Assembly: GCF_913057115.1 (NCBI RefSeq)
Contig: NZ_CAJXNN010000003.1
Coordinates: forward strand, 1 to 64,000
DNA from: an uncultured Roseovarius sp.
GTDB taxonomy: Bacteria > Pseudomonadota > Alphaproteobacteria > Rhodobacterales > Rhodobacteraceae
Direction: 5' to 3'
Length of the DNA stretch: 64,000 nucleotides
A program made the translations under genes and the position numbers. The notes beneath the pieces were generated by a model that saw nothing but the letters and a program-made list of their open reading frames with translations, had not been told where the DNA came from and searched no databases. Positions 1 to 64,000 of the stretch are shown one piece after another. The first letter of the stretch is position 1; every line of letters starts with the position of its first letter.

Positions 1-8
1 TCACCGCG

Positions 9-80
9 CGCCTTGTTAATTCCGGCGGGTGCGGGAAAAAATACCGACGCGATACCGACGTTTTGCCGACGCGATGCTGA
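9..80 (-). repeat. Phased TCGGTA iteron element, copy 1
   Basis: Read on the minus strand, four hexamers related to TCGGTA (TCAGCA, TCGGCA, TCGGTA, TCGGTA) lie at an 11-base period (plus positions 75-80, 64-69, 53-58, 42-47). TTAACA follows 22 bases later (14-19) and then a GGCGCGCG tail. The same architecture recurs at 33952-34026. It lies downstream of rfbA and would point at a minus-strand gene beyond the left edge of the window. The function is not known to me. An activator-binding promoter element is an inference from the helical phasing. Confidence 0.7.
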
Positions 81-127
81 CAGGCACTTTCGTTGTTAAC
101 CAAAGGCTTAGAGGTGATTCGCGCCGT

Positions 128-1012
128 TTAGAAGCGGGCAGGCTTCAACCGCCCTTGCAGGTACCGGCCATAACCGTTCTTGGCGAACATCTCGGCCCGT
201 TCCTCAAGGTCCTTGTCGCTGATCCAGCCCATCTGGTGCGCGATCTCGTCGAGGCAGCCCGTCTGCAAACCTTGCCGCTGTTCCAGCGTCCGCACGAAGT
301 TGCCCGCATCCAGAAGGCTGGCATGGGTTCCGGTATCCAGCCAGGCATAGCCGCGCCCCATGCGTTTGACGTCCAGCGTCCCCTCTTCAAGGTACATCTC
401 CAAAAGGCAGGCGATTTCCAACTCGCCCCGCGCCGACGGCGTGACCTTGCGGGCGCGTTCGGGGGCCTTTTCATCAAGAAAATAAAGCCCCGTCACCGCG
501 TAATTAGAGGGCGGCTCAGCGGGTTTTTCGATGATCTGTTTGGCCTGTCCATCGGCATCGAATTCGACCACGCCATAGCGTTCGGGGTCGGCAACGTGGT
601 AGCCAAAGACCGTTCCGCCGGTGGTTTTCGCGTCGGCACTGGCCAGCAATTCGCTCAACCCGTCGCCGAAAAAAATGTTATCTCCCAAGACCATGGCGCT
701 GGGCGCGCCAGCAAGGAAATCTTCCGCCAGAATATAAGCCTGCGCCAATCCATCGGGTGAGGGCTGCACGATATAGGTCAGGGACAGGCCCCATTGGCTG
801 CCGTCGCCAAGCGTGCGTTTGAATTGGTCTTGGTCCTGCGGCGTGGTGATCATCGCGATCTCGCGGATGCCTGCCAGCATCATGACCGAAAGCGGATAAT
901 AGATCATCGGCTTGTCGTAGATCGGCAAGAGTTGTTTCGACACACCCATGGTGATCGGGTAAAGCCGTGTCCCCGACCCGCCCGCGAGTATAATTCCCTT
1001 GCGCTGGCTCAT
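128..1012 (-). CDS. rfbA: Glucose-1-phosphate thymidylyltransferase (RfbA/RmlA)
   Basis: This cytoplasmic enzyme couples dTTP and glucose-1-phosphate to dTDP-glucose, the first step of dTDP-L-rhamnose synthesis for surface polysaccharides. The 294-residue product has the family length. The nucleotide-binding motif GGSGTRLYP is at residues 11-19, followed by [17 protein letters not shown], then GDNIFFG and YAWLDTGTH in the catalytic region. I chose the ATG at 1012 because a GAGG lies about eight bases upstream and the family N-terminus begins there; a longer upstream reading lacks similarity. rfbB, rfbC and rfbD are not in the window, so partner genes may lie beyond its left edge. The identification is secure. 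Confidence 0.95.
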
Positions 1013-1178
1013 GCGGTGCCTCGTTCGGTGCGTGACGCGGGACTGATTTTGAACATGACCACGGTGTTTTACCCCTGACAAATGATCGTCCGCTCATGGC
1101 ATAGCATGGCACGACAGGAAACAAGCTGACGAGCCTTTTTGCCAAGCCGATGGCACCATTGGGGCATTTTCACGTGAA

Positions 1179-2144
1179 TTAGGCCGCAAGGCCCTTGCTG
1201 CCCAGATCAAGGAATTTCTGGCGGCGGTCCTTGATGAGTTTCTCAGGGCTTTTGCCGTCCAGTTCGGCCAGCAGCGATTTGATCGCTTCGCCGACGGATG
1301 CAATCGCCGCCTCGGCGTTGCGGTGCGCGCCGCCAAGTGGCTCATCAATCACCTTGTCGGCCACGCCCAGTTTCAAAAGGTCTTGCGCCGTGAGGCGCAG
1401 AGCCTCGGCGGCTTCGCGCATTTTTTCCGCGTCTTTCCAAAGGATCGAGGCACAGCCCTCGGGCGAGATGACCGAATAGACCGAATGTTCCAACATCGCG
1501 ACGCGGTTGGCGGTGGCAAAGGCCACGGCCCCGCCCGATCCACCTTCGCCGATCACCACGGAAATCAGCGGCACGCCGATTTGCAGGCATTTCTCGGTCG
1601 AGCGCGCGATGGCCTCGGATTGGCCGCGTTCCTCGGCCCCTTTGCCGGGATAGGCGCCGGGAGTGTCGACAAGGGTGATCACCGGAAGGCCGAAGTTATC
1701 GGCAATTTCCATCAGGCGGATCGCCTTGCGATAGCCTTCGGGCCGGGCCATGCCAAAATTCCGCTCAATCCGGGATTTGGTGTCGTTCCCCTTTTCATGG
1801 CCGATGACCATGACGGGTGTGTCGTTGAAGCGCGCCAACCCGCCCATGACGGCGTGATCGTCGGCGAAGTTCCGGTCACCGGCCAGCGGTGTGTATTCGT
1901 TAAACAACGCCTCGATGTAATCGCGGCAATGCGGGCGTTCGGGGTGACGGGCCACTTGGCATTTGCGCCATGGCGTCAAGGACTTGTAGAGGTCTTGCAG
2001 CATCGCCTCTGCCTTGCGATCCAGCGCGCCGGCCTCTTCCTCGACATCCATCTTGTCCTCACTGGAGCGGGCCAGAGCGCGCAGCTCCTCGGCCTTGCCT
2101 TCGATTTCGGCCAGAGGTTTTTCGAAGTCGAGGTAATTGGTCAT
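1179..2144 (-). CDS. accA: Acetyl-CoA carboxylase carboxyltransferase subunit alpha
   Basis: AccA forms the carboxyltransferase with AccD and moves the carboxyl group from biotinyl-BCCP to acetyl-CoA, giving malonyl-CoA for fatty acid synthesis. The 321-residue product starts [17 protein letters not shown], the typical helical N-terminus. It carries the crotonase-fold core with [10 protein letters not shown] and GEGGSGGA, which form the oxyanion and CoA-binding loops. The ATG at 2144 follows a GGGAG and is preferred to longer readings that run into the upstream palindromes. The gene stands alone, 166 bases upstream of rfbA on the same strand. No accD or accBC is present in the window. Confidence 0.96.
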
Positions 2145-2208
2145 CGTACACTCCCGGGTCAACGTTGCGATATATGACCTTGTGGGGCGTGATTTGCAAT
2201 CGGCTAAA

Positions 2209-2420
2209 GCGTTTCGAGGAAAACCTGGATCACAGATTTTCGCGAAACGCAGCACTCCGTTCAATCGTTGCGCGCGTTCCACCTTTTGCTGATGTCTCAG
2301 GGTAAAGGTGGAACGCTTTAAAGCGTTTCCAGTTATTATTGCATCACCAATACCCTGCCAGGCCTACGGCCTTCTCGCGACATTGGTGATGCAGTTTGTA
2401 TCAAGGTAAACTGGAAACGC
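2209..2420. repeat. Three consecutive extragenic palindromes
   Basis: Between accA and the next gene lie three inverted repeats in a row. H1 (2209-2250) pairs GCGTTTCGAGG with CGCGAAACGC, imperfectly. H2 (2274-2316) pairs GCGTTCCACCTTT with AAAGGTGGAACGC perfectly. H3 (2323-2420) has an outer pair GCGTTTCCAGTT/AACTGGAAACGC and an inner pair TGCATCACCAAT/ATTGGTGATGCA. All three open with GCGTT(T)C, so they look like related REP-type elements. No gene is seen in 2145-2498. Confidence 0.75.
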
Positions 2421-2427
2421 TCTAGAT

Positions 2428-2461
2428 AAAAAGACAGCCCCGGCGCAAGGCGCGGGGCTGT
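2428..2461 (-). terminator. Rho-independent terminator of the Spy-like gene
   Basis: On the minus strand ACAGCCCC (2461-2454) pairs with GGGGCTGT (2441-2434) around a GC-rich loop, followed by CTTTTTAT. It lies about 38 bases beyond the stop codon at 2499, and nothing upstream on that strand would otherwise need it. Confidence 0.85.
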
Positions 2462-2498
2462 GAGTGGGAAGGAAACGCAATTTTAACTTTATTGTGGT

Positions 2499-2921
2499 TT
2501 AGTGACCGGCCAGTTCGAGGGCCTGTGCAAATTGATCTTTCGTCAGGGTGTCGCGCCAGTGGTCAACACAATCTGAGCGCATCATCACCAAACGGGTTTC
2601 GAGCACGCCGATCTCTTGCGCCAAGGCTTGCCGGTCGGCGCGCGGGGCATTGTCGAGGATCGCGGCGCGCAACTGGGCACGTTTGCCACGGGCATCGGCT
2701 TCAAGCGCCTGGCGTTTTGCGGGCATGGTGTCGATCCATGCCTTGAGGTCTGACCGTTGGTCTGCCGAAAGTTCAAGTGCATCCGCGTTTTGGGCGATCA
2801 CTTTGGTCAGGCGGATGATGGGTGTGGATAATTCGCCCGTGTCACTGGCATGTACCTGATGTGCGCCAAGCCCGGTTGCGATGGCAAGGATCAGGGCGAG
2901 GGTTTTGATGGAATTGCGCAT
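2499..2921 (-). CDS. Spy/CpxP-like periplasmic helical protein
   Basis: The product has 140 residues. It begins with a Sec signal peptide (MRNSIKTLALILAIATGLGA, cleavage likely near HASD) and is followed by an all-helical, charged mature part of about 115 residues without membrane segments. Length, localisation and the LSADQRSDLKAW segment (cf. LTxxQ) resemble Spy/CpxP or heavy-metal-sensor-like periplasmic proteins, which act as chaperones or metal-stress proteins. This family call is an inference. The gene is monocistronic, with its own terminator and a perfect FNR-type palindrome centred 65 bases upstream of the start codon, so expression under low oxygen is likely. One cysteine (MRSDCVDHW) lies near the C-terminus. 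Confidence 0.6.
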   Translation of the reverse strand: MRNSIKTLALILAIATGLGAHQVHASDTGELSTPIIRLTKVIAQNADALELSADQRSDLKAWIDTMPAKRQALEADARGKRAQLRAAILDNAPRADRQALAQEIGVLETRLVMMRSDCVDHWRDTLTKDQFAQALELAGH

Positions 2922-2979
2922 GATGTGGCCTGCGTTGTTCGTGTTGCAGGCATTACATGCGAGATTCGGAATGTTTTCC

Positions 2980-2993
2980 TTGATCTAAATCAA
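2980..2993. promoter_or_regulatory. FNR/FnrL-type box
   Basis: The sequence TTGATCTAAATCAA is an exact match to the TTGAT-N4-ATCAA consensus of FNR/FnrL-type regulators. It lies in the only spacer upstream of the Spy-like gene (start 2921), between that gene and the stop codon of the racemase-like gene at 3005. The placement suits oxygen-responsive control of the Spy-like gene. Confidence 0.75.
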
Positions 2994-3004
2994 GAGTCAG
3001 CGGC

Positions 3005-3616
3005 TCATATTTCCAAGGCCGCCCGCAGCGCCAGTTCCGGAGAGGCCAGAACCGGCACGCGCATATCGGTCAGACGCTCGGCGGCGGGGGCCATGGAGGC
3101 CTGCGCCAGAACCACGCAAGACAGCTTTGGCAGGGTCATGGCGGCCTGCCGGATTTCCCCCGCAACGACGGAGGTGAAGGCATCGCTTTCGCCCGCCTCG
3201 AACAGCGGCCAATATTGCGTGAGGGGCAGAGGGTGAACGCTCTGCCGGGTGCCGGTGGCCTGCAAGGCACGGTCCAGCAGGGCAAGGCTTGGCTCATAGG
3301 TGCTGTCCAGCGCATAGGCCAGCATGATCGCGCCACCCGTTTGCGCGGCGGCCTGCATCATCGGCCAGTCAATACGCAGCGCGCCAAGGGATTCGGCGGC
3401 CTCGCCCAGCGTGGTGCAGGTGCAAAGCGTGGCACTGGGGGCCTTGGCGATGGTGTGGGCCAAATCCTCGGTCACGGTCTGATCGCCCGCGCGGGCGCGG
3501 TCCAACCATTCGGGCCGGGTGACATGGGTCAACTCGGCCCCCGGCGCGAGGCGGTCGCGCAGGGTGTTGAAGGTCGCCTCGTGCACCTTGGCGGTGTGGA
3601 TCAGGGTTAGGGTCAT
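3005..3616 (-). CDS. Asp/Glu racemase-superfamily protein
   Basis: The 203-residue cytoplasmic protein resembles Asp/Glu/hydantoin racemase-fold proteins. One cysteine lies in LCTCTTLGEAAE (about residue 65) and a second in LSCVVLAQASM (about residue 167), followed by the typical end VPVLASPELALRAAL. These two half-sites fit the two-cysteine racemase fold, although the substrate cannot be deduced. The ATG at 3616 overlaps the upstream stop codon as ATGA, which fixes the start and indicates translational coupling with the secreted Cys-rich protein. A racemase or maleate-isomerase-like role is an inference. Confidence 0.6.
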   Translation of the reverse strand: MTLTLIHTAKVHEATFNTLRDRLAPGAELTHVTRPEWLDRARAGDQTVTEDLAHTIAKAPSATLCTCTTLGEAAESLGALRIDWPMMQAAAQTGGAIMLAYALDSTYEPSLALLDRALQATGTRQSVHPLPLTQYWPLFEAGESDAFTSVVAGEIRQAAMTLPKLSCVVLAQASMAPAAERLTDMRVPVLASPELALRAALEI

Positions 3617-4608
3617 TTTTGGCTGACGTGTTGGAGGGCGTGGCACGACAACATGAAATCCCGATCGCAGGCTTTGGTCAGGGCCTCGGTGGCCTTGGTC
3701 AGGGTCGCAGGGTCGGGTCTTTCCCGGTATTCGCCCAATTGCGTCATCCCGTAAGCGGAACAGCCAATAGCATCGCCCGCGTTGCAGGCTTTTTCGGCGA
3801 TGGAAAGGAAGGCCTGAACATCCTTGGGGCTAAGGATGCGCGTGGCCAGCAGCGTGCAAATCTGGCCGTGGCCGTCGTCACATAGGCGTTTCAGGTTGGC
3901 GATGGTTTCGGTCTTGATCGGGGCCTCGACGGGTTTGGAGGGCTTGGTTTGTGCAAGGCCAGTAACCGCTGAGGCAAGGAAGAAACAGGCATTGTCAGAG
4001 CCCGCCATGCAGCCTTGGGTCAGGAAATCCAGATGCTCAAATGGTGTGACCTTGGGCAGGTTATAGTCTTCGATCAAGAGGCCCAGCCGCCCGCAGGCCC
4101 GCGCGTCGCCTGCCTCGCAGGTGGGGCGCAGGGTTTCGGCCTCGGCTTGGGCATGGGTTTTGGCCTGCGTCATCAACGCGCCATGCGTGGGTTTCTCGGG
4201 GCGCGCGCTGCCCATTTTCTGCAAGCCTTGCGCCTGCCAGTAACAGCCATCGGAGTTGCCTTCGGCGCAGGCTTGCCCGGTGGTTTGCAAAAGCAGGATC
4301 ATCGACTCTTCAGGCCGGATGCTGCTGTCGTTTTGCGCCTCGCGTTGTACCAGATTGACCCATTTGAAGCACTGGGCGAAGTCGCCCTCGCGGCAGTTTG
4401 ATTTGCCTTCGGCCACGGCGGTGGCAAGGATGCTTTGGGCGCGCTCAGGGTCTTTTGGGAAGGGCGGGATGGCATAGGTGTAATGGGCGGCAATCGCCTC
4501 GCACAGGCCGATATTTGTACCGTCGCAAGTGAGGGCGTCTTTGGGTTGCGCTTGGCCCGTGGTTCCAAGCGCAAGGACCGCCAAAAGGCTGGCAAGAAAA
4601 GCGCGCAT
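3613..4608 (-). CDS. Secreted cysteine-rich Sel1/Hcp-like repeat protein
   Basis: The product has 331 residues with a clear signal peptide (MRAFLASLLAVLALGTTGQAQ). The mature part is helical and carries regularly spaced Gly-Asp/Cys units such as EAGDARACGRLG, MAGSDNACFFLA, DDGHGQICTLLA and NAGDAIGCSAYG. This pattern is typical of disulphide-stapled Sel1-like (Hcp-type) repeats, which are protein-binding scaffolds in the periplasm. Around sixteen cysteines suggest several disulphides. The gene overlaps the racemase-like gene by four bases. No specific function can be assigned. Confidence 0.6.
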   Translation of the reverse strand: MRAFLASLLAVLALGTTGQAQPKDALTCDGTNIGLCEAIAAHYTYAIPPFPKDPERAQSILATAVAEGKSNCREGDFAQCFKWVNLVQREAQNDSSIRPEESMILLLQTTGQACAEGNSDGCYWQAQGLQKMGSARPEKPTHGALMTQAKTHAQAEAETLRPTCEAGDARACGRLGLLIEDYNLPKVTPFEHLDFLTQGCMAGSDNACFFLASAVTGLAQTKPSKPVEAPIKTETIANLKRLCDDGHGQICTLLATRILSPKDVQAFLSIAEKACNAGDAIGCSAYGMTQLGEYRERPDPATLTKATEALTKACDRDFMLSCHALQHVSQK

Positions 4609-4642
4609 CGTGGTGTTCCTTCAGGTAACCCACGGGTGTCCG

Positions 4643-5245
4643 TCACCCGTTTGCGGGCCATAACACGGGGATCAGGGTGGCGACCAGAAGCGCGGCCATC
4701 GCAAGGTTGAATTTTTGCAGGGTGCCGGGGCGTTTGAGCAGGCGGCGGAGTTGTTGGCCCAGAACGGTCCAGCTTGTGGTGGACACCATCGAGGCCGCTA
4801 CATAGGTGCCCGCCACCCAAAGCACTGCCGGAATGTCGCGGCTTGCAGCGTAAAGTGTCACCGCCGAAAGCGCCATGGACCATGCCTTGGGGTTGACCCA
4901 TTGGAAGGCGGCGGCCTGTAGGAAGGTGAGCGGGCGGCCCGTCGCCTCGGTCGCTTCGGGCGGGGCGGCGTTGGCGATTTTCCAAGCGAGGTACAGCAGG
5001 TAGCCCACGCTGAGCACCTTGAGGATCGTGTAGCTCAGCGGCCAAAGGTCAAAGACCTGCATCACCCCCACGCCCACCAGAAAGACCATGGTGGGAAAGC
5101 CAAGCCCAATGCCCAGCATATGCGGCACGGTCCGGCGAAAACCGAAATTCGCGCCCGAGGCCATGAGCATCAGGTTGTTCGGTCCGGGCGTTCCGGCGGT
5201 GACGAGGGCAAAGCCGAAGATGGCGGCGAGAAGGTCAAATGTCAT
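4643..5245 (-). CDS. LysE/RhtB-family amino-acid exporter
   Basis: The product is a 200-residue inner-membrane protein with about six hydrophobic segments. The LysE signature TPGPNNLMLMASG is at residues 18-30, and FQWVNPKAWSMALSAV is at about residues 113-128, the second conserved region of the family. RhtB/LysE proteins export amino acids or related metabolites using the proton gradient; the substrate cannot be told from sequence. It lies 96 bases after the antiporter gene on the same strand and could be the third gene of the GntR-antiporter transcript. Confidence 0.85.
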   Translation of the reverse strand: MTFDLLAAIFGFALVTAGTPGPNNLMLMASGANFGFRRTVPHMLGIGLGFPTMVFLVGVGVMQVFDLWPLSYTILKVLSVGYLLYLAWKIANAAPPEATEATGRPLTFLQAAAFQWVNPKAWSMALSAVTLYAASRDIPAVLWVAGTYVAASMVSTTSWTVLGQQLRRLLKRPGTLQKFNLAMAALLVATLIPVLWPANG

Positions 5246-5341
5246 GGCGGCTATATTATGGGCCTAAGCCTTGGGGGGAATCGCTTTTTGCGATGGGATG
5301 ATGACAATTTGGCATGTTGGGTATTCGGGGTGTTGATCGGG

Positions 5342-6508
5342 TCAGTCCCCTGAGCGTTGCACCCGGTTGATGGCCCAAAGGGTGGTGATTGGGCCGATCA
5401 GTTCGAAAATCACCGTGGTGGCGATGGTCAGGCCAAGCAGAAGGTCGGCGTATTCGGGAAACTCTTGCGCTGCAACAAGCGCCATGCCCACGGCGACGCC
5501 CGCCTGCGGCAAGAGGGCCATACCGTACCAAGGCCGATATTTGGCGGGGGTGCCGGCAGCGGCCCCGCCAAGCCAGCCGCCAATGGCGCGACCAAGGATG
5601 CGCAGGACGACATAGCCGCCAAGGGCCAGACCGACGCCATTGAGGTGCGAAAGGTCAAGTGAGGCCCCGGCCAGCAGGAAAAACAGGATCATGAAGGGCC
5701 ATTGGATATGTTCGATCTCGTGAAAGGCGACCTCGTGGTGCCGGGCGAGGTTGGCCACAAGCGCCCCCGCCGTCATGCCCGCCAACAAAAAGGAGACCTC
5801 GGCCCAGATGGCAAGACCTGCAGTCAGAAAGACAATGCCAAGCGCCTCGGTCTGCATCGGTTCCCCATCGCGCAAGCGCCCGGTGAGAAAGGCAGCGGGC
5901 AGGCCGATTATGGCCCCAAGCCCTAAGGCCCCGCCCACTTCCCATGCGGCGGTGCCGAAATGGCCAAGCTGCAATTCTCCGCCCATGGACACCGCCAGAA
6001 CCACGGCCATGGAAAAGGCAATCAGGCCCCAAGCATCGTCAATCGCCACGATGCCCTTGAGGATATCGGGGAAGGGGCCGGATTTGCCAGACTGACGGAT
6101 CGCGTCATGCGTCGCCGCCGGATCGGTCGCCGTGGCAATGGCCCCCAGCAGGATCGCCAAGGGCAAGGGCAGGCCCAGAAGCCACAAACCGCCCATTACC
6201 AGCGCCATGGTGACCACAACGATCAGTGCTGAGATGGTCAGGATGGCCCGGCCATGGATGTTGAGTTCTTCCAGTGTCAGGGAGCTGCCCAGAAGAAAGG
6301 CCACCATGGTCAGCGCGGTGACCGACAGGAAATCATATAACGCCTGTGCCTCGTGCGGGATTACGTCAAGGCCCGATGGCCCCACGGCAATGCCACAGGC
6401 CAGCAGGATCGTGACCCGCGGCAGGCGCGTGCGTCGGCCCAGTTCGTCGGCCAGAAGCCCAGTCAGGAAAAGTGCACCAAGCGCGATGAGAAGAACGGGA
6501 AGGTCCAT
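5342..6508 (-). CDS. Cation:proton antiporter (CPA family)
   Basis: The product is a 388-residue polytopic membrane protein with about twelve hydrophobic segments. The conserved GAIATATDPAATHDAI and KGIVAIDDAWGLIAFS carry the acidic residues (TDP and IDD) used for ion binding in CPA1/CPA2 exchangers. It lacks a C-terminal RCK/TrkA-N domain, so it is shorter than Kef systems. The ion exchanged (Na+ or K+) is not determined. Its ATG lies three bases after the stop of the GntR gene, so the regulator and transporter share a transcript. Confidence 0.85.
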   Translation of the reverse strand: MDLPVLLIALGALFLTGLLADELGRRTRLPRVTILLACGIAVGPSGLDVIPHEAQALYDFLSVTALTMVAFLLGSSLTLEELNIHGRAILTISALIVVVTMALVMGGLWLLGLPLPLAILLGAIATATDPAATHDAIRQSGKSGPFPDILKGIVAIDDAWGLIAFSMAVVLAVSMGGELQLGHFGTAAWEVGGALGLGAIIGLPAAFLTGRLRDGEPMQTEALGIVFLTAGLAIWAEVSFLLAGMTAGALVANLARHHEVAFHEIEHIQWPFMILFFLLAGASLDLSHLNGVGLALGGYVVLRILGRAIGGWLGGAAAGTPAKYRPWYGMALLPQAGVAVGMALVAAQEFPEYADLLLGLTIATTVIFELIGPITTLWAINRVQRSGD

Positions 6509-6511
6509 CCC

Positions 6512-7159
6512 TTACCCCGCCAGCATACGCAGGCCTTGGGTCACGTCCGAACGCACGGCAAGGCGCAGCCCCGGTTCATCCCCCGCCTTCAACGCGGCGA
6601 TGATCAGGCGGTGATATTGCGGCGGTTCTTTGCGGCGCAGGCGGCCATAGAGGGCGCGCATGGTGGGCCCGAGTTGCAACCAGACGGTTTCGGCCATGGC
6701 CAGCATCGCAGGGGCCTGCGCACGCAGGTAAAGCGTACGGTGAAATTCCAGATTGCGCTTGATGTAGGCCACGGCGTCTTGCCGCGCGATATCCTCGGCG
6801 ATGCGGGTATTGATGGTTTGCAGCCGGTCAATGAGGGCGATGTGCGCGCGCGGCAGGGCGCGGCTGGCCAGTTCTACCTCGATCAGCGCACGCAGGGCGG
6901 CTAGCTCTTCAATCCGGTCATTGCTGAGTTCTGGTGTGGTCACGCGGCCCGAGCTTGAGACGGTCAGCGCGCCTTCGGCGGAAAGGCGGCGCACCGCCTC
7001 GCGCGCCGGGGTCATCGACACCTCGAATTCCGCGCCGATGCCACGCAGGGTCAGGGCCTGACCGGGGGCGATTTGGCCGTGCATGATGCGGCTGCGCAGC
7101 CCGCGATAGACGCGGTCATGGGCCGATGGGGCCGGATCGGGGCGGGGATTGAGCAGCAT
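6512..7159 (-). CDS. GntR-family (FCD-type) transcriptional regulator
   Basis: The 215-residue protein has an N-terminal winged helix (residues about 15-75, with LTLRGIGAEFEVSMTPAREAVRRLSAEGAL) and a helical FCD-like effector domain with EFHRTLY in the metal-binding region. It heads a cluster with the antiporter three bases downstream. The start at 7159 has no Shine-Dalgarno sequence. A perfect 12-base palindrome lies only eight bases upstream, so a leaderless, self-repressed transcript is likely. No other methionine would keep the DNA-binding domain intact. Confidence 0.85.
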   Translation of the reverse strand: MLLNPRPDPAPSAHDRVYRGLRSRIMHGQIAPGQALTLRGIGAEFEVSMTPAREAVRRLSAEGALTVSSSGRVTTPELSNDRIEELAALRALIEVELASRALPRAHIALIDRLQTINTRIAEDIARQDAVAYIKRNLEFHRTLYLRAQAPAMLAMAETVWLQLGPTMRALYGRLRRKEPPQYHRLIIAALKAGDEPGLRLAVRSDVTQGLRMLAG

Positions 7160-7166
7160 GGATTAA

Positions 7167-7178
7167 TTGTGATCACAA
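7167..7178. promoter_or_regulatory. Putative GntR operator
   Basis: TTGTGATCACAA is a perfect palindrome in the 31-base gap between the YgjP-like stop and the GntR ATG. It resembles FCD/FadR-subgroup GntR operators. It is too short to be a CRP site, which needs a longer spacer. Autoregulation is inferred from position. Confidence 0.6.
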
Positions 7179-7190
7179 AATTCGCGTTGG

Positions 7191-7883
7191 TCAATTGCCA
7201 AAGCGATAGCTGTGCAGGCTGGCCCCATGTTCGCGCAGCCAGCGGCGGTGCGGCTCATATCCCGGGCAAAGCCGGTCCACCGTAGCCCAGAAAGCGGGCG
7301 AGTGGTTCATCTCGGCCAGATGCGCGACCTCATGGGCGGCGACGTAATCCAGCACCGGGGCCGGGGCCATGATCAGCCGCCAAGAATACATCAGCCCGCC
7401 ATTCGAGGAACACGACCCCCAGCGCGAGCGGGTATCGCGCAGGGTCAGCCGCGCATAAGGGCGGCCCAGCTTGGCGGCATAGTGATTTGAGGCGGCGGCC
7501 AGCCTGTCGCGCGCCTGCGCCTTGAGCCATGCCTGAAGCCGAGGCGCGAGGGTGGATTCGGGGCCGGGGACATGCAGCACGCCGTCTTGGGCCACGATCC
7601 GTCGCCCCGGACCGGGGGCGATTCGGTGGGGTATACCCTGAAAGGGCAGATCCTCCCCCATGCCGATGGCTTGCTGTTCGGGCCGTTTGTCCAATTGCTG
7701 CCTGAGCCAGCCTTGCTTTTCGCGGGCGAAATCCAGCGCCTCGCGTTCGGGAACGCCATTCGGCAAGGTCAGTGTGACCTTGCCGTCAAGCCCCGAAACA
7801 CGCAGGGAAATCCGCCGCGCGCGGCCCGACCGACGCAGGGTCAGATCAATGGGCGGGTCGCCCGGAATGACATGTTGCCCCAT
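7191..7883 (-). CDS. YgjP-type zinc metallohydrolase (DUF45)
   Basis: The 230-residue cytoplasmic protein carries TRSRWGSCSSNGGLMYSWRL and then AAHEVAHLAEMNHSPAFW. Here HEVAH supplies two zinc-binding histidines plus the catalytic glutamate, and the histidine of NHSPAFW is the third ligand. This is the YgjP/DUF45 (M48-like, SprT-like) pattern. The start at 7883 is set by AGGGGG seven bases upstream; the longer frame lacks such a site. The true substrate of this family is unclear. It is the first gene before the GntR regulator on this strand, but the operator between them suggests separate control. Confidence 0.85.
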   Translation of the reverse strand: MGQHVIPGDPPIDLTLRRSGRARRISLRVSGLDGKVTLTLPNGVPEREALDFAREKQGWLRQQLDKRPEQQAIGMGEDLPFQGIPHRIAPGPGRRIVAQDGVLHVPGPESTLAPRLQAWLKAQARDRLAAASNHYAAKLGRPYARLTLRDTRSRWGSCSSNGGLMYSWRLIMAPAPVLDYVAAHEVAHLAEMNHSPAFWATVDRLCPGYEPHRRWLREHGASLHSYRFGN

Positions 7884-7973
7884 ATGGCCCCCTAAAGCCT
7901 TTGACACACGGGTTCCGTTATGGCAGGTGGCGCAGACCGTCGACAAGATCGAAAGAGTTGAAAGGGATCACCC

Positions 7974-8297
7974 ATGCCCAAGGAAGAATGGGGCGTAAAG
8001 CGCGTTTGCCCGACCACCGGAAAACGGTTTTATGACCTGAACAAGGATCCGATCGTCAGCCCTTATACGGGTGAGATCGTTGAACTGGAGACCGGCAAGA
8101 GCCGGTCCATCACGGCTGACGCCGAGGATGCCGAGACCAAGAAGATGAAAGAGTCGGACGCCGGCAACGACACGGAAGTGCTGGATGATGATGACGTCGA
8201 TGTCGATCTGGGCGATGATGTTCTGGAAGATGATGACGATGATAACGTGTCTCTGGACGACATCGCAGACGTGTCGACTGAGGATAACGAAAGCTGA
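7974..8297 (+). CDS. TIGR02300-family protein with acidic tail
   Basis: The 107-residue protein begins with a compact segment containing VCPTTGKRFYDLNKDPIVSP, the hallmark of TIGR02300, a conserved alphaproteobacterial family of unknown role. The C-terminal half (about residues 65-107) is almost wholly Asp/Glu/Ser and probably disordered. A GGGA lies seven bases before the ATG. The single cysteine of the VCPT segment might bind a metal or partner, but no pair is visible. Confidence 0.88.
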   Translation: MPKEEWGVKRVCPTTGKRFYDLNKDPIVSPYTGEIVELETGKSRSITADAEDAETKKMKESDAGNDTEVLDDDDVDVDLGDDVLEDDDDDNVSLDDIADVSTEDNES

Positions 8298-8312
8298 TTT
8301 CGATTCTCTGCT

Positions 8313-8350
8313 GCGCGGCGGGATTTTCCACTTGATCCCGCCCGCGGCTT
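8313..8350 (+). terminator. Possible terminator after TIGR02300 gene
   Basis: CGGGAT and ATCCCG with flanking GC pairs form a hairpin just after the stop at 8297. The following run is weak (GGCTTTGCC), so termination strength is uncertain. Confidence 0.4.
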
Positions 8351-8394
8351 TGCCTAGATAGCGGCGAACATCGACCCGGAAGGGTCAACGGTTT

Positions 8395-8470
<76 letters not shown>

Positions 8471-8510
8471 AAAATCCCCGAACATACGACCATGCGCTGC
8501 CCCTCAAGGG

Positions 8511-8945
8511 TCAGTTTCGCCTGTCCAGTTTCGTCGAGAGATGGATCAGGCTTTCGGAGCTTTTGACGCCGCGCGTCTCGCCGATGCGGTCCAAGGTGTC
8601 ATCAAGTGCCTCGGTCGTGTCCGCCTCCAGCCCCACGATCAAATCAAAGCGCCCGGATGTCGTGTGGACGGTGCGAACGCTGGGAAGCGACTTGAGGCGC
8701 GAAAGAACCGCTGGGGCGCTGCGCGGTTCTATGCTGACAAGCGCTGTCGCGCGGAGCGGTGCGCGCAGCGACTCGGACAATCGCAGGGTATAGCCAGCGA
8801 TGACGCCTGAATGCTCCAAACGGTCCAACCGCGCCTGCACGGTGGTCCGCGCCAGGCCCAGCTTTCGGGCCAGCGTCGCAACGGGCGTTCGGGCATTGTC
8901 GGCCAGAAGCGACAAAAGCGCGTGATCAGTTTCGTCGATTTGCAT
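8511..8945 (-). CDS. Lrp/AsnC-family transcriptional regulator
   Basis: The 144-residue protein has an N-terminal helix-turn-helix (DETDHALLSLLADNAR, then LARKLGLARTTVQARLDRLE) and a C-terminal RAM/AsnC ligand-binding domain with VRTVHTTSGRFDLIVGLEA. It is transcribed divergently from the ornithine-decarboxylase-like gene across a 113-base spacer, the usual arrangement for local Lrp control by an amino-acid effector. The effector is unknown; ornithine, lysine or arginine would suit the neighbour. Confidence 0.88.
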   Translation of the reverse strand: MQIDETDHALLSLLADNARTPVATLARKLGLARTTVQARLDRLEHSGVIAGYTLRLSESLRAPLRATALVSIEPRSAPAVLSRLKSLPSVRTVHTTSGRFDLIVGLEADTTEALDDTLDRIGETRGVKSSESLIHLSTKLDRRN

Positions 8946-9058
8946 TATGTTTCCGTTAATTCGCCGACGATTTCATACATATTAGCCGATAAGACGCGCG
9001 GAATCGACGTGTATTGCCTGCAGACTCAAGAAAACATCAGGTGAGGCAGCAGAAAACC

Positions 9059-10189
9059 ATGCGAGATATCCCGAATTGGCCCGATCCGAAAGCGCACCTG
9101 ATGCGCCATGCCCCTGACGAGCCAACGCTGTACTTTTGTCCAGCTATTCTTCAGGCGACGGCGCGGCGATTTCAGGCTGGGTTTGATGGTTTGATCACCT
9201 ATGCCGTGAAGGCCAACCCCGGGGAGGAAGTGCTGGGCAATCTGGTGGCGGCGGGAGTGCGCGCCTTTGACGTGGCCAGCCCGCGGGAGATGTATGCTGT
9301 GCGTGCCGTCTGCCCTGATGCTGTTCTGCATTACAACAATCCCGTCCGGTCCCCAGAGGAGGTGGCCGTCGCCATCCGGCTCGGGGTGACGTCATATTCG
9401 GTGGACTGCGCAAGCGAATTGGAAAAACTGTCCGCGGTCCCGGCCGGCACCGAAGTCTCGGTGCGGCTGGCCCTTCCGGTCGCGGGGGCGGCATATGATT
9501 TCGGTGAGAAATTCGGTGTCGGCCCCAAGGCAGCGGCGGAACTCTTGCGCAAGGTATATGAGGGCGGTTTCACGCCTGCGTTGACGTTCCACCCTGGCAC
9601 GCAATGCGATGATCCGGCGGCTTGGGGGGCGTATATCGCCGAGGCGGCGGAAGTGGCCCAAATGGCCGGTGTTGGCCTGGCGCGGCTGAACGTCGGCGGT
9701 GGATTCGCCGCCCATCGGAACGGGGATGCACCCGACCTTGAGGCGATATTCGTCCATATCCGGGCAGAGGTGGACCGCTGTTTCGGGGCTGACGCGCCCG
9801 ACCTGGTTTGTGAGCCGGGGCGCGCCATGGTGGCGGATGCCTTTACCTTGGCCACAAAAGTGAAAGCCGTACGGGATGGCGGCGCGCTCTTTCTCAATGA
9901 CGGGGTTTATGGCGGGTTGACCGAAGTACGCGATATTGGTGCGCCTGACCGTATCAGCGTTCTTGGGCCTGATGGCGTCGCACGCGGCGGTGCATTGGCA
10001 AACCGTGTGGTTTTCGGCCCAACCTGTGACAGTATCGATCGGTTGCCCGACGCTCTTCCTCTTCCGGGCAATGTGGCAGAAGGTGACTATGTGCTTTTTG
10101 CTGGCATGGGCGCCTATACCCGAAGCCTGACCACCCGCTTCAATGGATACGGACTTAGCGACGTTGTAACCGTGGCGCGCCTTTCATAG
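9059..10189 (+). CDS. Ornithine/diaminoacid decarboxylase-like PLP enzyme (fold type III)
   Basis: The 376-residue protein matches eukaryotic-type ornithine/lysine decarboxylases. YAVKAN carries the PLP lysine, FHPGTQ replaces the usual HVGSQ, NVGGGF binds phosphate and CEPGR contacts PLP. FGPTCDSID supplies the catalytic cysteine and substrate-binding aspartate, with GMGAYT near the end. It would make putrescine or cadaverine, or a related diamine. I prefer the ATG at 9059; GTG at 9041 and TTG at 9014 are in frame upstream, and GTGAGG near 9041 is the best ribosome site. The divergent Lrp-type gene probably regulates it. Confidence 0.85.
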   Translation: MRDIPNWPDPKAHLMRHAPDEPTLYFCPAILQATARRFQAGFDGLITYAVKANPGEEVLGNLVAAGVRAFDVASPREMYAVRAVCPDAVLHYNNPVRSPEEVAVAIRLGVTSYSVDCASELEKLSAVPAGTEVSVRLALPVAGAAYDFGEKFGVGPKAAAELLRKVYEGGFTPALTFHPGTQCDDPAAWGAYIAEAAEVAQMAGVGLARLNVGGGFAAHRNGDAPDLEAIFVHIRAEVDRCFGADAPDLVCEPGRAMVADAFTLATKVKAVRDGGALFLNDGVYGGLTEVRDIGAPDRISVLGPDGVARGGALANRVVFGPTCDSIDRLPDALPLPGNVAEGDYVLFAGMGAYTRSLTTRFNGYGLSDVVTVARLS

Positions 10190-10251
10190 CCCCTTGCGTC
10201 CGGGCATCTCGGCGCTAGGCTCCGGTTCAAACGGGCGCGAAAGGGGATGTC

Positions 10252-12549
10252 ATGGAGAAGTTCGGCAAAAGTCAGCCGGTGACGCGACTGGAAGATAAGC
10301 GTTTCCTGACAGGGCAGGGGCGGTATGTTGATGATATCGCGCCAGAGGGCGCGTTATATGCCTATGTCCTGCGCAGCCCGGTGGCGCACGGAACGATTTC
10401 CGATTTGGACGTTTCAGATGCGCGCGAGGTCGAGGGCGTTCACCTTGTGCTGACGGCGCAGGATCTGACTCAGGCAGGTGTGACCGAGGGCATGGCCTTC
10501 AACACGGTGAAGAACCGCGACGGCAGCAAGGCCGCCGCCCCCCGCCGCCCGATCCTTGCCGAAGGTCGCGTGCGCTTTGTGGGGGAGCCTGTGGCCATGG
10601 TCGTGGCCGACAGTCTCGATGCTGCGCGCGACGCGGCTGAGGCGATCATGCTGGATATCGACGACCTTCCAGTGCACATGGAGGTTGGCCCAGGCGGTGA
10701 ATCCCTGCACGAGGAGGCCCCCGACAACCGAGCCTTCGATTGGGGCTTGGGGGATGAAGCGGCTGTAGAGGCGGCGATCGCGGCGGCCGCGCATGTGGTG
10801 CGACTGCCCCTGCACGACAATCGTATCATCGCCAATCCGATGGAACCGCGCGGCTGTTTCGCAGAGGTTTTGGATGGGCGCCTGCACGTCAGTGTCAATG
10901 GACAGGGTGTTTGGGGGACCAAGCGCAACTTGGCCCGGGTACTGAACATGGCGGCGGAGGGTATTCGTGTGACCACTCCAGATGTCGGCGGCGGTTTCGG
11001 GACCAAGGCGATGGATTATCCCGAGACCTATCTGGTGGCCCATGCTGCGCGGGCCTTGAACCGCCCGGTCCGGTGGATGGCTGACCGCGGCGAAGGGATG
11101 TTGAGCGATAATGCCGGTCGCGGGTTGGACCACGACCTGACGCTGGCCTTCGATGCCGATCACAGGATCATCGCTTACCGCGTGGATAGCCGCGTCGACC
11201 TTGGGGCCTATTGCAGCACGATGGGGCAGGGTATTCAGACCGACCTGTTCTCCAAGGTCTTGATGGGCGTTTATGACGTGCAGGATGCTTATTTGCATGT
11301 TGAGGGCTATTTTACCAATACCACGCAGGTCGATGCCTATCGCGGGGCCGGGCGGCCCGAGGCGATATTCGCGCTGGAACGGGTCATGGACCAAGCCGCG
11401 CGTGAATTGGGGCTCGACCCTTGGGAACTCAGGCGGCGGAACTTCATCCCTGCAGAGGCCTTTCCTTATACCTCGGCCACGGGCGAGACTTATGATGTCG
11501 GAGACTTTCACCGCGTGCTCACCCGCGCCGAGGAAGCGGCAGATCGGGCCGGGTTTTCGGCCCGCATCGCCGAAAGCGCCGCCCGTGGAAAACTGCGTGG
11601 AATGGGGTTGTGTTACTATATTGAAAGTATTCTGGGTAATCCTTCCGAGACCGCCAAAGTGGTTTTCGAGGAGGACGGAGGTGTGTCGATCTATGTGGGC
11701 ACGCAGTCAAACGGTCAGGGGCATGAAACCGTCTATGCCCGGTTCCTGTCGGACCAGACGGGCATTCCCATCGAGAAGATCACGGTGGTCCAAGGTGATA
11801 GCGACCGCATCGCCAGTGGCGGTGGAACTGGCGGCTCGCGGTCGGTGACCACGCAAAACAACGCGACGCTGGCGACTGTCGGCAGGATGGTCGAGACTTA
11901 CGGCGCCTATCTGGCTGAGAAGATGGGCGTCAATTCAGGGGACGTCAGCTTCGACGATGAAACTTTCCGGGCGCCCGGTTCGAACATGACGCCGACCTTT
12001 CTGGAGGCTGCCGAGATGGCCCGGGAAGATGGACGCAACGACCTGTTGACCCACGAGGAAACCGCGACTCTTCCGGCGCGCTCTTATCCCAACGGGGCGC
12101 ATGTCGCGGAGGTAGAGGTGGACCCGGAAACCGGGAAGGTCACGCTGGATCGCTACACGGTCGTTGATGATTTCGGCAACCTGATCAATCCCTTGCTTGT
12201 CGAGGGGCAGGTGCATGGCGGTGCGGTGCAGGGTATCGGGCAGGCGCTTTGCGAACATGTGGTTTACGATGAGGATGGTCAGCTCCTCACGGCAAGTTTC
12301 ATGGACTATGCGATGCCAAGGGCCGATGATGTTCCCATGTTCCACTTTGAAACCGAGCCCGTGCCGTCAACCGCCAATGCCATGGGTATGAAGGGCTGTG
12401 GTGAGGCAGGCACCGTCGGGGCCATGGCGGCCATGGGCAATGCAGTCAGCGATGCTTTGTGGGATCATGGGGTGCGGCATGCGGATATGCCATTCACCCC
12501 GCACCGAGTTTGGACGATGTTGAACGATGCCATGGCGCAATTGGAGTAA
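10252..12549 (+). CDS. Xanthine dehydrogenase/CoxL-family molybdopterin subunit (orphan)
   Basis: The 765-residue protein is a large molybdopterin-binding subunit of the molybdenum hydroxylase family. VGGGFGTKAMDYPE and the molybdenum loop AYRGAGRPEA are present. The catalytic glutamate lies in GCGEAGTVGAM near the C-terminus. AYRGAGR replaces the AYRCSFR cysteine loop of true CO dehydrogenase, so it is a form-II-like or other aldehyde/purine-type hydroxylase, not a proven CO dehydrogenase. The FAD (medium) and 2Fe-2S (small) subunits normally beside it are absent. Strong GGGGA precedes the ATG. The DUF2235 gene overlaps its 3' end by 23 bases. Confidence 0.85.
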   Translation: MEKFGKSQPVTRLEDKRFLTGQGRYVDDIAPEGALYAYVLRSPVAHGTISDLDVSDAREVEGVHLVLTAQDLTQAGVTEGMAFNTVKNRDGSKAAAPRRPILAEGRVRFVGEPVAMVVADSLDAARDAAEAIMLDIDDLPVHMEVGPGGESLHEEAPDNRAFDWGLGDEAAVEAAIAAAAHVVRLPLHDNRIIANPMEPRGCFAEVLDGRLHVSVNGQGVWGTKRNLARVLNMAAEGIRVTTPDVGGGFGTKAMDYPETYLVAHAARALNRPVRWMADRGEGMLSDNAGRGLDHDLTLAFDADHRIIAYRVDSRVDLGAYCSTMGQGIQTDLFSKVLMGVYDVQDAYLHVEGYFTNTTQVDAYRGAGRPEAIFALERVMDQAARELGLDPWELRRRNFIPAEAFPYTSATGETYDVGDFHRVLTRAEEAADRAGFSARIAESAARGKLRGMGLCYYIESILGNPSETAKVVFEEDGGVSIYVGTQSNGQGHETVYARFLSDQTGIPIEKITVVQGDSDRIASGGGTGGSRSVTTQNNATLATVGRMVETYGAYLAEKMGVNSGDVSFDDETFRAPGSNMTPTFLEAAEMAREDGRNDLLTHEETATLPARSYPNGAHVAEVEVDPETGKVTLDRYTVVDDFGNLINPLLVEGQVHGGAVQGIGQALCEHVVYDEDGQLLTASFMDYAMPRADDVPMFHFETEPVPSTANAMGMKGCGEAGTVGAMAAMGNAVSDALWDHGVRHADMPFTPHRVWTMLNDAMAQLE

Positions 12550-13588
12550 ACGGCTCTACGCCCTATTGCGCCCCGGCCTGCGCCGGGGGCAAAGCCAGTT
12601 TGTCCGCAGTCGGGGGCAAGTAACCCATGTTATTATCCTCGACGGCACCATGTCGTCGCTCGATCCGGGATGTGAAAGCAACGCAGGCCTGACGTACAAA
12701 CTCTTGTCCGAGGTGAGCGGGTCAGCGCTGTCCGTCTATTACGAGGCCGGCCTGCAATGGCAGGACTGGCGATCGACTGCTGACGTCATGATGGGGCGAG
12801 GGATAAACCGGCAAATCCGGCGCGCCTATGGCCATCTGGCGAGCCGTTACCGCGCAGGAGATCGCATCTTTTTGATGGGGTATTCGCGTGGGGCCTATGC
12901 CGCCAGATCACTGGCTGGCGTGATTGATTGCGTGGGACTTTTACGGGCAGAACATGCCACGGAGCGCAACATCGTCACCGCGTATCGCCATTACCAATCC
13001 ACATTCGGAAGCGATGCCGCCAAAGTATTCGCCGAGGCCTATTGCCATGCGGAAACGCCGATCGAGATGGTCGGTGTCTGGGATACGGTAAAAGCCTTGG
13101 GCCTGCGGCTGCCGATCCTCTGGCGTTGGAGCGAGGCAACCCATGCCTTTCATAGCCATGAACTGGGCGCAACGATTCGGCATGGGTTCCATGCGCTGGC
13201 ACTGGATGAAACACGGCATGCCTATGAACCGGTCCTTTGGGATTGCCCGGCCGATTGGGCGGGGCATGTCGAACAGGTTTGGTTTCGTGGGACGCATGGC
13301 GACGTGGGTGGGCAACTGGGCGGCTTTCAACCTGCGCGTCCGCTTGCCAATATTTCGTTGGTTTGGATGCTGCAATGCGCTGAAAACTGTGGTCTTGCGC
13401 TTCCTGTAGGATGGCGCGCGCGCTTTGGAACCGATGCCGAGGCCCCGTCGGTTGGCACTTGGCGGGGATGGGGAAAGATTTTCTTGCTGAGGGGCGCGCG
13501 CGTGGTGGGGCGAGACCCGTCAGAGCGGCTTCACGAGACTGTTTCTGGCAAGGAGGGCCCCGAGGTGGCCGAGGGGCAGACGGTCTGA
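12527..13588 (+). CDS. DUF2235 alpha/beta-hydrolase (Tle1-like phospholipase fold)
   Basis: The 353-residue protein begins its domain with HVIILDGTMSS. It has the nucleophile elbow GYSRGAYAARSL (about residues 118-129), an acidic segment GVWDTVKALG, and WFRGTHGDVGGQ with the probable catalytic histidine. This is the DUF2235 pattern shared with T6SS phospholipase effectors of the Tle1 type. No secretion signal, PAAR/VgrG or immunity gene is nearby, so an effector role is not supported. The ATG lies inside the upstream gene and a TTG at 12566 is an alternative; neither has a strong ribosome site. Confidence 0.8.
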   Translation: MPWRNWSKRLYALLRPGLRRGQSQFVRSRGQVTHVIILDGTMSSLDPGCESNAGLTYKLLSEVSGSALSVYYEAGLQWQDWRSTADVMMGRGINRQIRRAYGHLASRYRAGDRIFLMGYSRGAYAARSLAGVIDCVGLLRAEHATERNIVTAYRHYQSTFGSDAAKVFAEAYCHAETPIEMVGVWDTVKALGLRLPILWRWSEATHAFHSHELGATIRHGFHALALDETRHAYEPVLWDCPADWAGHVEQVWFRGTHGDVGGQLGGFQPARPLANISLVWMLQCAENCGLALPVGWRARFGTDAEAPSVGTWRGWGKIFLLRGARVVGRDPSERLHETVSGKEGPEVAEGQTV

Positions 13589-13594
13589 TGAAAT

Positions 13595-13655
13595 GGGGGG
13601 CTTTGCCCCCGTCGCCTTTCGGCGACTCCCCCAGGATATTTTAGAACAGAAGAAG
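13595..13655. repeat. Rhodobacterales-type intergenic GC-hairpin element, copy 1
   Basis: GGGGGCTTTGCCCCC is followed by a second small hairpin (GTCGCC/GGCGAC), then CTCCCCCAGGATATTTT and AGAACAGAAGAAG. Two related elements occur at 32533 and 42017. It separates the convergent DUF2235 and thioesterase genes and may act as a terminator or REP-like repeat. Confidence 0.65.
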
Positions 13656-13670
13656 GGCGCGCCCTCTTGG

Positions 13671-14156
13671 CTACCTGCGCGTGACCTGCATGATGAGGCA
13701 GGTGGTGGAGCCGCTGGCATATAGTTTCTGATCCTCGACGCCCCGTATTTCGCCAGTGGCGACGCCGGTGGATCTGCCTGCGTGGGTGACGGTGCCAGTG
13801 GCACGCACTTTCATTCCCAAGGGAATCGCGCGCGTGATGTTCACCTTGTACTCAAGCGTGGTGTAGGCCGATCCACGCGGTAGTTTGGTCATCACCGCGC
13901 AGGCCATGCAACTGTCAAGAATGGCACCGTACCACCCGCCGTGCAGGCCACGCATGGGGTTGGTCACGGGAAAGTCGGGTGTACCTTCAAAGACCACGCA
14001 GCCGTCCTCGGCGGATATGGGCCAGAAGCCCATGGTGGCGCCAATGGGTGGGCCGGGCAGGCGACCGGCCACCATGTCTTGCATGAATTCCAGGCCAGAA
14101 CGGGCCAGAAGGTCATCCAGGTCAGGCAATTGGTCGAGTGTTTCGGCGATATTCAT
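13671..14156 (-). CDS. PaaI-family hotdog thioesterase
   Basis: The 161-residue cytoplasmic protein contains NPMRGLHGGWYGAILDSCMACAV, the PaaI/YbgC-like hotdog active-site helix region with the HGG turn. This is followed by YTTLEYKVNITRAIP and a beta strand ending in GEIRG. Such proteins hydrolyse acyl-CoA, often aromatic or short-chain; the substrate is unknown here. A stable hairpin ends five bases before the ATG and its 3' arm holds the only purine-rich ribosome-binding candidate. It follows metF on the same strand at a distance of 62 bases. Confidence 0.85.
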   Translation of the reverse strand: MNIAETLDQLPDLDDLLARSGLEFMQDMVAGRLPGPPIGATMGFWPISAEDGCVVFEGTPDFPVTNPMRGLHGGWYGAILDSCMACAVMTKLPRGSAYTTLEYKVNITRAIPLGMKVRATGTVTHAGRSTGVATGEIRGVEDQKLYASGSTTCLIMQVTRR

Positions 14157-14161
14157 ATGCG

Positions 14162-14186
14162 GCCCCCGGAGATGTCATCCGGGGGC
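14162..14186 (-). promoter_or_regulatory. Hairpin covering the thioesterase ribosome-binding site
   Basis: GCCCCCGGA and TCCGGGGGC form a nine-base-pair stem around a seven-base loop, directly upstream of the thioesterase ATG (14156). On the transcript the 3' arm contains GGGGG, the only Shine-Dalgarno candidate. It could also act as a metF terminator, but no U-run follows. Confidence 0.5.
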
Positions 14187-14218
14187 AAGCTATGGCAGCT
14201 TGGTGAAAAGGAAAAGCC

Positions 14219-15085
14219 TCAGGCGACGTCGCGCAGCTCTACCTTGGGGGCCACGCCAAGCGCGTGGCAGACATCGCGGGTCAGTTCCGGCCGGTTCAGC
14301 GTATAGAAATGCAGGTCTTCGACGCCACCCTCGATCAGGTCACTGCACAGTTCCGTGGCAAGCGCCGTGGCCAGCAGGTCTTCGCGCCCGTCGCGTTTGG
14401 CCTTGGCAAAGGCATCGTCCAGCCATGCGGGGATTTGTGTGCCGCAGGCGGCGGCGAATTTGCGAACACCGGTCCAGTTTTCGATCGGCAGGATGCCGGG
14501 AATGATCGGCGCGTCGATGCTCGCCTTTTCGCAGGCATCGCGGAAGCGGAAGAAGGTTTCCGGCTCAAAGAAGAACTGCGTGATCGCCTCACTTGCCCCG
14601 GCGTCGATCTTGCGCTTGAGCCAGTCGACATCGGCCTTTTGATCGGCGGCCTCGGGGTGTTTTTCGGGGTAGGCGCCAACGCGGATGGTGAATTTTCCGG
14701 TCTCGGCCAGCGCCTCGATCAATTCGCAGGAATTGGCGAACCCGTCGGGATGCGGGGCAAAGCGGCCCGCGCCCTTGGGCGGGTCACCGCGCAGGGCGAC
14801 GATTTCGCTGACGCCAGCGGCGGCGAAGCTGTCGGCGATCTGCAATGTCTCGGTGCGGGTGGCCTCGACACAGGTGAGGTGCGCCGCCACGTTCAGGCCC
14901 GAGGTGTTGTGCAAGGTGCCCACCGCTTCGCGCGTCAATTCGCGCGTGGTGCCGCCCGCGCCATAGGTCACCGAGACAAAGCGCGGGTCAAGCGGGGCCA
15001 GTGTTTGCACCGTGTCCCAGAGGCGAAAGGAGGCCTCAAGGGATTTGGGCGGGAAGAATTCGAAGGAAATGCGGGGCGTGGTCAT
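14219..15085 (-). CDS. metF: 5,10-methylenetetrahydrofolate reductase
   Basis: MetF reduces methylene-THF to methyl-THF for methionine synthesis, using FAD. The 288-residue product has the family length. RISFEFFPPKS at the N-terminus supplies the catalytic glutamate (FEFFPPK), then VTYGAGGTTRE, LRGDPPKG and AITQFFFEPETFFRF. ATG at 15085 with AGGA nine bases upstream is preferred over the in-frame TTG at 15094. It is divergent from the LysR/MetR-type gene, and two MetR-like boxes lie in the spacer. Confidence 0.96.
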   Translation of the reverse strand: MTTPRISFEFFPPKSLEASFRLWDTVQTLAPLDPRFVSVTYGAGGTTRELTREAVGTLHNTSGLNVAAHLTCVEATRTETLQIADSFAAAGVSEIVALRGDPPKGAGRFAPHPDGFANSCELIEALAETGKFTIRVGAYPEKHPEAADQKADVDWLKRKIDAGASEAITQFFFEPETFFRFRDACEKASIDAPIIPGILPIENWTGVRKFAAACGTQIPAWLDDAFAKAKRDGREDLLATALATELCSDLIEGGVEDLHFYTLNRPELTRDVCHALGVAPKVELRDVA

Positions 15086-15141
15086 CTGGGTCAATCCTGC
15101 AAGAATCTCATGTTACCCCTCTTGTTGCAGGTGCAGCATTG

Positions 15142-15181
15142 TGAGACAACTTCATAAAATTCATGGTTTGAATGAGGTTCA
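15142..15181. promoter_or_regulatory. Two MetR-type boxes
   Basis: The spacer between metF and the LysR gene holds TGAATGAGGTTCA (15169-15181), an exact TGAA-N5-TTCA MetR consensus. It also holds TGAGACAACTTCA (15142-15154), which has one mismatch. The boxes are 27 bases apart centre to centre and could serve both divergent promoters. Confidence 0.65.
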
Positions 15182-15189
15182 TTCACAAA

Positions 15190-16107
15190 ATGCACATCGA
15201 ATTTCGCCATCTGCGCACGATCCGCGCCATCCATCAGGCGGGCGGATTGGCGCGTGCGGCCGATCTTTTGCACATCACGCAATCGGCGTTGAGCCATCAG
15301 ATCAAGGGGTTGGAGGATCAGGCCGGGGTGGAATTGTTCGTGCGCCGGTCCAAGCCTTTGCGCCTCTCGGCGGCGGGGCAAAGGTTGTTGCGGGTGGCCG
15401 AGAAGGTGCTGCCGGAGATTGAAGCGCTTGAGGCGGAGTTTGGCGGGCTGCGCGAGGGCAGCGCGGGGCGGATGCATATCGCCATCGAATGTCATGCCTG
15501 TTTCGAATGGCTGTTCCCGGTGTTGGAGCGGTTTCGCAAAAACTGGGGCGAAGTGGATGTGGATATCCGCCCGGGTCTGGCCTTCGATGCGCTGCCCGCC
15601 TTGCAAAAGGAAGAGGTGGATCTGGTGGTGTCCTCGGACCCGGAGGATTTGCCGGGGATCACCTTCAAGCCCTTGTTCGATTATGAGCCGGTCTTTGTGG
15701 CTTCAAGTCAGCATCCCCTAGCGCAGAAACCCTATGTGGAGGCGGCGGATTTTCGCGGCGAGACCTTGATCACTTACCCGGTGGATCGCTCGCGTCTGGA
15801 TGTGTTTTCGGAGCTTTTGACCCCTGCCAAGGTGGAGCCGCGCGCCATCCGGCAGGTGGAGCTGACGGCAGTGATCCTGCTTTTGGTGGCCTCGAACCGC
15901 GGCGTTGCGGTGTTGCCCGATTGGGTGGTGCGGGCGCAACGAGGAAGCCGCGATTACGTCACCCGACCGATCACGGAAACGGGCCTGACCAAGCGGCTAT
16001 ATGCGGCCATTCGAGAGGATGACGCCGATAAACCTTACATGGCGCATCTGATCCGGCTGGCGCGGGAAATTCCCGTGCGCTTGCAGCGGGGATTGGAGCC
16101 GGCCTAA
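15190..16107 (+). CDS. metR: LysR-family regulator, MetR type
   Basis: The 305-residue protein has an N-terminal winged helix (HIEFRHLRTIRAIHQAGGLA, then LHITQSALSHQIKGLE), with the H-based wording typical of MetR. A LysR effector domain follows. MetR senses homocysteine and controls met genes. The divergent metF neighbour and MetR boxes support this role. The ATG at 15190 follows TGAGG by about twelve bases; an in-frame ATG at 15172 lies within the operator and lacks a ribosome site. Its stop overlaps the stop of the convergent glpR. Confidence 0.85.
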   Translation: MHIEFRHLRTIRAIHQAGGLARAADLLHITQSALSHQIKGLEDQAGVELFVRRSKPLRLSAAGQRLLRVAEKVLPEIEALEAEFGGLREGSAGRMHIAIECHACFEWLFPVLERFRKNWGEVDVDIRPGLAFDALPALQKEEVDLVVSSDPEDLPGITFKPLFDYEPVFVASSQHPLAQKPYVEAADFRGETLITYPVDRSRLDVFSELLTPAKVEPRAIRQVELTAVILLLVASNRGVAVLPDWVVRAQRGSRDYVTRPITETGLTKRLYAAIREDDADKPYMAHLIRLAREIPVRLQRGLEPA

Positions 16108-16865
16108 GCGGTGATCGTCACTTCGGTGCCCCATCCTGCGCAACGGTCCACGAGGGCGGTCGGCAGCGGCCGATCGGTAAAAAAGCGGTCGATATCCTGA
16201 AGTGAGCCGATGCGCACAGGCGCATTGCGCTGGAATTTCGAGTGGTCGGCCACCAGAAAGACCTCACGTGAGCGTTTAAGAAGGGCTTGACCCACCAAAA
16301 CCTCCTGAATGTCGAAATCCAGAAGGTCGCCGTCTTCGTCCATGGCCGAACAGCCCAGGATCGCGTAGTCGAACTTGAAATTTTCGATGGTGCGGGCGGT
16401 GATATTGCCGACCAGCCCGTTATCGGCCCGGCGCAGGGTGCCGCCCGCCACGACGATTTCGCAATCGGGGTTGGCCAGCAGGATATTGGCCACGTTCATG
16501 TTGTTGGTCACGACCATCAGGTTGCTGTGATCCAAAAGGGCATGGGCCACGGCTTCGGTCGTGGTACCGATATCGAGGAACACCGAGGCACTGTCAGGAA
16601 TTTCGGCGGCGCAGGCGCGGGCGATGGATTGCTTGGCGTCCTCATGCAGGCGGCGGCGTTCCTCGTAGACGATGTTGGTAACGCCCGAGGGCAGGATCGC
16701 ACCGCCATGCACGCGTTCCAGCTTACCGGCATTGGCCAGTTCGGTGAGGTCGCGGCGGATGGTCTGGACCGTGACGTTGAAACGTTCGGCCAGGTCTTCG
16801 ACCATGACCTTGCCCTCGGTCCGGGCGATTTCCAGAATGTCGGGTTGGCGGAATGTCTGCGACAT
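16104..16865 (-). CDS. glpR: DeoR-family repressor of glycerol metabolism
   Basis: The 253-residue protein has a DeoR winged helix (about residues 8-60: LAERFNVTVQTIRRDLTELANAGKLERVHGGA) and a sugar-phosphate sensor domain with DIGTTTEAVAHAL and VADHSKF. Glycerol-3-phosphate is the usual inducer of GlpR. It is divergent from glpD across a 273-base spacer holding TGTTCG/CGAACA elements, which are likely its operators. Identification as GlpR rests on the neighbours as well as the family. Confidence 0.9.
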   Translation of the reverse strand: MSQTFRQPDILEIARTEGKVMVEDLAERFNVTVQTIRRDLTELANAGKLERVHGGAILPSGVTNIVYEERRRLHEDAKQSIARACAAEIPDSASVFLDIGTTTEAVAHALLDHSNLMVVTNNMNVANILLANPDCEIVVAGGTLRRADNGLVGNITARTIENFKFDYAILGCSAMDEDGDLLDFDIQEVLVGQALLKRSREVFLVADHSKFQRNAPVRIGSLQDIDRFFTDRPLPTALVDRCAGWGTEVTITA

Positions 16866-16881
16866 GGGCCCCTCATCACCG

Positions 16882-16910
16882 TGTTTTTTCGATTATGTTC
16901 GTTTTTTCCG
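16882..16910. promoter_or_regulatory. Putative GlpR operator on the glpR side
   Basis: TGTTTTTTCG (16882-16891) and ATGTTCGTTTTTTC (16895-16908) lie 17-45 bases upstream of the glpR ATG. TGTTCG here is the inverse of the CGAACA repeats on the glpD side. Confidence 0.5.
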
Positions 16911-17050
16911 GCAAATCAAGAAACGCGATGAAATTTGATGCCAGAGGACTGATTCTCTTGGCGGCGCATTGCGGGTTTGTAAAACTGACGTGACGAAAAA
17001 GATGGTTCACGAAAGAAATTCCCAACAAAAACAAAGCAAAACCCTAAAAG

Positions 17051-17067
17051 CGAACACAAACGAACAT
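17051..17067. promoter_or_regulatory. Putative GlpR operator on the glpD side
   Basis: CGAACACAAACGAACA contains two CGAACA units exactly ten bases apart, one helical turn, about 70 bases before the glpD GTG. AACGAACAT is the exact reverse complement of ATGTTCGTT on the glpR side. Confidence 0.55.
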
Positions 17068-17138
17068 TTATGATTGACGATTGCCGCGCGTTTGTGGTTC
17101 GTTTTGTCGCAGACCCTAAGTGTGGGAGGAGAGCGCGC

Positions 17139-18731
17139 GTGGGCGGCAAGGGCACATCCAGTGATACGGTTGATCTGTTCGTTATCGGCGGCGGCATCAA
17201 CGGCTGTGGTATCGCGCGGGATGCCGCGGGGCGGGGCCTTTCCGTTGCCTTGGCGGAAATGAACGATCTGGCCTCGGCCACATCTTCGGCTTCGACCAAG
17301 CTGTTTCATGGCGGGTTGCGCTATCTGGAATATTTCGAGGTGCGTTTGGTGCGCGAGGCCTTGATCGAACGCGAAACCCTGCTGCGCGCGATGCCGCACA
17401 TCAGTTGGCCGATGCGCTTTGTCCTGCCCTATCACAAGGATATGCGGTTCGAGGGGGAAACGCCCACTTCGAAGCTGCTGAACTTTTTGATGCCTTGGAT
17501 GAAGGGGCGGCGGCCTGCCTGGCTGATCCGGCTTGGCCTGTTCATGTATGACCATCTGGGCGGGCGCAAGATTCTGCCGGCGACCAAAACGCTGGACCTT
17601 GGCCAAGCGCCCGAGGGTGCGCCGCTCAAGGATAAATTCCAGCGGGCCTTTGAATATTCCGACTGCTGGATCGAGGATAGCCGCCTTGTGGTACTCAATG
17701 CTCGCGACGCCGAAGCGCGCGGTGCGCGGATCATGACGCGGACCAAGGTGATGACGGCCACACGCGAGGGCGATCTGTGGGTGGTGGAGGTGGAAAACAC
17801 CGAGACCGGGCGGCGCGAAACCATTCATGCACGCGCCCTTGTCAATGCCGGTGGCCCTTGGGTGAAAGATGTGATCACCGGCACGCTGCGCCAGAACGCC
17901 AGCGCCGGTGTGCGCCTTGTGCGCGGCAGCCATATCGTTACCCGCCGCCTCTTTGATCACGACAAATGCTATTTCTTCCAAGGCACCGACGGGCGGATCA
18001 TTTTCGCCATTCCCTACGAGGGGGATTTCACCCTGATCGGGACAACGGATGTGGAGCATGAAGACCCGTCGGCCAAGCCCGAATGCACCGAGGATGAGGC
18101 GCAGTATTTGTGCGATTTCGCTTCAGAGTATTTCGAACAGCCGGTGACGCGCGACGATATCGTCTGGACCTATTCCGGTGTGCGCCCGCTTTATGACGAC
18201 GGGGCCAAATCGGCCACGGCGGCGACGCGCGATTACGTGCTCAAGCTGGAGGCCGAAGGCGGCGCGCCGGTGCTGAATGTCTTTGGTGGCAAGATCACCA
18301 CCTACCGCAAGCTGGCCGAGGCCGCACTGGCCAAGATCATGCCGTTCTTCGATCACGCCAAGGGTGAATGGACGGCGGGCGTTGCCCTGCCGGGGGGTGA
18401 TTTCGCGGTAGACGGCGTGCAGCGTCTGGTTGATGATCTAAAGTCCGTCTACCCGTTTTTGGATGACTATTGGGCTGGGCGTTTGGTGCGTGCCTATGGC
18501 ACGGAGGCGGTGGATGTTCTGGGCGATGCCACGGGCATGGAGGACCTTGGCCCGCATTTCGGCGCGACGCTGACCGGGCGCGAGGTGGCATGGATGATGC
18601 GCCACGAATACGCCCAGCGGGCCGAGGATATCGTCTGGCGGCGCACCCGTCTGGGCCTGCGGATGAGCGAGGCGCAGATCAAGGCGCTGGATAAATGGAT
18701 AACGTCAGGGGAGGCCATGGCCGCCGAATAA
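17139..18731 (+). CDS. glpD: Glycerol-3-phosphate dehydrogenase (aerobic, FAD)
   Basis: GlpD oxidises glycerol-3-phosphate to dihydroxyacetone phosphate at the inner membrane and passes electrons to quinone. The 530-residue product begins with the FAD-binding GGGINGCGIARDAAGRG. It then has TSSASTKLFHGGLRYLE, characteristic of GlpD. The start is GTG at 17139, fixed by GGAGGA nine bases upstream; an in-frame ATG at 17070 lies in the operator region. It heads the glpDSTPQUV transcript. Confidence 0.95.
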   Translation: MGGKGTSSDTVDLFVIGGGINGCGIARDAAGRGLSVALAEMNDLASATSSASTKLFHGGLRYLEYFEVRLVREALIERETLLRAMPHISWPMRFVLPYHKDMRFEGETPTSKLLNFLMPWMKGRRPAWLIRLGLFMYDHLGGRKILPATKTLDLGQAPEGAPLKDKFQRAFEYSDCWIEDSRLVVLNARDAEARGARIMTRTKVMTATREGDLWVVEVENTETGRRETIHARALVNAGGPWVKDVITGTLRQNASAGVRLVRGSHIVTRRLFDHDKCYFFQGTDGRIIFAIPYEGDFTLIGTTDVEHEDPSAKPECTEDEAQYLCDFASEYFEQPVTRDDIVWTYSGVRPLYDDGAKSATAATRDYVLKLEAEGGAPVLNVFGGKITTYRKLAEAALAKIMPFFDHAKGEWTAGVALPGGDFAVDGVQRLVDDLKSVYPFLDDYWAGRLVRAYGTEAVDVLGDATGMEDLGPHFGATLTGREVAWMMRHEYAQRAEDIVWRRTRLGLRMSEAQIKALDKWITSGEAMAAE

Positions 18732-18764
18732 GGCTGGCCGGGCCGTGAAGGAGGAACGACGCGG

Positions 18765-19853
18765 ATGACGCTGACACTGGATAGTGTGACCAAGGTGGTG
18801 AACGGGCAGGTGCATATCCACCCCACCGACCTGACGTTGGAAAAGGGCACGATGAATGTGCTTTTGGGGCCGACATTGTCGGGGAAGACCTCGCTCATGC
18901 GGTTGATGGCCGGGCTGGACGTGCCGAATGAAGGGCGCATCATGTGGAATGGTTCGGATGTCACCGGCATGCGGGTGCAGGATCGTCAGGTGGCGATGGT
19001 CTATCAGCAGTTCATCAACTACCCGTCGATGAGCGTTTATGACAACATCGCCTCGCCCCTGCGCCTGATGGGCAAGAAACCGGCCGAAATCGACGCAGCG
19101 GTGAAGAAAACCGCCGATCTGATGAAGCTGACCCCGATGTTGGACCGCAAGCCGCTGGAACTATCGGGCGGGCAGCAGCAACGCTGTGCCTTGGCGCGGG
19201 CGCTTGTGAAGGGCGCGGGGCTGGTTCTCTTGGATGAGCCGCTGGCGAACCTTGACTACAAGCTGCGCGAAGAATTGCGGATCGAGATCCCCAAGATTTT
19301 CGAGGAATCCGGCGCGATCTTCGTTTACGCCACGACCGAGCCGGAAGAGGCGCTTTTGCTGGGCGGCAATACCGCGACGCTTTGGGAAGGCCGTGTGACG
19401 CAGTTTGGCCGCACGCCCGATGTTTACCGCCGCCCCGTCGATGCCACCACCGCGAGGGTCTTTAGCGACCCGCCGATGAACTTCCTTCAGGTGTCGAAAA
19501 CCGGCAGCAAGCTGATGTTCGGCGATGGGCAGACCGCCCCCGCCACGGGCAAACTGGGTGAGTTGGCTGATGGCCGCTACACCGCCGGGTTCCGCCCCAA
19601 CCACCTTGAGATCGGCAAGCACACCGCCGATGCGATGCAGTTCACCACGCAACTGAGCGTGACGGAACTGACCGGCTCGGAAACCTTTGTGCACCTTGAT
19701 CATCATGGGGAGCGTTGGGTCGGCCTGATCCACGGGGTGCATGATCTGGAACTGGGGGCTGATCTGGATGTCTATCTGGACCCCAGCCACGTTTACGTCT
19801 TTGGCGAAGATGGCGCGCTTGTCGCGCCCGCCGCCTATGCGATTGCGGCTTGA
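18765..19853 (+). CDS. glpS: Glycerol ABC transporter ATP-binding subunit GlpS
   Basis: The 362-residue nucleotide-binding subunit has Walker A GPTLSGKTS (about residues 32-40), signature LSGGQQQR, Walker B LVLLDEPLANLD and a C-terminal MalK-type OB regulatory domain. With GlpT it would power the GlpPQ channel. The ATG follows AAGGAGGAAC and lies 33 bases after glpD. The H-loop reads YATTEPEEAL, with threonine where transporters of this class usually have histidine (YVTHDQ). The assignment follows the rhizobial glpSTPQUV order. Confidence 0.9.
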   Translation: MTLTLDSVTKVVNGQVHIHPTDLTLEKGTMNVLLGPTLSGKTSLMRLMAGLDVPNEGRIMWNGSDVTGMRVQDRQVAMVYQQFINYPSMSVYDNIASPLRLMGKKPAEIDAAVKKTADLMKLTPMLDRKPLELSGGQQQRCALARALVKGAGLVLLDEPLANLDYKLREELRIEIPKIFEESGAIFVYATTEPEEALLLGGNTATLWEGRVTQFGRTPDVYRRPVDATTARVFSDPPMNFLQVSKTGSKLMFGDGQTAPATGKLGELADGRYTAGFRPNHLEIGKHTADAMQFTTQLSVTELTGSETFVHLDHHGERWVGLIHGVHDLELGADLDVYLDPSHVYVFGEDGALVAPAAYAIAA

Positions 19854-19865
19854 GGGGGGCGCAGA

Positions 19866-20968
19866 ATGGCAAAGATCACCTTGGATAACCTCGCCCATTC
19901 CTACCTGCCCAACCCGGCCAGTGAAGATGACTTCGCGCTGAAAGAACTCAACCACGATTGGGACGATGGCGCGGCCTATGCCCTTCTGGGGTCGTCGGGC
20001 TGTGGTAAGTCCACGCTTCTCAATATTATTTCGGGGCTTTTGCACCCCTCGCAGGGCCGTATTCTGTTTGATGGGCAAGACGTGACCAACGCGCCCACCG
20101 CCGCGCGCAACATCGCGCAGGTGTTCCAGTTTCCGGTTGTCTACGACACCATGACCGTGCGCGATAACCTTGCCTTTCCGCTGCGCAACCGGGGCCGGGA
20201 CGAGGCCTATGTCGCCGAACGGGTGCAGGAAGTGGCCCGCATGATCGGCATGGAAGAGGAACTGTCGCGCAAGGCGCGGGGCCTCACCGCCGATGCCAAG
20301 CAAAAGATCAGCCTTGGCCGGGGCATGGTGCGCAAGGACGTGAATGCCCTGTTGTTCGATGAGCCGCTGACGGTGATCGACCCGCATATGAAATGGGAAT
20401 TGCGCACGCAGTTGAAGAAACTGCACCACGATTTCGGCCACACGATGATCTACGTCACCCACGACCAGACCGAGGCCCTGACCTTCGCCGATAAGGTGGT
20501 GGTGATGTACGATGGCCGCGTCGTGCAGATCGGCACGCCGGAAGAGCTGTTTGAGCGTCCCGAGCATACCTTCGTGGGCTATTTCATCGGCTCACCGGGG
20601 ATGAACGTGATCCCCGCCAAGGTGGAAGGCAAACAGGCCTATATCAACGGCTCGGCCCTTGATCTGGGTGCCGCCTATGGCGCGCTTGAAGGCAAGGTGG
20701 AAATCGGTGTGCGGCCTGAATTTGCCCGCCTTTCCGACAGCGACGGCTTGCCCGTCAAAGTGCGCCGGGTCGAGGACGTAGGCCGCCACAAGATCGTGCG
20801 CGCCGAGTTTTTCGGCAACGATATCAACATCATCGCAGGTGAGGGCGAAGAGATTGGCGCGGACAAGACGCGCGTCACCTTCGACCCTGCGCATGTCAAC
20901 GTTTACGCCAATGACTGGCGGGTCGCGCCAGAAGGCGCGCGTAAAGGACCTGTGGGGGAGGCCGCGTA

Positions 20969-20969
<1 letters not shown>
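19866..20969 (+). CDS. glpT: Glycerol ABC transporter ATP-binding subunit GlpT
   Basis: The 367-residue second nucleotide-binding subunit has an intact Walker A GSSGCGKST, Walker B LLFDEPLTVIDP and H-loop YVTHDQTEAL. The signature motif is degenerate: LTADAKQKISLGRG replaces LSGGQQQR. GlpS shows the opposite pattern, a good signature with an altered H-loop, so the heterodimer probably has one competent and one impaired ATP site. A MalK-type C-terminal domain follows. It starts twelve bases after glpS and shares one base with glpP. Confidence 0.9.
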
Positions 20970-22696
<1,727 letters not shown>

Positions 22697-22711
22697 GGGA
22701 GGAAACAGACT

Positions 22712-22984
22712 ATGGACTGGATGGCATGGACCCTACCGACCGCCGCATTCTTTGGCGTCATCGCCCTGCTGCTGATCACCTTCACGGTGCTGGCGATCAA
22801 ATTCCCCGAAACCCCGCGCACCGGGATTTTGCGGATCGAAACCACGCGGGGTGATCGTTTGTTCATCACGCTTCTCGGCTCGGCCTTTATCAATCTGGCT
22901 TGGCTGGGCCTTGTCGGCGCAAACCAACCCTATGCGCTGATCCTTTGCCTGATCTACGCCGCAGCGGTCTTTCGCTGGGTGTAG
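22712..22984 (+). CDS. glpU: Small membrane protein GlpU (DUF2160)
   Basis: The 90-residue protein has two or three hydrophobic helices (MDWMAWTLPTAAFFGVIALL and the segment from about residue 50 on). A conserved amphipathic middle, ETPRTGILRIETTRGDRLF, lies between them. It matches the small DUF2160 protein encoded between the permease and binding-protein genes of rhizobial glycerol operons. Its role is unknown. GGAGGAAAC precedes the ATG. Confidence 0.88.
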   Translation: MDWMAWTLPTAAFFGVIALLLITFTVLAIKFPETPRTGILRIETTRGDRLFITLLGSAFINLAWLGLVGANQPYALILCLIYAAAVFRWV

Positions 22985-23072
22985 GGCGGACCTGCGCCCG
23001 GGACCGGAGGAGACCGGGCGCCAACCTTCAAGATCCTCAATGACAAGATTGGTTCTAACTGGGAGGAAAGCC

Positions 23073-24800
23073 ATGAACCTTAACCTCAAATCCACAACCG
23101 CGCTGGGCCTTGCCCTGTCGCTTCTGACCGGACCGGGTTTCGCCGGGATGGAGGAAGCGCGGGAATTCCTTGATGCGGAAATCGGTGAGCTGTCGGTGCT
23201 GGATCGTGCCGAGCAAGAGGCCGAAATGCAGTGGTTCATCGACGCGGCACAGCCCTTTGCGGGCATGGATATTCGCGTTGTGTCAGAAACCATCACCACC
23301 CACGAATACGAGGCCAAGGTTCTGGCCCCGGCGTTTTCGGCCATCACCGGCATCAACATCACCCACGACCTGATCGGTGAAGGTGACGTTGTCGAGAAAC
23401 TGCAAACGCAGATGCAGTCGGGCGAAAACATCTATGACGCCTATATCAACGACTCGGACCTGATCGGCACCCACTGGCGCTATCAGCAGGTGCGCAACCT
23501 GACCGATTGGATGGCAGGTGAAGGCGCGGATGTGACCAATCCAGGGCTAGATGTCGATGATTTCATCGGCACGCAGTTCACCACCGGCCCCGATGGCAAG
23601 CTTTACCAACTGCCCGACCAGCAGTTCGCGAACCTTTACTGGTTCCGCTATGACTGGTTCACGCATCCCAAATCGAAAGAGGACTTCAAAGCCGCCTATG
23701 GCTACGACCTTGGCGTTCCCGTGAACTGGTCGGCCTATGAGGATATTGCCGAGTTCTTCACCGGGCGCGATATGTCCTATGCCGGTGGTCCGTCGTCAGA
23801 AGTCTACGGCAACATGGACTACGGCAAGAAAGACCCCAGCCTCGGCTGGCGCTTCACCGATGCCTGGATGTCCATGGCAGGGATGGGCGACGTGGGTGAA
23901 CCCAACGGCCTGCCGGTCGATGAATGGGGCATCCGCGTGAACGAAAACAGCCAGCCCACGGGGTCTTGCGTCGCACGCGGCGGGGCCACCAACAGCCCGG
24001 CGGCGGTCTACGCGATTGAGAAATACACCAAGTGGCTCAATGAATACTCGCCGCCCGCCGCGGCCGGTATGACCTTTGGTGAGGCTGGCCCGGTTCCGGC
24101 CCAAGGCAACGTCGCGCAACAAATGTTCTGGTACACCGCCTTTACCGCCGACATGGTGGGTGATGGCGCGGAGGCCGTTCTCAACGACGATGGCACGCCC
24201 AAGTGGCGCATGGCCCCCAGCCCGCACGGTGCCTATTGGGAAGACGGCATGAAAGTCGGCTACCAAGACGCCGGTAGCTGGACCTTGATGAAGTCGACCC
24301 CGGTGGATCGTGCCAAGGCCGCGTGGCTCTATGCACAGTTCGTGACCTCGAAAACCGTGGACCTGAAGAAGGCACATACCGGCCTGACCTTCATCCGCGA
24401 ATCCACGATCAACCACGAAAGCTTCACCGAGCGGGCACCGAAACTGGGCGGTCTTGTGGAATTCTACCGCAGCCCGGCCCGGACCCAGTGGTCGCCCACC
24501 GGCACCAACGTGCCTGACTACCCCAAGCTGGCACAGCTGTGGTGGCAGAACATCGGCGATGCTTCCTCGGGTGCGAAATCGGCCCAAGAAGCACTGGATA
24601 GCCTTTGCGCGCAACAAGAACGCGTGCTTGAGCGTCTGGAACGCGCCGGTGTGCAGGGCGATCTTGGCCCCAAACTCAACGAGGAACGCGACCCCGATTA
24701 TTGGCTGAGCCAACCGGGTGCGCCGAAGGCCAAGTTGGACAACGAAAAGCCCGCGCCGGAAACCGTCGACTATGACGAGCTTCTGGCCAGCTGGAAGTAA
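23073..24800 (+). CDS. glpV: Glycerol ABC transporter substrate-binding protein GlpV
   Basis: The 575-residue product has a signal peptide (MNLNLKSTTALGLALSLLTG, cleavage near GFAG) and an extracellular solute-binding family 1 fold, with IKxxx-type lobes typical of large carbohydrate/polyol binders. GGAGG eight bases before ATG 23073 sets the start; the upstream in-frame ATG at 23040 has no such site. It is unusually long for the family, as in rhizobial GlpV. It ends the main glp transcript and a terminator follows. Confidence 0.9.
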   Translation: MNLNLKSTTALGLALSLLTGPGFAGMEEAREFLDAEIGELSVLDRAEQEAEMQWFIDAAQPFAGMDIRVVSETITTHEYEAKVLAPAFSAITGINITHDLIGEGDVVEKLQTQMQSGENIYDAYINDSDLIGTHWRYQQVRNLTDWMAGEGADVTNPGLDVDDFIGTQFTTGPDGKLYQLPDQQFANLYWFRYDWFTHPKSKEDFKAAYGYDLGVPVNWSAYEDIAEFFTGRDMSYAGGPSSEVYGNMDYGKKDPSLGWRFTDAWMSMAGMGDVGEPNGLPVDEWGIRVNENSQPTGSCVARGGATNSPAAVYAIEKYTKWLNEYSPPAAAGMTFGEAGPVPAQGNVAQQMFWYTAFTADMVGDGAEAVLNDDGTPKWRMAPSPHGAYWEDGMKVGYQDAGSWTLMKSTPVDRAKAAWLYAQFVTSKTVDLKKAHTGLTFIRESTINHESFTERAPKLGGLVEFYRSPARTQWSPTGTNVPDYPKLAQLWWQNIGDASSGAKSAQEALDSLCAQQERVLERLERAGVQGDLGPKLNEERDPDYWLSQPGAPKAKLDNEKPAPETVDYDELLASWK

Positions 24801-24898
24801 ACCTCCCGCCGGGGGCGCGACGATTGCGTGGCCCCGGCCCTCTTCTCCCTGACGGACCTTTGGGTATCGCTTGCATGATGCCGCTGTCCGATTACTCT

Positions 24899-24929
24899 GC
24901 GGCCGCTGGGCCTCTGGCGGCCGCTTTTT
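24899..24929 (+). terminator. Terminator between glpV and glpK
   Basis: GCGGCCGC (24899-24906) pairs with GCGGCCGC (24917-24924) around a ten-base loop, followed by TTTTT. It lies 98 bases after glpV and 33 bases before glpK, so it may attenuate glpK expression. Confidence 0.8.
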
Positions 24930-24961
24930 CATGACCAACACGACGCGCGGGGGATACCACC

Positions 24962-26470
24962 ATGACCCATATTCTGGCCATTGACCAAGGCACCACCTCA
25001 AGCCGGGCCATCCTGTTCAATCAAGAGATGAAGCTGGTCGCCACCGCGCAGGAAGAATTCCCACAGCATTATCCCGATTCCGGCTGGGTCGAACATGACC
25101 CGGCGGACCTGTGGTCAACCACCGCTGGCACCTGCCGCGCGGTGATCGAACGTGCAGGGCTAAGCGTCGCGGATGTCACCGCCATCGGCATCACCAACCA
25201 ACGCGAAACGACGGTTGTTTGGGACAAGCAGACAGGCGAGCCGATTTACAACGCCATCGTCTGGCAGGATCGCCGCACATCTGAGTTATGCCGCACCCTG
25301 CGCGATGCGGGGCACGAGGCGATGGTCACCGACCGCACCGGCCTTTTGCTGGATCCCTATTTCTCGGGCACCAAACTGAAATGGATCCTCGATAACGTCG
25401 AAGGCGCCCGCGCCCGCGCCGAGGCGGGGGAGTTGCTGTTCGGTACCGTCGATACCTTCCTGATCTGGAAACTGACGGGCGGGGCGGTGCATGCCACCGA
25501 CGCCACCAATGCCGCGCGCACCCTGCTATATGACATTCGCAAGGGGCGGTGGAGTTCCACGATCTGCGATTTGCTGGACATCCCGCACAACATGCTGCCC
25601 GAGGTGCGCGACAGTGCCGATGATTATGGCATGGTGCGCGATGACCTGTTCGGCCGCGAAATCCCCATTCGTGGCGTGGCGGGCGACCAACAGGCCGCCA
25701 CCGTCGGGCAGGCCTGTTTCGCGCCGGGGATGCTGAAATCCACCTATGGCACAGGCTGTTTTGCCCTGCTCAACACCGGCGATACACCGGTGGTGTCGCA
25801 AAATCGCTTGCTCACCACGATTGCCTATCAACTGGATGGCAAACCCACCTATGCGCTGGAAGGCTCGATCTTTATCGCGGGGGCGGTTGTGCAATGGCTG
25901 CGCGATGGGCTGAAAATCATCCGCGAAGCCTCGGAAACCCAACCCTTGGCAGAAGGTGCGGACCCTGCGCAAAACGTCGTGCTGGTGCCCGCCTTCACCG
26001 GGCTTGGCGCGCCCTATTGGAATGCCGAATGTCGCGGTGCTGTCTTTGGCCTGACGCGCAATTCGCGGCCACAGGAATTTGCCCGCGCGGCGCTCGAAAG
26101 CGTGGGCTATCAAACCCGCGATCTGCTGGAAGCGATGCGTAGCGATTGGGCCGCCGAAGGCGGCGCTGCCCTGCGCGATGGTGGGGCCGAAACCCTGCGC
26201 GTCGATGGCGGGATGAGCGCCAGCGATTGGGCGATGCAATTCCTGTCGGACATCATCGACGCGCCGGTGGACCGTCCCGAGGTTCTGGAAACCACGGCGC
26301 TTGGGGCGGCTTGGCTGGCCGGGATGCAGGTGGGGCTATACCCGGGGCTTGAGGAGTTTGCCCAGACATGGGCGCTGGACCGAAAGTTCACGCCCGACAT
26401 GAACGACGTCACCCGCGCCCGCAAATACGACGCATGGAAACGCGCGGTGAATGCGACTTTGAGTTTTTGA
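24962..26470 (+). CDS. glpK: Glycerol kinase
   Basis: GlpK phosphorylates glycerol with ATP, trapping it in the cell. The 502-residue product begins [17 protein letters not shown], the FGGY kinase phosphate-binding motif. It also contains [24 protein letters not shown] and [22 protein letters not shown] precedes the ATG. It is separated from glpV by a terminator but belongs to the same pathway, feeding GlpD. Confidence 0.97.
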
Positions 26471-26520
26471 ACCTCTAAGGTGCTTTACGTCCTAGGGTCG
26501 CGGAACCCAGGTCTCACGCC

Positions 26521-26588
26521 GGGGTCGCTCATCGCTGCGCTTTTCGCGAAGAAGTCCGTCAGGACTGATGAGCGAGCTCCAGAGGCCT
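26521..26588. repeat. Structured intergenic element, family A, copy 1
   Basis: The outer stem TCGCTCATC (26525-26533) pairs with GATGAGCGA (26567-26575). An inner stem AGTCC/GGACT closes loop GTCA (26553-26566), and TTCGCGAA lies between. The same layout occurs at 39614-39683. It fills the spacer between convergent glpK and the AlkB-like gene. Confidence 0.7.
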
Positions 26589-26594
26589 AATTCC

Positions 26595-27737
26595 CTAAGA
26601 CGCCCCGCGCGGCATCGGTGTTTGCCCCTTGTTATAGGGCTTCCAGTCGTTCACCTCGGGGTAATACATCTTGCGCCATTTGCGCACGCGCGGGTTCATC
26701 ACTCGCCGCCAGATGGGTGGCACCATCGCCGCCATGGTCATCACCGGGTAACCATAGGGAAGCTGCGGTGCCTCGGCCTCGGTATAGTTCTGCAAAAGCG
26801 GGAACCGCCGCTCGGGCTTGTAATGGTGGTCCGAGTGCCGTTGCAGGTTGATCAAAAGCCAGTTCGAGGCCTTATGCGCCGCGTTCCAGCTATGGCGCGG
26901 TTTGACATGCTCATACTTGCCATCGCCCAGATGTTTGCGGGTCAGGCCATAGTGTTCGACGTAATTGGTCAGCTCCAATTGCCAGATCGACACGAAGGCC
27001 TGCCAGATGAACAGCAACAGGCCAACCCAACCGCCCAAAAGCACCGCCAGAATGATCATATAAAGATCAAGCGCCCAGTATTTCCAAAACGGGTTGGTGT
27101 GGTGCCACCACGGCAGCCCTTTGCGCGCCAGCATGGCCTTTTCGGCGCGAAAGGCCGAGGCATAAGTTTCCCCCAGAACTCGCGCGAAATAGCGGGGAAA
27201 CCCCTCGTTATAGCGCGCGGTCACCGCATCGCGCGGCGTGCCGACATAGCGGTGATGCACCTGCAAATGCTCGGTATGGAAATGTGAATAGAGCACCATG
27301 GAGAGCAACCCATCGGCCAACCATCGCTCCCCCTTGTCCTTTTGGTGCATCAACTCGTGCGAATAGACGATGCCCACGGTGCCGGTGATTACGCCCACCC
27401 CGAAGAACAGCACGATCTTTTCGAGACCCGACAGATGCTCTGCCCCCGGCACATACCAGACCATCCAGAACAGCAGGCAAAACTGGATCGGGGCCCAAAG
27501 CAGGGTAATCGCCCTGTACCATTTCAGTTGATCTTCGCCGGTTTCCAGATCGGCGTTTTCGAGGTTAAGGCCCAGAAAGGCATCAAGGATCGAAAACAGG
27601 TACCAGGTCATCACCGGCAAAAGCACCACTGTCCAGCCACCCTGAAGCGCACCAAGAATGGCTACAGGGACCAGCAGAAGCGACATCCAGAAGGGAACAG
27701 CATTGCGGAACTTGGCGACCTGGGCGGGGGGGATCAT
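26595..27737 (-). CDS. alkB: AlkB-family membrane di-iron hydroxylase
   Basis: The 380-residue protein has about six hydrophobic helices and histidine clusters of membrane fatty-acid-desaturase/alkane-hydroxylase type. These are HELMHQK, EHLQVHHRYV, NYVEHYGLTRKH and LQRHSDHH. These histidines bind two irons. Canonical AlkB has HE..HK and EH..GHH, so Gln and Val replace conserved Lys and Gly here. The substrate may be an alkane or another hydrocarbon. No rubredoxin or rubredoxin reductase gene is beside it. ATG at 27737 follows GGAGA; the longer frame would start at TTG. Confidence 0.85.
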   Translation of the reverse strand: MIPPAQVAKFRNAVPFWMSLLLVPVAILGALQGGWTVVLLPVMTWYLFSILDAFLGLNLENADLETGEDQLKWYRAITLLWAPIQFCLLFWMVWYVPGAEHLSGLEKIVLFFGVGVITGTVGIVYSHELMHQKDKGERWLADGLLSMVLYSHFHTEHLQVHHRYVGTPRDAVTARYNEGFPRYFARVLGETYASAFRAEKAMLARKGLPWWHHTNPFWKYWALDLYMIILAVLLGGWVGLLLFIWQAFVSIWQLELTNYVEHYGLTRKHLGDGKYEHVKPRHSWNAAHKASNWLLINLQRHSDHHYKPERRFPLLQNYTEAEAPQLPYGYPVMTMAAMVPPIWRRVMNPRVRKWRKMYYPEVNDWKPYNKGQTPMPRGAS

Positions 27738-27773
27738 GGGGCTTTCTCCGAGGGACAATACTGAAAACTTGGC

Positions 27774-28853
27774 TTAACCTGCGTCACCTTTTGCCAGCCC
27801 GCCTTGCGCAAGGTCAAATACCTTGCGCATGACGGTGGGTAAATCCGAGGGGCGAAAGGCGGATTTGGGCAGGAAATCCCCACGCTGTGGTCTGGCCTCT
27901 TCCGGGACGCGAGCCACCTGAATGCTCAGGCGCAGGTGAAAATGCGTGAAGGTATGGCGCGCCTCCTCGCCCAAGTCCTGCCAATCGGCCTCAAGCGGCG
28001 GGGCGGGGGCGGGGGCCTCGTTCCAATCACTTCCGGGCCAGCCCAGCATGCCGCCCAACAGCCCTTTGTCGGGCCGGGTTTCCAAAAGGAAGGCCCCATC
28101 GGCGCGCTGTGCCACATAAGCGATGCCAAGCCGGGTGGGTTTGGGCTTCTTCGGGGTCTTATAGGGCAACTCCCCCTGCACCCCGGCGGCGCGGGCGGCG
28201 CAGGCCCCCATCCAAGGGCAAATCCCGCAGGCGGGGTTTTTCGGAGTGCAGACCGTTGCCCCCAGATCCATCACCGCTTGGGCATAATCCCCCGCACGGG
28301 CTTTTGGCGTCAGGTTGGCGGCAGCCTCGGTCAGCTCGGGCTTGGCGGCGGGCAGGGGTGTGCGGATGTCATGCACCCGCGCCATCACGCGCTCCACATT
28401 GCCATCAACGACAACCTCCGGCGCGTCATAGGCAATGGCCGAGATCGCGGCGGCGGTATATGGTCCGATACCCGGCAGGGCCAAAAGCCCCTCGCGCGTC
28501 GTGGGGAAGGTGCCGCCATGCTCATCGGCCACCACCCGCGCACATTTCAGCAAATTGCGCGCCCGGGCGTAGTATCCAAGCCCCGCCCATTCGCCCATGA
28601 CCTGCGAATCGGGGGCGTCGGCCAAATCGCCCACCGTGGGCCAAAGCGTGGTGAAGCGTTCAAAATAGCTTTTGACGGCGGCCACGGTGGTTTGCTGCAA
28701 CATCACCTCTGACAACCACACGCGGTAAGGGTCCGGTACAACCCCCGCCGCCCGATCCCCGGGCGCAACCCGCCAAGGCAAATCACGTGCGTGCGTGTCG
28801 TACCACGCCAACAAATCGGCGGCTTTCGGCATATCCAAGGCGGCGTCACGCAT
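27774..28853 (-). CDS. mutY: A/G-specific adenine glycosylase
   Basis: MutY removes adenine mispaired with 8-oxoguanine. The 359-residue protein has the helix-hairpin-helix LPGIGPYTAAAISAIAY with catalytic Asp in VVDGNVERVMAR. The 4Fe-4S cluster cysteines follow as C-X6-C-X2-C-X5-C in CTPKNPACGICPWMGAC. The C-terminal third is a Nudix-like 8-oxoG recognition domain. It ends 36 bases before the AlkB-like gene start, so co-transcription is possible. Confidence 0.96.
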   Translation of the reverse strand: MRDAALDMPKAADLLAWYDTHARDLPWRVAPGDRAAGVVPDPYRVWLSEVMLQQTTVAAVKSYFERFTTLWPTVGDLADAPDSQVMGEWAGLGYYARARNLLKCARVVADEHGGTFPTTREGLLALPGIGPYTAAAISAIAYDAPEVVVDGNVERVMARVHDIRTPLPAAKPELTEAAANLTPKARAGDYAQAVMDLGATVCTPKNPACGICPWMGACAARAAGVQGELPYKTPKKPKPTRLGIAYVAQRADGAFLLETRPDKGLLGGMLGWPGSDWNEAPAPAPPLEADWQDLGEEARHTFTHFHLRLSIQVARVPEEARPQRGDFLPKSAFRPSDLPTVMRKVFDLAQGGLAKGDAG

Positions 28854-28933
28854 GTGTTATCCCCGATGGCCTGTTATGGGCTGGCATGGCCCGTCACATG
28901 CCCTAAGATAGGGCCGAAGTACAGGAGTCCACC

Positions 28934-29443
28934 ATGCCCGCCCGCGATTCCACCACCCGTGGTTTCAAACGCACCGCGAAGCTGTTGCAGGACCGCATCC
29001 GCCGGGCCTCGGAAACCCGTGGCTTCGCGCAATCGCGGCTCCTGACCCATTGGCCCGAGATCGTGGGCGAGGACCTGGCCGCTATCGCCCGGCCCGTGGA
29101 CGTGAAATACGGCCGTCAGGGGTTTGGCGCGACGCTGACCATTTTGACCACGGGCGCACAGGCCCCGATGCTGGAAATGCAAAAGGAAAAGCTGCGTGAG
29201 AAGGTAAATGGGGTCTACGGCTATAACGCTATCGCGCGTATCCGCATCACCCAAACCGCCGCCACCGGCTTTGCCGAGGGGCAGGTCAGCTTTGACCACC
29301 GCCCCAAACAACAATCCCCCAAGGCTCTCGACCCGGGCGTGAGCCGTACCGCCAGCGAACTGGCCGCCCCCGTGGGCGACAGCGGCCTGCGCGATGCGCT
29401 TGAAGCCTTGGGGCGGAACGTACTATCCAAGACGAAAAGCTGA
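28934..29443 (+). CDS. DUF721 (DciA-like) protein
   Basis: The 169-residue protein carries the DUF721 segment LLTHWPEIVGEDLAAIARPVDVKYG, with a KH-like fold and a conserved W-P-E-I-V-G motif. DUF721 includes DciA, the ancestral replicative helicase loader/operator. Many alphaproteobacterial members are of this type, but I cannot separate function from family. It is divergent from mutY and followed after 15 bases by the DsbA-like gene. Confidence 0.8.
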   Translation: MPARDSTTRGFKRTAKLLQDRIRRASETRGFAQSRLLTHWPEIVGEDLAAIARPVDVKYGRQGFGATLTILTTGAQAPMLEMQKEKLREKVNGVYGYNAIARIRITQTAATGFAEGQVSFDHRPKQQSPKALDPGVSRTASELAAPVGDSGLRDALEALGRNVLSKTKS

Positions 29444-29458
29444 CACAAAGGGAAGCAC

Positions 29459-30133
29459 ATGCAACGCAAACTCGTTATCGGGGCCGCGGCCCTCGCCATC
29501 GTCGCAGGCGCGGCCTACTGGCTGGCCAGCACCCCGGCCACTTCGCCGGGCGTGTCTCTGGGGGCGGCGACCGCTCAGGAAAACAGCAGCGAGGTCGACA
29601 CCTCGGGCATCGTCGAAATGACTCTCGGAGCCGAAGATGCACCGGTCACCGTGATCGAATACGCGTCCTTCACTTGCCCGCATTGCGCAACCTTCCATAC
29701 CGGTCCTTTCAAGAAGCTGAAGGCCGAGTATGTCGAAAGCGGCGATGTGCAGATCATCTATCGCGACGTTTACTTCGACCGTTTTGGCCTTTGGGCGTCG
29801 ATGGTTGCCCGCTGTGGCGGAGAAGAGCGGTTCTTCGGGATCACCGATATGCTCTATCAGCAGCAAAAGGACTGGATCGGCAATGGCGATCCGGTTGAGA
29901 TTGGAAACAACCTGCGCAAGATCGGCAAAACCGCCGGTCTGAGCGAGGATCAGGTCGAACAATGCCTGCAGGACAAGGACAAGGCGACCGCTCTTCTGGC
30001 ATGGTTCCAGAAAAATGCAGAGGCCGATGACATCAACTCGACCCCGACTTTGATGATCAACGGGACGCAGCATTCCAACATGTCCTACGCTGACCTCAAG
30101 GACATCGTCGAGGCGGAGCTTGCCAAGGAATGA
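29459..30133 (+). CDS. DsbA-family thiol-disulphide protein
   Basis: The 224-residue protein has an N-terminal signal anchor (about residues 4-22) and a thioredoxin/DsbA fold. The active site is CPHC in EYASFTCPHCATFH (about residues 75-78), and the cis-proline lies in NSTPTLMING. It acts in the periplasm in disulphide exchange; BdbD/DsbA-like members with this sequence are common in Rhodobacterales. GGGAAG precedes the ATG. Its stop overlaps the start of the CoA-transferase gene as ATGA. Confidence 0.88.
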   Translation: MQRKLVIGAAALAIVAGAAYWLASTPATSPGVSLGAATAQENSSEVDTSGIVEMTLGAEDAPVTVIEYASFTCPHCATFHTGPFKKLKAEYVESGDVQIIYRDVYFDRFGLWASMVARCGGEERFFGITDMLYQQQKDWIGNGDPVEIGNNLRKIGKTAGLSEDQVEQCLQDKDKATALLAWFQKNAEADDINSTPTLMINGTQHSNMSYADLKDIVEAELAKE

Positions 30134-31248
30134 CAACCCCGCTTGCCGGTCTGAAAGTCATTGAATTGGCGCGTATTCTGGCCGGCCCTTGGGCCGGTCA
30201 GACACTATCCGATCTGGGCGCCGAGGTGATCAAGGTCGAAAGCCCGGCAGGCGACGACACCCGCAACTGGGGCCCGCCCTTTATCGACCGGGAAGGCGAC
30301 CGCACAGCGGCCTATTTCCATTCCTGCAATCGCGGCAAATCCAGCGTCACGGTGGATTTCCGCACGCCCGAAGGCCAAGAACAGGTGCGCGCCATGGTGC
30401 GCGAGGCCGATGTGGTGATCGAAAACTTCAAGGTTGGCGGCCTTGCGAAATACGGGCTGGACTACGACAGTCTGAAGGCCGTGAACCCCGGCCTGATCTA
30501 TTGCTCGATCACCGGGTTTGGGCAGGATGGCCCCTATGCCCACCGCGCCGGATACGATTACATCATCCAAGGCATGTCGGGCCTGATGTCGATCACCGGC
30601 GACCCGCAAGGCCAGCCCACCAAGGTGGGCGTGGCGGTGACCGATGTCTTCACCGGCGTCTATGCCTCCACCGCTATTCTGGCCGCCCTGCACCAACGCC
30701 ACGCCACAGGCGAGGGGCAGCACATTGACATGGCGCTGCTGGACGTGGCGGTGTCCGTCACCGCCAATCAGGCGATGAATTACCTGTCTACCGGCACGGC
30801 CCCGGGGCGGTTGGGCAACTACCATCCAAATCTTTCGCCCTATCAGGTGTTCGATTGCGCCGATGGGCACATCATCATTGCCGTGGGCAACGATGGACAG
30901 TTCGCGCGGCTTTGTGAGCTGCTGGGCTGTGCCGATCTGTCGGGGCAAGAGGCCTATGCCACCAATCCTGCCCGTATCGCCAACCGCGAGGCCCTGGATG
31001 CGCTTTTGACCGAGCGGACCCGGACCTTCACCAAGGCTGACCTTCTGGCCGTCTGTGAAGCGAAGGGTGTGCCCGCCGGGCCGATCAACGATCTGGCCGA
31101 GGTCTTTGATGACCCGCAAGTGCAGGCACGTGACATGCGCGTCGATCTGGATGGGGTGCCCGGTGTCCGCTCGCCCTTCCGCTTCTCCGGTGCCGACCTG
31201 AACCTTTCCCGCCCATCGCCCAAACTGGGCCAAGATAACGAGGGCTAG
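30130..31248 (+). CDS. CaiB/BaiF-family CoA transferase
   Basis: The 372-residue protein shows the class III CoA-transferase N-terminus LAGLKVIELARILAGPWAGQTLSDLGAEVIKVE (residues 4-36). GDDTRNWGPPF and DVVIENFKVGGLAKYGLDY, carrying the catalytic Asp region, follow. It moves CoA between carboxylic acids; the acids are unknown. It overlaps the DsbA-like gene by four bases and is followed after three bases by the M20 deacylase. Confidence 0.9.
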   Translation: MTTPLAGLKVIELARILAGPWAGQTLSDLGAEVIKVESPAGDDTRNWGPPFIDREGDRTAAYFHSCNRGKSSVTVDFRTPEGQEQVRAMVREADVVIENFKVGGLAKYGLDYDSLKAVNPGLIYCSITGFGQDGPYAHRAGYDYIIQGMSGLMSITGDPQGQPTKVGVAVTDVFTGVYASTAILAALHQRHATGEGQHIDMALLDVAVSVTANQAMNYLSTGTAPGRLGNYHPNLSPYQVFDCADGHIIIAVGNDGQFARLCELLGCADLSGQEAYATNPARIANREALDALLTERTRTFTKADLLAVCEAKGVPAGPINDLAEVFDDPQVQARDMRVDLDGVPGVRSPFRFSGADLNLSRPSPKLGQDNEG

Positions 31249-31251
31249 GTC

Positions 31252-32526
31252 ATGGACACCCGCGCGCGCCTTCATGATGAAATCGCCGCGCGGCGCGAGG
31301 ATCTGATCGCGCTGACCCAAGACCTGATCCGCATTCCCACGCTCAACCCGCCGGGGGCCAATTACCGCGAGATTTGCGACTACCTTGACCGCCGCTTGCT
31401 GCGCGCTGGGTTTCATACCGAGTTGATCCGCGCCGAAGGGGCCATCGGCGACAGCGACAAACACCCTCGCTGGAACATCGTGGCGCGGCGCGAGGGGGAA
31501 GCCCCCGGCCAATGCGTGCATTTCAACAGCCATATCGACGTGGTCGAAGTGGGCCACGGCTGGACCACCGACCCCTTCGGTGGCGAGGTGAAGGATGGCC
31601 GGATTTACGGGCGCGGGGCCTGTGATATGAAAGGCGGATTGGCCGCCTCGATCATCGCCGCCGAGGCCTTTATAGCCACCTGTCCCGACTATGCGGGCAC
31701 GATCGAAATCAGCGGCACGGCGGACGAGGAATCGGGCGGCTTTGGCGGCGTCGCCTACTTGGCCGAGAAGGGCTACTTCGCGCGAGTCCAGCACGTGATT
31801 ATCCCCGAACCTTTGAACAAGGATCGCATATGCCTTGGCCATCGCGGCGTCTGGTGGGCCGAGGTGGAAACCAAGGGCGAGATTGCCCATGGCTCCATGC
31901 CGTTTCTGGGGGACTGCGCGGTGCGGCACATGGGGGCCGTGGTGGCGGAAATGGAAGACAGCCTGTTTCCGGCCCTGGCCCAGAAACGCACCGAAATGCC
32001 CGTGGTGCCCGAAGGCGCACGGCAATCCACGCTCAACATCAACTCCATCCACGGTGGCGAGCCTGAACAGGAGGTCGATTACACCGGCATGCCCTCGGCC
32101 TGCGTGCCTGACCGCTGCCGGATGGTGATCGACCGGCGGTTTTTGATCGAGGAAAACATCGACGAGGTGCAGGCTGAAATCCACGCCGTGCTGGAACGTG
32201 TGCGCGAGGGGCGGCCCGGATTTGACTATGAAATCAAAGAGTTGTTTCGCGTGTTGCCCACCATGACCGAACGCGACGCGCCAGTGGTGAGTGCGGTGGC
32301 GCGCGCGGTGGAAAGCGTCATGGGGCGCGAAGCCGATTACGTCGTCAGCCCCGGCACCTATGACCAGAAACACATCGACCGGATCGGACGGCTGAAGAAC
32401 TGCATCGCCTATGGGCCGGGGGTTCTGGACCTTGCGCACAAGCCTGACGAATGGGTTGGCATCGAGGATATGATGCAATCCGCCGAGGTCATGGCCTTGG
32501 CGCTGCATGAACTTCTGGGCGGGTGA
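31252..32526 (+). CDS. M20-family deacylase (ArgE/DapE-like)
   Basis: The 424-residue protein has the M20 zinc-site motifs. FNSHIDVVEVGHGWTTDPFGG contains the first ligands, GRGACDMKGG the bridging Asp, and TADEESGGFGG the catalytic Glu with the next ligand. A dimerisation domain is inserted. It resembles acetylornithine deacetylase / succinyl-diaminopimelate desuccinylase, but exact substrate is open. Linked with the CoA-transferase it may process N-acyl or CoA-linked catabolic intermediates (inference). Confidence 0.85.
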   Translation: MDTRARLHDEIAARREDLIALTQDLIRIPTLNPPGANYREICDYLDRRLLRAGFHTELIRAEGAIGDSDKHPRWNIVARREGEAPGQCVHFNSHIDVVEVGHGWTTDPFGGEVKDGRIYGRGACDMKGGLAASIIAAEAFIATCPDYAGTIEISGTADEESGGFGGVAYLAEKGYFARVQHVIIPEPLNKDRICLGHRGVWWAEVETKGEIAHGSMPFLGDCAVRHMGAVVAEMEDSLFPALAQKRTEMPVVPEGARQSTLNINSIHGGEPEQEVDYTGMPSACVPDRCRMVIDRRFLIEENIDEVQAEIHAVLERVREGRPGFDYEIKELFRVLPTMTERDAPVVSAVARAVESVMGREADYVVSPGTYDQKHIDRIGRLKNCIAYGPGVLDLAHKPDEWVGIEDMMQSAEVMALALHELLGG

Positions 32527-32532
32527 GCCTTT

Positions 32533-32641
32533 GGGGGCGTTGCCCCCGCCGCCCTGCGGGCGCCTCCCCCAGAGTATTTTGGGAAAGATGAAGGTGTCAG
32601 AATCGCAGCCTTCATCTTTCTCTAAATACTCCTGCCGGAGG
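32533..32641. repeat. Rhodobacterales-type intergenic GC-hairpin element, inverted pair (copy 2)
   Basis: GGGGGCGTTGCCCCC is followed by a further hairpin and CTCCCCCAGAGTATTTT, then AAAGATGAAGG (32584-32594). A mirror copy follows with CCTTCATCTTT (32609-32619) and AAATACTCCTGCCGGAGG. Together 32571-32630 form a long hairpin between the convergent M20 and deoD genes, likely a two-way terminator. Confidence 0.65.
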
Positions 32642-32691
32642 CATACAATTTTCCACGAGGTCTATCGCCAGTGTCATCTTTAATAGATCAA

Positions 32692-33399
32692 TCACTCGGG
32701 AAACGCTGCTGCCAAAGCAATTTCCACCATATCCCCAAAGCTGCTTTCGCGCGTTTGGCTGTCAAGCGCCTCGCCGGTTTGCAGGTGGTCGCTGACCGTG
32801 AGAACGGCCAGGGCCCGCGCGCCGTGACGGGCGGCGAGGGTGTAAAGTTCGGCGGCTTCCATCTCGACGGCCAGCGTGCCGTGGCGGGTCATCTGCTCGG
32901 TCAGGTCGGGGCGTTCGTCATAAAAGGTGTCCGAGGAATAAATGCCGCCCACATGCGGCGCGATTCCGCGCGCCTTGGCCGCTGTGACAGCAGCGTTGAG
33001 CAGGCCCCAATCGGCGCAGGGGGCGAAATTCACCTCGCGCAGGATGGTGCTTGAAGGGGTCGAGATGCTGCTGGCGGTCATGGCGATCACCACATCACGC
33101 AGGGCCACATGCGCCTGCATCGCGCCGCAACTGCCAATGCGGATGAGGGTTTTGACGCCATAATCGCGGATCAATTCATTGGCGTAAATCGAAAGGCTGG
33201 GCATCCCCATGCCGCTGCCTTGAACCGTCACGCGGTTGCCCCGCCATGTGCCGGTATAACCCAGCATCCCCCTGACATCATTCACTAACTCCGGGCGGTC
33301 CAGAAATGTCTGCGCGGCCCATTGGGCGCGCTTGGGATCACCCGGCATCAGCACGGTTTCGGCGATCTGGTCCTGCTTCGCCCCGATATGTACCGTCAT
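32692..33399 (-). CDS. deoD: Purine-nucleoside phosphorylase, DeoD type
   Basis: DeoD cleaves purine (deoxy)nucleosides with phosphate in salvage. The 235-residue hexameric-type enzyme starts [24 protein letters not shown]. It includes RIGSCGAM for phosphate and [28 protein letters not shown] for sugar/base. The ATG overlaps the GNAT stop by four bases (ATGA). Confidence 0.96.
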
Positions 33400-33842
33400 G
33401 GCCGGGCGTATTTGATGAAAGGTGTCAGAATGCCCACGCGGTCATAGAGTTTGCGGGCCTCGGCGTTGAAGTCCTGGGTCAGCCAATAGACTGCCGGGCA
33501 GCCATCGGTATCGGCTTGGGCATAGACCGCCTCGATCAATTTGCGCCCCACGCCGGTGCCGCGTACCGATGGATCGGCGTAGAGGTCTTGCAGGTAGCAG
33601 ACCTTTTCAAGGCGCCAGTTGTGTGGGTGATAGATGTAGTGAACAAGGCCTATGGGGCGTCCATCCTGCGCCGCCAGGAAGCCGCATTGATCGGGATGAT
33701 CGTCCGAGCACAGGCGTTCGAAGGTTGTGTCATATACGGCATCGGAGACACTGGTTTCGTAAAACTCCAGATAGGCCGTCCAAAGGGCGGCCCATTCGGC
33801 GCGGTCGTCCGGGGCGATGGGGCGAATTGTGATCTCGGTCAT
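33396..33842 (-). CDS. GNAT-family N-acetyltransferase
   Basis: The 148-residue protein shows the acetyl-CoA motif [20 protein letters not shown] (Q/R-x-x-G-x-G). It ends in [20 protein letters not shown]. The acceptor cannot be deduced. ATG 33842 is chosen because the family N-terminus [12 protein letters not shown] starts there; an upstream ORF extension has no similarity. It is the first gene of a two-gene transcript with deoD. Confidence 0.85.
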
Positions 33843-33951
33843 GGGGCATCCCGCCTGTGAAGTTTTGCAAAGCGTAAAGCGCCGTGAGGCAGTTTGCCAG
33901 AGGGTCTGCGCGAATCGAGGGTAACTGTCTGAAATCACGAAAAAACCGCTT

Positions 33952-34026
33952 TCGGTATCGCGTCGGTAAAACGTCGGTATTGCGTCGGTGCATTTGCCCC
34001 GGCCCGATCATGTTAACAGGGCGTGC
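33952..34026 (+). repeat. Phased TCGGTA iteron element, copy 2
   Basis: TCGGTA, TCGGTA, TCGGTA and TCGGTG lie at 33952, 33963, 33973 and 33984 (period 10-11). TTAACA follows at 34013-34018, then GGGCGTGCG. Spacing and tail match copy 1 at 9-80. It lies in the 302-base spacer between the divergent GNAT and DUF4168 genes and points at the DUF4168 gene. CATCTGGGCAT (34035-34045) just beyond also occurs at 49747-49757. Confidence 0.75.
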
Positions 34027-34144
34027 GTTGGGCGCATCTGGGCATTTTTCCGCCGTGCCGGTTGCATCCCGCATGCCGACGGGCCACGTGAGGAGAGACG
34101 TCGGGGTATAAAGCTCCGGCATGCCAAGCCAGACGGAGATCATT

Positions 34145-34561
34145 TTGACTTTCAGAACCCCAATCGCCGCCACCCTTGCGGCCCTGTCGCTCAGCTTTGC
34201 CACGCCGGTCCTTGCGCAGGAGACCGAAGCCTCGGAGAGCGCGGCACAAGACACCGCCCAAGAGGCCCTGCCTCAGATTGCCCCGGAAGACGTGACGGAT
34301 AATCAAGTTGAAGATTTCGTGGCGGCCTTCCTTGCCGTGTCGCAAGTCAGGGCCGACTATATGCCTAAGATCGCCGAGGTAGAGGACGAGGAAGCACGCC
34401 AAGCCTTGGTCAATGAGGCCAACAACGCGGTGGTCGCGGCCGTCAACGATGTCACGGACATGGATGCAAAAACCTATGTCGCTATCGGCAAGGCTGCGGA
34501 AACCGACAAGGCGCTTAGCGACAGAATCACCAAGAGAATCGAGGCCGCGCAAAGCGAGTGA
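34145..34561 (+). CDS. Secreted DUF4168-like protein
   Basis: The product is 138 residues from a TTG start, with signal peptide TFRTPIAATLAALSLSFATP, cleavage after VLAQ. The mature domain VTDNQVEDFVAAFLAVSQVRADYMPKI ... resembles DUF4168, a small helical periplasmic domain of unknown function. GGAG six bases before TTG 34145 favours this start; an in-frame ATG at 34121 has no ribosome site and would place eight residues before the signal peptide. It lies downstream of the iteron element, which may control it. Confidence 0.7.
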   Translation: MTFRTPIAATLAALSLSFATPVLAQETEASESAAQDTAQEALPQIAPEDVTDNQVEDFVAAFLAVSQVRADYMPKIAEVEDEEARQALVNEANNAVVAAVNDVTDMDAKTYVAIGKAAETDKALSDRITKRIEAAQSE

Positions 34562-34580
34562 TTTTGCCAGCCGTTTAACG

Positions 34581-34612
34581 AAAAAGGCCCGGAGCTTACT
34601 CCGGGCCTTTTC
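34581..34612. terminator. Bidirectional terminator
   Basis: AAAAGGCCCGGA pairs with TCCGGGCCTTTT around GCTTAC, with A/T tails on both sides. It serves the convergent DUF4168-like gene and ecm. Confidence 0.9.
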
Positions 34613-34630
34613 ACCTCTGATAGCTGCCGT

Positions 34631-36610
34631 TTACTCGGCGGCCACGGCCTTGGGGTCGGCGAGCGTGACAATATCCATCATGATCGTGTTCAGCTCAAAG
34701 TCCTTCGGGGTATAGACCCGGGCGACCCCCATATCGCGCAGGCGCTTGGCGTCTTCGTCGGGGATAATGCCGCCGACGATCACCGGCACATCACCCAGAC
34801 CCGCCTCGCGCATCCGCTTCATCAGGTCCTCCACCAGCGGGATGTGCGACCCCGAGAGGATCGACAGGCCCACAACATGCGCCTCGTCTTCAATCGCGCC
34901 CTTGACGATTTCCTCCGGCGTGAGGCGGATACCGTCATAGGAAATATCCATCCCGCAATCGCGCGCACGGAAGGCGATTTGCTCGGCCCCGTTGGAGTGG
35001 CCATCCAAGCCCGGCTTGCCCACGAGGAACTTCAACCGGCGGCCCAGCTTGTCGGAGACCGCATCCACCGCATCGCGGATGTCGTCCAGACCTTCTGTCT
35101 TGTTCGACGGGCTGCCCGACACGCCGGTCGGGCCACGGTATTCGCCATGCACGCTGCGCATTTGCGCGGCCCATTCGCCGGTGGTGACCCCGGCCTTGGC
35201 CGCCTTGATCGAGGCGGGCATGACATTGCGGCCCTCGGCGGCGGCGGCGCGCAGTTCGGCCAGCGCCTCTTTCACTGCCGCGTCGTCACGCTCAGAACGC
35301 CATGCGTTCAGGCGGTCGATCTGTTCGGCTTCCACCGCCGCATCGACGACCATGATGCCGCCATCTTCGCCCATCAGGGGCGAAGGCTCCCCTTCGGTCC
35401 ATTTGTTCACACCGACCACGACCGTTTCATTGCGTTCGATCTTGTTCAGGCGCTCGGCGTTGGAATCCACCAGCCGCGATTTCATGTATTCGATCGCGTC
35501 AACGGCCCCGCCCATGCTGTCTATATTGGCCAGCTCATGGCGCGCGCCGTCCTTGAGGTGTTCAACCTTGGCATCGACCGCCGGGTTTTCATCGAACAGA
35601 TCGTCAAATTCCAGAAGATCGGTCTCATAGGCCAGAATCTGTTGCATCCGCATCGACCATTGCTGATCCCAGGGGCGGGGCAGGCCAAGCGCCTCGTTCC
35701 ACGCCGGAAGCTGCACCGCGCGGGCGCGGGCCTTTTTCGACAGGGTCACCGCCAGCATTTCGATCAGGATACGGTAGACGTTGTTTTCCGGCTGCTGCTC
35801 GGTCAGGCCAAGCGAGTTCACCTGCACCCCATAGCGGAAGCGGCGATACTTGGGGTCTTCGACGCCATAGCGCTCGGCGCAAATCTCATCCCAGAGGTCC
35901 ACGAAGGCGCGCATCTTGCACATCTCGGTGACAAAGCGGATGCCTGCGTTCACGAAAAACGAAATCCGGCCCACAAGGCGCGGGAAATCTTCGGCCGGCA
36001 CGCGCGGTTTCAACTCGTCCAACACCGCGGTGGCGGTGGCCAGCGCGAAGGCCAGTTCCTGCTCCGGCGTCGCACCTGCCTCTTGCAGGTGATAGGAACA
36101 AACGTTCATCGGGTTCCACTTGGGAATATTGGTATAACAATATTCGGCCACATCCCCGATGAGCCGCAGCGAGGGTTTCGGCGGGCAAATATAGGTGCCG
36201 CGGCTGAGGTATTCCTTGATCAGATCGTTCTGCACCGTGCCTTGCAGTTTCGACACATCCGCGCCCTGTTCCTCGGCCACGGCGATATAAAGCGACAAGA
36301 GCCAAGGGGCGGTCGCGTTGATCGTCATGGAGGTGTTCATCTGTTCAAGCGGAATCTCGTCAAACAGCGTCCGCATATCGCCCAGATGGCAGACCGGCAC
36401 GCCCACCTTGCCCACTTCGCCTTTGCTCAGCACATGGTCACTGTCATAGCCCGTCTGCGTGGGCAGATCGAAAGCCACCGACAGGCCGGTTTGCCCGCGC
36501 GCAAGGTTCGAACGATACAGCGCGTTCGAGGCTTTGGCGGTGGAGTGGCCCGCGTAGGTCCGGATCAGCCAAGGGCGATCTTTCTGGGTCTCATTCTGTG
36601 TCTGCGACAT
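34631..36610 (-). CDS. ecm: Ethylmalonyl-CoA mutase
   Basis: This B12 enzyme of the ethylmalonyl-CoA pathway converts (2R)-ethylmalonyl-CoA to methylsuccinyl-CoA. The 659-residue product has the mutase barrel with RTYAGHSTAKASNALYRSNLARGQTGLSVAFDLPTQ split over about residues 17-52. The C-terminal cobalamin domain has LDGHSNGAEQ (D-x-H-x-x-G), LSILSGSH and VIVGGIIP. It is the MeaA type: length and the lack of a small subunit separate it from methylmalonyl-CoA mutase. ccr lies 1.6 kb away on the other strand. Confidence 0.93.
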   Translation of the reverse strand: MSQTQNETQKDRPWLIRTYAGHSTAKASNALYRSNLARGQTGLSVAFDLPTQTGYDSDHVLSKGEVGKVGVPVCHLGDMRTLFDEIPLEQMNTSMTINATAPWLLSLYIAVAEEQGADVSKLQGTVQNDLIKEYLSRGTYICPPKPSLRLIGDVAEYCYTNIPKWNPMNVCSYHLQEAGATPEQELAFALATATAVLDELKPRVPAEDFPRLVGRISFFVNAGIRFVTEMCKMRAFVDLWDEICAERYGVEDPKYRRFRYGVQVNSLGLTEQQPENNVYRILIEMLAVTLSKKARARAVQLPAWNEALGLPRPWDQQWSMRMQQILAYETDLLEFDDLFDENPAVDAKVEHLKDGARHELANIDSMGGAVDAIEYMKSRLVDSNAERLNKIERNETVVVGVNKWTEGEPSPLMGEDGGIMVVDAAVEAEQIDRLNAWRSERDDAAVKEALAELRAAAAEGRNVMPASIKAAKAGVTTGEWAAQMRSVHGEYRGPTGVSGSPSNKTEGLDDIRDAVDAVSDKLGRRLKFLVGKPGLDGHSNGAEQIAFRARDCGMDISYDGIRLTPEEIVKGAIEDEAHVVGLSILSGSHIPLVEDLMKRMREAGLGDVPVIVGGIIPDEDAKRLRDMGVARVYTPKDFELNTIMMDIVTLADPKAVAAE

Positions 36611-36747
36611 GTGCGGGCCTCGTGATTCAAGTTACGCAATTTTGTTACGTTCCAGGATATGTATCTGGAAGATTGTGGCGCTGTCAATTCGCTGCATCGC
36701 GGCATGGGGCCATTTACCGCGCCGTCAAACCCTGTATTGCTGTCGTC

Positions 36748-38118
36748 ATGGGCAGAATTGTGGAAATGCCGCTTTGGGCACTGATTCTTCTGGTGGCGTT
36801 CGCGGCAGTCACCTTCGCATCACATTTTCTGTTTCCCTCCGTGCGCTGGTTCTTTCGGCGGCGGATGGAGCGGGTGGTGGCCAAGCTGAACACCAGGTTG
36901 GAGCGCCCGATTGAGCCGTTCAAGCTGGCCCGTCGTTATGACATGATCCAGCGCCTGATCTATGACCCCGAGGTGAGCAAGGCCGTGGCCGATCACGCCA
37001 AGGCCGAGGGCATCCCCGAGAACGTGGCCTTTGAAAAGGCCAAGCGCTATGCCCGCGAAATCGTGCCGGGGTTTTCCGCCTCGGCCTATTTCGGCTTTGC
37101 CATCAGGGCGGCGAAGTTTCTGTCGCGTAGCCTGTACCGCGTGCGGCTGGGGCATTTCGACGAGGCGAGCTTGTCGAAGGTCGATCCCGACGCCACGGTG
37201 ATCTTCGTGATGAACCACCGCTCGAACATGGATTACGTGCTGGTGACATGGCTGGCCGCCGAACGTTCGGCTCTGTCCTACGCCGTGGGCGAATGGGCGC
37301 GGGTTTGGCCGCTGTCGCGGCTCATTCGCTCCATGGGTGCCTATTTCATCCGCCGAAAATCCCGCAATGACCTCTATCGCAGGATTTTGGCGCGTTATGT
37401 GGGCATGGCCACCGATGGGGGCGTGACGCAGGCGGTTTTCCCCGAAGGCGGGTTAAGCCTTGATGGCGGGTTGGCACCGCCCAAGCTGGGGCTCTTGAAA
37501 TATATTGTCGAAGAACGCGCCAACCCCGACCGGGATGTTGTCTTTGTGCCGGTCGCGCTGAATTATGACCGGGTGTTCGAGGATCGTATCCTCGTCGCCG
37601 CAGGCAAGGCCGGTGAGCGGCGGTTTCGGGCGCGTATCTCGGTGGTAGCGCGTTTCATCCTCAAGCAATTCTGGCTTCGGGTCACCGGGCGCTATCATCG
37701 GCACGGTTACGCGGCTGCCAGCTTCGGCGCGCCGGTTTCGCTCAAGGCGTTCGAGGCGCAGCACCCCGCCAGCCCGGTGAAGGATTTGGCCCGCCTTCTT
37801 ATGAAACGCATTGGCGAGGAGGTGCCGGTACTGCCCGTTCCCCTGGTGGCGCGCGCTTTGCTTGAGGCCGAGGGGCCGCTGACGCAGTCAGACTTGGAGG
37901 CACGCGTGGGCCACATGGTGAAGGACTTGCCGGAGGCGCATGTCCACCTGCCGCGCGGCGATTTGCACTACGCGGTGGAGGTGGGCCTGCGCAATCTGCG
38001 TAAGCGGCAATTGGTCACGGAGGAGAGCGGCCAGATCACCGTGAACGCCGAAGAACGCGATCTTCTGGCCTATTATGCGCAGTCCATCGCCCATCTATTT
38101 CGCAATCGCAGCGCGTGA
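36748..38118 (+). CDS. PlsB-like glycerol-3-phosphate/lysophosphatidate acyltransferase
   Basis: The 456-residue protein begins with a membrane helix (LWALILLVAFAAVTFASHFL). It contains acyltransferase block I NHRSNMDYVLVTW (NHx4D), block II GAYFIRRKSRNDLYRR and block III VFPEGGLSLDG. It is longer than PlsC and closer to PlsB-type GPATs, so the first or second acylation of glycerol-3-phosphate is the likely role. ATG 36748 precedes the membrane helix; the frame runs on upstream into ecm's start. It lies between the divergent ecm and ccr. Confidence 0.8.
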   Translation: MGRIVEMPLWALILLVAFAAVTFASHFLFPSVRWFFRRRMERVVAKLNTRLERPIEPFKLARRYDMIQRLIYDPEVSKAVADHAKAEGIPENVAFEKAKRYAREIVPGFSASAYFGFAIRAAKFLSRSLYRVRLGHFDEASLSKVDPDATVIFVMNHRSNMDYVLVTWLAAERSALSYAVGEWARVWPLSRLIRSMGAYFIRRKSRNDLYRRILARYVGMATDGGVTQAVFPEGGLSLDGGLAPPKLGLLKYIVEERANPDRDVVFVPVALNYDRVFEDRILVAAGKAGERRFRARISVVARFILKQFWLRVTGRYHRHGYAAASFGAPVSLKAFEAQHPASPVKDLARLLMKRIGEEVPVLPVPLVARALLEAEGPLTQSDLEARVGHMVKDLPEAHVHLPRGDLHYAVEVGLRNLRKRQLVTEESGQITVNAEERDLLAYYAQSIAHLFRNRSA

Positions 38119-38260
38119 CGCCGGAAATTTCTGCATTCGCGCGGTTATAAAATTACAAAAACACGCCCAATGGCATTGCATTGTTGCGTGATGGATTATA
38201 TTTCGGGGTTGCCGTCGCGATTCTGCATCGCGGCAACTGGATGATTTTAGGAGGCTGACC

Positions 38261-39550
38261 ATGGCTCTGGATACCGACACGGGCATCGCGCCCTACGACG
38301 CGCCCGAAAAAGATCTCTACGAGATCGGTGAAATGCCGCCCCTTGGCCATGTCCCCAAGCAGATGTACGGCTGGATTCTCCGTCAGGAGCGCCACGGTGA
38401 GCCCAACAAGGCGCTCAAGGTCGAAGTCGTGGACACCCCTGAAGTGGGTAGCCACGACGTGCTGGTTCTGGTGATGGCCGCGGGCGTCAATTACAACGGC
38501 GTATGGGCCTGCCTCGGCACCCCGGCCTCGGTGTTCAACCAGCACAAGGCCGAATATGCGATCATCGGCTCGGATGCCGCCGGGATCGTCTGGGCCGTGG
38601 GCGACAAGGTCACCCGCTGGAAGGTCGGCGACGAAGTGGTGGTGCATTGCAACCAGGATGACGGCGACGACGAGGAATGCAACGGCGGCGACCCGATGCT
38701 GTCGCCCTCGCAACGCATTTGGGGCTATGAAACCGCAGATGGCTCTTTTGCCCAGTTCACCCGAGTACAGGCACAGCAACTCATGCCGCGCCCCAAGCAC
38801 CTGACATGGGAGGAATCGGGCTGCTACACGCTGACGCTCGCCACCGCCTACCGGATGCTTTTCGGGCACGAACCGCATGACCTCAAGCCGGGCCAGAACG
38901 TGCTTGTCTGGGGCGCGTCGGGGGGGCTGGGCTCCTTTGCCATACAGTTGATCAATACCGCCGGGGCGAACGCGATCGGCGTCATCTCGGAGGAGGATAA
39001 GCGGCAGTTCGTGATGGAACTGGGCGCCAAGGGCGTGATCAATCGCAAGGATTTTGATTGCTGGGGCCGCCTGCCCGAGGTCGGCAGCGAGGAATACAAG
39101 ACATGGTTCGGTGAGGTCCGCAAGTTCGGCAAGGCGATCTGGGACATCACCGGCAAGGGCAACAATGTGGACATGGTGTTCGAACACCCCGGCGAGGCAA
39201 CCTTTCCGGTCTCGACATTCGTGGTCAAGCGGGGCGGTATGGTGGTGATCTGCGCAGGCACGACCGGCTATAATTGCACCTTCGATGTGCGCCACATGTG
39301 GAGCCACCAGAAACGGCTGCAAGGCTCGCACTTCGCTCACCTCAAGCAAGCAGCGGCTGCCAACAAGCTGATGCTGGACCGGCGGCTTGACCCCTGCATG
39401 TCCGAGGTCTTTGGTTGGGCCGACCTGCCCGAAGCGCATATGAAAATGCTGCGCAACGAGCACAAACCGGGCAACATGGCCGTGCTGGTACAATCGCCCA
39501 AGTCCGGCCTGCGCACCGTCGAAGACGTGATCGAGGCGGGCAAAGCCTGA
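38261..39550 (+). CDS. ccrA: Crotonyl-CoA carboxylase/reductase
   Basis: Ccr reductively carboxylates crotonyl-CoA to ethylmalonyl-CoA with NADPH, the defining step of the ethylmalonyl-CoA pathway for acetate and C2/C4 assimilation. The 429-residue MDR-fold enzyme has VMAAGVNYNGVWACLGTP and the NADP motif LVWGASGGLGSFAIQL. Strong TTAGGAGG precedes the ATG. A 142-base AT-richer upstream region probably holds its promoter. It works with Ecm encoded nearby. Confidence 0.96.
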   Translation: MALDTDTGIAPYDAPEKDLYEIGEMPPLGHVPKQMYGWILRQERHGEPNKALKVEVVDTPEVGSHDVLVLVMAAGVNYNGVWACLGTPASVFNQHKAEYAIIGSDAAGIVWAVGDKVTRWKVGDEVVVHCNQDDGDDEECNGGDPMLSPSQRIWGYETADGSFAQFTRVQAQQLMPRPKHLTWEESGCYTLTLATAYRMLFGHEPHDLKPGQNVLVWGASGGLGSFAIQLINTAGANAIGVISEEDKRQFVMELGAKGVINRKDFDCWGRLPEVGSEEYKTWFGEVRKFGKAIWDITGKGNNVDMVFEHPGEATFPVSTFVVKRGGMVVICAGTTGYNCTFDVRHMWSHQKRLQGSHFAHLKQAAAANKLMLDRRLDPCMSEVFGWADLPEAHMKMLRNEHKPGNMAVLVQSPKSGLRTVEDVIEAGKA

Positions 39551-39571
39551 GGCTTAGCGCTCAATAACAGC

Positions 39572-39612
39572 ACCGCCCGCCCGGTTTTGCCGTGGTGGGC
39601 GGTTTGCGTTTT
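39572..39612 (+). terminator. Terminator after ccr
   Basis: ACCGCCCGCC (39572-39581) pairs with GGTGGGCGGT (39594-39603) with one mismatch. A T-rich TTTGCGTTTT follows. It lies 22 bases after the ccr stop. Confidence 0.75.
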
Positions 39613-39613
39613 C

Positions 39614-39683
39614 GGGGGCGCTCATCACTGGCGTTCTTCGCGCAGAAGGCCGCGAGGCCTGATAAGCGCGCTTGCCTCTGGCG
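39614..39683. repeat. Structured intergenic element, family A, copy 2
   Basis: CGCTCATC (39619-39626) pairs with GATAAGCG near 39661-39668. The inner stem AGGCC/GGCCT closes loop GCGA. Compared with copy 1 the inner stem has a T-A to G-C double change. GCGTTCTTCGCGCAGAAG lies between the stems. It sits 31 bases before the helicase gene. Confidence 0.7.
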
Positions 39684-39714
39684 CCTTCCCACAACGCCTT
39701 GTAGGGTCCGCGCC

Positions 39715-41238
39715 ATGTCAAACACCCTGCCCACATACTCCCACGATCAGGCCGAAGCCCATGACCGCATCGCCGAAGGCTTGCGCGGGGCGGGGATTGA
39801 TCTGGAAAACGGCACGCTGACCCCGCCACAAGAGGGGCGACAGCGCACCATGGCCGTGGTGGGCAAGGCCGGGTCGGGCAAAACCCTTCTGTTGGCCGAA
39901 CTGACCCGCGCCATGACCGAGGCCGGGGTCGAGATTGTCTCGGGCGATTACGAGGGCCGCCGCCGCAAGGATCGGCGCACGCTGGCCATCCTCGCCCCCA
40001 CCAACAAGGCCGCCAGCGTCTTGCGGATGCGCGGGGTGCCCGCCACCACCATTCACCGCATCCTTTACACGCCGGTCTATGACCCGGAATATGAAAAGAT
40101 CGCCGAATGGCTGGCCGGCAATGGCGAGCGCCCCGAGATCGAAGGCCTGACCGAGGAGGCGCTGGACCGCGCCCATGCCTTTTACCAAACCCATAAATCC
40201 GTGCCGGGAGCCTTGGCCGCTGCTGGCCTGCGCGGCAGCGATTTCATCACCGGCTGGAAACGCCGCGAAGAGCCGCTGGATGTGGGGTTTGTCGATGAAG
40301 CCTCGATGCTGGATGACCGCCAGTTCGAAGACTTGCAGGAAATCTTTCCGAACCTGATCCTCTTTGGCGACCCGGCGCAGTTGGCCCCGGTCAATCAATC
40401 CGGCTCCATGGTGTTCGAAAAACTCCCCGAGCCTGCCATTCTGACCCTGCATCGCATCCACCGCCAAGACGCCGACAACCCCATTCTGGACCTTGCCCAC
40501 GCGCTTTCCGACCCCGAGGTGGGGTTCGAAGATTTCGAGCGCATGGTTGAAGACAAGGCTGCCCGAGACGACCGCGTGCAATGGGCGCAGCGGGTCGAGG
40601 TGGACCTGATGGCGCGCTCGCCCGTGCTGGTCTGGCGCAATGCCACGCGCATCCGGCTGATCAATGCCTTCCGGGCGGTGCATGGCGCGCCCGAGGATGC
40701 GCTTTTGGAAGGCGAGCCGCTGATTTGCGATGGCATCGAACTGCCCCTCAAACACCGCAAAAAGCGGCTGGATTTGGAGGCGCGCGGGCTCATCAAAGGC
40801 GCGCAGGTGATCTATCTGGGGCCGGGGCGCAAACCGGGTTTTTCGCGGCTGCATGTCATCGGGGCCGAAGATCCGCAGGTCTCGGCCGCGTCGATCGTGA
40901 AGATTGAAAAACCCGATGAAGAAGAGCCCTTTATTCCCTTCGCCGCGCGCATGGGGGCGACCTTCCTGCATGGCGCGGCGGTGACGATCCACAAGGGACA
41001 AGGCAGCCAGTGGCGCGATGTGCAGGTTTTTGCGCCCGACCTTTACGCTGCGTCCCGCATGGGGCGAACAGAGGCAGGACAGCCCTTGTGGAAGCGGCTG
41101 GCCTATGTCGCCATCACCCGGGCCGAGGAGCGCCTGCACTGGGTGGTGCGCGCGCGGCTGTCGAAACCCACCGGGCCGCTGCGCACCGATGATTTGCACG
41201 TGGCCCCCGCGCCACTGGAACTGGAGGCCGAGGCATGA
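39715..41238 (+). CDS. RecD-like superfamily 1 DNA helicase
   Basis: The 507-residue ATPase has Walker A VGKAGSGKTLLL (about residues 45-56) and Walker B FVDEASMLDD. Further SF1 motifs are GDPAQLAPV, TIHKGQGSQW and YVAITRAEERLHW. This is the RecD/Pif-like arrangement without TraA relaxase, so an ATP-dependent exonuclease-type DNA helicase is likely. ATG 39715 is taken because the preceding in-frame reading runs through the structured repeat. Its stop overlaps the SDR start (ATGA). Confidence 0.85.
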   Translation: MSNTLPTYSHDQAEAHDRIAEGLRGAGIDLENGTLTPPQEGRQRTMAVVGKAGSGKTLLLAELTRAMTEAGVEIVSGDYEGRRRKDRRTLAILAPTNKAASVLRMRGVPATTIHRILYTPVYDPEYEKIAEWLAGNGERPEIEGLTEEALDRAHAFYQTHKSVPGALAAAGLRGSDFITGWKRREEPLDVGFVDEASMLDDRQFEDLQEIFPNLILFGDPAQLAPVNQSGSMVFEKLPEPAILTLHRIHRQDADNPILDLAHALSDPEVGFEDFERMVEDKAARDDRVQWAQRVEVDLMARSPVLVWRNATRIRLINAFRAVHGAPEDALLEGEPLICDGIELPLKHRKKRLDLEARGLIKGAQVIYLGPGRKPGFSRLHVIGAEDPQVSAASIVKIEKPDEEEPFIPFAARMGATFLHGAAVTIHKGQGSQWRDVQVFAPDLYAASRMGRTEAGQPLWKRLAYVAITRAEERLHWVVRARLSKPTGPLRTDDLHVAPAPLELEAEA

Positions 41239-41948
41239 AGACCATCCTGATCACCGGCGCAAGCTCGGGCATTGGCCGCGCCACGGCGGAGGCGTTCTTG
41301 GCCGAGGGTTGGACCGTTGGGTTGGTCGCGCGCCGTGCCGAACGCCTGCGCGAGATCGCGGCGGGGCAGGGCAAGGCCATCCCGCTGCCCGCCGATGTGA
41401 GCGATGCCGAAGCCATGCAGGCGGCCTTTGACCAGTTTATCGGTGAGGCAGGGCACCTCGACGTGCTGTTCAACAACGCAGGCATCTTCGGCCCGGCCGC
41501 CAGCCCCGATCAGGTGCGTGTCGAGGATTTCGATCAGGTCATGGCCGTGAACCTGCGTGGAGTGTTCATCGCCGCGCGTTTGGCCTTTGCGCAGATGCGC
41601 GGGCAAGATCCGCAGGGTGGGCGGATCATCAACAACGGCTCGATCTCGGCCCATGTGCCGCGCGAGAATTCGATCTGCTACACCACCTCGAAACATGCGG
41701 TGACGGGCCTCACGCGGAGCCTGTCCTTGGATGGCAGGCCCTTTGATATCGCTTGCGGACAGATCGACATCGGCAATGCGGAAAGCGAGCTGGTGGCGGA
41801 CCTGAAGGCACGCCAACCGGAGATGCATACTATGGATGTGGGGGATGCGGCAGCTTCGGTTCTGCATATGGCGAAACTGCCGCTGTCGGCCAATGTGCAG
41901 TTCATGACGGTGATGGCCACCAAGATGCCCTATATCGGCCGCGGCTGA
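41235..41948 (+). CDS. Short-chain dehydrogenase/reductase
   Basis: The 237-residue protein has the NAD(P) motif TGASSGIGRATAEAF (residues 7-21), NNAG at about 80-83, catalytic serine in NNGSISA and the YxxxK motif in YTTSKHAV. The substrate is unknown. It is translationally coupled to the helicase gene through the ATGA overlap, an odd pairing that suggests only shared expression. Confidence 0.92.
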   Translation: MKTILITGASSGIGRATAEAFLAEGWTVGLVARRAERLREIAAGQGKAIPLPADVSDAEAMQAAFDQFIGEAGHLDVLFNNAGIFGPAASPDQVRVEDFDQVMAVNLRGVFIAARLAFAQMRGQDPQGGRIINNGSISAHVPRENSICYTTSKHAVTGLTRSLSLDGRPFDIACGQIDIGNAESELVADLKARQPEMHTMDVGDAAASVLHMAKLPLSANVQFMTVMATKMPYIGRG

Positions 41949-42016
41949 GCGATTGTTCCCAAAAGGGCGCGCCTGCGGCGCGGCTGGATAAGCACGCCTT
42001 TGGCGTGCCGTTGGAA

Positions 42017-42083
42017 GGGGGCTGTCTGCCCCCTCTTGGCCTTTGGCCAATTCACCCCCGAGGATATTGAGAGCCAGAAGAAG
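42017..42083. repeat. Rhodobacterales-type intergenic GC-hairpin element, copy 3
   Basis: GGGGGCTGTCTGCCCCC is followed by a second hairpin (TTGGCC/GGCCAA), then TTCACCCCCGAGGATATT and AGCCAGAAGAAGG. The order matches copy 1 at 13595. It sits between the convergent SDR and TIGR02186 genes. Confidence 0.6.
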
Positions 42084-42089
42084 GCAGGG

Positions 42090-42845
42090 TTAGTTTTGCC
42101 GGAGCACGCGGAAGGCGGCGGAGGCCCCCCAGCCCGCGGCGATGGCGATGGCCAGCGACATCAGGCCATAGAGCATGGGCTGTTCGCGCGACAGCGTGAA
42201 AAGCCAGCGTTCCAGCCCGACCTTGCGCACGTCGATCACGGTTTCGAAATCCGAGACCAACCGGCCCTGGCGCGTCAGCAGGATGCGGGTGCGATAATCG
42301 CCCTCGGTGAGGTTGGCCGGCAGTTCGATGGCGGTGCGGAAAAGGGTCTGTTCGTCCAGGGCAACTGCGCCTTCCAGCATCTGGTAGGCGTTGTTGGCCT
42401 TGCGGATGCGGATCAGGGCATCGGTGAACTTTTGTGCATCTTCCACGCTCCCCGGCGCGCCGACCGAGCGGATGGCGCGGGGGATCGAGATTTTGTGCCG
42501 CAGGTCTTCGACATTGGTCAGCACCTCGTCGAGTGGGCCGGTGGTGGCCACCGCGTAAAAGCTGGGTGCGCGATCAATCTCAACCGCGTCGGTATTGACC
42601 CAGATGCCGAGTTTGCGTTCCTTGCGGCGGACAGTCAGCGGCTTGGAGGGGCCGGAGATGGCGACGATGACGTCCAGCGGCTCTTCGGGGATCGCGACCT
42701 CGCGCTTGACCGCGCCGAAGACGAGGATATCGGAGCCCTCGAAAGTGGCGGTGATGCGCACCTTGTCGCTTGACAGGCCCAGCACCACCTCTTCCGCCTT
42801 GAGCGGCAGGGCGAGGCAGATGAGGGCGACGGCAAGACGCAGCAT
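42090..42845 (-). CDS. TIGR02186-family membrane-anchored periplasmic protein
   Basis: The 251-residue product has a signal peptide (MLRLAVALICLALPLKAE), a beta-rich periplasmic region and a C-terminal membrane helix (MLYGLMSLAIAIAAGWGASA). The family is a conserved alphaproteobacterial group of unknown function whose gene regularly follows a TauE/SafE exporter. Here it lies two bases after such a gene, supporting a joint role in anion or sulphite export. ATG 42845 starts at the signal peptide; longer frames extend into the exporter gene. Confidence 0.85.
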   Translation of the reverse strand: MLRLAVALICLALPLKAEEVVLGLSSDKVRITATFEGSDILVFGAVKREVAIPEEPLDVIVAISGPSKPLTVRRKERKLGIWVNTDAVEIDRAPSFYAVATTGPLDEVLTNVEDLRHKISIPRAIRSVGAPGSVEDAQKFTDALIRIRKANNAYQMLEGAVALDEQTLFRTAIELPANLTEGDYRTRILLTRQGRLVSDFETVIDVRKVGLERWLFTLSREQPMLYGLMSLAIAIAAGWGASAAFRVLRQN

Positions 42846-42847
42846 CT

Positions 42848-43762
42848 TCAGTGCCCTCCCGCTGCGCCGATGGAATAAAGCTCGGAGGGTTGGATCAGCA
42901 GGTCCAGCGCCAGCTTGAAGCAGACTGCCAGCACCATGAGGGCCAGCAGGATGCGCAATTGCTCGGCCTTCATCTTGGTGCCGATCTGCGTCCCGACCTG
43001 GGCGCCGATCACCCCTCCCACAAGCAGCAAAACGGCCAAGGCGACATCCACGGTATAGTTCGTGGTGGCGTGCAGCATGGTGGTGAAGGCGGTGACGAAG
43101 ATGATCTGGAAAAGCGATGTCCCGACAACCACCTTGGTCGGCATACCCAGAAGGTAGATCATCGCGGGCACCATGATGAAGCCACCACCGACGCCCATGA
43201 TCGCCGCAAGGATGCCCACGGCCACCCCGACCAGAATGGGGGGAATGACGCTGATGTACAGGCCCGAAGTGCGGAAGCGCATCTTGAAAGGCAGGCCATG
43301 CACCCAATTGTGCTTTTTACGTTTCGGGGCCTTGCCCGTGCGGGTGTTGCGAATGGCGCGCAGGCTTTCGAAGAACATCATCCCGCCGATGATGCCAAGG
43401 AAGACGACATAGCAAAGCTTGACCAGAAGATCGACCTGACCCAGCGACTTGAGGTAGTTGAAGACCACGACACCTAGCGCCGCGCCGATTAACCCGCCTA
43501 TAAGCAGCACCGTTCCCATCCTGAGATCGACGGTTTTGCGCCTCAGGTGCGCCAAAACGCCCGAGAAGGAAGAGGCGACGATCTGGTTTGCCTCGGTCGC
43601 CACGGCCACCGCGGGAGGGATGCCGATGAAGAACAACAGCGGCGTCATCAGGAACCCGCCGCCAACCCCGAACATGCCCGAAAGCACGCCCACCAGCCCG
43701 CCCAGCCCCAAAAGCAGGAAGGCGTTGACCGAAACCTCGGCTATGGGCAGGTAGATTTGCAT
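42848..43762 (-). CDS. TauE/SafE-family anion (sulphite) exporter
   Basis: The 304-residue membrane protein has about eight hydrophobic segments in two halves. Each half carries the family motif: GMFGVGGGFLMTPLL near residue 32 and AIMGVGGGFIMVPAM near residue 190. Members export sulphite, sulphoacetate or related anions. ATG 43762 was chosen because it begins at MQIYLPIAEVSVN; the frame upstream has no similarity. It is the first gene of the pair with TIGR02186. Confidence 0.88.
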   Translation of the reverse strand: MQIYLPIAEVSVNAFLLLGLGGLVGVLSGMFGVGGGFLMTPLLFFIGIPPAVAVATEANQIVASSFSGVLAHLRRKTVDLRMGTVLLIGGLIGAALGVVVFNYLKSLGQVDLLVKLCYVVFLGIIGGMMFFESLRAIRNTRTGKAPKRKKHNWVHGLPFKMRFRTSGLYISVIPPILVGVAVGILAAIMGVGGGFIMVPAMIYLLGMPTKVVVGTSLFQIIFVTAFTTMLHATTNYTVDVALAVLLLVGGVIGAQVGTQIGTKMKAEQLRILLALMVLAVCFKLALDLLIQPSELYSIGAAGGH

Positions 43763-43886
43763 GGCTGTCAGTAACCGCAGCCCCCTGTATTTTGCAAGTG
43801 CAGAGCGGTCGCAGGTCCCCGCAGGCCTGATCAATTCTTGTTAACTGGACTTATGTTTCGTGATTTCCGAAGGTCCAGTTGCAGCC

Positions 43887-44522
43887 CTAACGCCCCGATG
43901 TGGCCAGTTTGAAAGCCGCGAACAGGAAGAATGCCCCCAAGGTGGCTTCGATCCCGCGCCGTGTCTTGGCATAGGCGGCGCGCACGGGCCGCGCCGACAG
44001 GGCCAGCCCCCAAGCCGCGTGGCAGCCAAGGGAAATGGTAAAGGCCCCGGCGACAAACAGTAATGTCACCCCAAGCCCCGCGCCCTCGACCGCGCCGACC
44101 GAGGCAATGGCCAGCCAGAAGGCCACGGCTTTGGGATTCGTAACCTGTAAAAGGTAGCCATGGGCGAAATGCCGCCATGGCGCGCGTGGGGCCATTTCGG
44201 CGGGGGTAAGAACCGGCGGGTTGAGCGCTTTGCGAAGCGCGCCATAAGCCAGATAAAGCAGGTACCCCGCCCCAACGACCCGCAGCGCGCTCATCGCCCA
44301 AGCGGCTTGGCTAAGAAGTAGGCCGACCCCCAACAGGGTCAGGATGTTCAGGGTCATGCTGCCCATGGCGATTCCCAGGGAGGCCACCATCGACGGGCCG
44401 CGCCCTTGCTCGGTGGCGATGCCAACCAACATGGCCACCGCCGGGCCGGGCGAGGAGGCCCCCACCAGCAGGATGGCATAGGCGGCGATGAAACCGGGCA
44501 GGTAAGGGATGATCTCGGGCAT
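43887..44522 (-). CDS. LysE-family translocator
   Basis: The 211-residue inner-membrane protein has about six hydrophobic segments and the family signature GASSPGPAVAMLVG (residues 21-34). QVTNPKAVAFWLAI is the second conserved block. It is an amino-acid or metabolite exporter of unknown substrate. It differs clearly from the LysE at 4643, so this is not a recent duplicate. Confidence 0.85.
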   Translation of the reverse strand: MPEIIPYLPGFIAAYAILLVGASSPGPAVAMLVGIATEQGRGPSMVASLGIAMGSMTLNILTLLGVGLLLSQAAWAMSALRVVGAGYLLYLAYGALRKALNPPVLTPAEMAPRAPWRHFAHGYLLQVTNPKAVAFWLAIASVGAVEGAGLGVTLLFVAGAFTISLGCHAAWGLALSARPVRAAYAKTRRGIEATLGAFFLFAAFKLATSGR

Positions 44523-44606
44523 GGCGCCTCTCCTTGTGGTGTCAGGAGAAGATCGGCGCAGGGCGCGGCGCTGTCCAGAGCAATCATTCCGATAAAGGTC
44601 GAACCA

Positions 44607-45020
44607 TCAGGCCGATTTGCGCAGGATCAGGGCATCCACCGGGGCGGCCCCTTGGCGTGGGTAATAGGCCTTGCGCCGGGCGGCTTCGAAATACCCTTCG
44701 CTCAGATACAGCGCTTGGGCGGCACTGTTATCCTCGGCCACCTCAAGGAAAAATTCTTCGGCCCCGGCTGCGCGTGCCTCGGCCTCGAAATCCGCCAAAC
44801 AGGCCCGGCCCAACCCTTGCCGCTGATGTGCCGGATCACAGGCCAGCGTCAGCAATTCCGCTTCCCCGGCCACCACGCGGCCAATGGCGAAGCAGCGCGC
44901 ATCGCCCAGGGCGAAAACATGCGGTGAGTTTAGCAGCTCCGCGATCTCCCGCGCGACCCAAACCTGCCCACGCCCGTCGAAGGCGCGCGCGTGGCATTGG
45001 GCCATTTGCTCAGGCGTCAT
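44607..45020 (-). CDS. rimI: Ribosomal-protein alanine acetyltransferase RimI-like
   Basis: The 137-residue GNAT protein has the acetyl-CoA motif DPAHQRQGLGRACLADFE, followed by FFLEVAEDNSAAQALYLSEGY, typical of RimI (EVxxxNxxAxxLY). RimI acetylates the N-terminus of ribosomal protein S18 in E. coli. Its start overlaps the tsaB stop by eleven bases, the usual tsaB-rimI arrangement. No clear ribosome site is seen, which fits translational coupling. Confidence 0.85.
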   Translation of the reverse strand: MTPEQMAQCHARAFDGRGQVWVAREIAELLNSPHVFALGDARCFAIGRVVAGEAELLTLACDPAHQRQGLGRACLADFEAEARAAGAEEFFLEVAEDNSAAQALYLSEGYFEAARRKAYYPRQGAAPVDALILRKSA

Positions 45021-45600
45021 CAAGGATTTTCGGCGGCGCATCGCGCGCCGGGGCCGCATCAGCGGGCTTGAGGTACAGTGGCGCGGGGGGCGGGGTGCCT
45101 TTGGGCGCGGCTTGCGCAATCCGGGCGATGGCCGTGGCAAACTCGCTGGGTGCGGGGGCATGGGCCAAGGGGCCAAGCGCCTCGGCTTCCGCGCGCGGCA
45201 AAAGACGCGGTGCACCCCCCAAAGGCTGCACATAAAGCTGATCGCGCGGCGCGGGCAGGGCGGGCAAATGCCCCTCGGGCGCGCCCAAGGCAATCGCCTC
45301 GAAGCCATTGACGCCCACCGCCGGAATGCCCAGCGACAGGGCCAGCCCCCGCGCGGCCGACACGGCAATCCGAATACCGGTAAAATTCCCCGGCCCGACA
45401 CCAACGCCAATGCGGGCAAGGTCGCGCCATGTGGCCCCGCCCTCGGCCAAGACCTCCTCCAGCAGCGGCATCAGGCGCTCGGCCTGTCCGCGGCCCATTT
45501 CCTCGTGGCGCACCACCAACACCCGATCACCCGACAGCAAAGCGGCCGCGCAATGCGCGGCCGATGTGTCAAACGCCAGTGTTAGAGGCTCAGACCCCAA
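45010..45600 (-). CDS. tsaB: tRNA t6A synthesis protein TsaB
   Basis: TsaB is the non-catalytic ASKHA partner of TsaD in making threonylcarbamoyl-adenosine at position 37 of ANN-decoding tRNAs. The 196-residue product has LAFDTSAAHCAAAL and GVGVGPGNFTGIRIAVSAARGLAL. The start appears to be TTG at 45600, preceded by GAGG at suitable distance; it overlaps the nfu stop by 11 bases. No ATG fits, as the conserved FDTS is only ten residues in. Confidence 0.9.
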   Translation of the reverse strand: MGSEPLTLAFDTSAAHCAAALLSGDRVLVVRHEEMGRGQAERLMPLLEEVLAEGGATWRDLARIGVGVGPGNFTGIRIAVSAARGLALSLGIPAVGVNGFEAIALGAPEGHLPALPAPRDQLYVQPLGGAPRLLPRAEAEALGPLAHAPAPSEFATAIARIAQAAPKGTPPPAPLYLKPADAAPARDAPPKILDDA

Positions 45601-46153
45601 CGGGGCGCACCTCGGTCACTTCGGGGATATAGTGGCGCAGCAGGTTTTCGATACCCATCTTCAGGGTGATGGTGGACGAGGGGCAGCCCGCGCAAGCGCC
45701 CTGCATATGCAGGTAAACAACGCCACGCTCGAACCCGTGGAAGGTGATATCGCCACCATCCTGGGCCACGGCGGGGCGCACGCGGGTGTCCAGCAATTCC
45801 TTGATCTGGCCAACAATCTCGCCATCCTCGCCGTCATGCTCGGCATGGCCCGACGGGGCCTCGGCCTCACCGGTCATCACCGGCTGACCCGATTGGTAAT
45901 GCTCCATGATCGCGCCAAGGATGGCGGGTTTCATGTGGTCCCATTCGGTGTCGTCGCCCTTGGTGACGGTGACGAAATCATTGCCAAAGAACACACCCGT
46001 CACGCCTTGCACCTTGAAGATACGCTCGGCCAGCGGCGATTTTTCCGCGCCCTCGGCACTGGGGAAATCGGCGGTGCCAGCCTCCAGCACGGTTTGACCG
46101 GGCAGGAATTTCAGCGTTGCGGGGTTGGGTGTGGATTCGGTTTGAATGAACAT
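45590..46153 (-). CDS. NifU-family Fe-S scaffold (Nfu)
   Basis: The 187-residue protein has an N-terminal Nfu_N domain (FIQTESTPNPATLKFLPGQ) and a C-terminal NifU domain with the cluster-binding CAGCPSST (CxxC, about residues 157-160). It carries Fe-S clusters to target proteins such as those of central metabolism. It is the first gene of the nfu-tsaB-rimI run on the minus strand. Confidence 0.92.
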   Translation of the reverse strand: MFIQTESTPNPATLKFLPGQTVLEAGTADFPSAEGAEKSPLAERIFKVQGVTGVFFGNDFVTVTKGDDTEWDHMKPAILGAIMEHYQSGQPVMTGEAEAPSGHAEHDGEDGEIVGQIKELLDTRVRPAVAQDGGDITFHGFERGVVYLHMQGACAGCPSSTITLKMGIENLLRHYIPEVTEVRPVGV

Positions 46154-46242
46154 GATCGCGCCCTCTCTCGGTTACTCCAGATATGCGCGCGGGGCGCCGG
46201 AGTGTCAAGGTTTGGAATGATTCTAAAGTTCGCCGGATGCGC

Positions 46243-47139
46243 TCAGGCGTTCCACAAAACCGTGCCACAGGCGGCAATGTCATAGCCGCCATAACTTTCC
46301 GCACGCGCCGCGAACTCCGGGCTGGACAGGAAGCGCATAAGCGCCTGCATTTGCGGCTCGAACCACGCCTTGCGATCCACCAGCAGGGCAAACTGCTCCT
46401 CCACCACAGGCGCAAACTCCAACCCATAATTCCGCGCCACGGCTTCAAGGCCAAAGGCCACGTCGCCCTCGCCGCGCCGCACGGCCTCAACCGCGTCATC
46501 CTCGGTCCGGGCCACCTCGGCCTGCATCACGCCGGACAAATCCAACCCGGCCTTCGCGGCAAGGCCACGCAACAAGGTATCGGTTCCCGACCCCGCCTGC
46601 CGTGGCACCAGCCGCAGACCTTGCAAATCGTCCAGATCCTTGGGCGTGGACTCGCCTGCGCGAAACACCAACCCGCGCCGCCGCGTGGCAAAGCCCAAAA
46701 GCACCGCGTTCAGGCCCCCGGCCATCTCGCGCACCGCCGGGATGTTCCAACTATCGCTGGCCGCATCGTGGATATGCAGGCCCGCCGCCATGCCCTCGCC
46801 CCGGGCGAACCGCTCCACCCCATCGCGCGACCCGTCATAGAAACTGGCCAATCCGCATTGCGATTGCCGCACGGCCCAATCCAATAGCGGATCGTGACTG
46901 CCCAACAGGATCGGCGGGCGCGGCGTGGCGGGTGCCGCCGCCTCAACCCCACCCGAGGTTGCCCCTTCGATCCACGCCCTGATTTCTCCGGCTGGAAACA
47001 GCAGTTTGCCGGTCGCCCGCGAGCAGGGCACTTGGCCACTCGCCGCAAGATCGTAAATCTTGCGCTCCTTGAGGCGCAGCAATTCGGCCAGTTCCTTGAC
47101 CGTCAGATACTCGTGGTCGGGAAAGGCAGGCTCACTCAT
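46243..47139 (-). CDS. HTH plus periplasmic-binding-like regulator of the tup operon
   Basis: The 298-residue protein starts with an excisionase/MerR-type helix-turn-helix (HEYLTVKELAELLRLKERKI, then VPCSRATGKLLFPAGEIRAWI). A domain like periplasmic binding proteins follows (RLVPRQAGSGTDTLLRGLAAKAG), but there is no signal peptide, so the ligand is sensed in the cytoplasm. It follows tupA by 96 bases. Tungstate or molybdate sensing is inferred from position. ATG 47139 is preferred; the further in-frame ATG at 47157 lacks a better ribosome site. Confidence 0.8.
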   Translation of the reverse strand: MSEPAFPDHEYLTVKELAELLRLKERKIYDLAASGQVPCSRATGKLLFPAGEIRAWIEGATSGGVEAAAPATPRPPILLGSHDPLLDWAVRQSQCGLASFYDGSRDGVERFARGEGMAAGLHIHDAASDSWNIPAVREMAGGLNAVLLGFATRRRGLVFRAGESTPKDLDDLQGLRLVPRQAGSGTDTLLRGLAAKAGLDLSGVMQAEVARTEDDAVEAVRRGEGDVAFGLEAVARNYGLEFAPVVEEQFALLVDRKAWFEPQMQALMRFLSSPEFAARAESYGGYDIAACGTVLWNA

Positions 47140-47235
47140 TCGGGCATCCCAAAACATCAAGAAGGGCGGTCCACAACGGACCGCCCCCACTCTAAAACCT
47201 TTATCGAAGAACGGAAACCCGGCAAGGGCCTCCGC

Positions 47236-48051
47236 TTATTCCGGCGCGTTCGGGAAGAACAACTGTTGATCGGCTACCTTGTAGGCCCCAATCGCATCCT
47301 GCCCTGCGTCCGAGACCAGCCAATCGGCAAAGGCTTTTGCTGCCTCCACATTCACGCTGGGGCATTTTTCGGGGTTCACCGGGATCACACCATATTGGTT
47401 GAACATGTCCTCGTCGCCCTGCACCTGAATGGCGTAATCCTGCTTGTTGTCAAAGCTGATCCATGTGGCGCGGTCGGTCATCACATAGGCCCCCATGCCG
47501 ATCCCGGCATTGAGCGTCGCCCCCATGCCAGAGCCGGTCTCGCGGTACCAATCACCGCTGGCGGCGGTAGGATCAACACCTGCATCCCCCCACAGGGCCA
47601 TTTCTTTCTTGTGCGTCCCGCTGTCATCCCCGCGCGAGGCAAACAGCGCGCCTTCCCCGGCGATCTTCGACAAGGCCCCCTGAACGTCCTCCATGCCGCC
47701 CACGCCCGCAGGGTCGCCCGCCGGGCCGACGATCACGAAATCGTTGTACATCAGGTCCGTCCGCGATGTGCCAAACCCGGCCTCGACGAACTTTTCTTCG
47801 GATGGTTTGGCATGAACCAACAGGACATCCCCATCGCAGTTTTCCGCGTTCTTGATGGCCTGCCCGGTGCCCACGGCCACCACGTTCACCTGAATGCCGC
47901 TTTCTTCCTGAAAGATCGGCAGAAGGTAGTCATAAAGCCCCGAATTGGCCGTCGAGGTCGTGGATTGCACGATGATCGACTGGTCTTGGGCCATGGCGCC
48001 ACCGGCCATGGTCAGGGCAATCAGGCTCGCGCCAAATGTGCGTTTCAGCAT
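47236..48051 (-). CDS. tupA: Tungstate ABC transporter substrate-binding protein
   Basis: The 271-residue periplasmic protein has a signal peptide (MLKRTFGASLIALTMAGGA) and the TupA marker TTSTANSGLYDYLLP at about residues 31-45. This TTTS-like motif binds the oxyanion. ASRGDDSGTHKKEMALW is the second ligand block. It captures tungstate with high affinity. It lies downstream of tupB and tupC, order tupB-tupC-tupA-regulator on this strand. Confidence 0.88.
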   Translation of the reverse strand: MLKRTFGASLIALTMAGGAMAQDQSIIVQSTTSTANSGLYDYLLPIFQEESGIQVNVVAVGTGQAIKNAENCDGDVLLVHAKPSEEKFVEAGFGTSRTDLMYNDFVIVGPAGDPAGVGGMEDVQGALSKIAGEGALFASRGDDSGTHKKEMALWGDAGVDPTAASGDWYRETGSGMGATLNAGIGMGAYVMTDRATWISFDNKQDYAIQVQGDEDMFNQYGVIPVNPEKCPSVNVEAAKAFADWLVSDAGQDAIGAYKVADQQLFFPNAPE

Positions 48052-48079
48052 TGGGTCTCTCCCTTGGGTTGGTTTGACA

Positions 48080-48826
48080 TCAGACGATAATTCGCCCTTG
48101 AAGGTAATCCCGCGCCGCTTGTGTTTGCGGCTTGGGGAAAAAGGTGTCGGCAGGGCTGTGTTCGATCACATGCCCGCCATGCAAAAACACCACGTCATCG
48201 GCCATGCGCTGGGCTTGACCCATGTCATGGGTCACAAAGATAACGCGCGTCCCGCGTGCCTTGGCCTCGCTCACGATCCCCTCGATCGCCAGTACCGAGG
48301 CCGGATCAAGGCTTGCCGTGGGCTCATCCAGAAACAGAACGTCGGGGTCAGTTGCCAAGGCCCGCGCCAGCGCCAGCCGCTGCGCCTCCCCGCCCGACAA
48401 AAGCCGCGCGGGTTGCTTGGCCTTATGGGCAAGGCCGACATGGTCCAAAAGCGCATCCCGCTTGCTCCGGTTCTTGCCGCGTGCCTTCAAAACGAAATCC
48501 ACGTTGGCCGCCACCGAGCGGCGCAGCAAAACGGGTTTCTGGAACACCAGCGCCTGCTGTTTGGTGGCCTGCGCCGCCGGGGTGCCTGCCCACTCGATCG
48601 TGCCCGCGGTGGGGGCCATCAACCCGTGCAACAGCTTGAGCAGCAGGCTCTTGCCCGCGCCGTTCGCTCCCATGATCATCGTGCAGCCCGCAGGCCCCAG
48701 ATCAAGGTTAAGGTCATGCAAGACCCGCGCACCGCCCAGCTCAAGCATAAGCCCCCGCACCGTCAGCGGCATCGGTTTGTTGCCGGGCAGGGCTTGCGCC
48801 TCGGGGATCACGGGGGCCTCAAACAT
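48080..48826 (-). CDS. tupC: Tungstate ABC transporter ATP-binding protein
   Basis: The 248-residue ATPase has Walker A GANGAGKSLLL, signature LSGGEAQRLALARAL, Walker B VLFLDEPTASLDP and H-loop FVTHDMGQAQ. All are intact. It lacks the C-terminal regulatory domain of ModC. Its start overlaps the tupB stop by eight bases. Confidence 0.9.
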   Translation of the reverse strand: MFEAPVIPEAQALPGNKPMPLTVRGLMLELGGARVLHDLNLDLGPAGCTMIMGANGAGKSLLLKLLHGLMAPTAGTIEWAGTPAAQATKQQALVFQKPVLLRRSVAANVDFVLKARGKNRSKRDALLDHVGLAHKAKQPARLLSGGEAQRLALARALATDPDVLFLDEPTASLDPASVLAIEGIVSEAKARGTRVIFVTHDMGQAQRMADDVVFLHGGHVIEHSPADTFFPKPQTQAARDYLQGRIIV

Positions 48827-49526
48827 AGGCCTGCCTCGTCGCGGTCATCCGCACCGATTGCACCGCCGCATTGACGCCAAGTGCAATCACCAAAAGCACG
48901 ATCCCCAACGCCAAGGCCAGCGCCAGATCACCCTTTGAGGTTTCCAGCGCAATCGCCGTGGTCATCACCCGTGTCAGGTGGTCAATATTGCCACCCACGA
49001 TAATCACTGCGCCCACTTCGGCCACTGCCCGGCCAAACCCGGCAAGACCAACGGTCAACAGCGAATAGCGCGCATCCCACAATAGCGCCTGCACCGTTTG
49101 AAGGCGCGTCAGGCAGAGCGAGCGGAACTGCTCGGCATATTCACCATGCAGGTCTTCAAGCACCTGCCGCGACAGCGCCGCCACGATGGGCGCGATCAGG
49201 ATCGTCTGGGCAATGATCATCGCCGTGGGGGTATAAAGCAGCCCCAGAAACCCAAGCGGGCCGGAACGCGACAAATGCAGATAAACCAACAGCCCCACAA
49301 CGACGGGGGGCAACCCCATCAGCGCGTTCATCACAATCAAAACCGCGCCACGCCCGCGAAACCGCCCAATCGCCACCAGCGCCCCGATGGGCAGGCCGAT
49401 CAAGCATGCGATGAAGGTGGCGGTCAGGCTGACTTGCAAAGACAGGGCGACAATCTCCAACAGGTCCGCGTCGCCGGACAGAACCAGCGACAGCGCCAAA
49501 CCAAGAGCATCTCCAAGGCTTTGCAA
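48819..49526 (-). CDS. tupB: Tungstate ABC transporter permease
   Basis: The 235-residue permease has about five or six hydrophobic segments and the EAA-like loop RSLCLTRLQTVQALLWDARYS. It is the first gene of tupBCA. The start is TTG at 49526 with GGA a few bases upstream; no in-frame ATG is suitably placed. An inverted repeat TATGCA-N6-TGCATA lies about 135 bases upstream, in an AT-rich stretch. Confidence 0.85.
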   Translation of the reverse strand: MQSLGDALGLALSLVLSGDADLLEIVALSLQVSLTATFIACLIGLPIGALVAIGRFRGRGAVLIVMNALMGLPPVVVGLLVYLHLSRSGPLGFLGLLYTPTAMIIAQTILIAPIVAALSRQVLEDLHGEYAEQFRSLCLTRLQTVQALLWDARYSLLTVGLAGFGRAVAEVGAVIIVGGNIDHLTRVMTTAIALETSKGDLALALALGIVLLVIALGVNAAVQSVRMTATRQAYV

Positions 49527-49658
49527 AATTTCCGACTCTACTGTTTAAATTTCAGATCGAAAACAGGTTTGCAGGACGTAAAATAAAGATCAAGGGCAAT
49601 TCTTATTGGGGAAAATACTCTGTGGACATGGTGCGCTCCATTTCTGACTTTGTTAAAA

Positions 49659-49676
49659 TATGCAAAATAATGCATA
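49659..49676. promoter_or_regulatory. Palindrome upstream of tup operon
   Basis: TATGCA-AAATAA-TGCATA is an inverted repeat within an AT-rich block (49651-49700) unlike its GC-rich surroundings. It lies between the tupB start and the rpoE-chrR terminator. An operator for the tup regulator is possible. The rest of the 394-base spacer (49527-49920) holds only a terminator and CGTACG repeats; I see no gene. Confidence 0.4.
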
Positions 49677-49851
49677 ATTTACAAAAGCGAAAATATTGCA
49701 TCCTTATTGGGTCGAAAAGTCCACTTCTTGACCACCCTAACAGGCACATCTGGGCATCACGCCTTAGCCACGCGCCCACGGGGAAAACGCCCCAAGGAAA
49801 AGAAAAATTCGCCCGGGCCCTTCCGGCGTTTCGTACGACTCGTACGGCCTA

Positions 49852-49889
49852 TAAAAAGAACCCCCCGTTTTTCGTACGAAAACGGGGGG
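49852..49889 (-). terminator. Terminator of rpoE-chrR
   Basis: CCCCCCG and CGGGGGG flank T/A-runs around a central CGTACG. On the minus strand the hairpin is followed by TTCTTTTTAT. It ends the chrR transcript (stop at 49921). Confidence 0.8.
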
Positions 49890-49920
49890 TCGAACGTACA
49901 AGTCGTACGAAAATCTTGGC

Positions 49921-50568
49921 TCAGATCCGCAGGAAGGGTTGTGCGATCCGCGGGATCAAGCCCTTGAACTTCAAAGGCGCATCGGTGGCGGCCAGACAAA
50001 TGCAATCTTCCCCGATATCCGCCACCGGCGTATGGTTCAGATCCTCATTGGCAACTTCAATATCCCCGGGGCCGAAATGATCGACCTCATCGGCAAAAGC
50101 CCCTTTCAAAACAAGAGTCAGCTCTGTCCCTTGGTGGCCATGATCCGGTACGGCCGCGCCGGCCGGAATGAACAAAAGCCGCGCGCTCGCGTCGCGCGAA
50201 GTGGGCAAAATCGCCTGCTTGACCCCCATGCCGATGGATTTCCAACGCACCGCGTCCAAATCGCCACCTATGTAATCCTGCAAAGGCGCAGGCAGTACAC
50301 CCTTGGATTTACGGGGTTTTTCTTTTTTCTCCTCTGGCGCTTTCAACCGGTCCATCACGGCTTCAAGGCTGCCTGCCGACATCTCGACGCTTTCGGTCTC
50401 TTCCACCAAGGCCCCGCCCAAACTGTCAAAGGCCCCCAACCTCGCGCGGCATTCGTCGCACATCGAAATATGCGTGGCGATAGTCAGGTTGAACGCCTCG
50501 GGAAGGCTTCCGGCTGAATAGGCCATCAGCAAAGCGTCGGTAAGGTGATGTTTGATTTGGTCTGTCAT
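49921..50568 (-). CDS. chrR: Anti-sigma factor ChrR
   Basis: ChrR holds RpoE inactive until singlet oxygen or related stress. The 215-residue zinc protein has the N-terminal anti-sigma domain with histidines in QIKHHL (H7/H8), H33, C37 and C40 (THISMCDEC). Relative to R. sphaeroides ChrR these fit with a two-residue offset. A C-terminal cupin domain has PDHGHQGTELTLVLKG. ATG 50568 matches the ChrR N-terminus MT-x-HH; a GTG at 50580 overlaps the rpoE stop as GTGA and is an alternative. Confidence 0.93.
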   Translation of the reverse strand: MTDQIKHHLTDALLMAYSAGSLPEAFNLTIATHISMCDECRARLGAFDSLGGALVEETESVEMSAGSLEAVMDRLKAPEEKKEKPRKSKGVLPAPLQDYIGGDLDAVRWKSIGMGVKQAILPTSRDASARLLFIPAGAAVPDHGHQGTELTLVLKGAFADEVDHFGPGDIEVANEDLNHTPVADIGEDCICLAATDAPLKFKGLIPRIAQPFLRI

Positions 50569-50576
50569 GGTCGTCT

Positions 50577-51128
50577 TCACTTCATTACGTGGCGCAGGCG
50601 ATCCAGCGCCAGCCGGATTCGGGATTTTATCGTGCCCAAGGGCAGGCCAGTTTCCTTGGCGATTTCAGAATGGCTCAAATCGTGGAAATAAGCCTTTTCA
50701 ATCAGGACTTTCTGTTTCTCGGGCAGATCGTTGATTGCTTTGCCCAATTGCATGGTTTCCTGCTGCAAAGCCAAAACATCGGCCTGATCTGGTTCTTGGT
50801 CTGGCCCCCAGGGCAAGTCCTCGGGTTCAGGCCGTCTTTGTTTTCGCAACGCATCAATCTTTCGATTACGCGCTATGGTGAAAATCCACGTCGCAGCACT
50901 TGCGCGGGTCGGGTCAAAAAGATGCGACTTTTGCCAAAGGGTGGCCATCACGTCCTGTGTGCACTCTTCGGCAAGAGCCTCATCCGCCCCGGACTTCATT
51001 AGAAAGCCTTTCACCCTAGGGGCAAAGTGATCGAACAAGCGGGCAAACGCCTGCCGGTCTTGGTGCTCCCGGATACTCAAGATGCAGGCAACCCAATCGT
51101 CGTTTTCCGTCGTCTCTTTATTCGTCAC
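50577..51128 (-). CDS. rpoE: ECF sigma factor RpoE (ChrR type)
   Basis: The 183-residue sigma factor has region 2 (FDHFAPRVKGFLMKSG ... ASAATWIFTIARNRKIDALRK) and region 4 (HSEIAKETGLPLGTIKSRIRLALDRLR). It directs the singlet-oxygen response. GTG 51128 matches the start of R. sphaeroides RpoE (DWVALMRAIRDHRD aligns with DWVACILSIREHQD). Longer in-frame starts would run into the promoter. A promoter-like TGATCC-N18-TAGATT lies upstream. chrR follows directly. Confidence 0.93.
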   Translation of the reverse strand: MTNKETTENDDWVACILSIREHQDRQAFARLFDHFAPRVKGFLMKSGADEALAEECTQDVMATLWQKSHLFDPTRASAATWIFTIARNRKIDALRKQRRPEPEDLPWGPDQEPDQADVLALQQETMQLGKAINDLPEKQKVLIEKAYFHDLSHSEIAKETGLPLGTIKSRIRLALDRLRHVMK

Positions 51129-51237
51129 GTCTTCTGGCCCCGGGCCTTGTCGCTGGTTAAGCCGATACCTAACACGCGCCGCCATGAGGGGCGAGGCTGT
51201 GTCAAAGGTTTCTTTCTCGACTTCTTGCAACATAAAC

Positions 51238-51267
51238 AATCTACGCGTCACGGCATTGTGCGGATCA
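51238..51267 (-). promoter_or_regulatory. RpoE-type promoter upstream of rpoE
   Basis: On the minus strand TGATCC (51267-51262) and TAGATT (51243-51238) are separated by 18 bases, close to the TGATCC-N18-TAAGA form known for RpoE-ChrR promoters. It would let RpoE activate its own operon, leaving a leader of about 100 bases. Confidence 0.6.
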
Positions 51268-51356
51268 CATCGGGGTGAATTTTTTCTAAGTCATCCGATT
51301 ACCGCCCCGCTGCGTAGTCTCTAAGAAGACCAAACAGAAGATGGACACAGCACCAA

Positions 51357-52658
51357 ATGCCATTCGAAGCAGGCCCCCTTGGGCGCAAGAAAGTTGCCGT
51401 TATCGGCGCGGGAATTTCCGGGATGGGCGCGGCACAGGCGATTGCCGACACTCATGACGTAACTCTTTTTGAAGCCGAGCCGCGCTTGGGTGGCCATGCG
51501 AGGACCATTATTGCGGGCAAACGTGGCGACCAACCCGTCGATACCGGGTTCATCGTGTTCAACTATGCGAATTACCCCAACCTCGCCCGGATGTTCGACC
51601 GTCTAAACGTGCCGGTGGTCAAAAGCAGCATGAGCTTCGGTGCCTCTGTACGAGGCGGTCGCGTCGAGTATGGCCTGGATGGCGCGAAGGCATTCTTTGC
51701 GCAGAAACGGAACGCATTGAATCCATGGTTCCTGGGCATGCTCCGCGATATTTTTCGGTTTAATGCAAAGGCCATTAGAGAGGCCAAGCAAAACCAGGGC
51801 ATGACGATTGGTGAATTCCTTGATCACTTGCAAATGGGAAAGTGGTTTCGGGAATACTACTTGCTACCGTTTTCGGGGGCTATTTGGTCAACTCCGAAAG
51901 AGCAGATCATGGACTTCCCGGCCCATGCCATGGTGCAGTTCTTCGAGAACCACGCCCTTTTGGGATATGAAGGGCAACACCAGTGGTACACCGTACAAGG
52001 CGGGTCGACGCAGTATGTTCAAAGACTTGAACGCGAAATGCGCACGCAAGGTGTGGCCATGCGTTTGGGTTGCCCGGTGGATGGCGTGCGGCGTGGTGCG
52101 CAGGGCCCTGAAATCAAGGTCACCGGTGCTGATTGGGAACGCTTTGATGACGTAGTTTTTGCGACGCATTCGGACGTGACCCTGTCTTTGTTGGTCGACC
52201 CCAGCCATGAGGAAAATGCTGCGCTTGGAGCGGTGTCCTATCAACCGAATGACGTTGTCCTTCATGCCGACAAGAGCGTGATGCCCAAGTCGCGCGCTGT
52301 ATGGTCGTCGTGGAATTATGCTGAGGGCGCGGCGCAGCGGGATGGGCAAATTGATATCACCTACTGGATGAACAGCCTTCAGCCTATTCCGACAGACGAT
52401 CCACATTTCGTGACGCTCAATTCGCGCCGACCCATTCGGGAGGAGCTGATTTACGATCAGGTGACCCTGCATCACCCGGTTTACGATCTTGCCGCGTTGA
52501 AGGCCCAAACGACCCTGCGCGAGATGAATGGTCGCCGTCAAACGTGGTTCTGCGGCGCATGGATGCGGCATGGTTTCCATGAAGACGGGCTTGCCAGCGG
52601 ATTGGACGTGGCCGATGCGATCAATGAGCGCGGCAGCGTACCGGTGGCGGCAGAGTGA
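51357..52658 (+). CDS. FAD-dependent amine-oxidase-like oxidoreductase
   Basis: The 433-residue protein starts with the FAD dinucleotide motif VAVIGAGISGMGAAQAI (residues 13-29), followed by EAEPRLGGHART and DTGFIVFNYANYPNL. It is the first gene of a five-gene cluster divergent from rpoE-chrR, matching the singlet-oxygen cluster of R. sphaeroides (RSP1087-1091 type). A role in fatty-acid modification is suggested by relatives but not shown here. The ATG has no good ribosome site. Confidence 0.85.
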   Translation: MPFEAGPLGRKKVAVIGAGISGMGAAQAIADTHDVTLFEAEPRLGGHARTIIAGKRGDQPVDTGFIVFNYANYPNLARMFDRLNVPVVKSSMSFGASVRGGRVEYGLDGAKAFFAQKRNALNPWFLGMLRDIFRFNAKAIREAKQNQGMTIGEFLDHLQMGKWFREYYLLPFSGAIWSTPKEQIMDFPAHAMVQFFENHALLGYEGQHQWYTVQGGSTQYVQRLEREMRTQGVAMRLGCPVDGVRRGAQGPEIKVTGADWERFDDVVFATHSDVTLSLLVDPSHEENAALGAVSYQPNDVVLHADKSVMPKSRAVWSSWNYAEGAAQRDGQIDITYWMNSLQPIPTDDPHFVTLNSRRPIREELIYDQVTLHHPVYDLAALKAQTTLREMNGRRQTWFCGAWMRHGFHEDGLASGLDVADAINERGSVPVAAE

Positions 52659-53410
52659 ACACAATCGACCATATCGCCGGCCATACTTGGCATGGGCGCA
52701 AGGGTGCGGTGGAAAACGCGTTTCGCTATGGTATCGACTATGTGCTTCTGGATGCCGAAGCGCCGGTCAGGGCACCACGGTTTTTCGGACGCAATCGCCC
52801 CGGAATTGCATCGCTTTGGGATCGTGACCACGGAGGTGCGGTTGGAAAGGGACGCGGTGCGTCTTGGGTTCGTGACGTTCTGGCCGCCCATGACTTGCCC
52901 GATCCGGCGCGAATTGAGCTTTTGGCACAGCCGCGCATTTTGGGACATGTTTTCAACCCGGTGTCTTTCTGGATCTGTCTTGATGCGAAGGGTGACACGC
53001 AGGTCGTGATTGCCGAGGTGACCAATACCTATGGGGATAGACATTCCTACCTTTGCCACCGGGATGACCTCGCACCTATTGAGGCTTCGGACCGATTGAA
53101 AGCTCAGAAGGTGTTTCATGTGTCGCCTTTCCAAAGGATTGAGGGGCAATATGAATTCCGGTTTGACCTGCGCGCTGACCGGATCGGCATCTGGATTGAT
53201 TTCACCGGTGGAAACGGTGGTGTCATCGCCACACTTGTAGGGCCGCGGGCGCCATTGACGACCTATGGCTTGTTGCGGGCTTGCTTGCGCCGGCCCTTCG
53301 GGTCGCGACGTGTTCTGGCACTGATCCATTGGCAGGCTGTGAAGCTGTGGTGGAAAGGCGCAAAGTTTCGCGCTCGGCCGGAACCACCCATTGAAGACGT
53401 GAGCCGCTGA
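52655..53410 (+). CDS. DUF1365-family protein
   Basis: The 251-residue protein has the DUF1365 segments FRYGIDYVLLDAEAP, QPRILGHVFNPVSFWICLDAKG and VFHVSPFQRIEGQYEFRFDL. This family nearly always accompanies the FAD oxidoreductase above. Function is unknown. Start GTG overlaps the previous stop (GTGA); its stop overlaps the next ATG by one base. Confidence 0.92.
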   Translation: MNTIDHIAGHTWHGRKGAVENAFRYGIDYVLLDAEAPVRAPRFFGRNRPGIASLWDRDHGGAVGKGRGASWVRDVLAAHDLPDPARIELLAQPRILGHVFNPVSFWICLDAKGDTQVVIAEVTNTYGDRHSYLCHRDDLAPIEASDRLKAQKVFHVSPFQRIEGQYEFRFDLRADRIGIWIDFTGGNGGVIATLVGPRAPLTTYGLLRACLRRPFGSRRVLALIHWQAVKLWWKGAKFRARPEPPIEDVSR

Positions 53411-54654
53411 TGGCCTCGCGTTTGCCCGCCTATTCGCTTTTCGCTGCATTCCTCGCTTCCGCGGGCCTGCCGCTCTATATCCATGCGCCCAAGTTTTACG
53501 TCGATGAGTACGGCCTTTCGCTGGCGGCCCTTGGCAGTGCCCTATTCGTGTTGCGGCTTTTGGATGTGGTGCAAGACCCGATACTGGGGCGCTTGGCCGA
53601 TAGGTTTCGTGCTTGGCGCGGACCGTCAGTCATGATCGCGGGCTGCATGATGGCAGCGGCGATGCTTGGCCTTTTTGCAGTGGAGCCGCTTTTTGATCCG
53701 CTTTGGTGGTTCGCTGTCATGCTAACCGTCGTGTTTTCGTCCTTCAGCTACCTGACGATATGCTTCTATGCACAAGGCGTGGCGAAAGCGGCTGACCTTG
53801 CGGATCAAGGCCACCTGCAATTGGCCCGTTGGCGCGAAACCGGAGCGCTTCTTGGGATATGCGCGGCGGCCGTGGCTCCGGTTGCCTTGGGGGGCTATGC
53901 GGGATTTGCCTTGGCCTTTGTCATTCTGGCAGGGCTGGCGCTTTGGTCCATGACGCGCGAATGGCAGGGTGCCACGCTTGAAAGCACTGGTTTTGGAACT
54001 GTTTTACGCGATGTGGTCGCGCGGCGGCTGTTACTTGTGGCCTTGGTCAATGCAGCACCGGTTGCCGTGAGTTCCACGCTGTTTCTTTTCTTCGTCGAAA
54101 GTCGCCTTCAGGCACCCGGCTGGGAAGGACCTTTTCTACTGTTGTTTTTCCTGTCCGCGGCCTTGGCGGCGCCGATATGGGGGCGTTTGGCCGAGCGGGC
54201 GGGCGCGAAGTTGGTTTTGATCTGGGCGATGTTTCTGGCGATTGCGGCTTTCGCGATGGCCGTTTTTTTAGGGGCCGGTGATCTTTGGGGCTTCGCGGTG
54301 ATCTGTGTTGCCTCGGGGGCGGCGATTGGCGCGGATATGACCCTGCTTCCTGCCTTGTTCGCGGCGCGGATGGAGCAGGTCTCTCCGGGGGCCAGCGAAG
54401 GCTTTGGTCTTTGGTCATTCGTCTCGAAATTCACGCTGGCCTTGGCAGCCGTGGTTTTGCTTCCCTTGCTTGAAGCAGGTGGCTTCAAAGCCGGGCAAGA
54501 AAACCCGGAGGATGCATTGCGGCTTCTGAGCTATCTTTATGCAGGCGTCCCATGCGTGCTGAAACTGGCGGCAATTGCGTTGCTCGTGACGACGCAAATC
54601 AACGAGCAGATTTCCGACCAACCGGATTTCGGGGAAAGGAGCCTCAACCGATGA
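53410..54654 (+). CDS. MFS (GPH-like) transporter
   Basis: The 414-residue membrane protein has about twelve hydrophobic segments, with ILGRLADRF in the first cytoplasmic loop, typical of the glycoside-pentoside-hexuronide/cation symporter-like group. In other genomes a cyclopropane-fatty-acid synthase often stands at this place; here the transporter fills it. Substrate is unknown. Confidence 0.85.
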   Translation: MASRLPAYSLFAAFLASAGLPLYIHAPKFYVDEYGLSLAALGSALFVLRLLDVVQDPILGRLADRFRAWRGPSVMIAGCMMAAAMLGLFAVEPLFDPLWWFAVMLTVVFSSFSYLTICFYAQGVAKAADLADQGHLQLARWRETGALLGICAAAVAPVALGGYAGFALAFVILAGLALWSMTREWQGATLESTGFGTVLRDVVARRLLLVALVNAAPVAVSSTLFLFFVESRLQAPGWEGPFLLLFFLSAALAAPIWGRLAERAGAKLVLIWAMFLAIAAFAMAVFLGAGDLWGFAVICVASGAAIGADMTLLPALFAARMEQVSPGASEGFGLWSFVSKFTLALAAVVLLPLLEAGGFKAGQENPEDALRLLSYLYAGVPCVLKLAAIALLVTTQINEQISDQPDFGERSLNR

Positions 54655-55214
54655 CTACGATCGTCTATCTTGCCCTTGGCGGTGTTTTGATGCTGTGCCT
54701 GATGGGATTGCGCGAACGCTTCGCGGGGTTCATGGCACAAAGCCCCTCGGACTATGCATTGACCGAACCGAGGTTTGACCTGCGCCAGCATTTGCATGGT
54801 GACATAAAATGCGACGGTGTCATCTACGGGCCGTTGGGACGGGTCGCATCACGCTTCACCGGGGATTTCGTGGCCTCGTGGGAGGGCAACAAGGGGGTGA
54901 TGCGTGAGCACTTCGAGTACGATAGCGGCAATAGCCAAGATCGTGAATGGCGGCTGGAGTTGGGCAATGATGGTTCGATCCGGGCAGAAGCGGATGATCT
55001 CGTCGGCGAAGGGCAGGGCGTTCAGTCAGGTTCCTCGGTGTGCCTTCGCTATCGTATCCGGTTGCCTGACGAGGCTGGCGGCCATGTCCTGAGTGTCACG
55101 GATTGGATGTATCTTGCACCGAACGGTGTCGTGGTGAACCGCAGTCAGTTTCGCAAGTTTGGAATAAAGGTCGCAGAATTGGTGGCGACGATGCGAAAAG
55201 TGGAGGTTGCGTGA
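54651..55214 (+). CDS. DUF3833-family protein
   Basis: The 187-residue protein has an N-terminal hydrophobic segment (TTIVYLALGGVLMLCLMGL), possibly a membrane anchor. The DUF3833 part reads LHGDIKCDGVIYGPLGRVASRFTGDF, with SVTDWMYLAPNGVVVNRS near the end. It is a conserved cluster partner of unknown role. GGAAAGGAG precedes the ATG, which overlaps the transporter stop (ATGA). Confidence 0.9.
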   Translation: MTTIVYLALGGVLMLCLMGLRERFAGFMAQSPSDYALTEPRFDLRQHLHGDIKCDGVIYGPLGRVASRFTGDFVASWEGNKGVMREHFEYDSGNSQDREWRLELGNDGSIRAEADDLVGEGQGVQSGSSVCLRYRIRLPDEAGGHVLSVTDWMYLAPNGVVVNRSQFRKFGIKVAELVATMRKVEVA

Positions 55215-55945
55215 CAGACTGGAATGGAAAGCGCTATTGGCTTGTGGGCGCAAGCGAAGGACTGGGTCTTGCTTTGGCACATAAGCTGAATGCAGCGGGG
55301 GCCGAGGTTATCCTTTCGGCCCGCAATGAAGACCGGCTTGCCGAAGCCGTTTCCGCGATGCCGGGGCGGGCGCATGGGTTGCCGATGGATGTTGCCAGCG
55401 ATGAGAGCGTCGCCACGGCGGCAAAGGATGTGGGCGAGCTGGATGGCGTGGTTTTCTTGGCGGGAGTCTACTGGCCGATGGCGACACAGGACTGGACGCC
55501 AGAACAGGTAACGGCCATGGCGGACGTCAATTTCACGGGCGCGGTGCGTGTCTTGGGGCATGTGGTGCCGCAGATGGTCGCCCGTGACAGCGGACATATT
55601 GTTCTGACAGGTTCGCTTGCCGGCTTTCGGGGTTTGCCGGGCGCGATTGGCTATGGCGCGTCCAAAGCCGGGGTGATGTCGCTGGCTGAGTCCATGCGTG
55701 CGGACTTGTGGCGTAGCGGGGTGCGCGTGCAACTGGCAAACCCAGGCTTCATCAAGACGCGCCTGACCGACAAGAACCCATTTCACATGCCATTCCTGAT
55801 GAGCCCCGAGGAAGCAGCGCAGGAAACCTTCGAATTGATGTGCGACCAGAGTGCGTTTGATCGGAGTTTTCCGTTGCTTTTCAGCCTTGTCTTTCGATTG
55901 TCGAGATTTTTGCCGAATTGGGCTTACTACCGCCTTTTTGCGTAA
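55211..55945 (+). CDS. Short-chain dehydrogenase/reductase of the rpoE-linked cluster
   Basis: The 244-residue SDR has VGASEGLGLALAHKL (nucleotide site), FLAGVYWP, catalytic serine in LTGSLAGF and YGASKAGV (YxxxK). A C-terminal hydrophobic extension (LLFSLVFRLSRFLPNW) suggests membrane association. It is the last gene of the five. Its GTG overlaps the DUF3833 stop (GTGA). Confidence 0.9.
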   Translation: MTDWNGKRYWLVGASEGLGLALAHKLNAAGAEVILSARNEDRLAEAVSAMPGRAHGLPMDVASDESVATAAKDVGELDGVVFLAGVYWPMATQDWTPEQVTAMADVNFTGAVRVLGHVVPQMVARDSGHIVLTGSLAGFRGLPGAIGYGASKAGVMSLAESMRADLWRSGVRVQLANPGFIKTRLTDKNPFHMPFLMSPEEAAQETFELMCDQSAFDRSFPLLFSLVFRLSRFLPNWAYYRLFA

Positions 55946-56009
55946 GATCAAAGACGCGCAATTGACTGGTCGGCATGTTACACTTCAGTAATGCGAACAG
56001 GAGGCCCAA

Positions 56010-56336
56010 ATGCTTGATATCAGTACATACAAGATCGCGCAGGTGATCCTAATGGCGCGGGAACTCGACCGCGCCGAGGGTGAATTGCGCGCCTTTATCG
56101 AACGCCTGACCGAAGAGGAACAAGCCAGCCTTGTCGCTGTCATGTGGATTGGCAGGGAAAGCTTTACCGCCGACGATCTGGAAGAAGCCAAGCGCACCGC
56201 TGTGGCTGAGGCGACAACACCAACAGCGGATTACCTTCTGGGTACGCCGCATTTGTCGGATCATCTTGAGAACGGTTTGGATGAACTGGGCATTTCGGTT
56301 GTCGACGCCGAGGATGACCTGGTGCGCGGCGGCTGA
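56010..56336 (+). CDS. DUF3775-family protein
   Basis: The 108-residue protein contains EEEQASLVAVMWIGRESFTADDLEEAKRTA and TADYLLGTPHLSDHLENGLDELG, the DUF3775 pattern. It is acidic and helical, with no known activity. ACAGGAGG precedes the ATG. It lies alone between the SDR and convergent glnD. Confidence 0.85.
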   Translation: MLDISTYKIAQVILMARELDRAEGELRAFIERLTEEEQASLVAVMWIGRESFTADDLEEAKRTAVAEATTPTADYLLGTPHLSDHLENGLDELGISVVDAEDDLVRGG

Positions 56337-56344
56337 CTCGGTGC

Positions 56345-59113
56345 CTAAGATGTGGCGCGCTCTACCCCTTGGGTGATTGCTTGACGTAGCTTTTTCTCAA
56401 GCGCCTTCTGCTTGCTTTCGGAGTAGAATTTCAGGCCGAACATATCCTTGACGTAGAAGGTGTCGACCACCTGTTCGCCATAGGTCGCGATGACGGCGGA
56501 GTTGATATAGATGTTATTGGTCGCAAGCGTCCGGGTGAGGTCATAAAGCAGACCGGGGCGGTCCCGGGTGTCGACTTCGATGATGGTATAGATTTCCGAA
56601 CCATCATTATCGAAGGTGATATGCGTGGGGACTTTGAAAGCTCTCTCGCGCTTCTTGATTTTGTCGCGGGATTGGATCGCCTCAGTTGCCACCACTTCAC
56701 CCTTGAGGGTTTTGTGAATCATTTGCCGGAGGCGCGGCAGGCGGTCGGCCTCGTAGGGGTGCCCATCTGAATCCTGAATCCAAAAGGCCGCGGTCGCGAA
56801 GCCGTCCTTTGATGTGTATGTCCGCGCATCCACAACATTCGCCCCGACAAGCGCCAAGGCCCCTGCGAGGCGAGAGAAGATTCCGGGGTGATCGGCCAAG
56901 GCAAAGCAGGCACGCGTCGCATCGCGGTCTTCGTCAATTGCAAGGTCGATGGCGATGTCATCTTCGTCCAGTTCACGCAGCAACTTGGCGAACACGACAT
57001 GCGCCGTGACATGCAAACCTTGCCAGTAGGGCGGATAATGCCGGGCCTTTTCGCGGTTGACGTCCTTTGCGGGCCAATCGGCCAGTGCCTCGGCCAGGTT
57101 GCGCTTGGCATCCGAGCCGCGCTGTTCGCGGTTGAGTTCCTCAAGGCCGCCTTCCATGGCACGGCGTGTTTGACGGTACAGTGCCCGCAAAAGCGAGGCC
57201 TTCCAGTTGTTCCATGTGTCCGGTCCAACGCCGCGAATATCACAAACCGTCAGCACGCAGAGCAAATCAAGGCGCTCTCTCGTTTGAACCGCCTTTGCGA
57301 AGTCGCGCACGGTTCGAGGGTCGGCGATATCGCGTTTCTGCGCCATATCGGACATCAAGAGGTGATACCGTACGAGCCACTCTACCGTGTCCACGTCCTT
57401 AGCCTTCAGGCCAAGACGTGGGGCGACCTTGCGGGCGATGCGGGCTCCGACGATCGAATGATCCTCGTCGCGGCCCTTGCCGATGTCGTGCAAAAGCAGC
57501 GCTACGTAGAGCACCTTGCGATTGACCCCCTCCTCAAGAATCGAAGAGGATAGCGGCAAGTCCTCTTCCAACTCGCCACGTTCAATTTGAGCAAGATTGG
57601 AAATGCATTGGATGGTGTGCTCGTCCACCGTGTAGCTGTGGTACATGTTGAACTGCATGAGCGCGACGATGGGCTCAAATTCGGGAATGAAGGCGGACAG
57701 AACACCCAGTTCATTCATACGCCGCAGAGCGCGTTCCGGATTGCCGTGCTTCAAAAGCAAATCGAGGAATAATTTTTGCGCTTTGCGATCGTTGCGTAGG
57801 GTGTCGTCGATCAGGTCAAGGTTGGCCGTCACCAAGCGCATGGCGTCGGGGTGGATCAACAACCCGGTGCGAAGGCCTTCTTCGAAGACTCTCAGAAGAT
57901 TGATCGGCTCGGAGAGGAAAGCCGTTTCATCTGCGATGGCCAAGCGGCCGTGCACCTCTTCGTAGCCGTCCTTGAGCTTACGCTTGCGGCGGAAGATGCG
58001 TTGCAAAAGGGGCTCGGATTTTGCGTGAGCCGCTTCGAGCTTGGTCAGGAAGATGCGCGTCAGGTCGCCCACTTGTGTGGCATAACGAAAGTAATCCTGC
58101 ATGAAGTGCTCGACGGCCCGGCGGCCAGCCGTATCGCGATAGCCCATCCGTTCGGCTACATCGACCTGCAAGTCGAAGGTCAACTGATCAGTGGCGCGTT
58201 TCGTCAATAAGTGAATGTGACAGCGTACCGCCCAAAGGAAGCTCTCGGCGCGGGCGAAGGTATCGAATTCGTCTTCTGTGAAAACGCCTAGGGCCACAAG
58301 CTCGGCCACATTGTCGACTTGATGCAGGTATTTGGCGATCCAGAACAAGGATTGCAGGTCACGTAGGCCGCCTTTGCCTTCCTTTACATTCGGTTCGACC
58401 ATATACCTTTGGCCGCCCTGCTTTTCGTGTCGGTTGTCGCGCTCTTCCAGCTTTGCTTCGATGAATTCGCGCTCCGTTCCCTCGAAAAGCTCGTGCCACA
58501 GGCGTTTCTTGAAGTGATCGGCCAATTGCCGGTCGCCTGTCAGAAAGCGGTTCTCCAACAGGGCCGTGCGAATAGTGAAGTCCTGACCGCCAAGGCGAAG
58601 GCAATCGCGGATGGTGCGGCTGGCGTGGCCAACCTTCAGCTTGAGGTCCCAAAGGATGTAGAGCGTGGTTTCGATGACGCTCTCAGCCCACGGCGTGATC
58701 TTGTAAGGCGTCAAGAAGAGCAGATCGACATCGGACTGCGGCGCCATCTCGCCGCGTCCGTAACCGCCAACTGCAAAGACGCATAAGCGCTCGGAGTCCG
58801 TTGGGTTGGACAACGGGTGAATATGCCGTGTCGTCACGTTCAGAGCGCTGAGGATAATACAGTCGGTCAGCCAGCTGTAGGCGCGCACAGTAGGGCGGGA
58901 ATCAAACGGGTGCTTGGCAAAACCCTCGGCGATAGCTGCGCGACCATCTGACATCGCCTTGGCAAGAATGTCGGTGATTGCGCGGCGCAGGGCGGAGATA
59001 TCTCCGTCCGTGTCGTTTGCCGCCTGTTGCAAAGCGTGATCGACCGCCGACATGTCGAAGATGTCGATCGCAGGTCGGATCAGATTGTCAGGCAGATGAG
59101 GGGCATCTTTCAT
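56345..59113 (-). CDS. glnD: Bifunctional PII uridylyltransferase/UMP-removing enzyme
   Basis: GlnD senses glutamine and adds or removes UMP on PII. The 922-residue product has the nucleotidyltransferase site VGGYGRGEMAPQSDVDLLFLTP (G-G-x-G-R-x-E-x-x-P-x-S-D-x-D), the HD domain with LLLHDIGKGRDEDHS, and two ACT domains toward the C-terminus that bind glutamine. It is a single gene here; no glnB or glnA is seen in the window. Confidence 0.97.
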   Translation of the reverse strand: MKDAPHLPDNLIRPAIDIFDMSAVDHALQQAANDTDGDISALRRAITDILAKAMSDGRAAIAEGFAKHPFDSRPTVRAYSWLTDCIILSALNVTTRHIHPLSNPTDSERLCVFAVGGYGRGEMAPQSDVDLLFLTPYKITPWAESVIETTLYILWDLKLKVGHASRTIRDCLRLGGQDFTIRTALLENRFLTGDRQLADHFKKRLWHELFEGTEREFIEAKLEERDNRHEKQGGQRYMVEPNVKEGKGGLRDLQSLFWIAKYLHQVDNVAELVALGVFTEDEFDTFARAESFLWAVRCHIHLLTKRATDQLTFDLQVDVAERMGYRDTAGRRAVEHFMQDYFRYATQVGDLTRIFLTKLEAAHAKSEPLLQRIFRRKRKLKDGYEEVHGRLAIADETAFLSEPINLLRVFEEGLRTGLLIHPDAMRLVTANLDLIDDTLRNDRKAQKLFLDLLLKHGNPERALRRMNELGVLSAFIPEFEPIVALMQFNMYHSYTVDEHTIQCISNLAQIERGELEEDLPLSSSILEEGVNRKVLYVALLLHDIGKGRDEDHSIVGARIARKVAPRLGLKAKDVDTVEWLVRYHLLMSDMAQKRDIADPRTVRDFAKAVQTRERLDLLCVLTVCDIRGVGPDTWNNWKASLLRALYRQTRRAMEGGLEELNREQRGSDAKRNLAEALADWPAKDVNREKARHYPPYWQGLHVTAHVVFAKLLRELDEDDIAIDLAIDEDRDATRACFALADHPGIFSRLAGALALVGANVVDARTYTSKDGFATAAFWIQDSDGHPYEADRLPRLRQMIHKTLKGEVVATEAIQSRDKIKKRERAFKVPTHITFDNDGSEIYTIIEVDTRDRPGLLYDLTRTLATNNIYINSAVIATYGEQVVDTFYVKDMFGLKFYSESKQKALEKKLRQAITQGVERATS

Positions 59114-59137
59114 TACGTGTTTCTTCGAAGGCCAGCG

Positions 59138-60322
59138 TTAAAAGCCTGTTCCGCCAAAACCCCGTGGTGCGGGATCGATGACTACAACCTGTTGGTCGCG
59201 GATAGTGGCCACTGCCAAACCGCGTTCGTTGGTACCATTCGGACGGAACCTGAAGACGCCACTCACGCCCTGAAAGCCCGCAGATTGCGTTAAGCGCGCC
59301 TGGCTCAAGGCATTACGTGACCCTGATTGAGAAAGGGCGCCAATGGCGGCGATACCATCGTAGGCCAGACCACTGATGACATGAGGCGCGTTTCCGTTCG
59401 CGGCTTGAAAACGGGATTTAAAGGCGGCGTTGCGTTGTGGATCGGGGACGGCAAACCAGCCTCCCTGGACGCCCGGCAAGGCGGTGGTTTGTGCAGGAAT
59501 ATCCCAGCGTGCCAAGCCGATAAACTGTGTGCTGTCCGGGCTTAGCCCCGCTTCGGGCAGCATTTGCGAAAAGAGTGGTAACGCGCCCGCCGTGTTCGAC
59601 GTCATAAAGATCGCATCGGCATTTGATTGGGCGGCTGCGGCTTTGATCTGAGGGACCGCAGAGGCCACACCTTGTTGCGAAAACTCATATCCCACCGAGC
59701 CCGCGAATTGCGCACCGCTCGCGTTGACAGCCTGTTCGATTGCATTGCGCCCAAGCTGACCTGCGAGGTTTTCAGAATAAACCGCGAGAATCCTTTGTTT
59801 GCCTTGGCGCGCGGCAAAGTTGGCCAAGCGTTTTGCGGTGTTGTCAAAGGTTTGCCCAAGGATGAACAGGTTGCCACCTGCGATGGTGGGGTTGTTCGAA
59901 AATGCAAGGACATTGACACCTTGGTCCGCAACGGCCACCGCTGCTGCATTGGCCGACTCGGCGTGAAGGGGTCCAACGATGATGCGCGCACCATCCGCCA
60001 CGGCGTTGAGCGCCGCTGTCCGGGCCTGCGTGGCGTTGCCAGCTGTCCCGTAAACCCGCAAATCAATCTGAACACCCTGAAGGTCGGCGGCCGCAAGGCG
60101 TGCGGCTGCTTCAAGGTCTCGCGCGAGCTGTTGCTCCTGTGGACTTGCTGCACCGTGGGGTACGAGAAGAGCGACGGGCACTGGTTTGGCGGGATTTATG
60201 GAGGAGCCGCCCCCTGCGGGCCCCGAAAGGGATACGGGCTGACAAGCCGCCAGCCAAAACAGCGAAAACACGATGATCAGGCGGCTGAGCGCCTTGCGGG
60301 CGGGGGACAAAACGGCGAACAT
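59138..60322 (-). CDS. LpoA-like lipoprotein (penicillin-binding protein activator fold)
   Basis: The 394-residue product has a lipoprotein signal ending LAAC (cysteine about residue 27) and a type-1 periplasmic-binding fold. VALLVPHGAASPQEQQLARDLEAAARLAAADL lies at its start, and DGARIIVGPLHAESANAAAVAVADQGVNVLAFSNNP follows. Such proteins are annotated as LpoA-like penicillin-binding protein activators or ABC amino-acid binders. No transporter genes accompany it, favouring the LpoA-like reading. It ends 25 bases upstream of glnD on the same strand. Confidence 0.85.
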   Translation of the reverse strand: MFAVLSPARKALSRLIIVFSLFWLAACQPVSLSGPAGGGSSINPAKPVPVALLVPHGAASPQEQQLARDLEAAARLAAADLQGVQIDLRVYGTAGNATQARTAALNAVADGARIIVGPLHAESANAAAVAVADQGVNVLAFSNNPTIAGGNLFILGQTFDNTAKRLANFAARQGKQRILAVYSENLAGQLGRNAIEQAVNASGAQFAGSVGYEFSQQGVASAVPQIKAAAAQSNADAIFMTSNTAGALPLFSQMLPEAGLSPDSTQFIGLARWDIPAQTTALPGVQGGWFAVPDPQRNAAFKSRFQAANGNAPHVISGLAYDGIAAIGALSQSGSRNALSQARLTQSAGFQGVSGVFRFRPNGTNERGLAVATIRDQQVVVIDPAPRGFGGTGF

Positions 60323-60409
60323 GGACGCTCCTAAACTCGGGTGTTGCGGCAGGGCTTGCGCTCTGCTTGGCTTCGGCCCCGATAATAAACGTCATGCGAG
60401 GCGGGTCCA

Positions 60410-61291
60410 GTGGTGAATCAGACAGAGGCGAAACTGAGCCCGGGGCTTTACCTTGTGGCTACGCCCATAGGCACGGCGCGTGACATTACCTTGCGCGCAC
60501 TTGACCTGTTTTCGGCGGCGGATGTCATTGCGGCGGAAGACACACGAAGCTTGCGAAAGCTTCTGGATATTCATGGTATTCCTTTGGAGGGGCGACCCCT
60601 CGTCGCTTATCACGATCACAGCAATTCATCGGTACGAGAGCGGCTTTTGAAGGACATCGTGGCAGGAAAGTCCGTTGTTTACGCCTCGGAGGCAGGCACG
60701 CCAATGGTGGCGGACCCGGGCTATGATTTGGTGCGGGACGCCATCGCCGCCGCCGTGCCATTGGTCTCGGCGCCCGGGCCGTCAGCTGTTATCACGGCAT
60801 TGACGGTTTCGGGCTTGCCGACCGATCGGTTTTTCTTTGCCGGGTTTTTGCCGAATTCATCGGGCAAGCGAAAAACCGCCCTGCGAGACGTCGCAAGGGT
60901 GCCCGGGACACTGGCGTTTTACGAATCGCCCAAGCGCGTTGCCGCGATGCTGCGAGATGCTGCCGAGGTGTTGGGGCCCGCGCGGCGGGCCGTGGTGTGC
61001 CGCGAGTTGACCAAGAAGTTCGAAGAGGTGTTGCGCGGGACGCTGGAGGAGCTGGCTCAGGTTTGCGCCGAGCGGTCCCTGAAAGGAGAGATCGTGGTCT
61101 TGGTGGATCGTGGAGATTTACCGAGCGTTAATGAAGCGGACCTAGATTCGAGCCTGCGCGATGTTTTGCGTGACAAATCAGTTAGAGACGCCGCTGATGA
61201 GGTGGCGGGCAAGTTGGGTTTGAAGCGACGGCAAGTTTATCAGCGTGCTCTACAGCTTGCCCATAAAGACGCAGGGGACCAAGGCGATTGA
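60410..61291 (+). CDS. rsmI: 16S rRNA (cytidine1402-2'-O)-methyltransferase
   Basis: RsmI methylates C1402 of 16S rRNA. The 293-residue SAM enzyme has LVATPIGTARDITLRAL, AAEDTRSLRKLL and EAGTPMVADPGYDLV, typical of the tetrapyrrole-methylase-fold YraL family. The start is GTG at 60410 (another GTG follows at once), with GAGG about nine bases before. It overlaps yraN's TTG by four bases (TTGA). Confidence 0.95.
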   Translation: MVNQTEAKLSPGLYLVATPIGTARDITLRALDLFSAADVIAAEDTRSLRKLLDIHGIPLEGRPLVAYHDHSNSSVRERLLKDIVAGKSVVYASEAGTPMVADPGYDLVRDAIAAAVPLVSAPGPSAVITALTVSGLPTDRFFFAGFLPNSSGKRKTALRDVARVPGTLAFYESPKRVAAMLRDAAEVLGPARRAVVCRELTKKFEEVLRGTLEELAQVCAERSLKGEIVVLVDRGDLPSVNEADLDSSLRDVLRDKSVRDAADEVAGKLGLKRRQVYQRALQLAHKDAGDQGD

Positions 61292-61692
61292 CGGCCGAGC
61301 GATCAAGGCAAAAACCACCCAGGGACATGCGTCGCCTAAGAGGGCAAACCGCCTACTTGGCAGGCCTTGCTGCGGAAAGTGCCGTTGAGCGCGCTTATCA
61401 ACAAATGGGTGCGCACGTCTTGGAAACGCGTTGGCGCGGCAAAGGCGGCGAGATTGACATGATCTTGCAGCACGGCGCAGAGATCGTCTTTTGCGAGGTG
61501 AAAAAGGCGACAACCTTTGACGAAGCCAAGGCGCGTCTGCGGCCGCTGCAGATGCAGCGCATTCACGCGTCAGCCTCGGAGTACCTTGCCAAGGTGCAAG
61601 ATGGACAATTGGCCAGCGTTCGTTTCGACCTTGCCACGGTTGACGAAAGCGGGCAGGTGAACATACAGCAAAGCGCATTTAGTCATTTCTGA
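61288..61692 (+). CDS. YraN/UPF0102-family nuclease-fold protein
   Basis: The 134-residue protein has the restriction-endonuclease-like core GKGGEIDMILQHGAEIVFCEVKKA (E-x-D ... E-x-K). It could act in DNA processing, but its substrate is not known. The TTG start at 61288 overlaps the rsmI stop; ATG 61327 with AGGG upstream is an alternative. rsmI-yraN-gshB is a common gene order. Confidence 0.85.
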   Translation: MTAERSRQKPPRDMRRLRGQTAYLAGLAAESAVERAYQQMGAHVLETRWRGKGGEIDMILQHGAEIVFCEVKKATTFDEAKARLRPLQMQRIHASASEYLAKVQDGQLASVRFDLATVDESGQVNIQQSAFSHF

Positions 61693-61752
61693 TTTGCGCT
61701 TGTACTCGGCATGGCCCATGTAGGTTAAAACCAGAAACCTTGGGGGCCGCCT

Positions 61753-62688
61753 ATGAAGATTGCCTTTCAGATGGACCCAATCGGGCCGATCGACATCAAC
61801 GCTGACAGCACGTTCCGTATCGCCGAAGAAGCGCAGGCGCGCGGGCACGACCTGTTTTATTATACTCCAGACCGGCTGTCATATATCGAGGGGCGCGTTG
61901 TGGCGCGAGGATGGCCTTTGCGTGTTCAGCGTGTCGAGGGCAATCACTTTGAACTTGGCGATGAAGCAACCGTGGATTTGTCAGAGTTCGATGTTGTCTG
62001 GCTGCGGCAAGATCCACCCTTCGACATGTTTTATATCACCACAACCCATCTGTTGCAGCGGCTGACGCCAGCAACATTGGTTGTAAACGATCCGTTCTGG
62101 GTTCGGAACTTCCCGGAAAAGCTCCTTATTCTGGATTTCCCTGATTTGATGCCGCCGACGGCCATCGCGCGCGATCTTGATACCATTCGTGCCTTCAAGG
62201 ACACGCATGGCGACGTTATCCTGAAACCGCTTTATGGCAACGGTGGTGCAGGGGTGTTTCACCTGCCCGAAGCGGACCGAAACCTGAGCGCATTGCACGA
62301 GCTTTTCACCGGCTTCAGCCGCGAACCGCTGATCGTGCAAAAGTTCCTGCCCGATATCAAGCATGGCGACAAACGCGTTATTTTGGTGGATGGAGAGCCT
62401 GTGGGCGCGATCAATCGTATTCCGGGCAAGGGGGAAACCCGGTCCAACATGCATGTTGGCGGGCGACCGGAAAAGGTTGCATTGACGGACCGTGATCGCG
62501 AAATCTGTGAAAGGATCGGCCCGCTTTTGCGTGACAAAGGGCAAATTTTCGTCGGCATTGATGTCATTGGCGATTACCTGACCGAGATCAACGTGACCTC
62601 GCCGACGGGTATTCAGGAGCTTGAACGCTTTGACGGGATCAACGTGGCCGAGAAGATATGGGGAGCCATCGAAAGGCGAACCTCATGA
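61753..62688 (+). CDS. gshB: Glutathione synthetase
   Basis: GshB joins gamma-glutamylcysteine and glycine with ATP. The 311-residue ATP-grasp enzyme has [20 protein letters not shown] at its start. [15 protein letters not shown] forms the ATP site, and [16 protein letters not shown] with [12 protein letters not shown] the metal and product end. It ends in an ATGA overlap with the next gene. Confidence 0.97.
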
Positions 62689-63581
62689 GCTTTATGCGGC
62701 CGGTGCTGAACCAGTTCTTGCGGTTCTTTGAGCGGCCGCATTTGGCGAGAGCGAAAGAGTCAGGGAAATTGCGCCGGAGCTTCGAGATGAAGGCGCGATT
62801 CTGGTTCCGGCCCCCGCGTGGGAGCCAGTATCGCAAAGAGACAATTGATGGCGTTCCGGTGATCTGGGTGCATGGTCCGGATGCGCGAGATGATGGACCC
62901 ATCATTCTGTATTTTCATGGCGGCGGCTATGTCTTTGGTTCTGCCCGGACGCATCAGGCAATGCTGGCACACTTGTCACATCATGCTGGATTTCGGGCGT
63001 GCCTTGTGGACTACAGGTTGGCACCGGAACATGCGTTTCCAGCGGCTCTTGAAGATGCATTGAGCGTCTACATCGAGTTGTCGCAGCGTCACTCGGGCGT
63101 CGTGATCGGCGGCGATAGTGCCGGCGGGGGCTTGGCTCTTTCGCTTTTGGCAGAAATTGGCAAACACGGTTTGAAAAAACCTATCGGCTGTTTCGCGTTT
63201 TCACCGCTCACGGATATTGGGTTCACGGGTGAGAGTGTGGGGCAGAACGGTAATTCGGATGTCGTGCTACCAGTGGAACGCATCGATGAAATGGCCAAGA
63301 TGTATCTCCAGGGCGCAAGCCCACGCGACCCGCGCGCATCGCCGCTTTTTGCTGCCTTCGATGGTGATGTGCCTGTCTGGATCGGGGCCGGAACGACTGA
63401 AATCTTGCTGGATGATACCCGGCGCATGGCCGCGCATCTGCGCAGTTCAGGTGTCGACGTGACCGAAGTGATCGAAGACGACCTTCCGCATGTCTGGCCG
63501 CTATTTCATAACCTTTTGCCTGAAGCGGTGACGACGCTGAAGCAGGTGGCCGCGTGGATCAAGTCTCATTCGGGACGCTGA
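62685..63581 (+). CDS. HSL-family alpha/beta-hydrolase
   Basis: The 298-residue esterase-like protein has the oxyanion motif [12 protein letters not shown], the nucleophile [14 protein letters not shown], and a histidine in [12 protein letters not shown]. It belongs to the hormone-sensitive-lipase group of esterases. The substrate is unknown. The ATG overlaps the gshB stop. Its 3' end overlaps the convergent comM end by 23 bases. Confidence 0.88.
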
Positions 63582-64000
63582 GGCGATAGCTGACCGCTTC
63601 GGCGACATGCGGACGCCGAACGTTTTTTGAACCGTCCAGATCGGCAATCGTGCGCGCAACTCTCAGCACCCGATGATACCCGCGTGCCGTCAATCCAAAG
63701 CGCTCTGCCATTTTGTTTATGAGTTCACGGCCCTCCGGGTCCGGGCTGGCGATCTCCTCCAAGGCTTCACCTTCGGCATCGGCGTTGAGATGCATGTTTG
63801 GCTGGTCTTTGAAACGGGTGTTTTGCACCGTTCGCGCGCCTGCCACGCGTGCGGCGACCTCGGCGCTACTCTCACCTGATGGTGGAAGATCAAGATCTGT
63901 GAAAGCAACTGGCGGCACTTCGATGCGCAGGTCGAACCGATCCATCAATGGCCCCGAAATTCGACCCATGTAGTCGGCGCCGCATTGCGGAACGCGTGCA
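63559..64000 (-). CDS. comM: ComM/YifB-family Mg-chelatase-like ATPase (3' part)
   Basis: The visible 147 residues cover the C-terminus. They include the tail of the cysteine region (VPQCGADY), then MGRISGPLMDRFDLRIEVP and the conserved YHRVLRVARTIADLDG. The gene continues beyond the right edge. In naturally transformable bacteria ComM is a helicase that extends recombination of incoming DNA. Confidence 0.92.
   Translation of the reverse strand, partial: ARVPQCGADYMGRISGPLMDRFDLRIEVPPVAFTDLDLPPSGESSAEVAARVAGARTVQNTRFKDQPNMHLNADAEGEALEEIASPDPEGRELINKMAERFGLTARGYHRVLRVARTIADLDGSKNVRRPHVAEAVSYRLSVPNET

Follow-up and report, generated by a model that had tools for sequence, protein, structure and literature searches.

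Elements of the REP/BIME type occur in tens to hundreds of extragenic copies with a lineage-specific spelling, and DNA uptake sequence dialects are genome-wide spellings that members of a lineage have in common and that differ from one lineage to another. In the cited part of the work on Escherichia coli ArcA (PMC3798270), direct repeats spaced 11 bp centre to centre were present in 158 out of 176 regions, more than half of the regions had more than two units, the repeats were degenerate and acted at promoters, and lpdA was a target. The Rhodobacter sphaeroides CenR site is described as two half-sites, TGA-N8-TGA, located within 100 bp upstream of the regulated units (PMC9275681, in the part cited), and REP/BIME elements are treated together with RAYT transposases in the cited part of PMC2817692.

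The arrays that we report here, phased at 11 bp and of a kind for which we found no description in the literature, share features with each of these systems. They are direct repeats of about 11 bp with at least two units, as is typical of ArcA sites; they are multi-unit, and lpdA is among their sites. By analogy, this is a resemblance to ArcA sites and not membership, as a location at promoters does not hold for the arrays. Array units are near-invariant with unit-specific identities, in contrast to the degenerate repeats described for ArcA; array-bearing gaps are mostly non-divergent with a spelling that varies by lineage, whereas ArcA is described as acting at promoters. The CenR site, as described, is likewise an OmpR-family direct repeat from the same bacterial family but has two half-sites in place of multi-unit 11-bp arrays. 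Many extragenic copies, tens to hundreds of them with lineage-specific spelling, are shared with REP/BIME elements; by contrast, the array core is non-palindromic, asymmetric and multi-unit. Arrays are also spelled per lineage, as DNA uptake sequences are, although they are far fewer and are 11-bp phased and multi-unit, unlike a single short word.

Two array copies lie in the window, that is, the whole stretch of 64,000 nucleotides analysed. Genes were called with a crude caller trained on the window, which called about 80% of bases coding. The features are as follows.

5 to 120, minus strand: copy 1 long form, truncated by the contig edge (locus L034)
42 to 80, minus strand: copy 1 iteron array, TCAGCA-TCGGCA-TCGGTA-TCGGTA, period 11
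80-75, 69-64, 58-53 and 47-42, minus strand: copy 1 units TCAGCA, TCGGCA, TCGGTA and TCGGTA
120-116, 100-95 and 91-87, minus strand: copy 1 long-form parts on the 5' side, GAATC, GTTAAC and A-run
41-36, 20-14 and 12-5, minus strand: copy 1 long-form parts on the 3' side, T-run, ATTAACA (TTAACA at 19-14) and GGCGCGCG
128 to 1012, minus strand: sugar nucleotidyltransferase (NTP_transferase) gene, neighbour of copy 1 (Pfam PF00483, E=5.6e-73)
33396 to 33842, minus strand: GNAT acetyltransferase gene, neighbour of copy 2 (Pfam PF00583, E=1.4e-18)
33912 to 34027, plus strand: copy 2 long form without GTACG tail (locus L005)
33912-33916, 33921-33925 and 33940-33945, plus strand: copy 2 long-form parts on the 5' side, GAATC, GTAAC and A-run
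33952 to 33990, plus strand: copy 2 iteron array, TCGGTA-TCGGTA-TCGGTA-TCGGTG, period 11
33952, 33963, 33974 and 33985, plus strand: starts of the copy 2 units, TCGGTA (first three) and TCGGTG
34013-34018 and onward to 34027, plus strand: copy 2 long-form parts on the 3' side, TTAACA and GGCGTGCG
34121 to 34561, plus strand: DUF4168 gene, downstream of copy 2 on the shared strand (Pfam PF13767, E=3.4e-8)

The original prediction described copy 1 (9-80) as four TCGGTA-like hexamers with a period of 11 and a TTAACA 22 bp further on, which is what we found, on the minus strand. In both copies TTAACA is followed by a GC block, at 12-5 in copy 1. For copy 2 it gave spacings of 11/10/11 and a gap of 23, which we correct to 11/11/11 and 22 bp; the two window copies thus share identical phase and gap. 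Copy 1 is 76% identical to a 154-bp long copy over 24-122 and has lost its 3' side because contig C3 begins at window base 1; BLAST aligned copy 2 at 73% over positions 1-124 of the same long copy. Copy 1 lies directly beyond the 3' end of the NTP_transferase gene in equal orientation, and copy 2 lies at the 5' side of the GNAT acetyltransferase gene in opposite orientation. Within the window, a two-unit pattern gave 40 matches at three or fewer mismatches (shuffle mean 25.4, largest 38); most of these are chance matches, and the clear evidence is genome-wide.

We scanned the genome from which the window comes (G000, 3.44 Mb; hereafter the own genome) for TCGGTA-N5-TCGGTA-N5-TCGGTA, using the reversed pattern as a control. 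At two or fewer mismatches the pattern gave 126 matches (63+63) vs 0+1 for the reversed pattern, and at three or fewer it gave 70+80 overlapping matches vs 3+2. Merging the listed pattern places with BLAST places yielded at least about 71 array loci, all of which (71) were retrieved and compared in register. With the 154-bp copy as the query, 45 matches were obtained, 40 of them with E<1e-8, and 31 of these 40 extended over at least 131 of the 154 bases. The long form opens with GAATC, followed by a stretch with TAA/GTTAAC and by an A-run; the four units come next, and about 22 bp separate them from GTTAACAGGGCGCGCGGTG, which precedes a GTACG-box tail. Upstream of the units, GANTC was present in 45, GTTAAC in 39 and an A-run in 43 of the 71 own copies. 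Downstream, a TTAAC-like match was present in 46 out of 71 copies; in 41 of those 46 its spacing was identical, with the match starting 49 bp from the first unit of the best three. Conservation begins about 54 bp ahead of that unit in the 48 own copies taken as long, and the remaining copies show little beyond the units themselves. Near 75 arrays of named genera, we counted 22 occurrences of GTTAAC between -50 and -31 and a further 18 between +50 and +69 (expected about 0.1 per 10-bp bin), and GANTC occurred 30 times at -60..-31, a count without a computed baseline.

The tail is special to the own genome, as two or more GTAC were present in the tail of 40 out of 71 own copies and of none of the 77 named-genome copies. 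In the long copies of G000, the GTACG-box tail lies about 10-65 bp beyond TTAACA; by eye, its boxes form an inverted repeat in many copies, with the pairing lost in some. The array core is a direct repeat without an imperfect palindrome or hairpin by eye, and no terminal inverted repeat was seen by eye in the own copies. An Rfam scan of four copies returned zero matches at the array. At one locus (L016:114-191, plus strand), a SAM_alpha riboswitch (RF00521, 65.2 bits) is located upstream of the gene preceding the array copy.

Few arrays lay inside genes: 3 out of 69 loci in the own genome, 3 out of 80 in named genomes, 1 out of 24 in G269 and 4 out of 22 for a second spelling described below. 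Leaving out edge loci without a gap type (12, 15, 7 and 1, respectively), the ratios of convergent to divergent gaps were 17:8, 21:4, 5:2 and 1:2. The own and named sets together gave 38:12, vs 35:81 for other gaps of at least 45 bp within the window and named loci (p=6e-8). Own and named arrays thus avoid promoter-bearing gaps; the small second-spelling set is without convergent-gap bias. In the own and named sets, arrays were frequently located shortly past stop codons or within operons, in either orientation, and a minority of conserved arrays lay at a gene's 5' side, for example at lpdA (immediately upstream of the start) and yajC.

These positions bear on the original prediction, which had placed the arrays beside promoters and read TTAACA as a promoter element. 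Promoter adjacency fails as a rule, given that divergent gaps are depleted and convergent gaps enriched, and TTAACA is at most a candidate -10 element; GTTAAC is present upstream of the units too and, in other genera, on both array sides. Counting the genomic copies and checking them against gene starts, as it had suggested, gave a family of at least about 71 own loci, and the own and named sets showed no enrichment upstream of starts in divergent gaps. It had named two outcomes that would speak against the element, random placement in coding DNA and copies that are unique and unconserved; arrays avoid coding DNA, and relatives have them too, in part at orthologous sites. The 11-bp phasing and the fixed TTAACA distance are most naturally read as it proposed, with a single factor lying along one helix face.

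We considered a neighbour gene as the source of a cognate factor and rejected this candidate. No recurrent gene family beyond small clusters was found among 503 proteins from 183 loci or 486 proteins from 272 loci: the 183-locus set gave only superfamily clusters (16 ABC ATPases and 6 dehydrogenases), and clusters in the 272-locus set had four or fewer members at more than 40% identity, several being orthologous sites. A plasmid iteron origin was rejected because at least 64 sites are dispersed along the single-contig chromosome of G269; a composite array query gave zero matches at E<=1e-5 against 72,556 plasmids. For those at least 64 sites, with the chromosome length set at 3.48 Mb, neither even spacing (CV 0.85 vs 0.97 for random placement, with 13% of simulations equally low) nor strand bias (33 plus and 31 minus, with runs as expected) held. 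Carriage by phage was also rejected: 45 viral stretches matched, of which 43 were by eye other repeats, for the most part GTCGGTACTTG within AT-rich sequence, leaving L235 and L248 as the two that appeared array-like. AT-rich viral contigs such as L220, L229, L237 and L261 bear different 11-bp repeats, GTCGGTACTTG.

Pattern scans detect only the spellings that were tried. Among 295 family genomes, the TCGGTA pattern was found in 34, with more than five matches in 16 (own genome included) and a maximum of 142+169. A scan of named genomes returned at least 110 matching stretches, and 80 titles among the matches listed are what we take to be Rhodobacterales names; other Rhodobacteraceae genera have arrays too. 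The same-genus genome G278 had zero pattern matches, and 400 kb of it also gave zero by PWM and period tests. A period-11 autocorrelation test, which is independent of spelling, found 7 windows scoring at least 22 in 380 kb of G412 (0-1 for other periods) and 0 in 400 kb of G278; the test is of limited sensitivity and misses weaker arrays, having recovered one of the two pattern-scan arrays in 400 kb of G003. The flanks in G278 were too diverged to show clean empty sites. Its lpdA gap, with a period-11 score of 16 and 15 out of 24 unit matches, was excluded from the array count and may hold a decayed array.

The reversed-pattern control itself matched a real second array family in G145 and G067. 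By eye, this second spelling, CGT[A/C]TGG, reads GTATGGTTTGC-GTATGGCTGGC-GTATGGCTCGC-GTATGGCA, with 11-bp units and special ends, and some G067 arrays have five units. An exact scan found at least three matches in each of eight further genomes. Units of both spellings begin with CGT, and the first unit often has an A-run ahead of it (by eye). A core shared by both, CGTnnGG, was rejected as being in the wrong register for TCGGTA, although the scan made with it, which matched in 27 out of 394 genomes, is the one that gave the eight further genomes. A third spelling, GTRCATA, was present at lpdA of G105; a further 400 kb of that genome yielded no other instance, so we regard it as tentative.

To compare sites across genera, we used the genes adjoining arrays in 272 loci, counting Shimia and g211 as one genus; g211 is presumably Shimia, judging from one 100%-identical neighbour protein (L175/L376). 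Gene side and orientation were concordant in 27 out of 39 cross-genus locus pairs (p=8e-9 vs 25%, an expectation that takes side and orientation as each even and independent) and discordant in 12. With side shared, orientation was concordant in 27 out of 31 pairs (p=2e-5). Two of the 27 concordant pairs, L017/L095 and L096/L302, are placed more than 200 bp away from the gene they have in common and may represent separate sites. TCGGTA and CGT[A/C]TGG occupied one site in one orientation at lpdA (L035/L311), yajC (L074/L296) and soeB (L134/L285; also G067), and further two-spelling sites with orientation kept were leuC-leuD (L131/L308) and livG-livF (L292/L381). Pfam backs the names LpdA, MAPEG and YajC, the LeuD domain, and the FeS protein that we interpret as SoeB; the names soeA, leuC, livG, livF, bchY and bchZ are presumptive assignments from sequence.

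Both lpdA and soeB were chosen for study after arrays had been observed there. A recognisable array was present in the lpdA gap of 18 out of 30 genomes, a figure that is not a family-wide rate because 28 of the 30 had been picked as array-bearing (the other two were G278, with none counted, and G003, in which an array was found). Nine of these 18 arrays were spelled TCGGTA, eight CGT[A/C]TGG and one in the tentative third spelling. They are in reverse orientation, and their first unit starts about 23-38 bp ahead of the chosen start codon; four arrays had only three good units, and the registers of three-unit arrays were corrected by eye for these distances. A period-11 score of at least 20 was likewise obtained in 18 out of 30 genomes, vs 0 out of 30 for periods 9, 10, 12, 13 and 14; the array tally does not count G242 (score at least 20) and does count G116 (score 18). 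In a first survey of soeB, an array was present in 7 out of 26 resolved gaps, all in one orientation, with 4 out of 30 loci unresolved. The array-bearing genomes did not form one clade in a SoeB tree (5 changes; 62 out of 500 shuffles equally low; support mostly weak).

Within the genus of G210, we obtained the soeB locus from 22 out of 25 genomes. The soeA-soeB gap held an array in 17 out of 22, and in the other 5 the two genes abut or overlap. Other genera also have abutting or overlapping genes (by eye), which makes an insertion, afterwards retained, the most likely origin of the array. In some species, AAAATGA-like sequence flanks it on both sides, which could be a target duplication or merely the required stop and start; as a stop for soeA and a start for soeB must be present in any case, the flanks are not proof of duplication. 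Counts of the TCGGTA pattern across this genus ranged from 0 to 186. Among the species with empty gaps, G417, G397 and G416 had 0-1 matches, and G394 and G409 had 117 and 101; being array-rich yet without a soeB array, the last two indicate that sites come and go. The G403 lineage has, by eye, the template TCGGTA-TCGGTA-TCTGTA/T-GAGGTG. In 380 kb of G412, which has 6 pattern matches, we found a slightly respelled array at four loci orthologous to G403 loci, so the range of counts partly reflects spelling drift and not absence. One more G403 locus, L415, matched G412 at just two places with 67% identity; we treated these as paralogous and excluded the locus. Across the four pairs, core differences numbered 16 out of 124 vs 11 out of 36 in spacers, which leans towards constraint, although with so few differences this is weak evidence for selection. 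Some soeA-soeB and lpdA gaps (for example L345, L346, L350, L449 and L451) contain a hairpin-like repeat, AAATACTCCGGGGGAG...GGGGGCAGCGCCCCC, stacked next to the array or standing in its place.

We thus observed a defined architecture, a high copy number, an intergenic position and a convergent-gap bias (in the two large sets), together with orthologous retention, differing spellings at shared sites and one likely insertion. We think it probable that the arrays are docking sites of one protein, with the spelling co-evolving with its specificity. Each array would carry the protein's DNA-binding units head to tail, three to five of them and in most cases four, one per helical turn and often beside an A-run, and in the long form the outer GTTAAC (and GANTC) would serve as additional contacts. 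Protein binding of this head-to-tail kind would have its nearest known mechanism, by analogy, in OmpR/PhoB-type response regulators such as ArcA. A chromosome would carry tens to about a hundred such sites, intergenic and mostly away from promoters, and the most likely role would be global chromosome occupancy (organisation or broad control) rather than one pathway. New sites would arise by insertion into gaps, and many would then be inherited with place and orientation kept. The recognition sequence would drift or switch between lineages, and because a genome's sites would follow the protein's changing recognition, orthologous sites would come to differ in spelling. Templates that are specific to each unit and vary by lineage point to either end effects within an oligomer or separate modules for reading the units. 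A bolder form, in which Rhodobacteraceae have chromosome-wide docking by an undescribed multi-unit protein whose code switched at least once with the arrays respelled in step, is possible but rather doubtful; here, the unit-by-unit templates suggest that different DNA-binding modules read the units.

Several observations sit uneasily with docking sites. The arrays are patchy, with more than five matches in only 16 out of 295 family genomes and none in the same-genus G278; the near-gapless composite copies and genome-specific tail look like duplicated DNA; the array-rich G394 and G409 are without a soeB array; the second-spelling set has no convergent-gap bias and 4 out of 22 loci inside genes; 12 out of 39 locus pairs are discordant; and the neighbour genes yield no recurrent family beyond clusters of four at more than 40% identity. 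Part of this would follow if the arrays were dispersed repeats of a selfish or neutral kind, REP/BIME- or MITE-like, copied into gaps by a transposase, with the spellings as subfamilies replacing one another. Such a repeat would be intergenic and patchy, would leave near-gapless copies of about 150 bp and a genome-specific tail as in G000, and would fit the empty soeA-soeB gaps (5 out of 22, vs 17 with an array), the AAAATGA-like flanks in some of them and the counts of 0 to 186 within one genus. However, the core has no palindrome, the flanks can be explained as the soeA stop and soeB start, low counts are partly drift (G412, with arrays at four orthologous loci), side and orientation are kept across genera (27 out of 39 pairs), and spelling changes at shared sites. 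We consider such a repeat, the main rival to docking sites, rather unlikely; if it is one, it is of a non-palindromic kind for which we found no description.

Operators of an ordinary transcription factor acting at promoters, for example an ArcA-like global regulator, appear improbable. E. coli ArcA, in the cited part of PMC3798270, also has 11-bp direct repeats, often with more than two units, and lpdA as a target, and the first unit at lpdA lies close upstream of the chosen start codon (about 23-38 bp), but divergent gaps are depleted in the own and named sets, many sites lie shortly past stop codons, and no neighbour gene recurs. An RNA-level element, either a terminator or a processed leader, is very improbable: the convergent-gap bias and the GTACG-box inverted repeat in many long G000 copies (by eye) would suit it, whereas arrays occur in both orientations relative to genes, the four copies scanned gave no Rfam match at the array, and the GTACG pairing is not kept in every copy (by eye).

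It is a long-standing puzzle of regulatory evolution that the code of a DNA-binding protein can change when dozens of sites have to be kept; if orthologous array sites respell together, they would be a natural record of such a change. The arrays are also ready bait for the protein, with matched species with and without arrays (G000 vs G278) available and species with different spellings usable as controls.

Other short elements were seen near some arrays. At L006, L012, L013 and L023, another repeat, GCGCGGAATCAAGG...GGCCCGCCGCGC, lies a few hundred bp beyond the arrays; in L006 and L023 it is close to the contig end and may be a cause of assembly breaks. At L011, L012, L027, L028 and L048, the short motif CTCATCAGCCCTTGCGGGCTTCTTCGCG is present downstream of the array copy.
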